Shown here in pieces: positions 1 to 28,995 of a stretch of DNA of 28,995 nt. The number at the start of each line of letters is the position of its first letter. The stretch's first letter is position 1. Both the position numbers and the translations under genes were made by a program. Location of the stretch: positions 1-28,995 of IMG/VR virus record IMGVR_UViG_3300038825_000912. One strand, 5' to 3'. The notes below the pieces were generated by a model. That model made no database searches. It saw only the letters and a program-made list of their open reading frames with translations, and was not told the origin of the DNA. The stretch comes from a virus.

Positions 1-1725
1 CAAGAAGCACTAAGCATGGCCTTAGATGCTACAAACAACAGATTAAATGTCGCATTAGAAGGTGGTACAATATCTGGTGATGTAACTATATCAGGAGATT
101 TAACTGTTTCAGGTAGCAACACTTATACATACGACGAGCAGATAGATGGTCAATTATGGTTAAAGGATTCAGGTGCAAGTGCATCGGATGCAGGTGGGCA
201 TTTAAGACTTTTTAGTGATGATGGTGCCGTTATGGCATCTGGTCATAGGTTGGGGGTTATAGAGTTTGCTGGAGCAGAAGACACTTCTTCAACTATAACA
301 GTTGGTGCAAGAATTGAAGCATTAACAGATGCTACATGGTCAGCAAGTGAAAATGGTTCTTCTTTATTGTTTTATACTACTGATGGGAACGCTTCTCAGT
401 CTGAAGTTTTAAAATTAGACTCAAGTCAAAATGCTACCTTTGCTGGTAATAATTATTTAAGCAATGATAAAGCAATTTGGATGCGTAACAATGCTGGAAA
501 TGCTGATACAAGTGCAATTTTTACCAATACATCAGATGAATTAGTATTAAGAACTGGTGGCAGTACAGATTCATTAAAGATTAATACATCTGGAAATGCT
601 ACTTTTGCTGGGGATGTAAGTCTTAATTCTGCTATTACTTTAGGAGTTAGTGGTTTAACCAATGGAAAGATAAACACTCCAGAAGCAATGTATTTTAACA
701 TTGACAGTAATAACAGCCAGACTGATACAGAGTTTGTATGGGGTTGCAATAGAACAGCAGATAGTGGTGGTACTGAATTAATGAGGCTAACTGAATCTGG
801 AAATGTCGGGATTGGAGTTTCGTCAAGTTTAGACCACAAGCTAACAATTAAAACATCTGCTACTGGCGGAGACTGGGTTAAAGGTTTACAATCTGATGGC
901 GGTCAAGGTTTTAGAATTGGTGCAGATAGTGGTGACGATGCTTTCTTTGAGTTAGGAAGTGCTGGTACAAGTGATATGGTATTGTTATCAGCAGATGGAG
1001 ATAGTCATTTTAAGGGAGGAAATGTTGGGATTGGAATGACACCATCGTCAAGACTATCAATAAAAGCTAATGGTGATACTTCTACTGTCTTGGACATACA
1101 CGGAAGAAGCTCTGATGACTATGCAATTATTTCATTTAAAGAGAATGCCAGTCAAACTGTAAAAGGAAATATCCAAGTTACTGGCTCTGATAGTATGATA
1201 TTTAGAACTGGGCCATCAACTAATGCACTGACCATAGACTCAAATCAAGTTGTAGAATTGAACGCTGGTCAATTAAAATTCCCAGCATCTCAAAATGCAA
1301 GTTCAGATGCGAATACTCTTGATGATTACGAAGAAGGCGATTGGACACCAGTGCTTTCAGATGGTAGTAATAATTTTACTATGAGTGCAAATCAAAATGG
1401 AAGATATACAAAAATTGGAAGAGTGGTACACTTTGAAGCAGAGTGCGGTACAAGTAGCATAGGTTCAGCAAGTGGTGCTTTAAAGCTAATTGGATTGCCA
1501 TTCACTTCTGCATCAAGCACATCTGAAGGTGTTTGCAGTATTGGATTTTTAAGAGCATTTAATTATTCAGCAGATACAATACAATTAATGGCTCAAGTAA
1601 ATGGTGGAACAACAGAAATAGCTTTTTTTGCATCAAAAGATGATGCTACTGAAGAAACTGTACAATGCTCACAGGCTGATAGTTCATCATTTTTTATAAG
1701 AATTTCTGGAACATACTTTGTATAG
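1..1725 (+). CDS. Tail fibre / spike protein, 5' end outside window
   Basis: Probable receptor-binding tail fibre. The frame is open to the left edge (five codons precede the first ATG at 16, and no ribosome-binding site precedes it), so the true start is probably upstream. The visible part begins with a repetitive beta-rich shaft: ISGDVTISGDLTV near the start, then SSQNATFAG and SGNATFAGDVSL, then SGNVGIG and GGNVGIG repeats. These short glycine/threonine-rich units are typical of trimeric phage fibre shafts. Around residue 440 comes LDDYEEGDWTPVLS followed by NGRYTKIGRVVHFE, a C-terminal module often seen in marine phage fibres that probably forms the globular tip. No chaperone domain follows in this gene. 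It heads the plus-strand virion cluster. The fold and host receptor cannot be read from the sequence. Confidence is high for a fibre, lower for the start. Confidence 0.85.
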   Translation, partial: QEALSMALDATNNRLNVALEGGTISGDVTISGDLTVSGSNTYTYDEQIDGQLWLKDSGASASDAGGHLRLFSDDGAVMASGHRLGVIEFAGAEDTSSTITVGARIEALTDATWSASENGSSLLFYTTDGNASQSEVLKLDSSQNATFAGNNYLSNDKAIWMRNNAGNADTSAIFTNTSDELVLRTGGSTDSLKINTSGNATFAGDVSLNSAITLGVSGLTNGKINTPEAMYFNIDSNNSQTDTEFVWGCNRTADSGGTELMRLTESGNVGIGVSSSLDHKLTIKTSATGGDWVKGLQSDGGQGFRIGADSGDDAFFELGSAGTSDMVLLSADGDSHFKGGNVGIGMTPSSRLSIKANGDTSTVLDIHGRSSDDYAIISFKENASQTVKGNIQVTGSDSMIFRTGPSTNALTIDSNQVVELNAGQLKFPASQNASSDANTLDDYEEGDWTPVLSDGSNNFTMSANQNGRYTKIGRVVHFEAECGTSSIGSASGALKLIGLPFTSASSTSEGVCSIGFLRAFNYSADTIQLMAQVNGGTTEIAFFASKDDATEETVQCSQADSSSFFIRISGTYFV

Positions 1726-1760
1726 CAGATGCTATACTGGAACTAACAAGGAGTTAAATA

Positions 1761-2000
1761 ATGGCTTTAACAAAACAATCTAAAGATGATTACGAAATAA
1801 GAGGTGAATACAAATTCATTAATGTAAGAACCAAAACCTCTATAATGGAAGATGGTGAAGAACTATCTTACAAATATAGTAGAAGAGTATTATCACCGGA
1901 TGCTGATATAAGTAGTGAATCAGATGAACTGAAAGCACTAGCTGGTGCATTATGGACAGATGATGTTAAGAAAGCGTATGAAGATAGTAAAAAAGATTAA
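1761..2000 (+). CDS. Conserved small phage protein after tail fibre
   Basis: A 79-aa acidic soluble protein with no signal peptide or membrane segment. AAGGAG lies eight bases before the ATG, which fixes the start. It reads as a short beta-rich front (YEIRGEYKFINVRTKTSI) and a helical C-terminus (LKALAGALWTDDVKKAYED). I recognise the general pattern from small genes that follow fibre genes in marine phages, but know of no function. Position suggests a fibre-associated role such as assembly chaperone; this is inference only. Confidence 0.75.
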   Translation: MALTKQSKDDYEIRGEYKFINVRTKTSIMEDGEELSYKYSRRVLSPDADISSESDELKALAGALWTDDVKKAYEDSKKD

Positions 2001-2023
2001 TTAACTAACACAAGGAGTCAATA

Positions 2024-2263
2024 ATGGCTAAAACACAAAAACAACCGCCAGTTATTCTAACTCTTAATGACGTTGAATATGACGTTAATAAGGACTTTAA
2101 TGACGAGCAAAAGCAGATGTATTTACATTTGAAGAATATCGATGACAAGATAAATAGCAACAACTTTATCCAACAGCAACTCGCTGTAAGCAAGGATGGA
2201 TTTGTTCGTATGTTGGAAGAGTCTATTGCTAAGTCAAAAGAAGAAGAGGCTGAAGTAGAGTAA
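2024..2263 (+). CDS. Small helical protein, DUF6447-like
   Basis: A 79-aa protein with a clear Shine-Dalgarno (AAGGAG) before the ATG. The N-terminus has a short hairpin-like stretch (VILTLNDVEYDV) followed by charged helices that probably form a coiled coil (residues about 25-75). This layout, a short beta turn reading LNDVEYDV and then two helices ending in a leucine-rich segment, fits the DUF6447 family of phage proteins as I know it; that is recognition from memory, not a search. The gene ends in a glutamate-rich tail and its stop codon overlaps the next ATG (TAATG), suggesting translational coupling. Function unknown. Confidence 0.7.
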   Translation: MAKTQKQPPVILTLNDVEYDVNKDFNDEQKQMYLHLKNIDDKINSNNFIQQQLAVSKDGFVRMLEESIAKSKEEEAEVE

Positions 2264-2712
2264 TGATTGTAAGAAGGTGTAGTCAGGGTCATCGTGTACG
2301 GCTCCATAGAAATACAACTAAGGGAGTAACTCGTGTAAAGACTTATCCAGATGGAACTAAAGAGACTCTGGCTTACCCTTCGTCTTATGATTACTTTATA
2401 GATGTAGATGGAACTATAGCAAAGAAAAGCAATAGTTTTAAAGTTGCAGAAGAATATTATGTATCAGAATGTGCAAAGAAGCATGGTGATGGACATGGTA
2501 GGTTGATAATAGGAGAGCATCATGTAATCAATGGAGTTGCTACAAGTCAATCAGATTACCCTACTATGGATAATACCAAAGCAGAAATACAAGATTTTTA
2601 TGATAAGCGTGGAGTCTCTTATGATTCTAGTGAAACTAAATCGGAATTATTATCAAGGATAGTTCCACAAATGAGTGGTACCGAAGAGGTATCTAAACAC
2701 TTAAAGGTATAG
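2263..2712 (+). CDS. Hypothetical protein with C-terminal HeH/SAP-like motif
   Basis: A 149-aa basic protein, start coupled to the previous stop (TAATG). Residues 1-100 are unrecognised, with strand-rich segments such as SYDYFIDVDGTIAKK. Residues about 103-133 (TKAEIQDFYDKRGVSYDSS, then ETKSELLSRI) match the helix-extended loop-helix pattern of HeH, SAP and Rho-N domains, small modules that often bind nucleic acid and occur at the ends of phage head and tail-completion proteins. The N-terminus has one cysteine and two histidines (CSQGHRVRLH), too few for a convincing zinc site. Role unknown. Confidence 0.65.
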   Translation: MIVRRCSQGHRVRLHRNTTKGVTRVKTYPDGTKETLAYPSSYDYFIDVDGTIAKKSNSFKVAEEYYVSECAKKHGDGHGRLIIGEHHVINGVATSQSDYPTMDNTKAEIQDFYDKRGVSYDSSETKSELLSRIVPQMSGTEEVSKHLKV

Positions 2713-2714
2713 AT

Positions 2715-2906
2715 ATGAAAAAGATAATGGCTTTCTTAATGGCTTTTTCTTTTATTAGCTCAACTCCTAGTAACGCCGTTCAGTATGAAGAACTGGCATA
2801 CAGTGAAGAGATAAAGAAGAAAAAGAAAAAAGGTAAAAAGATTAAGGGCAAAGGTAAGAAGGGCAAGAAAAAAGGTTTTTTCTCAAAGGTCTTTGGTTCT
2901 AAGTAA
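2715..2906 (+). CDS. Exported lysine/glycine-rich small peptide
   Basis: A 63-aa protein, AAAGG seven bases before the ATG. Residues 1-21 look like a signal peptide: MKK, a hydrophobic core (MAFLMAFSFISS), then SNA before a likely cleavage site. The mature part would be about 42 residues, of which 17 are lysines, in runs broken by glycines, ending in the hydrophobic GFFSKVFGSK. A secreted polycation with a hydrophobic tail could act on the cell envelope, bind DNA or polyphosphate, or be a virion peptide; I cannot choose. The composition is far from that of its neighbours. It stands at the head of a cassette of small membrane proteins and its stop overlaps the next ATG (TAATG). Confidence 0.7.
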   Translation: MKKIMAFLMAFSFISSTPSNAVQYEELAYSEEIKKKKKKGKKIKGKGKKGKKKGFFSKVFGSK

Positions 2907-3214
2907 TGAGTCTTTATAAGTATACTGAGAAAGAAGCGGCTAATCTGCTCATAGGTCAAAATGGCTTTGATGTAATTGGACAGCACGACACTACTGTTGT
3001 AACTCCCGATACAGGTTCTTGGGTAGCTATACAAGCATTAGGTAAAGACTCTAGTGGTACGACCGAGTTTCTCAAGATTAAAGTAACGTCTAATATAGGC
3101 GACAACATAGATGCCTTTGTAAACCTCATACCGGGTGAGATACTATATGGCAATTTTAGTGGCGTTGTAAACCACACAGACTCTACGGCAGTATGCATAG
3201 CCTACAGAGGGTAA
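2906..3214 (+). CDS. Conserved phage protein with AYRG C-terminus
   Basis: A 102-aa protein translated from an ATG overlapping the previous stop; no good ribosome-binding site of its own, so coupling is likely. It is predicted to be mostly beta: TTVVTPDTGSWVAIQAL, then LKIKVTSNIGDN, then PGEILYGNFSGVV and a terminal AVCIAYRG. Small proteins with this YG-F and terminal AYRG pattern are common beside fibre genes in marine phages and may be minor structural proteins. No enzyme motif is present. Function not known. Confidence 0.7.
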   Translation: MSLYKYTEKEAANLLIGQNGFDVIGQHDTTVVTPDTGSWVAIQALGKDSSGTTEFLKIKVTSNIGDNIDAFVNLIPGEILYGNFSGVVNHTDSTAVCIAYRG

Positions 3215-3246
3215 GAAGAACAGAAAGGTTAAAGAGGAGAAGTAAA

Positions 3247-3537
3247 ATGCAAAGTCCTTTAAACAAACTTGTCAGTTGGCAAAGCAACACAGGTCAGTTA
3301 GATGGATGGACGGCTTATCATTTAGCGGCTGGTGCTTTTTTATGTAAAGTATTTCAATGGTGGGGATGGACTAATTTTTGGTGTGTGATGGGTGTTTTTA
3401 TTATTGGCGTTATTTGGGAAATATTTGAGTATTACATAGAGAATTGGAAACCTTATGGTAGCAAAAAGAAATGGGCATACAATACATTTGCTGATATTGT
3501 GGTAGAAACTGCAATAGCTTGGTGGATGGTGCTATGA
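3247..3537 (+). CDS. Polytopic membrane protein, possibly VanZ/YjdF-like
   Basis: A 96-aa protein. The ATG at 3247 is chosen over in-frame upstream codons because AGAGGAG stands six bases before it. It is tryptophan-rich and appears to have two to three membrane segments (about 22-38, 43-62, 82-96). Polar residues recur inside or beside them: H25 and G29, W57-E58 with E61-Y62, and N79 with D83. A buried histidine, a WE..E pair and a late aspartate resemble the pattern in small VanZ/YjdF-type integral membrane proteins; this is a weak resemblance and not an assignment. In this place it could equally be a holin or an envelope-modifying protein. Confidence 0.65.
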   Translation: MQSPLNKLVSWQSNTGQLDGWTAYHLAAGAFLCKVFQWWGWTNFWCVMGVFIIGVIWEIFEYYIENWKPYGSKKKWAYNTFADIVVETAIAWWMVL

Positions 3538-3716
3538 ATATGATAATTAAAAGAGTAAAGAACGGAGGGTTTGAAGTTGTTAGTACGAGTTATGGGAATC
3601 CTGTTGTGTATAATAATGACAGGAGGGTGCAGTCAAGGGTGGAGCGTAAGCGGAATAAGTATTACACCACAGGATACTGTTACAAATACGGTATTTATAG
3701 AGATAATGGGGGCTGA
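3534..3716 (+). CDS. Possible small basic protein, overlapped by lipoprotein gene
   Basis: A 60-aa reading frame whose ATG overlaps the stop of the preceding gene (ATGA), as elsewhere in this cluster. The N-terminal part (MNMIIKRVKNGGFEVVS) looks protein-like; the rest is rich in Arg, Tyr and Asn. From 3577 on it shares DNA with the lipoprotein gene in another frame, which has the better ribosome-binding site. It could be a real overlapping gene or a shadow of the lipoprotein. Confidence 0.35.
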   Translation: MNMIIKRVKNGGFEVVSTSYGNPVVYNNDRRVQSRVERKRNKYYTTGYCYKYGIYRDNGG

Positions 3717-3804
3717 TTCAGTTGTTCACTATTATCATGGAAAAATATATACGCAATCTAATTGGTGTTGGTTGCATCATCAATTTGAAGATGTGGTGAA
3801 ATGA
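3577..3804 (+). CDS. Small lipoprotein (possible outer spanin)
   Basis: Start chosen at TTG 3577, eight bases after GGAGGG at 3564-3569; TTG 3571 is too close and ATG 3592 slightly far. The protein begins with a hydrophobic stretch (MGILLCIIM) leading to TGGC, which fits a lipobox with the cysteine about 18 residues in, so the protein is probably lipid-anchored after export. The mature part of about 57 residues is beta-rich with one further Cys-Trp pair (WCWLHH). A small lipoprotein next to a gene for a one-pass membrane coiled-coil protein (3801-4121) could be the outer partner of a two-part spanin; order and sequence are not classic, so this is inference. Its stop overlaps the next start (ATGA). 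Confidence 0.6.
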   Translation: MLVRVMGILLCIIMTGGCSQGWSVSGISITPQDTVTNTVFIEIMGADSVVHYYHGKIYTQSNWCWLHHQFEDVVK

Positions 3805-4121
3805 GTGAAAAGCCAGATACCGCTCGAAGTTATAGGGCTACTGTTCTTGATGATAATGCCATTGTTTCTATTAACCTTAAATGGCTTGCTCAGGGATGTG
3901 TTCTCGTTGCCGTTATGGTTTATGGTTACTGGCAAATTGAAAGTAGGATTAAAGCGTTGGAAAATAAAGTGGCTACTGCGGATGAACAAATTGGGGATTT
4001 ACTTAGCAAACATATCGTGGAAGAGAGGTCTGAAAGACAAGAGTTGGCAGAGAAAGTTGCCTTCTACGAAAAGGAATTGAATTTAAACCCATTTAGTTGG
4101 GGTAAGAAAAAGCGGAAATAG
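3801..4121 (+). CDS. Single-pass membrane coiled-coil protein (possible inner spanin)
   Basis: A 106-aa protein. Residues 1-26 are polar and include DDNAIVSINLKW; about 27-44 form one membrane segment (LAQGCVLVAVMVYGYW); about 46-95 form a long charged helix with heptad-like hydrophobics (SRIKALENKVATADEQIGDL). It ends in the basic GKKKRK. A single N-proximal membrane segment followed by a coiled coil is the layout of inner-membrane spanins of the Rz type, but also of other phage membrane proteins. It is coupled to the lipoprotein gene before it, supporting joint function. Confidence 0.6.
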   Translation: MSEKPDTARSYRATVLDDNAIVSINLKWLAQGCVLVAVMVYGYWQIESRIKALENKVATADEQIGDLLSKHIVEERSERQELAEKVAFYEKELNLNPFSWGKKKRK

Positions 4122-4124
4122 ATT

Positions 4125-4442
4125 ATGGATTTTATGGCGGTATATGGCGAAGCAGGGATGATAGGCGTAGTTGGGGTAATGTTTGTCTATTTAGTGATGT
4201 CTTTGTCAAAGAAAAGTGAAGCACAACAAGAATCTTTAGAAAGTTTAAGAGTAGAAAATAGAGGACAATCAGAGACTTTAGAGAATTTAGAATCTATCTG
4301 TATAAAATTAATTAATAGATGGAATCAGTCAGACGACAAGCTAGATAGAAAGTTTGATGCCCTGACTAAAGAAATCAATGATTTAGACAACCAAGTATCC
4401 AGAATAGATGGTTCGCTTAGCAGAATAAATGGAAAGCACTAA
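4125..4442 (+). CDS. Holin-like protein: N-terminal membrane segment plus coiled coil
   Basis: A 105-aa protein. Residues about 9-27 (EAGMIGVVGVMFVYLVMSL) are one membrane segment; the remainder is a long charged helix with regular hydrophobics, including LDRKFDALTKEINDLDNQ. The layout resembles small phage holin-like proteins of the BhlA/UviB kind, which have one N-terminal membrane segment and a charged tail. There is no sequence match I can vouch for. The stop codon overlaps the start of the next gene (TAATG), which has the opposite polarity (coiled coil first, membrane segment last). Confidence 0.55.
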   Translation: MDFMAVYGEAGMIGVVGVMFVYLVMSLSKKSEAQQESLESLRVENRGQSETLENLESICIKLINRWNQSDDKLDRKFDALTKEINDLDNQVSRIDGSLSRINGKH

Positions 4443-4657
4443 TGAAGGACGATAAAGACATATTTGCAATGATGGTAAAGTTTGATGAAAGGCAACGAAC
4501 TATATTTAATACTTTATATAGAATAGAAAAACATTTAGAAAAACTTAATGGAAAGGTAGCTAGTCACGATACTGCTCTAACTAAATTACAAACAGTTGGT
4601 GCGGTAGCTGTAATCAGTATACCAATAATCGTAAACACAATAATGAGGATTATATAA
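4442..4657 (+). CDS. XhlA-like small membrane protein
   Basis: A 71-aa protein with GGAAAG five bases before the ATG and a TAATG overlap with the preceding gene. Residues 1-48 are a charged helix (RIEKHLEKLNGKVASHD); residues about 51-71 are one C-terminal membrane segment (VGAVAVISIPIIVNTIMRII). A short coiled coil followed by a terminal membrane anchor is the layout of the phage XhlA (haemolysin/holin-associated) family. The call rests on architecture and general pattern only. Confidence 0.55.
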   Translation: MKDDKDIFAMMVKFDERQRTIFNTLYRIEKHLEKLNGKVASHDTALTKLQTVGAVAVISIPIIVNTIMRII

Positions 4658-4884
4658 TGAATATAAAATCAATGCTAATTAAGCTTGCTGAAGAACAAGC
4701 TGAGAAAATGCAAGAAGAAGCAGTAAAACACTTAGGCTCTGATGAGATGACTGAAAAGATTGCTAGTGCAATCAATAAGAAAATTGACATCCCATTCGTT
4801 AGCGAAGACAAAGAACAGATATTCTTTGAAAAGATGGTAGACGTTGTAACGGATGTTATAGAAGGATTATTCAAGGGTAAGTAG
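4657..4884 (+). CDS. Conserved small helical protein
   Basis: A 75-aa protein with GAGGA six bases before its ATG and a TAATG overlap with the gene before. It is predicted to be all helical: an amphipathic N-terminal helix (MLIKLAEEQAEKMQEEAVKH) and a C-terminal one (FFEKMVDVVTDVIEGLF), joined by KKIDIPFVSEDKEQ. No membrane segment is present, unlike its neighbours. I do not recognise a function. It precedes the large structural gene directly; its stop overlaps that gene's GTG start. Confidence 0.7.
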   Translation: MNIKSMLIKLAEEQAEKMQEEAVKHLGSDEMTEKIASAINKKIDIPFVSEDKEQIFFEKMVDVVTDVIEGLFKGK

Positions 4885-7583
4885 TGCCTAAGAGACTGTA
4901 CCAATTAAATGACTTTAGCGGTGGGTTAAACACCGTTAAGGACATTGCTGATATCGCTGACAATGAAGTTGGTGAAGCTAGAGCTGTAATGTTTAATGTG
5001 TATGGCGGTATACAGCCATTCTATAGCATGTCAGACAGTACCAATAACAAAGTTGCCGCCTACTCCACTTCTTTTACAGATGCTACTTGCGACTTTAACA
5101 ACGACCCAACGATTGCACATGATGCAAACACTAGAATCGTTCTTGGCATGACCGTTTCCGGAACGGGTATCCCTTCTAATTCATTTGTAAAGTCTGTGAC
5201 AAGCAGTACTTCTTTTGAATTGGGAGATGGCCCCGGAGGAAGTGATGTCGATACTACTGGAGGTAGCGTAACAAATGAAACATTGACTTTTACAACTGGC
5301 GTTGCAACGGTTCAGCCCGGATATGGTTTAGGGTACTTTGAAACTGACTTTGAAAGGGATTTGCTTACAGTTTCACAGACCAGTTCTATTGCTGGAGATG
5401 ATAGTAGTGAAGGTTCTGCTACTGGTTTTATAGCAAGAACTAATGGTAGCGTGTTAAGGGAACTGGAATATAAAGTTAGTGGAGCTCAGCAAAACCTTGC
5501 ATCTTCTTTTCCTATTGGCACTTTTGTACACATGACGGCCAGTGCTTTTCCTGCAAATGGAATTGACAGGGCGGCTCAAGGCATTTATCGTGTAGTGGAC
5601 ACAAATGGCAATAATATTGTTTTTGATAGGGCTATGCCTATTGCGATTGAAAGTCCTCCGCAAGTTTTCTGGGGGGCTACTCTTGTAGGTGCCTCTATGG
5701 GAGGCAAGGTACTGCTTTTGTCTAGCCCGGCAGACCATACAATAGATACCCTTTCTATAAATTCTGGTATCTGGGAGTTAAGTTCAATTACCCTACGTTC
5801 ATCAGCAACCGACATTGCCTCTCAAGTTAAGTATTACAAGATAGAAGATTCTATAAGGTGTTGCGATGTAGTTGATAAAAATGATTGCAAAATTCAATGG
5901 TATGGATGGATACAGAGAAGACATTTTGATAATGTTAATGCATCTGATGATGATAATTCTTATATGGGTTATTTTGCAAAGGATAACGACCTTGCAAGAC
6001 CAACAGAAGATGACCTTGCCACCAGCTCAGGAACTGCTGGGGCTGTATCGGCTTATCCTAATAGTGCTGGCACTGGATTTGAGATAGCGATAGCAACTGA
6101 GACAGATCAAGATGGGGTAATAGAAGCGGGAACCTATGAGCTTGCATCTACTTTTATTTACGATGGCAATCAAGAATCTTTACCCTTTGCTTACACAAAT
6201 ACGCACACAGTTTCAGAGGGAAACGAGTTTAAAGCTTTGTCTATCAACATCGGTGCTAAGGGGCCATACGACCCTAGGATATCTGGTGGTAGGATATATA
6301 TTAAAAAGCAAGGTGATGATTCTGAGTTTATTATGCTTGTAGACATTGACCTTACAAAAGGTGCTAGGACAAAGCTTTCAGACGATTACACTGTATGGCA
6401 TGATGCAGGTAGCTCAACATACAACTGCCCTACTGCAACAGCCTCTGCTAATTTCAGAGTTACAGAACTTGGTTTTATTACTTACGAAGTTATCAATGGT
6501 TTTAGCTCCAGTATCTTTAGTAATGCATTGGGTGACTCTGGGGAACATTGGAAAGATGCAGTCGTTGCAAACAATAGAGTGTTTGTGTGCAATGTGACCA
6601 TGAAAGATGAAAGCACTGGAGACACAAAGGCAGATGCTACATTAAAGTCTTACCCAGATAGAATCATGTATTCTATGCCTAATAGGTATGACACCTTTCC
6701 ATCTAACAATTTCATAGAAGCGGCTAAGGGCGATGCGGATGTATACGTTGCAATAGAAGCGTATGCAGATAGATTGTTAGCTTACAAGAATAAAAGTTTA
6801 GATATTATTAACATAGCCGGAGATGACCGTAATTGGTTTTTGGAGGATAGTAAACGGTATCAGGGTGTATCTCACCCAGAAGCAGTAAAAAGAACCCAAT
6901 ATGGCGTAATATGGGCCAATGAACAGGGTCTATATTTATACAATGGATCCTCTATAACTAATCTGAGAGAAAATAAAATTAGTGATAGTGAGTGGGGTAG
7001 TCATGTAGGTGGCACTACAGGAATTATATATGACGAGCAAGAGTCTATGGCTTTTGTTGTTAAGAGCTTAGATAATTCTGGTGATGTATATATGTGCGAT
7101 TTGAAAAAAGGGAATTTTACATTTTCAAGAGATTTTGTTCCAGATACAAACGATGGGCTAACAAATTCAGTAGATACAGAAAGCAACAATACGTTAATTG
7201 CTCACGATACGGGCAGTGCTGTTGACCTTTATCAAATAAATAGGACTGTGGTAGCAAATCAAGTTACTCAATTCACAACAAAAGCGTTAAGCTTTGGAGA
7301 CATACATCAAGTTAAAAAAGTGTACGCTGTACATATAACATATAAATCTGATGCTGTATTGACAAGTATGTTTACTTTATTGGAAGAGGACGGTACTAGC
7401 ACTGCTTTAAGTGGTACTATTAGTGCATCTGCATCTAACTGGGCAAAGGTAAAGCTTACTCCTTCATCACCGGTGACTTGCAATAAGGTTTCTTTAAAAT
7501 TTGCTAGTAGCACTACTGCTGTTAAGTTATATATTAACGACATTGCAATAGAGTATAGAACCCTTTACAAGAAAGGTTCTTAA
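4884..7583 (+). CDS. Large tail/virion structural protein
   Basis: An 899-aa protein starting at GTG (GTAGTG overlap with the previous stop; AAGGG just upstream). The N-terminus, LNDFSGGLNTVKDIADIADN followed by an alanine/asparagine-rich helix and a Gly-Gly turn, is the form often seen at the start of tail-hub or tail-stabilisation proteins of short-tailed marine phages. The middle is beta-rich, with many Thr/Ser/Gly turns, and includes a YVAIEAYADRLLAYKNKSLD stretch reminiscent of beta-propeller repeats. The last 100 residues form a separate beta-sandwich-like region (FGDIHQVKKVYAVHITYKSD). I infer a virion protein near the tail tube or hub; the precise role is not shown. Confidence 0.7.
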   Translation: MPKRLYQLNDFSGGLNTVKDIADIADNEVGEARAVMFNVYGGIQPFYSMSDSTNNKVAAYSTSFTDATCDFNNDPTIAHDANTRIVLGMTVSGTGIPSNSFVKSVTSSTSFELGDGPGGSDVDTTGGSVTNETLTFTTGVATVQPGYGLGYFETDFERDLLTVSQTSSIAGDDSSEGSATGFIARTNGSVLRELEYKVSGAQQNLASSFPIGTFVHMTASAFPANGIDRAAQGIYRVVDTNGNNIVFDRAMPIAIESPPQVFWGATLVGASMGGKVLLLSSPADHTIDTLSINSGIWELSSITLRSSATDIASQVKYYKIEDSIRCCDVVDKNDCKIQWYGWIQRRHFDNVNASDDDNSYMGYFAKDNDLARPTEDDLATSSGTAGAVSAYPNSAGTGFEIAIATETDQDGVIEAGTYELASTFIYDGNQESLPFAYTNTHTVSEGNEFKALSINIGAKGPYDPRISGGRIYIKKQGDDSEFIMLVDIDLTKGARTKLSDDYTVWHDAGSSTYNCPTATASANFRVTELGFITYEVINGFSSSIFSNALGDSGEHWKDAVVANNRVFVCNVTMKDESTGDTKADATLKSYPDRIMYSMPNRYDTFPSNNFIEAAKGDADVYVAIEAYADRLLAYKNKSLDIINIAGDDRNWFLEDSKRYQGVSHPEAVKRTQYGVIWANEQGLYLYNGSSITNLRENKISDSEWGSHVGGTTGIIYDEQESMAFVVKSLDNSGDVYMCDLKKGNFTFSRDFVPDTNDGLTNSVDTESNNTLIAHDTGSAVDLYQINRTVVANQVTQFTTKALSFGDIHQVKKVYAVHITYKSDAVLTSMFTLLEEDGTSTALSGTISASASNWAKVKLTPSSPVTCNKVSLKFASSTTAVKLYINDIAIEYRTLYKKGS

Positions 7584-8269
7584 TGGATAGGGCTACTCGA
7601 TTCATTGCCAACAGAAAACAGGATAAGATTAGAGTTGTAAGAGAGCAGCCCTCTGTGCAGTCCATGAGAGAGGGTGAGGAGGTTTTGTACTTTAGAAATC
7701 GTGGAGTGCTTACAAGATACAGAAAAGAACGTGGCAAGCTGTGGACTTCTGATATGCACGAAGGTCGCAATAAACAAGAGGAAGGTACGTTTACAGCATC
7801 AAGATTGGAGTACAGATCATCGTTTGTAGACTATAGAATGTTCATACACAACTTTACAGATGACTTACCCGGAACAAAGATATATATACCTTGGCATGGT
7901 GCGGGAGAACAAACATCTTTTCCAGAGGCTAGGACTTCCTTCTTAGCTCCTTTTGACATGACCTGTCATAAAATAATGATTAGGTTGCCTGAGATGGATA
8001 ACTCTGCCACTGATATTGTTTTCACAATAGAAAGAATTAAAAATCAGGAAACGGCAGACGATGAAGCTACTGTGTGCACATACGATGCTACAGATTCTTG
8101 GAATGATGATAATAATTTCACAATAAGCAAGAACGAATGGACTGCCAATCCAAAAATATCCGCTGGGGAGATGGTTCAAATAGGACTTAATGCAGACAAC
8201 ACAAATATAATCACCAGTGAAAAACATTTTATAATAACTTCTGTATGGAAGGTTATTGTAACAATATAA
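7583..8269 (+). CDS. Virion appendage or tail protein
   Basis: A 228-aa protein, AAAGG six bases before an ATG that overlaps the previous stop. Residues 1-60 are basic and polar, including VLYFRNRGVLTRYRKERGKL, which looks like an attachment region. Residues about 70-228 are beta-rich and end in the pattern FTISKNEWTANPKISAGEMV, then a strand pair (HFIITSVWKVIVTI), as in a jelly-roll-like receptor or capsid-decoration domain. It sits between the tail protein and the ejection-type genes, so a tail or virion surface role is likely. No enzymatic motif seen. Confidence 0.6.
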   Translation: MDRATRFIANRKQDKIRVVREQPSVQSMREGEEVLYFRNRGVLTRYRKERGKLWTSDMHEGRNKQEEGTFTASRLEYRSSFVDYRMFIHNFTDDLPGTKIYIPWHGAGEQTSFPEARTSFLAPFDMTCHKIMIRLPEMDNSATDIVFTIERIKNQETADDEATVCTYDATDSWNDDNNFTISKNEWTANPKISAGEMVQIGLNADNTNIITSEKHFIITSVWKVIVTI

Positions 8270-8281
8270 TCTTTATATTGT
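8261..8281 (+). terminator. AT-only hairpin after virion gene
   Basis: ACAATATAA, a 3-base loop TCT, then TTATATTGT form a perfect 9-bp stem that includes the stop codon of the gene before. A few T-rich bases follow (AAGTTTTATT). The stem has almost no G/C, so it may be a weak terminator, an RNA-processing signal or simple chance. Confidence 0.35.
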
Positions 8282-8316
8282 GATAAAAGTTTTATTAAAT
8301 TCAAAGGAATCACACC

Positions 8317-10266
8317 ATGGATTACAACTCTAACAAATCAAAAGGCTATGTACCGCTATCGTCTGGCCCGAACATGACCGGTTATTATATGGGTGAATCT
8401 CCTAACCTTATGAACATGATGCAGACCGGCGGACAGACTACAGCGGGTGGAGCCGCATTGGCTCGTGCATTGCAAATGCAAAAAGACCAAAGAAGATTAG
8501 AGTCAGCACAAAGAAAAGAAGCTAAGAGACAAAAGAAAGGCGGGCTATTTGGTAGTATTGGTGGCATTGCTGGAGGTCTTTTAGGTGCGGCATTGGCACC
8601 AGTTACAGGGGGTGCAAGTTTAGTATTGGCATCTGGACTAGGAACAGCTTTAGGTAGAAGGGCTGGTGAGGGATTAGGTGCTGGTAAGTCTAGGGGTGTT
8701 GATAGGTCTGGTACTGTATTTGGACAACAATCATTTAGAGATGTAGAGCAGGCAAGTCGTGATTATACGAGAGGTATGGGTGAAAGGGCTTTAGTTTCTG
8801 GTTTAACAGCGGCGGCTACCGCAGGATTTTCTCCCGGTGGCGGTATTTACGGAGCAACTGGCAGGGCCGCAGAGGCTGGTAAGTTAGGTACCATTGGAAC
8901 AAGATTAAGAGAAGGTGCATCTGCTATTGGAAAAGCTGGTGCAAAACTAGGTTTAGGTTCTGGAAAGGCACTAACAACTGCTTCCGGAGAGCTCTTGTCT
9001 AGTGGTTTGCCTGCTAATATAGCTGGCTCTGCTTTAGCAGATACTGTTTTAAAAGGACTTGATAGTCCGGGTGGTAATACTTTTGGTATTTCACAAATGC
9101 CTTCATTGAATGAAGCTGAAATTCTTGGAGATGTTGCTGTTCCTGATTTCGATGTTTCCCTACCAGACTTTTCAAATTTACCACAAGCTCCGAGTGTTAG
9201 TGAAAAGGCATATCTTAGAAGTTTACCAGATGCCATATCGTTAGGAGAAGAGAACGCATTATTAGATGCGGCTCGTACAGCACAAGGTGCTCAAGCAACC
9301 GCAAAAGAAGCAAGTAGGTCAGCGGGCTCCTTAATGGGTTATTTACAAAGGCAAGAATTAGGCCCACTTGCAGACTTTTCACTTAGAAGAGGTTCTAGTT
9401 CAAGCATGGATCCTTCATTAGTTGAAGCTGTTAGTCCTTATTTTAATTTACCAATGTCTCCTTATGGAAGTCCGTCTATGGCCTCTGTTGGAGTAGGCCC
9501 CTTAACAGTTCTTGGAGGGTCTCCGTCATACGGCATGGAAAATGGTGGTCTTATTGGCATGCAAACAGGTGGTTTGACAGCAGAGCAAATTTTAGAACAA
9601 CAAGGTTTACAGGCTACTCCTGAGCAGTTAGCATTGTTTCAAAGATTTGACCCTACTGGCATATCAAGGGCTACGGAGGGTGCTGGTCAAAGTTTGCTTA
9701 ACATGACTGCTGGTCAGGGATTAGCAAGTGCTGGCGGTGGTTTTGGTGCACAGCAAAGTGCTATATCTCAAATAGTAGAACAAGGACAGAAGTCTCTTGA
9801 ACGGGAGATAGAAGATGAACAAAAATCTTACCAGTCACAGGTGATGGGAACTGCGGCAGATATTGTTGCTGGTGGCGGTGAGTTTCGTGAATATCTCCAT
9901 ACCAATGCACCTCAGAATCCTAATGTTGGTGATACATATGCTCGTGGAGGAAAAGAATACGAATGGAATGGTTCTCAATGGGTAGACCTTCGCCAAGCTG
10001 GCGGGCCAAGAGACGACTATGATTATGACGATGATTATTACACAAGCGATGTTAACCTAAAAGAAAACATTGATTTAGTTGGTTTGTCCGATAGTGGTAT
10101 CAACATATATACTTTTGAATATAAAGATAAGAAATATGGTGAAGGCGTGTATCGGGGTGTCATGGCACAAGAGGTTCCTTGGGCATCCTTTGAAGCTAAT
10201 AATGGATACCTTGTTGTAGACTATAGCAAGGTTGATGTAGACTTTGAACAGGTATATAATGGCTAA
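8317..10266 (+). CDS. Glycine-zipper virion protein with C-terminal S74-type self-processing domain
   Basis: A 649-aa protein, AAAGGA eight bases before the ATG. Residues about 73-125 are a glycine/alanine-rich hydrophobic zipper (SIGGIAGGLLGAALAPVTGG) as found in membrane-inserting or pore-forming proteins. The middle is low-complexity and Ala/Gly/Ser-rich. The end (577-649) has the hallmarks of the intramolecular chaperone/peptidase S74 domain: SDVNLK with Ser577 and Lys582 spaced as the catalytic dyad, then YRGVMAQEVP and VVDYSKVDV. It is a short version without the usual long C-terminal helix. Position first in a three-gene set suggests an internal virion protein analogous to T7 gp14; S74 domains usually sit on fibres, so the fusion is notable. 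The domain is well supported, the ejection role is inferred. Confidence 0.8.
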   Translation: MDYNSNKSKGYVPLSSGPNMTGYYMGESPNLMNMMQTGGQTTAGGAALARALQMQKDQRRLESAQRKEAKRQKKGGLFGSIGGIAGGLLGAALAPVTGGASLVLASGLGTALGRRAGEGLGAGKSRGVDRSGTVFGQQSFRDVEQASRDYTRGMGERALVSGLTAAATAGFSPGGGIYGATGRAAEAGKLGTIGTRLREGASAIGKAGAKLGLGSGKALTTASGELLSSGLPANIAGSALADTVLKGLDSPGGNTFGISQMPSLNEAEILGDVAVPDFDVSLPDFSNLPQAPSVSEKAYLRSLPDAISLGEENALLDAARTAQGAQATAKEASRSAGSLMGYLQRQELGPLADFSLRRGSSSSMDPSLVEAVSPYFNLPMSPYGSPSMASVGVGPLTVLGGSPSYGMENGGLIGMQTGGLTAEQILEQQGLQATPEQLALFQRFDPTGISRATEGAGQSLLNMTAGQGLASAGGGFGAQQSAISQIVEQGQKSLEREIEDEQKSYQSQVMGTAADIVAGGGEFREYLHTNAPQNPNVGDTYARGGKEYEWNGSQWVDLRQAGGPRDDYDYDDDYYTSDVNLKENIDLVGLSDSGINIYTFEYKDKKYGEGVYRGVMAQEVPWASFEANNGYLVVDYSKVDVDFEQVYNG

Positions 10267-12076
10267 CGGCCCTAGAAGTATATATAGTAGAAGACAGCGT
10301 ATGGGCCCTGCCCAATACGACAATCCCCTTGCAGACTTTTTAGATAGGTTGCCTGATTATTTTAATCAGTATCAACAGAATCAATTAGCACTTGGTAGGC
10401 AACAACTTCAAGAGAAAAGGTATGAGGAAAATCGTGCATACAGGCAAAGACAGGAAGAGCGTGCTGTAGATCAGCAGAAAATTGAAAATTTAAAATACAT
10501 AGAAGGGCAAAAGCAAGCAGATGCCAACAGAAAAACAGCCGAATTGAATAGGCTTGAAGATAAAAAACGTAACGAGTATGATAATGTATTGGAAGGGATT
10601 TCAAAATATGACTATGGGGCTAAACAAAAAACAGCAAAGGCTTTTGGCTATGAAACTGAAGCTCAAAATTATAGTTCATTAGCGGACAGTCAATTTGATA
10701 ATTTGGTTTCTAGTAGGGAAAAAATTGATAAACTTAAAGAGCTTTCGTCAACAGGTACTTATTACGATGCAAATCCAATAATGAAAGATTTTTCCCCTAA
10801 CGCAATTAATGAATTGAAAGAAAGAGACCCTTTGTATTACGATGATTTTATAAAAGCAAGGAATATATTTTTAGAACAAGAGAAAACTGGTATGCGTTCT
10901 ATGCCTAAAGACGTATCTAGTAGGCTTTCTCAAGTAAATAGTGTTATACTAAACACAGAAACAAAATTAATTGATGCTTATAGAGATATGGGTTATGACG
11001 TTAGGGCAATGCAAGAAGCTCTGGCTAAGGGGGAGGATTTTCAGTTACCAGAGGCTATTAAGGAGACAATGAAATTAACAGGAGGCGACCTTAGTAAAGT
11101 GACAAGCCTTGATAGGGACTTGAAAAATTATATTACCATTAGGAATAATATTCAATCGCAATATAAAATTGTACCGCCTAAACCAAAAGAAGGTGAAGAT
11201 GCTAAGATGATAAAGATGCCTGATGGTACAGTGGTACCTGCGATGTGGGCAGAAACAGCCGGAAATGAGGTGCCTTTTAATATTGCTAGGCCTGATTACG
11301 ATCCAGCCGAGGTGGTTGAGGTGCCAGAAACGGTCACTGAAGCAATCGATAATGAAGACAGAATAAATGCTATGTATATATTGGCATCTGCACCAGAAGA
11401 TTCCTCTGAGTATAAAACAGCAGAGCAGAAAATTGAAGCTTTTAATCGGTTTAAAGAGAAAGAGAGCTTTGCACATGAAAAAGCTCTTGAGCCTACGCTT
11501 AGAGAGAGGATGAGTTTGGCTGGTAAGGAAAAAGCTGAAGAAAAAGCTCGTGGAGAGACAAGCTCAGTTAAGTTTGGTATTGGCCCTGAAGCAAAAATTT
11601 TTAAATTACCAACAAAAGAAAAATCGCCAGAGTATTATGATGAGGTGTTAAAGGCCTTATCCAAAGAGCAGTCAGTGTTGGCAAAGAATCCTGAATTAAA
11701 TCCGGCAAGGGCAAATAAGATTTTAGAAAGGGAAGATGCGATAGTTGCTAACTTGCAACTTGCTATTGACTCAATGCCTAATACTCAAAAATATGGAAAG
11801 ACAAAACAAAAGTATAGAAATTATTTAAAGAAATATTTACGTTCAGGGGGATATCAAAGAAACTTTAAGGGTAATAGAGTTATGGGAACTCGGTATGATC
11901 CCCGTACCGGAATGAGCTTTTTACCACAAGAAGGTGAATTAGAAAAAATATACGCTGAATTGAGTGGTGGTAAAAGCAGTACCCCTATACAGGACATATT
12001 AAATATTGGTGGGGCAATGGCTGATCCGGTTGGTGAGATCGGTTCAGTCCCACTTCCTATTCAATTATTTGAATAG
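10259..12076 (+). CDS. Coiled-coil internal virion protein candidate
   Basis: A 605-aa protein. The ATG at 10259 is preferred over the TTG at 10244 because ACAGG lies six bases before it; the gene overlaps the end of the preceding one by 8 bases. Residues about 40-110 are a long Gln/Glu/Arg-rich coiled coil (RQRQEERAVDQQKIENLKY). The rest is helical and highly charged, with YDPAEVVEVPETVTEAI and a basic C-terminal part (KYGKTKQKYRNYLKKYL). There is no signal peptide and no enzyme motif. Place and make-up recall T7 gp15, the middle ejection protein; this is by analogy only. Confidence 0.6.
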   Translation: MANGPRSIYSRRQRMGPAQYDNPLADFLDRLPDYFNQYQQNQLALGRQQLQEKRYEENRAYRQRQEERAVDQQKIENLKYIEGQKQADANRKTAELNRLEDKKRNEYDNVLEGISKYDYGAKQKTAKAFGYETEAQNYSSLADSQFDNLVSSREKIDKLKELSSTGTYYDANPIMKDFSPNAINELKERDPLYYDDFIKARNIFLEQEKTGMRSMPKDVSSRLSQVNSVILNTETKLIDAYRDMGYDVRAMQEALAKGEDFQLPEAIKETMKLTGGDLSKVTSLDRDLKNYITIRNNIQSQYKIVPPKPKEGEDAKMIKMPDGTVVPAMWAETAGNEVPFNIARPDYDPAEVVEVPETVTEAIDNEDRINAMYILASAPEDSSEYKTAEQKIEAFNRFKEKESFAHEKALEPTLRERMSLAGKEKAEEKARGETSSVKFGIGPEAKIFKLPTKEKSPEYYDEVLKALSKEQSVLAKNPELNPARANKILEREDAIVANLQLAIDSMPNTQKYGKTKQKYRNYLKKYLRSGGYQRNFKGNRVMGTRYDPRTGMSFLPQEGELEKIYAELSGGKSSTPIQDILNIGGAMADPVGEIGSVPLPIQLFE

Positions 12077-12082
12077 TGTGAT

Positions 12083-15000
12083 ATGCCTGAGTCAACGAGT
12101 AAATATTCGTATTACGAAAATCTTATCAATGGTTTATCAGGTGAACTTGATGATCCTTCTATTCAAAAGCTACAAAACACAGGTGACTATTTAGAAGAAG
12201 CTTCTAGTTACGACAATAATTTCTTTGACCCAAATGCCTTTCTTGCCGCCTATAAAGAAAGGGAATCAGATTTTAAGAAACCAAAAGAAGATGAAAATTT
12301 ATATGGTTTTATACCCGGAGACTGGCTACCCGACTGGGTAAAAGCTGGGTACAATCAAAGCATTACTGGATTAGCTGAACAGGTAGCAACTGGTGATGCT
12401 AGATTTGACCTTTCGGGTTATGAGCCCGGTATTCTTGGAGATATTGGTGCTACTGTTGTTTCTTTTTTACAGCCAGCAGACATTGGATTGATGATAGCAG
12501 GCGGTGGGATTGGTGGCTTTGCCGCTAAATCAGCCACAAAAGCCGCAGTGAAAAAAGCCATACAAAAAGGGGTTGGTAAGGGAGTCGCTGTCAGTGATGA
12601 TCTTGTAAAATCTATTATGGGAGAAAATATAGTTGTTAGTACTGGTAAAACACTTGCAAAAAAAGGTAAGGGGATGCCTGCTAGAATAACAACTAATCCG
12701 CTTGACGAAGCAAAAAGAAGACTTGCTATGAATGGCCTGAGTGCTAAGAAGGCCAGTGATATAATTGACACTGCCGCACCCAAGGTATTAAATCAAGCGT
12801 TCCAAGCGGCGACTGTAGGCGGTACTCAATTAGGATTCTATAGTGGATTACAATCAAGCCTTGGGCAAATAGCAGACCCAGAGCAAGAGTTTGATTTATT
12901 AATGAATATTAAAAACGCATCTAAGGGTGCTGTTCTTGGTGCTGTCACTGGTGCTACTGGCCCTGTAGTAAAAACAGCGTTAAAAGGATTGAGCCCTGTT
13001 ACACAAACCCTAGCGGCTAAGGCTGTAGAGACTGCTGAATTTGGTACGATAGCACCTATTATGGAGGGCGAACTGCCTACCCCTGAAGACTATGCACATG
13101 CGGCGGGTGTCATAGGGGCTCTAGGTGCACAAAGATATGCTAGTGGCAAGCTAGTTAAAGGGTATAAAAAAATTACACAAGCTAAGAAGGATGTAAAGCT
13201 TGGTTTAGATGAGGGAGCTAGGATATTAGGTCAGATTGAGACCGACATGAAAATACAACCCAATGAGGTATTTACTGCGAGGGATGGAGCAAAGGTTAGA
13301 GATGTTCGTTTCGACACTAGGACAACTAAGAAAGAACAAAAAACAACGGGCATTGGAACAGAGAAGACTACCTTGACTGAGGACATAGTGAAGTTTAAAG
13401 ACTTTGAGACTGGCAAAGAATTAAACCCTATTAAATTTAGTACTTTTCAACAAAAAGGTTTTACTAGGGGAGGCAAGGGTAGCCCGGCAGAACTTACAAA
13501 GAGAAGAGTAAATGGGATTTTTGAAATAAAGAAAAACTTAAATATGAACGATGCTACTTTTAGCAAAAGGGCAAACTCTAAATATGTTACGGGCGACAAA
13601 AAAGTAATAGGGCAAAACCCAAAGCGTATTGTTAAAGAGATGACACCTGTTGAACAGCTTAAAATGTTAAATCAGATGAGGCACGAGACTAGGGTTATTA
13701 AGTTGAGAGAGAGAATAAAGAGCAGTGGTTGGGAAACAACAATGGTTCCCGATAAGCTACTGTCTGATTACCATAAAATAAAATTTCTTGACAGGTCTGG
13801 AAAAAGATTGCAAACTCAATTTTCTACCGATGTGCAAAACAGAGTAAATAATGCAGACCTTAGATACTTTACTTTATTGGGTCAAATGAGTAGAAGATTT
13901 ACAGAATTAGGCCTTGAGTCTTCTGGTATGGCAAAAGCAAAACAACTCGTTAGCACCAAGGCAAACGAAAAAGCCACACAAGAAGCTATTGAATTAGGTA
14001 GGAAATTACAAGACCCTAACTTTGCCAACGACCCAAAAGTGAGAGAGTATAGAAAAACGCTTGATGATATGTGGGATATAGCAAGGAAAGCAGGTGTAGA
14101 CCTTGGGCCTAAAGAAGAGTTTTATTTTCCTAGAATCATAAAAGAGGATTACTTAAAAGCACTCTCTGGAGACATAGCAAAATTACGGAATAAAGAACCT
14201 CAGTTATTTAATGAAAATGCGATGTATAATAAACCAGAATTTCAAAAAGTTGTTGGAGATATAATCTCTAGCGGCAAGATGTCTGAAAAATCTTTAAATG
14301 CTATCTATGCCCTAGCAGGTGTTAAAAAAGGCACAACTAGGCAGGAAATTCCAGATTTTGATTTAAGGATGTCCAAAGCTTTTCAAAGAATAAATAGCAC
14401 AATAAACACTCAATATTATAACGTAGCTAAAAACCTAGAAATAGCTAGAAAAGCAAAAGATTTACCAGAAGTCATGCTTGAAACAGATGCTAGGTTAGTC
14501 CTTGCTAAATACTCTCATCAATGGGCTAGAAGGGTTTCAAGTGTTGAACAGTTTGGGAATAGGGGTGAGTTTTGGGTACAGTCTATTAGTGGATTGCGTG
14601 AGCTGGGAAGTAATAATAAATACTCAGACAAGCAAAGAAAGGTTTTTAGAGAAGAGGCGAATGTACTTGATAAGATATATAAAATCTATACCAACAACAT
14701 AGAGCTTGACCCCTCCCATAACTGGAAAAGCCCCACGGCTAGAAGGGTCTGGAACGAAATAGTAGATTTTGAGATAGGCTCTAAGATAGGGCTTGGTTTT
14801 GCTACAGTTCCAAACCTTACGCAGTTATCAATATCTACTGCTGTTAAGGCTGGCTATTACCCAGTAGTGAAGGGGATGTATAAGTTAATGACATCTTCAG
14901 AATACAGGAAGCTTATAAAAGAATCTGGTGTTACAAATATATCTTTATATGAATCTTTGGCCGGTCTAAAACCTAGTGATACATTCTTTAATAAGTTTGC

Positions 15001-16069
15001 TGAGGGTGCAACGTGGTTATCTGGATTTAAAAAGATAAATGAAATAAACCAGTTGGTTTCTTCTGCGGCCGCTAAAGAATGGATAGATATGCTACAACCT
15101 ATAGCACAGGGCAAGGGAACTGGGAGGTTTAAAGCAAGGCAGAGTTGGGCTAGGAAAAATTTAAGAGACCTAGGTATATTAGACATTAACAAGATAACCG
15201 ACCGTCAAAAAGCGGAGTCCATGTATCAGTTTGCAAGGGATACGCAATTACAAAGAAATATACTTCAAGAACCACTGGTGTTTAATGACCCAAGGTTTAG
15301 ACCTTTATTTTTGTTTAAGAAATTTGGATACAAACAATTTAACTGGATAAGAGGACAGCTTGGAGATGAATTAAAGAGAGGAAATATATTTCCTATGCTA
15401 CGCTTGGCTTCTGCTGGGTTGCTTGGAGGTGAATTTGTTTCTCTTGCACGAGATAAATTAGCAGAGTTTTATGCGGGTGAAGAAGTGTATGACGAGAATG
15501 AATACTTTTTAGATTACGGCGGTATTAAAGATGTAGCATTTGGAGATAGGAAGCTTAACTCATTGGTTAAGGTAGACAGGATGACATGGGGTGATGTTCT
15601 TGATAGGTTCGCATCCGTAGGTGCATTTGGTATTGCTATGGACGTAGTAGCCGCTGAAAATACGATTAGGGCTTTAGAGTTTGCAGGCAAGCCTGCTTTT
15701 GTTCAAGACTTTGATAAGATATGGTCAGCTATGTCAAGAACCCATGACAATATTAAGGATTATGGTGGTATTGGTGCACTAAAACGTCTTCCAAAATACA
15801 TTGCTCCTGTATTTGGTACTGTTCCTAGAAGACTGGCACAGCAAATAGAACCAGCCGGTCAAAAGAAATCGTATGTTAAATACAGAAAAGGATTAACTCG
15901 CTCAAAAATATTAGATTATATAATAGAAGGCGATGACATAAGAGCTACTAGGCTTATTAAAAATTGGAATAGGACTTTTCCAGAAAACCCTTTATTGTAC
16001 GATGATATATCTGTAGACGAAATCACAAAAAGAATTATTGGAAAGGCAAAGAAAAAGCTTACCCCCTAA
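12083..16069 (+). CDS. Giant (1328 aa) internal virion / DNA-ejection protein candidate
   Basis: The longest gene here. The ATG at 12083 has no good ribosome-binding site; coupling to the gene before (6-base gap) is likely. Residues about 115-148 contain a hydrophobic, glycine-rich segment (LMIAGGGIGGFAAKSATKAA) that could enter a membrane. The body is helical and basic. A PKEEFYFPRIIKEDYL motif lies near 680, and around 1073-1126 comes LFLFKKFGYKQFNWIRGQL followed by a hydrophobic patch, resembling segments of phage large polyvalent proteins. I see no lytic transglycosylase or peptidase active site, unlike T7 gp16, whose length it matches. Its last 11 bases overlap the opposing gene. Confidence 0.65.
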   Translation: MPESTSKYSYYENLINGLSGELDDPSIQKLQNTGDYLEEASSYDNNFFDPNAFLAAYKERESDFKKPKEDENLYGFIPGDWLPDWVKAGYNQSITGLAEQVATGDARFDLSGYEPGILGDIGATVVSFLQPADIGLMIAGGGIGGFAAKSATKAAVKKAIQKGVGKGVAVSDDLVKSIMGENIVVSTGKTLAKKGKGMPARITTNPLDEAKRRLAMNGLSAKKASDIIDTAAPKVLNQAFQAATVGGTQLGFYSGLQSSLGQIADPEQEFDLLMNIKNASKGAVLGAVTGATGPVVKTALKGLSPVTQTLAAKAVETAEFGTIAPIMEGELPTPEDYAHAAGVIGALGAQRYASGKLVKGYKKITQAKKDVKLGLDEGARILGQIETDMKIQPNEVFTARDGAKVRDVRFDTRTTKKEQKTTGIGTEKTTLTEDIVKFKDFETGKELNPIKFSTFQQKGFTRGGKGSPAELTKRRVNGIFEIKKNLNMNDATFSKRANSKYVTGDKKVIGQNPKRIVKEMTPVEQLKMLNQMRHETRVIKLRERIKSSGWETTMVPDKLLSDYHKIKFLDRSGKRLQTQFSTDVQNRVNNADLRYFTLLGQMSRRFTELGLESSGMAKAKQLVSTKANEKATQEAIELGRKLQDPNFANDPKVREYRKTLDDMWDIARKAGVDLGPKEEFYFPRIIKEDYLKALSGDIAKLRNKEPQLFNENAMYNKPEFQKVVGDIISSGKMSEKSLNAIYALAGVKKGTTRQEIPDFDLRMSKAFQRINSTINTQYYNVAKNLEIARKAKDLPEVMLETDARLVLAKYSHQWARRVSSVEQFGNRGEFWVQSISGLRELGSNNKYSDKQRKVFREEANVLDKIYKIYTNNIELDPSHNWKSPTARRVWNEIVDFEIGSKIGLGFATVPNLTQLSISTAVKAGYYPVVKGMYKLMTSSEYRKLIKESGVTNISLYESLAGLKPSDTFFNKFAEGATWLSGFKKINEINQLVSSAAAKEWIDMLQPIAQGKGTGRFKARQSWARKNLRDLGILDINKITDRQKAESMYQFARDTQLQRNILQEPLVFNDPRFRPLFLFKKFGYKQFNWIRGQLGDELKRGNIFPMLRLASAGLLGGEFVSLARDKLAEFYAGEEVYDENEYFLDYGGIKDVAFGDRKLNSLVKVDRMTWGDVLDRFASVGAFGIAMDVVAAENTIRALEFAGKPAFVQDFDKIWSAMSRTHDNIKDYGGIGALKRLPKYIAPVFGTVPRRLAQQIEPAGQKKSYVKYRKGLTRSKILDYIIEGDDIRATRLIKNWNRTFPENPLLYDDISVDEITKRIIGKAKKKLTP

Positions 16070-16256
16070 TCCTCTCGTAACATTCTTCAGACCATTCTGG
16101 AAACCCATGCTTAGTCCAGAAGTCACCTAGCTTTTCCCAATACACTTTTTTTGGAATGACCTTATTTTGTAGGTCTCTTATTAAATCTAATAATTCTTTT
16201 ACCTTATCATCTTCCATATTCTTTTCTTGAATTGGGAAGTCATCTAATATATCCAT
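16059..16256 (-). CDS. Small acidic/aromatic hypothetical protein
   Basis: A 65-aa protein, last gene of the minus-strand unit, overlapping the 3' end of the giant virion gene by 11 bases on the opposite strand. It is helical (VKELLDLIRDLQNKVIPKK) with a Trp/Tyr-rich end (YWEKLGDFWTKHGFPEWSE). Its start is coupled to the previous stop. I do not recognise it. Confidence 0.6.
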   Translation of the reverse strand: MDILDDFPIQEKNMEDDKVKELLDLIRDLQNKVIPKKVYWEKLGDFWTKHGFPEWSEECYERIRG

Positions 16257-16495
16257 TACTTACCCCTTATCTGTAAACCTTGAAGTTCTATTCTTTTATT
16301 CTTTGCATAAGTTGTCCGCTGGCTCTTTGACATTTTCAACCAACACTCTGGAAGTGAAGAGACTCTTGAATCATAACTACTAGCTACGCCACAAAACTCT
16401 CTTTTCTCACCATCAAAATCTCTTATTTCTGGATTATATGTGGCAAAACCACAATGACCGCACCTTTTACCTGTCTTACTACAAATTTCAAACAT
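16256..16495 (-). CDS. Cysteine-containing small protein, putative zinc binder
   Basis: A 79-aa protein with five cysteines: C5, C12 and C15 near the start (CSKTGKRCGHC), C35 and C51 later. The spacing suggests a metal site but does not match a zinc-ribbon family I know. The C-terminus is basic. The start has only a distant G-run upstream (GGGGG about 13 bases before the ATG), so initiation may be weak. Function unknown. Confidence 0.6.
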   Translation of the reverse strand: MFEICSKTGKRCGHCGFATYNPEIRDFDGEKREFCGVASSYDSRVSSLPECWLKMSKSQRTTYAKNKRIELQGLQIRGK

Positions 16496-16580
16496 TGGTG
16501 TAAAAAACCCCCTCTATCTTCCCGTATTTCGCTATATAATAAATTATTCGACATAAGTATCGCCTATTTAAAACGTATTA

Positions 16581-16606
16581 AATAAGGGGGCCGTAGCCCC
16601 CTTATT
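16581..16606. terminator. Perfect hairpin between convergent transcription units
   Basis: AATAAGGGGGC, loop CGTA, GCCCCCTTATT: an 11-bp perfect stem with six G:C pairs. On the minus strand it is followed by T-rich sequence (TTATTTAATACGTTTT). It lies between two minus-strand genes and about 510 bases past the end of the plus-strand virion genes, so it can stop transcripts from either side. Confidence 0.7.
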
Positions 16607-16617
16607 ATAAACAGGCA

Positions 16618-16830
16618 CTAGAAAGGGCTATCTTTCTTCTTGTATGGGTCTTTGAACTGACCAGAGAGGTATCTTTCCCCGTCATCGTTCTCATTTATCC
16701 ACAAAGAAAAGTCTTGCTTCTTTCCGCTGACCATTCCGTTACCGGTATAGTCTGGCTTTTTGTCGCCGTCTTCTTTGTACTTGTTCTTCCACAGTTTGAA
16801 ACTGCCGTCTTTTTGTTTGTATTCAGACAT
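16618..16830 (-). CDS. Small DUF736-like phage protein
   Basis: A 70-aa protein; AGGAG stands six bases before the ATG. It reads MSEYKQKDGSFKLWKNKYKE, then PDYTGNGMVSGKKQDFSLWI and GERYLSGQF: a short beta protein with the order 'KNKYKE - PDYTG - W - GERYLS'. Very similar short proteins are frequent in marine and other phages, and the pattern resembles the DUF736 family. No biochemical role is known to me. It ends ten bases before the terminator-like hairpin. Confidence 0.7.
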   Translation of the reverse strand: MSEYKQKDGSFKLWKNKYKEDGDKKPDYTGNGMVSGKKQDFSLWINENDDGERYLSGQFKDPYKKKDSPF

Positions 16831-16855
16831 GCTGATCTCCTATTTATGAAATGGC

Positions 16856-17065
16856 CTAGTTGTGGTTCTTAGTTTGCCAACCGAATGTGATTTCATCATC
16901 ATCCTTTAACCTACTCCTAAGCCATCTCGTTTCTTTAATGTACTCTTTTTCCAATTCTCTCATTCTATGGTAAGCAGGGCCATTTTGCTGTACCGTGTTA
17001 TTCTTTAGCATCATTTTGTACACTCCGATAATGCCTCTTTTTTTCAATGTCTTATCCTTTGTCAT
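16856..17065 (-). CDS. Basic helical hypothetical protein
   Basis: A 69-aa, strongly basic protein rich in helices (GIIGVYKMMLKNNTVQQNG, then AYHRMRELEKEYIKETRWL). It overlaps the 3' end of the gene before by 14 bases and has no strong ribosome-binding site, so it is probably translated by coupling. It sits next to a putative resolvase. The charge would suit nucleic-acid binding, but nothing else supports that. Confidence 0.55.
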   Translation of the reverse strand: MTKDKTLKKRGIIGVYKMMLKNNTVQQNGPAYHRMRELEKEYIKETRWLRSRLKDDDEITFGWQTKNHN

Positions 17066-17390
17066 CTTTTGCCATTTCCTTCATAATAGATAATAAATTT
17101 ATAAAGTATTCATAATCCAAGACGATGTAGGGTTTCCCTCTATCTTCTCTTATGACCACTCCTTCTTCTTGCTTCTCTGGTTTAAGCCATTGTGCTATAC
17201 GAGTACGTCTTTTGCATCCGTAGTAATGGCCTTCAATTTCTATGTCTCCTTGTTCGTGCTGTGCTCCACCTCTATCTCTGTTGTATGCCTCAAGGTCTGC
17301 CTCCTTAGCCATGCGTACCGCCTGTCTCTGCAACTCTGCACCTCTTTGACGTGCTCTTCTGCCACGCCTCACATTCTCTGGGTTTTTCAT
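17052..17390 (-). CDS. PD-(D/E)XK-type nuclease, possible Holliday-junction resolvase
   Basis: A 112-aa basic protein. RRGRRARQRGAELQRQAVRM gives a basic start with Glu19 at the place of the first catalytic acid. GDIEIEG (Asp49) is followed by YYGCKRR (Lys60). The end (EEGVVIREDRGKPYIVLDYE) matches the usual C-terminal part of small phage resolvase-like enzymes, in which an ECKRR motif is followed by a 'vvIREDR' strand. Here the acid two before the lysine is Gly (GCK), so the last motif is imperfect; Glu51 or Glu53 might stand in. ATGA overlap with the zinc-ribbon gene before it. Likely acts on recombination or replication intermediates. Could be a structural derivative that is no longer active. 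Confidence 0.65.
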   Translation of the reverse strand: MKNPENVRRGRRARQRGAELQRQAVRMAKEADLEAYNRDRGGAQHEQGDIEIEGHYYGCKRRTRIAQWLKPEKQEEGVVIREDRGKPYIVLDYEYFINLLSIMKEMAKDDKG

Positions 17391-17557
17391 AATGCAAGCC
17401 TCATTCTGTTATTTACTTTTTTTACAAAACATCTAGGACACCGTTTAAACAGTCTCTTTGAATTATCCCAGTGAGTTTTGTCACACTCTGGGCACTCATA
17501 TAGATACTCTATCATTTCATACCCCTCTTTAATCTTCTTTCTTGTGGCCTTACGCAT
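17387..17557 (-). CDS. 56-aa zinc-ribbon protein
   Basis: A short gene with start ATG at 17557 and stop TGA at 17387-17389. It overlaps the gene before by 8 bases and the next by ATGA. The protein has a basic N-terminus (MRKATRKKIKEG) and two cysteine pairs, CPEC at 22-25 and CPRC at 40-43, the spacing of a zinc ribbon. The tail is basic. Zinc ribbons of this size in phage early regions often bind nucleic acid or the host transcription apparatus, but the target is unknown. Confidence 0.75.
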   Translation of the reverse strand: MRKATRKKIKEGYEMIEYLYECPECDKTHWDNSKRLFKRCPRCFVKKVNNRMRLAL

Positions 17558-17792
17558 TTTGAATTACCGAAGACTTTACCGCCTGTTCTTTTTTGTCCCT
17601 GTTCAGCATAGCATCGTTCTCTTTATCAAGCATCTCGTTGTTAATTCTTTTCATATCCTTCAATAAAGCTTCATACCTACCACGATAATTAACTATGTTA
17701 GGATTGCTCAATGCCATCTTTAGTGCATTGATGTGCAACTCCACTTCCTGTCTTGTATATTTTATCTTTGCAGTGCAAATATATTTATTCAT
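17550..17792 (-). CDS. Helical hypothetical protein
   Basis: An 80-aa basic protein, start overlapping the previous stop. After a short strand-like start (MNKYICTAKIKYTRQEVE) it is helical (LHINALKMALSNPNIVNY, then LLKDMKRINNEMLDKE). It lies between two nuclease-like genes of the same unit. No motif recognised. Confidence 0.6.
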   Translation of the reverse strand: MNKYICTAKIKYTRQEVELHINALKMALSNPNIVNYRGRYEALLKDMKRINNEMLDKENDAMLNRDKKEQAVKSSVIQNA

Positions 17793-18271
17793 ATCAACTC
17801 TATTCCTTTCTTAAATGGAAGATAGGCATTGGTTCTAATAACGCTACCTCCGTTAATTGTCTTTTGTGTCCTTGTATTTCTTACGTCAAAGTCAAATAAA
17901 AAGTTCCCTTTTGAATCTGTTATCTTCCAGTACATCACTATCTTGTCTTTAATCAGGTACAAAAAACCAAGATAGGGAACTCGTAACATTTCTGAAAGTC
18001 GCTTACCATCCATGATTTTATCAAATGTCACAAGCCAAGACCCGTATTGTCTTAACTCCATTAGACTGAGGTCTCGACATTTGGATTCAAAGATTCCTGA
18101 GAGCTCATCATTAGTCACTACCATGCCATCTACTTTTGCATCTGTGTTCTTATTGGTCTCTATTATATGTGAGTTGCTCTTATGCCTATTGCACATGGTA
18201 TGACGTATCCTATCCAACATCTCTCTTTCGTAGGCCAAAGACCTCTGCCCTCTTTCTGTTAGTATATCCAT
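17789..18271 (-). CDS. PD-(D/E)XK nuclease-like protein
   Basis: A 160-aa protein whose middle fits the PD-(D/E)XK nuclease core: a helical N-terminus with candidate first acids (LAYEREMLDRI, Glu15/Glu17), Asp48 in AKVDGMVV, then Glu62-Ser-Lys64 in GIFESKCRD on the next strand. LRQYGSWLVTFDKIMDG follows as the expected helix. This is the ordering seen in phage recombination nucleases and restriction-type enzymes. It shares a four-base overlap with the next gene and one base with the previous, and so belongs to the DNA-processing operon with the Cas4-like nuclease. Substrate not known. Confidence 0.65.
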   Translation of the reverse strand: MDILTERGQRSLAYEREMLDRIRHTMCNRHKSNSHIIETNKNTDAKVDGMVVTNDELSGIFESKCRDLSLMELRQYGSWLVTFDKIMDGKRLSEMLRVPYLGFLYLIKDKIVMYWKITDSKGNFLFDFDVRNTRTQKTINGGSVIRTNAYLPFKKGIELI

Positions 18272-18747
18272 TAGAATGGTACTCCCGCAGACTTGATTAA
18301 CTGTATGGTTCTACCCACTGGATATCTAACCTCTGAGTCAAGATCATTATAAAACGTCTTCATGCTCACGTCTATTAAGACGATAGCGTTCTTAATGTCA
18401 GGTAGATGAAGGAAGGGTAGTTGCCCACCCTTGCCCTCATCCTTGCGGAGTTGCATGATAGAAAGAAATTTGGCAAAGCCCCAGTTCTTTCTATGCTCAT
18501 ACAAGTGATTATCTACCTTCTTGTAGCGAAACACGCCATTATCTTTTATAGTACATGACTCATATTCAGGGTGTTCCTTTCCATCAACTTCGTATTCAGG
18601 TTTGAACACATCTGCCACATACCTGCCAAACTTGACATTCTCAGATATGTCCATTCCTATGATGCGTGCTGTGTACCTACCAGAAGGCACTGATTTTGTA
18701 AACTGACCATCGTCAGAAGGATAGTATGCATCTCCAATGTCTACCAT
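18271..18747 (-). CDS. Possible ssDNA-binding protein (DUF669-like pattern)
   Basis: A 158-aa protein with the order SGRYTARIIGMDISENVKFG, then YVADVFKPEYEVDG, a NWGFAKFLSIMQL helix, and a final IKNAIVLIDVSMKTF strand pair with PVGRTIQLIKSAG. A 'G-Y-A-I' strand followed by a 'k.G.Y' turn and a 'f..fl' helix is reminiscent of DUF669-type phage proteins encoded beside recombination nucleases, which are thought to bind ssDNA. Neighbouring Cas4-like and PD-(D/E)XK nucleases fit that. The resemblance is loose. Confidence 0.5.
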   Translation of the reverse strand: MVDIGDAYYPSDDGQFTKSVPSGRYTARIIGMDISENVKFGRYVADVFKPEYEVDGKEHPEYESCTIKDNGVFRYKKVDNHLYEHRKNWGFAKFLSIMQLRKDEGKGGQLPFLHLPDIKNAIVLIDVSMKTFYNDLDSEVRYPVGRTIQLIKSAGVPF

Positions 18748-18750
18748 TAC

Positions 18751-19167
18751 TTAAAAGTGTTTCATTACCTCTATTTTAGATAGGCATGATTCAAGGTTGT
18801 CAACTGTGATATTGCCTTGCTTTAATTGGTACAGTACTTTATTCTTGTCCTTTTGTCCCAATGTCTTTACTGCTTTTTCAATAGCATTTTTCACATACTC
18901 TTCGTCCGTTTCCTTTATCACCTCTCCATCAAACTTATCTACTACAGCACCCTTTACCTCATCATCGGTAAGCTTTTTACTTTCATTGGCTTGGTCTAAT
19001 ACTTCCTTGATGCCATCGTATCCGTGAATAATGAATTGAACCCATTTCTCCACTTCTTTCATGGTCTCAGCATCAAGTTTCATGCCCTTGCTAAAGGCCT
19101 CCACGGCAACACCGTGCCGTATCTTACCTTCGGTTATCTTATCCCAGTCGGGTTGTTGATCACTCAT
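18751..19167 (-). CDS. Conserved hypothetical protein of the recombination operon
   Basis: A 138-aa acidic protein starting with DWDKITEGKIRHGVAVEAFS. 'DWD...GK.RHG...EA' starts occur in phage proteins encoded beside ssDNA-annealing or recombination genes, though I know of no proven function. The rest is helical and Lys/Asp/Glu-rich, ending in LESCLSKIEVMKHF. It is four bases upstream of the putative ssDNA-binding gene and overlaps the one before. Confidence 0.6.
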   Translation of the reverse strand: MSDQQPDWDKITEGKIRHGVAVEAFSKGMKLDAETMKEVEKWVQFIIHGYDGIKEVLDQANESKKLTDDEVKGAVVDKFDGEVIKETDEEYVKNAIEKAVKTLGQKDKNKVLYQLKQGNITVDNLESCLSKIEVMKHF

Positions 19168-19436
19168 TCTGACTCTCCTTTACTTTTTCTTTTAATGTCT
19201 TTTATTCTTGGAAGTCTAAAAGTATCTTTTTCATTTGGGTATATTTCATCCCTAAGCCCCACAGCTCTAAAGCGAAGCTTGTCTATCTCTTTTTCTAATG
19301 TGGTATTTATTGTCCTTTTAGCATCTGTAGGGTCTCTCAACATCAGTAATTCCATAGGAATATTTGTAGCACAAGCAATAAATAAATCCTCATATGTTCT
19401 AATTAGTCTCTTTATTTCTTGATCTTTGTTTTTCAC
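19164..19436 (-). CDS. Helical hypothetical protein
   Basis: A 90-aa protein. It has N-terminal amphipathic helices (QEIKRLIRTYEDLFIACATN), a central DPTDAKRTINTTLEKEI and a basic tail (LPRIKDIKRKSKG). Both ends overlap the flanking genes by four bases. No domain recognised; the context is DNA processing. Confidence 0.6.
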   Translation of the reverse strand: MKNKDQEIKRLIRTYEDLFIACATNIPMELLMLRDPTDAKRTINTTLEKEIDKLRFRAVGLRDEIYPNEKDTFRLPRIKDIKRKSKGESE

Positions 19437-20161
19437 AGATCATCTCCTTTTTCTTTTAGCCCTCCACCGCACACTTGATAAAAGTTGCAGTACTTAACAT
19501 TACATTCCCATTTATATACAGGTGCAACGCCAAGCTCTATTGGAGGATTTCCTTTTTTAAATTTCTTGTTTACATCTTCCCAGTACATTCTTGCCTTTTC
19601 TATGTAGGACGTTGGAATTATCTTCTCCTTCATCCTAGAATTGTCTTTGTTATAATATAGTAACGACAACTTCTTTAGTTTGTTCCCATATTCTTTTTCG
19701 TACCATAAACCATAGGTACCTAACTGAAAATTATAATTTACTGGGGCATCTGGATCTGGATTTCTACCAAACAAACCTTTCCATTTCCAAGCATTACAGG
19801 TCTTGATATCGTATAGGGCATCGTCCTCTACAATAATCACATCAAGAAATCCCCTGACATTTATGTCGGGTATTTGTATCTCTCGTTCTATCATTATCTG
19901 AGAACCATTAAGAGTTGCATAATCTATCAGTGCTTCCTGAATATCGTTGTGTACCAAATCGCCAAGCCTGAACAATCTCAGGGTACCATCATCTATTTGT
20001 TTAGGTTCTACATCTGCAACGTGCTGAAAATAATGTTTCCGCATGCACATCCCCGAAGCTGAACCATGAAACCATTTCTCATTACCCTGATATCTCTTCT
20101 TGTAATGAAGGTCGTTTCCCTTCCTCAGCCAATCGTGATATATCTTTTGTATGTCTAGCAT
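19433..20161 (-). CDS. Cas4/RecB-like PD-(D/E)XK exonuclease with Fe-S cysteine set
   Basis: A 242-aa protein. ATG 20161 is chosen because AAAGGA lies seven bases upstream; the frame is open further but has no better start. Motifs follow the Cas4/RecB-family nuclease order: Cys39 in SASGMCMRKHYF; His71 in RLGDLVHNDIQ; Asp107 in VRGFLDVI; Asp118-Ile-Lys120 in LYDIKTCNAW; and Gln146 with Tyr150 in FQLGTYGLWY. Three late cysteines (C220, C225, C231 in WECNVKYCNFYQVC) with C39 look like a 4Fe-4S cluster site. Enzymes of this group resect DNA ends, in phages usually for recombination or replication. It heads the operon that contains two other nuclease-like genes and possesses a structured leader. 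Confidence 0.8.
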   Translation of the reverse strand: MLDIQKIYHDWLRKGNDLHYKKRYQGNEKWFHGSASGMCMRKHYFQHVADVEPKQIDDGTLRLFRLGDLVHNDIQEALIDYATLNGSQIMIEREIQIPDINVRGFLDVIIVEDDALYDIKTCNAWKWKGLFGRNPDPDAPVNYNFQLGTYGLWYEKEYGNKLKKLSLLYYNKDNSRMKEKIIPTSYIEKARMYWEDVNKKFKKGNPPIELGVAPVYKWECNVKYCNFYQVCGGGLKEKGDDL

Positions 20162-20187
20162 TTCAATTCCTTTAGTATGTAGGGAGG

Positions 20188-20266
20188 ACGGGGCAAGCAC
20201 GATGTGTAGTTGTGGGTAGGTCGGAAACAAATGGAGTTGTGAAAACCGACCTTATGCCTGCCCCGT
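20188..20266 (-). other. Nested inverted repeats in nuclease-gene leader
   Basis: ACGGGGCA (20188-20195) pairs with TGCCCCGT (20259-20266). Inside it, AGGTCGG (20218-20224) pairs with CCGACCT (20246-20252), and inside that ACAA/TTGT close a small loop. As minus-strand RNA this is a three-level stem of about 79 nt ending 26 bases before the Cas4-like gene. It has no following U-run, so it is not a plain terminator; RNA processing or translational control are options. Confidence 0.6.
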
Positions 20267-20274
20267 GTCATTAA

Positions 20275-20475
20275 CTAATCCTTGTACTCTAGTACGTCTT
20301 TGTCCTTAGAGAATAGTGTAATCTCAATGGTCTCACCTGACTCTATTTTAACGTACATCGTTCTAAAGTATTTATTATGAGTGTTTACAGAGTCTAGCTC
20401 GATAGTCTCCTCCACCTCTACAGACTCTACTTTATGTATATTAACCTCTTGCCCTGTTCCTAGTTGTAAGTTCAT
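20275..20475 (-). CDS. Small beta-rich acidic protein
   Basis: A 66-aa protein; GGAAAG lies just before the ATG. Alternating strands (QEVNIHKVESVEVEETIEL, then FRTMYVKIESGETIEITLFS) suggest a small beta barrel or sheet. Overlaps the gene before. Such compact acidic beta proteins occur as phage inhibitors of host enzymes, but nothing here shows that. Confidence 0.6.
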   Translation of the reverse strand: MNLQLGTGQEVNIHKVESVEVEETIELDSVNTHNKYFRTMYVKIESGETIEITLFSKDKDVLEYKD

Positions 20476-20683
20476 CTCTTTCCTTTCCTTGTTGTTTTGA
20501 AGCCCACTTATCTAACTCTGTCAACTCTTCTGACTCTGCTCTTGCTATATGGTCTAAGGCACTCCTTAATCCACATATCTCTGCAAAATAATAATCGTTG
20601 CTAGGGTTACTCTCCCAGTGTTCTTCTATTCGTTCAATGTCTTTATTTATCTTGTACTTTAACTTGCTCAATACCATGAACAT
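20441..20683 (-). CDS. Helical hypothetical protein
   Basis: An 80-aa protein. Two ATGs lie in tandem (20686, 20683); the second has the better spacing (six bases) from AAAAGGAG. Helical with KLKYKINKDIERIEEHWE and ICGLRSALDHIARAESEEL; polar and basic tail. Ends overlap neighbours by 35-40 bases. Function unknown. Confidence 0.6.
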   Translation of the reverse strand: MFMVLSKLKYKINKDIERIEEHWESNPSNDYYFAEICGLRSALDHIARAESEELTELDKWASKQQGKERDELTTRNRARG

Positions 20684-20849
20684 CATCGTCTCCTTTTATG
20701 TCGTATATGTCTCCAATGTCGTATGTGAATCCTGTGTCGGGGTCATACATTATAGGTACCTTTATGTGTTTTTCACCATTGAAACCGTGGTACTCATAAC
20801 GTGTCTCAAGCTTATCTTGAAGTTCTTTATTAAATGTAGTTTGTTTCAT
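20643..20849 (-). CDS. Small acidic hypothetical protein
   Basis: A 68-aa protein. The ATG at 20849 is preferred over the GTG at 20858 because it forms an ATGA overlap with the stop of the HNH gene and has AGG eight bases upstream. The middle is YEYHGFNGEKHIKVPIMYDP; the rest is Asp/Gly-rich (GFTYDIGDIYDIKGDDD). No family recognised. Confidence 0.6.
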   Translation of the reverse strand: MKQTTFNKELQDKLETRYEYHGFNGEKHIKVPIMYDPDTGFTYDIGDIYDIKGDDDVHGIEQVKVQDK

Positions 20850-21376
20850 ATTATACACCTGTAACGCTGATCGGGTTCATTAAGTTCCATCTTTTTTTGA
20901 TGTTTTTCTAAAATATCTTGAACGTCTGCATTGTAATTAAAATCATTTGCTGTTTTTATCTGATGACAGTTACGACATCTGACCACACACTTCTCTATCT
21001 CTCGCTTAATAGTACTCCACTTATATCCGTTGCGTACAAGGTATCCTACCCCTGCACCCTTTTGATGCTTCACATTTCGCTTAACTCCTGTAACATGGTC
21101 AAACTCTAAAACCCGTGCATCTTTCGTACTACAATCAACACACCCTTTCGCAAAGTACATCTGTAATATCTTTTTAAAGTTTGCTCTTCTCATTTTTTTC
21201 TTTCTTGTATAATTCTTTTCTATTAGTTGTTTTTTATTTTTTATATACCATTTATTATTATGATATTTCTTTTGACAGGATATACAACACGCTTGTCTCC
21301 CATCCCTCTTGGCTCGATTGACATAGAACTCCTCAGTTTGTTTTTTCTGTTTGCATTTTCCACATCTTTTTAACAT
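20846..21376 (-). CDS. HNH endonuclease
   Basis: A 176-aa basic protein. ATG 21376 is the likely start, though only a weak GGGGT precedes it. An N-terminal zinc site is formed by C5/C8 and C31/C34 (CGKCKQ, CISC). The HNH core follows: C79/C82, then LEFDHV with Asp93-His94, a WSTIKREIEKC helix, and VRCRNCHQIKT with C134, C137 and H138. This is the common phage HNH form with structural zinc. It cuts DNA and is often mobile as a free-standing homing enzyme; its weak start and gene-free leader (21377-21474), unlike the tightly packed neighbours, fit later insertion. It has an ATGA overlap with the next gene. Confidence 0.85.
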   Translation of the reverse strand: MLKRCGKCKQKKQTEEFYVNRAKRDGRQACCISCQKKYHNNKWYIKNKKQLIEKNYTRKKKMRRANFKKILQMYFAKGCVDCSTKDARVLEFDHVTGVKRNVKHQKGAGVGYLVRNGYKWSTIKREIEKCVVRCRNCHQIKTANDFNYNADVQDILEKHQKKMELNEPDQRYRCII

Positions 21377-21474
21377 CAACTACCCCGCAAGTTATTGATT
21401 GTCAGTATTCTATGCCACTAAAATCCTTAACAATATAAAGGTAGGGGTATCTGCCATGAATTGCAAGACCGTGA

Positions 21475-21663
21475 TTAGGCCTCCTCCTCCTCTTCTTCGT
21501 CTTCCGACTCATCTTCATACTGAGGATCTACTTTTATCTCCCAGTACTTCTCATCATCTATGATGTACCCAATAGCGTTCTCTTTCAAAAGCTCCTCAGC
21601 TTCTCCAAGTGAGTGTGCTTCTACAAATCCACTTGATGTTATTGTCCAATGATACATTTTCAT
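21475..21663 (-). CDS. Small acidic protein with poly-Glu tail
   Basis: A 62-aa protein; AAAGGA six bases before the ATG. The front (MYHWTITSSGFVEAHSLGEA) resembles short 'W-x-I...VEA.S..EA' domains frequent in phage early proteins. The tail (YEDESEDEEEEEEA) is almost all acidic. Its GAGGAGGAGG coding sequence is a strong Shine-Dalgarno, but no convincing gene follows at the right distance, in contrast to the other poly-Glu genes here. Function unknown. Confidence 0.65.
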   Translation of the reverse strand: MKMYHWTITSSGFVEAHSLGEAEELLKENAIGYIIDDEKYWEIKVDPQYEDESEDEEEEEEA

Positions 21664-21682
21664 ATTATGTCCTTTGCTTATA

Positions 21683-21702
21683 GGGGCGGGTTGCCCCGCC
21701 CC
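21683..21702. terminator. GC-rich hairpin after small gene
   Basis: GGGGCGGG, loop TTGC, CCCGCCCC: a perfect 8-bp stem, the most GC-rich spot in the region, just downstream of the minus-strand gene at 21710-21997. No U-run follows on the minus strand; on the plus strand only AGTTTAGTT. It may be a weak terminator or protect the transcript end. Confidence 0.45.
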
Positions 21703-21709
21703 AGTTTAG

Positions 21710-21997
21710 TTATCTACCTAAGGTCTTCCAATCCTTATGGTTTTTAATAATGTAATGACACTCATCTTCGTAACTTGAATCTGCCAGTGTGTATTCATCT
21801 TCAACCTTCCACACCCTCTCCATTGGTTTCCCTTCTTTCCATAGCTCTAGCATCACATCTGTAATGCTATTCCTAATAGCAAGAAAATCAGTTCCAACAG
21901 AATTTAAACCTCCATTGTTACTAAACTCTCTAACTCTATCATTGGCAACCCACCAAGCACGTTCAAGCTTACCCAATGTTTCTTTATAGTTGTCCAT
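21710..21997 (-). CDS. Helical hypothetical early protein
   Basis: A 95-aa protein; AAAAAGGAG lies seven bases before the ATG. Helical front (YKETLGKLERAWWVANDRVR), a Gly-rich turn, a second helix (ITDVMLELWKEGKPMERV) and an acidic end. It has its own promoter-like site (22048-22075), with a short GGCAC/GTGCC stem in its leader at 22021-22039. No family recognised. Confidence 0.65.
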   Translation of the reverse strand: MDNYKETLGKLERAWWVANDRVREFSNNGGLNSVGTDFLAIRNSITDVMLELWKEGKPMERVWKVEDEYTLADSSYEDECHYIIKNHKDWKTLGR

Positions 21998-22047
21998 TAC
22001 ACATCTCCTTTTTTGTTTGTGGCACTTTTTTTGTGTGCCGTTTCCTC

Positions 22048-22075
22048 TTATACGCTCTAAGTTTCAAAAAGTTCC
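22048..22075 (-). promoter_or_regulatory. ECF-like promoter, copy 1
   Basis: GGAACTT (22075-22069) and GTATAA (22053-22048) on the minus strand, exactly 15 bases apart. It lies at the stop of the gene before and about 50 bases before the ATG at 21997. An AT-rich AAATTAATTT stretch lies just upstream of the -35-like box. Confidence 0.7.
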
Positions 22076-22078
22076 AAA

Positions 22079-22363
22079 TTAATTTTTTAGAGGGGCGATA
22101 ATATATTTGTAACATCGCTTGTCTAATCGGTCTCGATACATAAATTCAGCGAATCTCAGAACCTGATCGTGTTCTCCAACAAAGACCATCTTCACATAGT
22201 CCCTGACATTCTTACCAATCCTCTTACCCTCTTTCCACCTCAAGGCTCTGTTGTCTCCCCATTCGTGGTAACTAAACTCGCAAGGCCTAGCTCCACACAT
22301 ACCCAATAGGAGCATTACCTTTGCCTCTAACGGCGTTTTATGGTTATGGGTATACTTTACCAT
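22079..22363 (-). CDS. Basic hypothetical protein
   Basis: A 94-aa basic protein whose ribosome-binding site (GAGGAGGAA) is the coding end of the gene before it. It includes LEAKVMLLLGMCGARPCEFS, a WGDNRALRWKEG turn and MVFVGEHDQVLRFAEFMYRD. Three cysteines are spread out without a metal pattern. Function unknown; last gene of the chain started at copy 2 of the promoter. Confidence 0.6.
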   Translation of the reverse strand: MVKYTHNHKTPLEAKVMLLLGMCGARPCEFSYHEWGDNRALRWKEGKRIGKNVRDYVKMVFVGEHDQVLRFAEFMYRDRLDKRCYKYIIAPLKN

Positions 22364-22365
22364 GC

Positions 22366-22659
22366 CTATTCCTCCTCTTGGCTAAAATGGTATACTTCCA
22401 CATGGGTGTTGCAGTCGTAGTTAGAACAAGAAAAATTGGATGCGATACCTTCCTTGTCCTCGTCTAGCATGACTTCCTGTATGTCGTGGTCTCCACCCCA
22501 GATCAGTTCACAATCGCAATGCCAACACCTGAACCTGCGTAAATCGTTCGGGTCTAGGGATGCGATTACGCTCTGTAATCTCTTTATCTTCTCTTCTCTT
22601 CGTTCTACCATCTGTTCATACTTTAGAACTTCCAACTGCAACTCCATGTATTCTTTCAC
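22366..22659 (-). CDS. Zinc-ribbon early protein
   Basis: A 97-aa protein starting at GTG 22659: it forms a GTGA overlap with the stop of the small membrane gene, with GGAG six bases upstream. A longer frame from 22770 overlaps that gene and has no better site. Residues 1-40 are helical (YEQMVERREEKIKRLQSVI). Cysteines 45/48 and 78/83 (RCWHCDCELIWGGDHD, CSNYDC) form a zinc ribbon of a type very common in marine phages ('CWHC.-ELIWGGDHD'). Tail HFSQEEE encodes the next gene's Shine-Dalgarno. Role unknown; small ribbons of this kind may bind nucleic acid or polymerase. Confidence 0.7.
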   Translation of the reverse strand: MKEYMELQLEVLKYEQMVERREEKIKRLQSVIASLDPNDLRRFRCWHCDCELIWGGDHDIQEVMLDEDKEGIASNFSCSNYDCNTHVEVYHFSQEEE

Positions 22660-22787
22660 TTTCCTCTCCAATCCTGTACTGTATAAATGACCAAACAAAG
22701 AACAAACATGACCATTGTTAGTGTTACTAAACTCATGGATAGGACGAATAGGTTTATTACCCATTCCCATAGATCTACGAGTATCAT
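22656..22787 (-). CDS. 43-aa membrane micro-protein
   Basis: ATG 22787 follows GAGGAGGAAGA and overlaps the previous stop (ATGA); its own stop overlaps the next GTG. The product is almost all hydrophobic: MILVDLWEWVINLFVLS, then a 20-residue membrane stretch (SLVTLTMVMFVLCLVIYTVQ), and a short DWRGK end. Out of frame with the longer reading of the zinc-ribbon gene. Good translation signals on both sides make it a likely real gene of unknown function. Confidence 0.65.
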   Translation of the reverse strand: MILVDLWEWVINLFVLSMSLVTLTMVMFVLCLVIYTVQDWRGK

Positions 22788-23047
22788 TCTTCCTCCTCTA
22801 CATGCTTACGAAACTCAATAAATTGATTCCATTGAGATATATTATATACCCCATTGGAAACAATGCACTTATTCTCAACAATCATAATAAGTTGACCATC
22901 GCTCAGTTCATAAAGATCTTTATTCATCTTTGACTTATACTCTTCTATTATGTCTCCTATTGGCTTTGTATGTACAACCATATCAATATAGCGATTTTGA
23001 AAATCTATTCGCTCTTTAGAATGTGATTCTTCTTTTGTATTCTTCAC
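22784..23047 (-). CDS. Acidic helical hypothetical protein
   Basis: An 87-aa protein starting with GTG, which overlaps the previous stop (GTGA) with GAGGAGGAA upstream. Residues include IDFQNRYIDMVVHTKPIGDI and LYELSDGQLIMIVENKCIVS; the end HVEEEE is encoded by the next Shine-Dalgarno. No known domain. Confidence 0.6.
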   Translation of the reverse strand: MKNTKEESHSKERIDFQNRYIDMVVHTKPIGDIIEEYKSKMNKDLYELSDGQLIMIVENKCIVSNGVYNISQWNQFIEFRKHVEEEE

Positions 23048-23283
23048 TCTTCCTCCTCATAGGACTCAATCATATCCTGTATCTCATCATTATTGTCAGA
23101 CATTATATATAGGGCGGACATAATAATACTTTGTCTTCCCTCTATCTTTTGTAGGTGCACCCTCATCTTTACATTGGTGTATATGAATGTGATACAAGTC
23201 AAAGCGAATACCACCATCATCAGCCACCAAGCGTTCTTCTCATCCATTGTAAAGAGTTCCCATGTGTAGTATATCATATCCAT
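23044..23283 (-). CDS. Single-pass membrane protein
   Basis: A 79-aa protein. ATG overlaps the previous stop (TAATG) with AAGAAGG before it. Residues about 18-37 (AWWLMMVVFALTCITFIYTN) form one membrane segment, followed by a basic/helical part (VKMRVHLQKIEGRQSIIM) and an acidic end with EEEE. Function unknown. Confidence 0.65.
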   Translation of the reverse strand: MDMIYYTWELFTMDEKNAWWLMMVVFALTCITFIYTNVKMRVHLQKIEGRQSIIMSALYIMSDNNDEIQDMIESYEEEE

Positions 23284-23402
23284 TATTTAACCTTCTTTGT
23301 TCTTTTCTTATACTTTCTCTTTTTCCTTGCGGGTTTAGAGATCGTTTCCTTTCCCAGTATCGTTTGTCTTACCAGTTCCATTACTTTTATGAACTTGCTC
23401 AT
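23283..23402 (-). CDS. 39-aa lysine/arginine-rich micro-protein
   Basis: ATG 23402 with GAGAGG just upstream. The product begins with a short helix (MSKFIKVMELVRQTILGK) and ends in a basic run (KPARKKRKYKKRTKKVK). It overlaps the last 68 bases of the preceding gene in another frame and its stop overlaps the next ATG (TAATG). Basic composition suits RNA or DNA binding, but this is inferred from charge only. Translation signals at both ends support reality. Confidence 0.55.
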   Translation of the reverse strand: MSKFIKVMELVRQTILGKETISKPARKKRKYKKRTKKVK

Positions 23403-23721
23403 TTTTTTCCTCTCTCTTTTTTCTTATTATGCAAAGGAGCAATAGAAGATAATTGATAATGTCCATTATCCTACCTTCAATGCTCTCTGCATATTCTTTT
23501 TCTGTTTTTAAGTAATTGAATAAACTACTAATATGTTTCTGTAAATATACAGATAACACCTTCATGGGAGTAAGTCCCAAAGTTTTGCCTATGTGTTCAA
23601 AGTTCCACAGTACATTGGTCTCGTGATTCCCTTCAGTATACTCAATTCGTTTGGCATCTGAGAGTTTCAAGGTCTCTGTAAGAAACTGCTCTCTCATAAA
23701 TTCATATTCTTTTGATGTCAT
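23335..23721 (-). CDS. Nmad1-like (DUF1599-type) early protein
   Basis: A 128-aa protein with an ATGA overlap to the gene before and GAGGAGGAA upstream. Central part: HIGKTLGLTPMKVLSVYLQK, then HISSLFNYLK, then AESIEGRIMDIINYLLLL. A 'vL.vyL.KH..si' helix followed by 'sE.I..RI.DiiNYl.LL' recalls the nucleotide-modification-associated domain 1 (DUF1599) seen in many phages. The match is by eye. The last 30 residues (KNEQVHKSNGTGKTNDTG) share DNA with the micro-gene at 23283-23402 and look like unconstrained sequence. Confidence 0.55.
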   Translation of the reverse strand: MTSKEYEFMREQFLTETLKLSDAKRIEYTEGNHETNVLWNFEHIGKTLGLTPMKVLSVYLQKHISSLFNYLKTEKEYAESIEGRIMDIINYLLLLLCIIRKKREEKNEQVHKSNGTGKTNDTGKGNDL

Positions 23722-23885
23722 TCTTCCTCCTCTTCATTCATTTTTATGTGATTCAATACATACTCCAATGCCTCTATCCAACCCTCATTGATATAGTTTC
23801 CACCTTCAGTTGAAAGTTCGTATTCGGGAATGGCATCTATGCAGTCTTTCAATGTCCGTTCTACTTCTTTTTTTAACTTATCCAT
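23718..23885 (-). CDS. Small acidic helical protein
   Basis: A 55-aa protein. ATG 23885 is chosen because AAGGAG lies seven bases before it; a longer frame from 23978 would overlap the gene before. Helical (MDKLKKEVERTLKDCIDAIP, later GWIEALEYVLNHIKM), ending in NEEEEE from the next gene's Shine-Dalgarno. Confidence 0.6.
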   Translation of the reverse strand: MDKLKKEVERTLKDCIDAIPEYELSTEGGNYINEGWIEALEYVLNHIKMNEEEEE

Positions 23886-23895
23886 TGATCTCTCC

Positions 23896-24264
23896 TTAGT
23901 CTGTGTATTCAAGCGTGTTTCTCCAAAGAGAACAATGTGTCTCATTGACCCTGTTCTCACAATCAGATTGCACACCATCTATTATGGTAATATATATCTT
24001 GTCGTCTTCCACATAGTCAAGTTCTGCCCTTACAAATCCACCACTTATGCGATGTAATCCAAAGGCAACCACCTGTTCGCTTTCAATCTCGCCCAATCTC
24101 TTGATCAGTCTCTCCTCCTCTTCATCGTCTAATTTCTCGCACCTCTCCTCTTGAAGTGCATCTAAATAGCTCTCTATGTGATTGCTCTCAGGAACATAGT
24201 CAAGAAATTCCTTCTCTCCATCGCTCCAAGTAACTTGAATCGTCCAATGGTCTATCGTTCTCAT
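23896..24264 (-). CDS. Acidic early protein
   Basis: A 122-aa protein whose ATG overlaps the previous stop (TAATG); AGGAGGAG lies seven bases upstream. It opens with IDHWTIQVTWSDGEKEFLDY, a strand pair, then an acidic helix (LDDEEEERLIKRLGEIESEQ) and more strands (RAELDYVEDDKIYITIID). Two cysteines near the end. No known family; acidic mixed-fold proteins like this are typical of phage early clusters. Confidence 0.6.
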   Translation of the reverse strand: MRTIDHWTIQVTWSDGEKEFLDYVPESNHIESYLDALQEERCEKLDDEEEERLIKRLGEIESEQVVAFGLHRISGGFVRAELDYVEDDKIYITIIDGVQSDCENRVNETHCSLWRNTLEYTD

Positions 24265-24431
24265 TATTTCTCCTCCTCGCTATCTTTTCTTTCCCACTCT
24301 AAAGCCTCTTTCTCCAATTCGTCCTCTAACTCTTGCATATCTTCTTCTTCGTACGGCTCGGCATGTTCTAAACAACTAGAACATATATTGTGATACTTCA
24401 CTTCATACCCACAGCAATCACTTATTAACAT
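24264..24431 (-). CDS. 55-aa cysteine motif protein
   Basis: ATG 24431 with GGAG about six bases upstream; overlaps the preceding gene by 14 bases. The N-terminus carries C6/C7 and C17/C20 (SDCCGYEVKYHNICSSC), a probable zinc-ribbon pattern common in small phage proteins; the rest is a Glu-rich helix (DMQELEDELEKEALEWERK) ending DSEEEK. The end of the gene provides the Shine-Dalgarno of the next. Confidence 0.65.
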   Translation of the reverse strand: MLISDCCGYEVKYHNICSSCLEHAEPYEEEDMQELEDELEKEALEWERKDSEEEK

Positions 24432-24660
24432 TCTCTACTCCTTTCTTTAACATGTTCATTGTTTTCTTGTCCACCTTAACAGTAAGTGGTAGACGATTAG
24501 ACACTCCCTCAGACCATGTTCCCACTATCTTCATCATCATGTCTTTATTTATCCCCCAATCATCTTCTATCTCCTCAATTACCTCGTCCAAAACCCAATC
24601 CAATCTCTTGGCTACCTCTTCATAGATGTTGTCAAATAGAATGTCTTGTTCTGTTATCAT
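24418..24660 (-). CDS. Acidic helical hypothetical protein
   Basis: An 80-aa protein. ATG 24660 is chosen: AAAAGGAG lies seven bases upstream, and the alternative ATG at 24693 falls inside the -10-like box of the promoter. Helical and acidic (DILFDNIYEEVAKRLDWVLD, EVIEEIEDDWG), then VKVDKKTMNMLKKGVENV. First gene of the long coupled chain. Unknown function. Confidence 0.65.
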   Translation of the reverse strand: MITEQDILFDNIYEEVAKRLDWVLDEVIEEIEDDWGINKDMMMKIVGTWSEGVSNRLPLTVKVDKKTMNMLKKGVENVNK

Positions 24661-24691
24661 TTGTTTCTCCTTTTGTTTCATTGGATATGGC

Positions 24692-24719
24692 ATATACGCT
24701 CCTTATCTTGATAAGTTCC
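24692..24719 (-). promoter_or_regulatory. ECF-like promoter, copy 2
   Basis: GGAACTT (24719-24713), 15 bases, GTATAT (24697-24692), minus strand. It follows the stop of the gene before by nine bases and would start the 24660 gene and the chain of about ten coupled genes after it. Confidence 0.7.
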
Positions 24720-24727
24720 AATTTATT

Positions 24728-25225
24728 TTAATAATGCACATCAGCAGGTACGACATAAACTTGCATACCTTTGTACTGTGTATCATTGTCCCATTTACTA
24801 ATTGCCTTGCTAAGATGATTTCTGTCTTTGATACCCTCTGCATCGTGGTCGTACAACCAAACACTCTCTCCATAATAATCACCTACTGATTTAAAATGGT
24901 ACTGAAGCCAATCTTTTCTGATATCTCGCATGATCTCTGTAACTTTCTTGCCTTCTGTAAGTTTTTTTATTTCTCTTAAATGCTCTCGCATATCCCTTAG
25001 TGTGGCACTCCACCCATCTACTATCATTTTACGACCTTCAGGGCTATCTAAAAGGGCTATCTCAGGACATCTGTCTCCCCAATATGAACTACCACCATCA
25101 TCAAACATATCGTAGTAATCAAATGGTCTTTGTCCTTCGCATAGGTTCTCAAAGTTATTCCTTGCCACAGAAAGTGCCTCCTTCTCAGAATTGGCATAGA
25201 CTATGTTTCTTATTATCATATGCAT
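24728..25225 (-). CDS. Conserved marine-phage early protein
   Basis: A 165-aa protein. ATG 25225 overlaps the previous stop (TAATG) with GGAGG upstream. It begins MHMIIRNIVYANSEKEALS with an acidic/aromatic stretch (RPFDYYDMFDDGGSSYWG), then helices (REHLREIKKLTEGKKVTEIM), and later WLYDHDAEGIKDRNHL and MQVYVVPADVHY. I recognise the start pattern ('I.R.IVyA..e.EAL..A') and the FDYYDMF segment from other marine phage early regions; the biochemical role is unknown to me. Confidence 0.65.
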   Translation of the reverse strand: MHMIIRNIVYANSEKEALSVARNNFENLCEGQRPFDYYDMFDDGGSSYWGDRCPEIALLDSPEGRKMIVDGWSATLRDMREHLREIKKLTEGKKVTEIMRDIRKDWLQYHFKSVGDYYGESVWLYDHDAEGIKDRNHLSKAISKWDNDTQYKGMQVYVVPADVHY

Positions 25226-25542
25226 TACTCTTCCTCCCCATCGTGTTCTCGTATTGCCTCTTGTCGTGTCTCCCACAGGTGTTCAGCCACTTCATAGAAA
25301 TTGACCGTCTTTATAGAGCTGTTCACCATATCTTTTATAAAGCCGTGTGTGTACTCGTATGATGTCAGCACATCACTAGCCATAAAACACGCCCATTCTT
25401 CTAACTTTTTGCTGAGTTCGTATTCGTGTTCAGAATCAAAGGCCATTTCTAAGGCGTACTCGTGATCTGACTCTTCGTTTGTTATCCACAAATTAAAGTT
25501 CCAAGTCTCATAATTTGTCCATCCGTTGTATTTACTACTCAT
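25225..25542 (-). CDS. DUF7249-like NGWTNYETWN protein
   Basis: A 105-aa acidic protein with GAGGGAGG before its ATG. The start, YNGWTNYETWNFNLWITNEE, is the signature of a widespread phage and plasmid small-protein family (DUF7249, as I recall), normally near the N-terminus as here. The rest is helical (YELSKKLEEWACFMASDVLT). Ends in DGEEE, part of the next gene's ribosome-binding site. Function unknown. Confidence 0.75.
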   Translation of the reverse strand: MSSKYNGWTNYETWNFNLWITNEESDHEYALEMAFDSEHEYELSKKLEEWACFMASDVLTSYEYTHGFIKDMVNSSIKTVNFYEVAEHLWETRQEAIREHDGEEE

Positions 25543-25543
25543 C

Positions 25544-25666
25544 TTATTTACCTCCCTCTTTTTTTATTTGGTCAATGATTCTTTCAAAATCTTTGTTAAG
25601 GTCGCAAAGAGTGTTCTTGTCCACTCTGCTTTGCAACTCCCTTAGTGATTTGATTATTTGTTTCAT
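25544..25666 (-). CDS. 40-aa helical micro-protein
   Basis: ATG 25666 with GGGAG seven bases before it, stop TAA at 25544-25546, one base before the next start. The product is a single basic/acidic helix (MKQIIKSLRELQSRVDKN, later LNKDFERIIDQIKKEGGK). Its tail encodes GAGGGAGG, the next Shine-Dalgarno. It follows its own promoter (copy 3) with a very short leader. Confidence 0.6.
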   Translation of the reverse strand: MKQIIKSLRELQSRVDKNTLCDLNKDFERIIDQIKKEGGK

Positions 25667-25689
25667 TGTATTACTCCCTTATTTACTTA

Positions 25690-25717
25690 TCTAACTACAC
25701 TATTATTGAAAAGTTCC
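25690..25717 (-). promoter_or_regulatory. ECF-like promoter, copy 3
   Basis: GGAACTT (25717-25711), 15 bases, GTTAGA (25695-25690), minus strand. The -10-like part differs from the GTATAA form but the spacing is identical. It is nearly the same as copy 4, including GTGTAGTTA just before and across the -10 region. Confidence 0.6.
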
Positions 25718-25720
25718 AAA

Positions 25721-25891
25721 TTAATTTTCAATTATCTCGTATGTATCCCACTTAGAAATAATTTGGAATCCTTGCCTATCCCTTCTTCTGCATAGTTCTG
25801 CAACATAATCATCATCATTTAGTCCGTTTGCATATCTATCATTAATTACTTCTACCAATTTTTTGTTTGATAAATGTTTAAATCTTTTCAT
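25721..25891 (-). CDS. 56-aa hypothetical protein
   Basis: ATG 25891 with AAAGGAG eight bases upstream, stop at 25721-25723 overlapping the AT-rich start of promoter copy 3. Basic, helical start (MKRFKHLSNKKLVEVINDR), then NGLNDDDYVAELCRRRDR and a strand-like end (GFQIISKWDTYEII). Looks like a small helix-turn-helix-sized protein, but I see no clear motif. Confidence 0.6.
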   Translation of the reverse strand: MKRFKHLSNKKLVEVINDRYANGLNDDDYVAELCRRRDRQGFQIISKWDTYEIIEN

Positions 25892-25914
25892 TTTTTTACT
25901 CCTTTGTTTATCTA

Positions 25915-25942
25915 CTTAACTACACCATTTATTAAAAGTTCC
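25915..25942 (-). promoter_or_regulatory. ECF-like promoter, copy 4
   Basis: GGAACTT (25942-25936), 15 bases, GTTAAG (25920-25915), minus strand, right after the stop of the nuclease gene and 24 bases before the ATG of the 56-aa protein. Confidence 0.6.
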
Positions 25943-25945
25943 AAT

Positions 25946-26422
25946 TTAATTTGGCAATTCATAAAAATCTTTTGCCCACCTTCGTTTATTCTGATTCTGA
26001 AAGTTGCCATTATTCTGTGCCTTGCTTGAATCATAGAAAGCGAGCTCTCTCACATATTCCTTGCCCTTCATATTTTTTGGTTGTGGGTAGAAAATAACTC
26101 TGTTCGTGTGTTCGTCTAATGGTACTGCAATATAATCACAATGATTGGGAGTTATCTTCACTCGTAAAGATTGTCCGTAGGTTGTATCCGACATCCTAGA
26201 ATGATACTTAACTTGTATAGATCTCCATTTATTTAGTAGTGTTCTTTGCCCCCATTTCTTAGGCTTACATACAACCATATCAACTCCTAAATCTACATCG
26301 GGTCTCGTAACTATGTACCCATTCTTTAAAAATAGGTTGGATACATTATTTTCTCCAATCATACCTTGTACCATAGTTCCCACATCTAAAGTACTTGTTT
26401 TTTTGTATCTTTGTTTTTTCAT
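25946..26422 (-). CDS. PD-(D/E)XK nuclease, QxK type (homing-endonuclease-like)
   Basis: A 158-aa basic protein. ATG 26422 (GGAG eight bases upstream) is preferred over GTG 26431. The core has Glu24 in VQGMIGENNVSNLF, Asp48 in PDVDLGVDMVV, and Gln70-Val-Lys72 in RSIQVKYHSR, the PD-(D/E)XK order with Gln in place of the third acid. A QxK form is known from group I intron enzymes such as I-Ssp6803I. LRVKITPNHCDYIAVPLDE follows as a further strand pair. It lies 38 bases behind a tRNA-like RNA and has no promoter of its own, so it is probably co-transcribed with it. It could also be a resolvase or restriction-type nuclease. Confidence 0.7.
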   Translation of the reverse strand: MKKQRYKKTSTLDVGTMVQGMIGENNVSNLFLKNGYIVTRPDVDLGVDMVVCKPKKWGQRTLLNKWRSIQVKYHSRMSDTTYGQSLRVKITPNHCDYIAVPLDEHTNRVIFYPQPKNMKGKEYVRELAFYDSSKAQNNGNFQNQNKRRWAKDFYELPN

Positions 26423-26459
26423 ACTATTCACTCCATTTGTGTAACTTGTCTTAATCTTG

Positions 26460-26629
26460 TGAGCCGAGAAGGAGTCGAACCTTCGATTATTAGGCTACCA
26501 CTTTACCCATTGTCAAGAGGGGCAACAAGGCTCTATTCCTTACGCTCTGTCCAATCTTAAATTGGCACACTCTACTGCTAGAGTCTTTCACACATTTCCA
26601 TAGATTTACTTTTCACCTTGTATCGGCTC
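26460..26629 (-). ncRNA. 170-nt tRNA-like structured RNA
   Basis: On the minus strand the 3' end is a standard tRNA half: stem GAAGG, loop TTCGACT, stem CCTTC, then TCGGCTC and A. The 5' end, GAGCCGA, is the exact complement of TCGGCTC, 170 nt away. In between: ACAAGG pairs with CCTTGT; ACTCTA/TAGAGT and CCAAT/ATTGG form hairpins; TTGCCC can pair with GGGTAA. Just before the T-arm is GGGT-AAAGTGGTA-GCCT, much like a D-arm. No normal anticodon arm fits and there is no G-U at pair 3, so neither tRNA nor tmRNA is supported. CCA is not encoded (ACAA follows). The predicted start of promoter copy 5 falls within about 3 bases of GAGCCGA. A tRNA with an intron or a degenerate tRNA remain options. 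Confidence 0.6.
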
Positions 26630-26638
26630 TATTACTTA

Positions 26639-26666
26639 TTATACTACATTGTTTTTTAAAAGTTCC
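26639..26666 (-). promoter_or_regulatory. ECF-like promoter, copy 5 (tRNA-like RNA)
   Basis: GGAACTT (26666-26660), 15 bases, GTATAA (26644-26639), minus strand. The end of the -10 box is nine bases from the 5' G of the tRNA-like RNA. Confidence 0.75.
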
Positions 26667-26680
26667 CATTTATTTTTATT

Positions 26681-26710
26681 TATCGTACTTGAGTATACTT
26701 GAGTACGATA
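26681..26710. promoter_or_regulatory. 30-bp palindrome, possible operator
   Basis: TATCGTACT at the left pairs with AGTACGATA at the right, and the inner 12 bases complete the fold with two G-T pairs and a 2-base loop. CTTGAGTA occurs twice in direct order inside. It is 14 bases upstream of the -35-like box of promoter copy 5, a fitting place for an activator or repressor site. A transcript end hairpin is the alternative. Confidence 0.5.
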
Positions 26711-26726
26711 GTTTATATCTTTCTCC

Positions 26727-26755
26727 TAAAGGGGATGTATTACACACCCCCTTTA
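26727..26755. terminator. Hairpin after small gene
   Basis: TAAAGGGG (26727-26734) pairs with CCCCTTTA (26748-26755), with an inner GTGT/ACAT pairing. It lies 12 bases past the stop of the minus-strand gene 26767-26988. No U-run follows on the minus strand; on the plus strand ATTTCTGTAATTT follows. Confidence 0.5.
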
Positions 26756-26766
26756 ATTTCTGTAAT

Positions 26767-26988
26767 TTAGTTTGTTTTCTGTACTTCGTAGTTATACTCA
26801 GAACCCACATAATTTATGTGCTTCGATGTAGTTACAGACCACCATCCCAAAGGCTTTATGGTTCTGTTCGTGTGGTCAATCTCTGCTACTTTTGTTTCAT
26901 AGCTCCATATATTATTATAATCAACTTTTAGATTCTGTTTGTATTTGTCTAGTGCTGTTCTTGTTGTTGCTGTTTCTGTTGTGTACAT
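26767..26988 (-). CDS. Conserved small marine-phage protein
   Basis: A 73-aa protein, GGAG 10 bases before the ATG (weak). It reads LDKYKQNLKVDYNNIWSYET, then IKPLGWWSVTTSKHINYVG. The ordered pattern 'YKQNL - SY.T.VA - LG.WS.TTSKHINYV' is one I know from many marine phages as a conserved protein without a function. Its promoter is copy 6, overlapped by a hairpin. Confidence 0.7.
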   Translation of the reverse strand: MYTTETATTRTALDKYKQNLKVDYNNIWSYETKVAEIDHTNRTIKPLGWWSVTTSKHINYVGSEYNYEVQKTN

Positions 26989-27014
26989 TTGTTTTTTTCT
27001 CCGTTTGTTTCTTG

Positions 27015-27042
27015 TTATACTCAGGAAGTCGGGAAAAGTTCC
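27015..27042 (-). promoter_or_regulatory. ECF-like promoter, copy 6
   Basis: GGAACTT (27042-27036), 15 bases, GTATAA (27020-27015), minus strand, before the gene 26767-26988. Most of the spacer and the -35 box form one arm and the loop of the 12-bp hairpin at 27024-27050. Confidence 0.7.
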
Positions 27043-27050
27043 CGACTTCC
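27024..27050. terminator. 12-bp hairpin overlapping a promoter
   Basis: GGAAGTCGGGAA, loop AAG, TTCCCGACTTCC: a perfect stem. On the plus strand it is followed by a T-run (CAAAGTTTTTTTATTTT), the form of a rho-independent terminator; on the minus strand it is preceded by the A-run. It lies 16 bases past the stop of the minus-strand gene 27066-27293 and covers the -35 box of the next promoter. Confidence 0.6.
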
Positions 27051-27065
27051 CAAAGTTTTTTTATT

Positions 27066-27293
27066 TTATGAAAATAATCTTTTATCAAAAGTTACTAGAT
27101 AATCAAATCTTCCAAGCATAGCACCAAAAACTAATTGATTGTCCTTGTTGGCTTTGACTTCATAAATACTATCTTTTTTTACGACACTAAATATCTTCTT
27201 TCCCTCTTTGGTTTTTGCACTTCTTAAAGACTTTAAAACTTCTTGTACGTTTTGTTTACTCCATTTTCTGGTTATCATATTATTATTTGACAT
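27066..27293 (-). CDS. Basic small hypothetical protein
   Basis: A 75-aa basic protein, AGGAG about nine bases before the ATG. It reads KWSKQNVQEVLKSLRSAKTK, then a beta-rich stretch (KIFSVVKKDSIYEVKANKDN, QLVFGAMLGRFDYLVTFDKR). Alpha-beta small protein, no motif recognised; single-gene unit with its own promoter (copy 7). Confidence 0.65.
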   Translation of the reverse strand: MSNNNMITRKWSKQNVQEVLKSLRSAKTKEGKKIFSVVKKDSIYEVKANKDNQLVFGAMLGRFDYLVTFDKRLFS

Positions 27294-27326
27294 ATTTAAA
27301 ACTCCTAATTATTTTGTTTATATATA

Positions 27327-27354
27327 CTATACGCAGACTATTTAAAAAGGTTCC
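27327..27354 (-). promoter_or_regulatory. ECF-like promoter, copy 7
   Basis: GGAACCT (27354-27348), 15 bases, GTATAG (27332-27327), minus strand; one base off in each box. It precedes the gene 27066-27293 by about 33 bases. Confidence 0.65.
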
Positions 27355-27386
27355 AAAATAAATGAAATAAATTAATCTTTTTATTG

Positions 27387-27410
27387 GGGGGTTGTGTATG
27401 GGGGTTGTGT
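27387..27410 (+). repeat. G-rich tandem repeat
   Basis: GGGGGTTGTGT occurs twice (27387-27397 and 27400-27410), separated by AT. It is the only G-rich stretch in the gene-free region. It may be a protein-binding site or part of an origin. Confidence 0.5.
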
Positions 27411-27517
27411 TCTACTCTGAAATATATATAATATAGTATAAATATAGGGATACTTATTTACTTACATAAACCCTTATATATTACAGAATATGCCCATATT
27501 TACAGGATTTGAGCCAT

Positions 27518-27632
27518 CTACCTGCGTGCGTGCACAATATATAATAAAATTAATTCTCATATCTACCTGCGTGCACAGATATTAATAAATATAGGTAATA
27601 CTACTTGCGTGCACAATCTACTTGCGTGCACA
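27518..27632 (+). repeat. Four iteron-like direct repeats, CTACYTGCGTGCACA
   Basis: Copies end at 27536 (carrying an extra GTGC), 27577, 27615 and 27632, all in the same direction. The core TGCGTGCACA contains the palindrome GTGCAC. Spacing is 41, 38 and 17 bases, in AT-rich surroundings. Iterons with flanking AT-rich DNA are the usual form of replication-initiator or repressor binding arrays. Confidence 0.7.
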
Positions 27633-27674
27633 AATAATAAAAAAATATATAAAATAAAAAAAAATAGAGAATCA

Positions 27675-27690
27675 GGCCCCTTTCGGGGCC
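27675..27690 (-). terminator. Rho-independent terminator after DUF932-like gene
   Basis: On the minus strand GGCCCC, loop GAAA, GGGGCC, then TGATTCTCTA and nine or more Ts. The stem is 16 bases past the stop codon at 27706 and the T-run follows about ten bases later, so it is a good but slightly spaced terminator. Confidence 0.75.
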
Positions 27691-27705
27691 CTATCTCTTG
27701 TTTGT

Positions 27706-28662
27706 TTATGATTGAAACATCTCAGTTTGATTAGGGTCTACAACTGGGCCATCATATGTATCTTTCCCGTATTGTAGAAGTCCATCAACTACCAGAGCAT
27801 TATTCTTGATAGCTCCCTGAGTTATCTTTTTCTGGTGCCATAGTATCTCAGTCCCAGAGTTTAGTAAGTCCCATGCTGAAAACTGGTTTCCGCTTTGCGG
27901 ATAGTCCTTAGATGTTAGCATGTTCTTAACTATCTGGCCGTATTGCTGAGTTGGTAACTTTCCTAGATACTGATCACTTTGTGAAATTACCTTCAATTCC
28001 TGAAAATCAATTGGTTTCTGTAATTTACCGCAGGCCTCAGAAAACTGGTTTAGCATGTACTGGGGGTTATTGCCAGTAAGTTGTAACACTGACTGATTAA
28101 TCTCAGATTGCCAATCCAACTCATTATTTAGAGTATGTCTAAATGAGTATCCGAACTGGTGAGCTTTAGACCTCATACCATTGAGACATTCAAGTCTCAT
28201 AAAATAGCATAAGATACCCGCTCTAGTACTGGAATCATAACTGTTAATAACTTCCATAACCAAGCCTACGACATCACCAACTACCGGAACTTCTGATTGA
28301 AGACCGCCATCTGTACATAGCCAAGTTTCTCTGAATACCTTACCATCAAAGAATACTTTCTGTAATTCCCACTGCATACCAGATACAGTACGAATTTCAG
28401 ACCCTACCTCAGATATTTCTTTATTAGAAATACATAGGTAATTTTCTTTGACAATACCAAGTTCAGTATCTTTCCCTTTTAACATCATACGAATTGAATG
28501 AGCTTTAGAGGCTCCGCCGTATTCTGTACTTAATGATAGTTTCTGTATCTCAGTAAACGGGTCTAATGATATGTCAAAAGAATTGACTAGCATTGGTTTA
28601 TCTACTGTTTCAACATCAATGATATTATTAGGGTTAGTTACTATTTCTAATGCGTTTTGCAT
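27706..28662 (-). CDS. DUF932-family phage protein
   Basis: A 318-aa protein, AGGAG six to seven bases before the ATG. The centre has the features of the DUF932 / phage-plasmid-like protein family: GLVMEVINSYDSSTRAGILC (an N-S-Y-D-x-S core), YFMRLECLNGMRSKAHQF and YSFRHTLN, i.e. 'nS.D.S', 'R..CLNGM' and 'RHT' in order. Earlier residues (LGIVKENYLCISNKEISEV) fit the usual N-terminal strand set. DUF932 proteins are common in phages, plasmids and mobile elements, often highly expressed early, without a proven function. It has a long structured leader and promoter copy 8, and is the largest minus-strand gene. Confidence 0.8.
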   Translation of the reverse strand: MQNALEIVTNPNNIIDVETVDKPMLVNSFDISLDPFTEIQKLSLSTEYGGASKAHSIRMMLKGKDTELGIVKENYLCISNKEISEVGSEIRTVSGMQWELQKVFFDGKVFRETWLCTDGGLQSEVPVVGDVVGLVMEVINSYDSSTRAGILCYFMRLECLNGMRSKAHQFGYSFRHTLNNELDWQSEINQSVLQLTGNNPQYMLNQFSEACGKLQKPIDFQELKVISQSDQYLGKLPTQQYGQIVKNMLTSKDYPQSGNQFSAWDLLNSGTEILWHQKKITQGAIKNNALVVDGLLQYGKDTYDGPVVDPNQTEMFQS

Positions 28663-28711
28663 GTTTTACTCCTGTTTGTTTTTGATTAAGAAATTTTAAT
28701 TGAATCATATA

Positions 28712-28793
28712 CCTCATAGTACATTGTTCATTATGAGGCGGTTACTACTTCCAGTATTCCACGCATAAACTGGATAGTTCACGAGTAGCAACC
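28712..28793 (-). other. Structured leader of DUF932-like gene
   Basis: On the minus strand: GGTTGCTACT (28793-28784) pairs with AGTAGTAACC (28749-28740) with one mismatch; inside it TCCAGT pairs with ACTGGA. A second stem, CCTCATA (28738-28732) with TATGAGG (28718-28712), follows. Predicted leader about 157 nt. Could be a cis-regulatory RNA or give the abundant transcript a long life. Confidence 0.55.
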
Positions 28794-28825
28794 AATAAAA
28801 AAATTGTCAAAAAACCTTATATATA

Positions 28826-28853
28826 TAATATGCCGTAGTTCCTGATAAGTTCC
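28826..28853 (-). promoter_or_regulatory. ECF-like promoter, copy 8 (weaker match)
   Basis: GGAACTT (28853-28847), 15 bases, ATATTA (28831-28826), minus strand. The -35-like box is exact, the -10-like box differs (ATATTA). A further GGAACTA lies inside the spacer. It would serve the DUF932-like gene. Confidence 0.5.
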
Positions 28854-28995
28854 ATAATAATTAAACTTTCTGAAAATAAATTGCGACCTGAATTATAACT
28901 GGCTTAGACCTTTTTGGTTTTTTCAACAAGATAATCCTAACCTGAAAACGGATTGGGGGGAGGCCCGTGCGGAATAAAAGAGACACACCCATACT
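28854..28995. other. Gene-free right edge
   Basis: No frame or structure of note. There is a short G-run (GGGGGG) near 28955-28960 and T/A-rich stretches. Together with 28663-28853 this makes a 333-base stretch without a gene, of which only the leader and promoter described separately are explained. Confidence 0.5.

Follow-up and report, generated by a model that had tools for sequence, protein, structure and literature searches.

The closest described system to the RNA reported here is RNAC of phage T4 (species 1 RNA, 139 nt), a small stable RNA that is conserved across T4-like phages and whose function is unknown (PMC9697503, PMC3014915, PMC12685909). In T4 it was confirmed by Northern blot (PMC9697503). 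In the genome sequence (AF158101, 70908-71046) RNAC starts with TCGATTCG and ends with CCGGG TTCGAAT CCCGG CGTTTCG, which gives a T-arm and an acceptor of 7 positions, two of them U-U mismatches. We found no description of RNAC as tRNA-like among the openly readable papers searched, and the likeness may already be known from older literature. One genome record (L070) labels the place of RNAC 'tRNA-OTHER'.

Similarly, tmRNA (RF00023) combines a tRNA acceptor and T-arm with a large insert and has no anticodon arm. A further comparison is offered by the bacterial Y RNA YrlA (RF02553), a noncoding RNA with a tRNA-like module carrying T-arm and D-arm features, whose ends form an Rsr-binding stem and are not known to form a tRNA acceptor. 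Here we describe a phage RNA that shares the tRNA end with RNAC and tmRNA, and compare it with each of these systems.

A tRNA-ended RNA and its homologues

The window analysed is the whole stretch of 28,995 nt that makes up positions 1-28,995 of IMG/VR record IMGVR_UViG_3300038825_000912. The RNA runs from 26629 to 26460 of the minus strand with the sequence GAGCCGA TACAAGG...GAAGG TTCGACT CCTTC TCGGCTC A, and CCA is not encoded at its 3' end. A preliminary description had pointed to a T-arm and acceptor strand at the 3' end with the exact 7-base complement 170 nt upstream, which the minus-strand letters and a descriptor search both confirm. The descriptor, consisting of a 5-bp T-stem, a TTCRANN loop and an exact 7-nt acceptor complement 60-260 nt upstream, matches once in the window compared with a mean of 0.005 per shuffled window (200 dinucleotide shuffles). 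The elements of the RNA are as follows.

26460-26629, minus strand: tRNA-like RNA, 170 nt including discriminator A26460; with the family model, full-length homologues reach 155-216 bits
26623-26629, minus strand: acceptor stem, 5' strand GAGCCGA, paired with 26461-26467 in all 12 copies
26461-26467, minus strand: acceptor stem, 3' strand TCGGCTC, exact complement of GAGCCGA, with the discriminator A at 26460
26468-26484, minus strand: T-arm, 5-bp stem GAAGG/CCTTC and loop TTCGACT; all cells paired (12 copies)
26615-26621, minus strand: predicted P2, 5' strand ACAAGGT, proposed partner GCCTTGT at 26525-26531; invariant
26525-26531, minus strand: predicted P2, 3' strand GCCTTGT; invariant
26600-26604, minus strand: predicted P3, 5' strand TCTAT, proposed partner ATAGA at 26532-26536; invariant
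26532-26536, minus strand: predicted P3, 3' strand ATAGA; invariant
26569-26584, minus strand: variable hairpin 1, ACTCTA/TAGAGT, two pairs changed on both sides in L064
26551-26565, minus strand: variable hairpin 2, CCAATT/GATTGG, four of six pairs changed on both sides
26505-26523, minus strand: predicted P4 hairpin GCCC/GGGT with an 11-nt loop, CTCTTGACAAT, at the place of an anticodon arm; stem invariant
26485-26504, minus strand: linker AAAGTGGTAGCCTAATAATC with D-loop-like GTGGTA; GG invariant, surrounding bases and length variable
26591-26622, minus strand: 5' half of the core (family positions 8-39), 30 of 32 positions invariant (12 copies)
26505-26541, minus strand: 3' half of the core (family positions 89-125), 33 of 37 positions invariant (12 copies)

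IMG/VR was searched for homologues with two proteins encoded nearby and with conserved segments of the RNA itself. The RNA was found in 17 other viral contigs, in one of them cut by the contig end, and occurs in two size forms, one of 169-170 nt and one of 143 nt from which variable hairpin 1 is missing. The copy in L064 is divergent, its acceptor being GTGCCGG/CCGGCGC instead of GAGCCGA/TCGGCTC. Outside this set, two patterns built on the core gave zero matches among 84,980 prokaryote genomes, and known phages contained neither a DNA match nor relatives of three window proteins; a literature search returned no paper describing the RNA. Several pattern matches were discarded: those in L044 and L047 lie in GC-rich DNA where the rest of the RNA is missing, those in L053 and L054 come without acceptor or T-stem, and the one in L002 is an ordinary tRNA-Arg. 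L002 is a phage contig with 21 tRNA genes (7318-9996), in which the 3' end of tRNA-Arg(TCG) shares 21 bases with the window RNA, probably by coincidence.

Covariation was evaluated for 40 named pairs in 12 distinct copies, using an alignment fitted to the family model. Standard pairing is present in 99.8% of the pair cells, and 11 pairs have changed on both sides, compared with a shuffled mean of 3.7 (none of 500 shuffles was as high; slid controls gave 0-1); because one or a few lineages account for the majority of the changes, they represent fewer events than cells. The 11 comprise two of the seven acceptor pairs, three of the five T-stem pairs and six in the two internal hairpins. The acceptor strands, which lie more than 150 nt apart, show such double changes, with L064 as the only homologue that carries them. 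When a plain MAFFT alignment was used for the acceptor, the T-stem and the invariant stems, five both-sided pairs were obtained versus 1.0 after shuffling (0 of 500), all five within the acceptor and T-stem. The new tRNA-like RNA put forward in the preliminary description thus holds up by the test proposed alongside it: acceptor complement and T-arm are conserved together in homologues, with compensatory changes. The RNA is real and under selection, and not a decayed tRNA.

The inner part of the molecule behaves differently from one region to the next. Invariant positions amount to 63 of 69 in the core, 5 of 49 in the middle hairpins and 11 of 21 in the linker (12 copies). The several stable stems noticed before divide into two internal hairpins that covariation bears out and the stems P2, P3 and P4, whose pairings stay predictions because they do not vary. 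The D-loop-like stretch AAAGTGGTA is present, but its flanks show no consistent pairing among homologues. Single sequences fold only modestly better than their shuffles (z -1.3 to -2.5). For the window copy another pairing of the T-stem is preferred in silico, at -43.8 versus -38.4 kcal/mol for the family structure, so that the alternative is better by 5.4 kcal/mol; among the eleven other copies folded, the T-arm is favoured in ten and P2 as well in seven. RNAalifold proposes different pairs in the P2/P3/P4 region.

Promoter and genomic neighbourhood

The element described earlier as GGAACTT-N15-GTATAA is present as stated, and the start it predicts lies no further than about 3 bases from the 5' G of the RNA.

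26636-26667, minus strand: promoter-like element GGGAACTTTTAAAAAACAATGTAGTATAATAA, with TATAAT at 26643-26638 and a start expected at most about 3 bases from the RNA 5' G

In the window GGAAC begins 37 bases upstream of the RNA, and the same spacing, exactly -37, recurs in 13 of 15 other contexts (12 by regular expression, L007 by eye), where the element reads GGAAC...TATAAT or TTAAAT. A near-perfect 14-bp palindrome, TTATCGTACTTGAGTATACTTGAGTACGATAG, lies just upstream of this promoter (window 26680-26711) and is a candidate terminator or binding site.

The surroundings of the RNA bear on its main rival reading, that of a cis-acting leader in which a tRNA-like fold in the 5' UTR of the downstream gene controls expression or marks a processing site. 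What makes it the main rival is that no second promoter separates the window RNA from the gene after it. L003 and L007 share this arrangement: in all three, the promoter is followed by the RNA and then by the same 161-aa gene, the gap to the ORF as called being 29 nt. A gene also follows closely in L060, where the RNA comes after a terminator-like hairpin, and in L064, where the gene order is different and a TATAAT precedes the RNA. A leader should remain attached to a single gene. However, eleven other contexts (L017, L019, L028, L029, L041-L043, L046, L048, L050, L051) carry a second copy of the element directly after the RNA and different genes beyond it, and L004 is an empty site, in which the same promoter leads to the same gene but the RNA is missing. 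We consider a leader unlikely. The 161-aa ORF itself (window 25946-26431, minus strand) belongs to PHROG 5018, a family that assigns no function; no relative with a solved structure was found for it, and its conserved D-x-G-x-D ... Q-V-K pattern is reminiscent, at the sequence level, of PD-(D/E)XK nucleases.

The early genes of the window's lineage are separate cassettes. In the early regions of L017, L028, L041 and L048, small cassette genes, many with their own GGAACTTT...GTAGTTAAATAAG promoter, are reshuffled among related phages. Two window proteins (G015 and G021) have relatives with 44-49% identity in some RNA-bearing records, and no convincing relative in the others. Since the RNA occurs in records without detectable relatives of these proteins, a host factor is a likelier partner than a phage protein. 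Hairpins of the RNA and neighbouring genes vary while the core stays almost invariant. Such persistence of the core amid changing genomic surroundings suggests transfer between phages together with either a host partner or an activity of its own.

Tests against known RNA classes

The RNA is neither an ordinary tRNA nor a tmRNA, as the preliminary description had stated: ARAGORN predicts neither at this place and the tmRNA model RF00023 gives no match at E up to 10, although it matched control genomes. A 7-bp acceptor stem, a 5-bp T-stem and a 7-nt T-loop are present, but the best candidate for an anticodon arm is P4 with a loop of 11 nt instead of 7; read as such an arm, it would have A, G or U as base 37. 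With the tRNA model RF00005 the RNA scores 12.3 bits against a gathering cut-off of 29. The family model in turn aligns weakly to the class II tRNAs of T4 (tRNA-Leu 17.4 bits, tRNA-Ser 13.4 bits), placing P4 at the anticodon arm; unlike these, the RNA has about 100 nt at the place of the D-arm, the 11-nt P4 loop and a score below the tRNA gathering score. In Rfam 15 there are 0 matches at gathering scores, the best sub-threshold match reaching 20.8 versus 65.7 bits and lying on the opposite strand. The YrlA model RF02553 has no match at E up to 10, which sets the RNA apart from this class. The RF04354 (Plastid-ycf2) model gives weak matches on the strand opposite the T-arm (window 26459-26533, plus strand; L064 683-746, minus strand), and what this family captures may be the antisense of a tRNA.

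Two further alternatives are both very improbable. The first is a rescue RNA of the tmRNA type, minimal or derived, which would enter the ribosome and encode a short tag. Such an RNA would share the acceptor and T-arm with a large insert, and a short frame, ATG GGT AAA GTG GTA GCC TAA TAA, precedes the T-arm in the window; yet this frame is offset by a single base in L046 and L051 and missing from L064, and acceptor pair 3 is G-C in 12 of 12 copies rather than the alanine G-U of tmRNA (G3-U70). The second, an intron-bearing tRNA, was among the earlier suggestions. In this reading, splicing would take an intron or a ribozyme-like insert out of the transcript and leave a functional tRNA. Without the P2/P3 arm (positions 9-105) exactly 73 nt remain, and the core shows the invariance that a catalytic core would have. 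The 73-nt remainder, however, lacks an anticodon stem. No tool reports a split tRNA, none of the collections searched yielded an intron-less relative, and group I and group II intron models gave no match; the insert left by the short form would measure only 71 nt. A decayed tRNA, also suggested earlier, or an attachment site copying the end of a host tRNA gene, retains hardly any probability: a T-arm with acceptor is what attachment sites usually contain and the tRNA-Arg of L002 shares 21 bases with the RNA, but that match is an ordinary tRNA, the core patterns are absent from the prokaryote genomes, the promoter is conserved, some 170 nt are kept together as a unit, and the compensatory changes in acceptor and T-stem together with the near-invariant core reject decay.

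Other leads were also followed and dropped. Short reading frames within the RNA (ATGGAAATGTGTGAAAGACTCTAG; ATGGGTAAAGTGGTAGCCTAATAA) are not conserved. The loop CCCCTCTT was considered as an antisense to ribosome-binding sites, with AAGAGGG before one early gene of the window (25554), but the leader differs in front of its relative in L048. No target or partner of the RNA was found.

A possible tRNA mimic and its comparison with T4 RNAC

The conserved gene and its ends, the acceptor and T-arm supported by covariation, the conserved core and the promoter-like element at a fixed distance are established. The best explanation overall, and on balance probably the right one, is a stand-alone phage small RNA gene that would act as a tRNA mimic. 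At the level of the gene, a conserved stand-alone small RNA of phages is highly probable; mimicry as the mechanism, read from the sequence, is a tentative proposal. According to it, the early-type promoter would start a transcript of 143-170 nt whose ends fold together, with the acceptor stem stacked on the T-arm and the discriminator A as a possible site of CCA addition by host enzymes. The long arm (P2/P3 and the variable hairpins), the P4 hairpin and the D-loop-like linker, which may touch the T-loop, would take the place of the D- and anticodon arms. Through its tRNA end, the RNA might be trimmed and shielded by host RNase Z or P, the CCA-adding enzyme and T-loop modification enzymes. Its invariant core, serving as a mimic or decoy, could bind a conserved host factor during takeover, and factors of translation or of the tRNA machinery are the likeliest candidates. 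The near-invariance of the core across otherwise different phages points to such a host target.

Among described RNAs, tmRNA has the same combination of acceptor, T-arm and insert; the present RNA differs from it in model match, in pair 3, in the lack of a conserved tag frame and in a length of half or less. T4 RNAC is nearer in layout. Both RNAs have an acceptor-like stem and T-arm formed by their ends, and a long arm and a hairpin instead of D- and anticodon arms. By this layout the present RNA is a putative member of the RNAC-like kind of phage stable RNA. In RNAC, too, the ends covary: in the Enterobacter phages CIP9 and myPSH1140 its acceptor is CGGTTCG/CGTTCCG, a compensatory change from A-U to G-C, and the T-stem has paired changes in myPSH1140 and Klebsiella phage KaAlpha. 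Compensatory changes across T4-like phages are seen when L055 (909-1047, T4 RNAC) is set beside L066, L067 and L068. The two RNAs show no sequence kinship, RNAC reaching 10.2 bits in an unfiltered search with the family model, below several ordinary tRNAs. Moreover, the acceptor of RNAC has its two U-U mismatches whereas that of the present RNA is perfect, and RNAC has tRNA genes next to it and has been reported as late, in contrast to an RNA with its own promoter in a window without tRNA.

A broader and more doubtful idea is that both represent a new class of phage effector RNAs, mimics that combine a tRNA end with an invariant core and capture a host factor of translation or tRNA processing at takeover. 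RNAC would be its second example, independent or very distantly related, and the class could have been overlooked across unrelated phages because tRNA finders reject such RNAs. The present analysis adds to phage genomes a well-supported RNA family that is found in several groups of uncultivated phages and has no name in Rfam. A tRNA end without an anticodon arm is kept by selection, as covariation shows, in two phage RNA families that lack sequence kinship, the present one and T4 RNAC, and with a second family of this layout at hand the question of RNAC function becomes testable by comparison.
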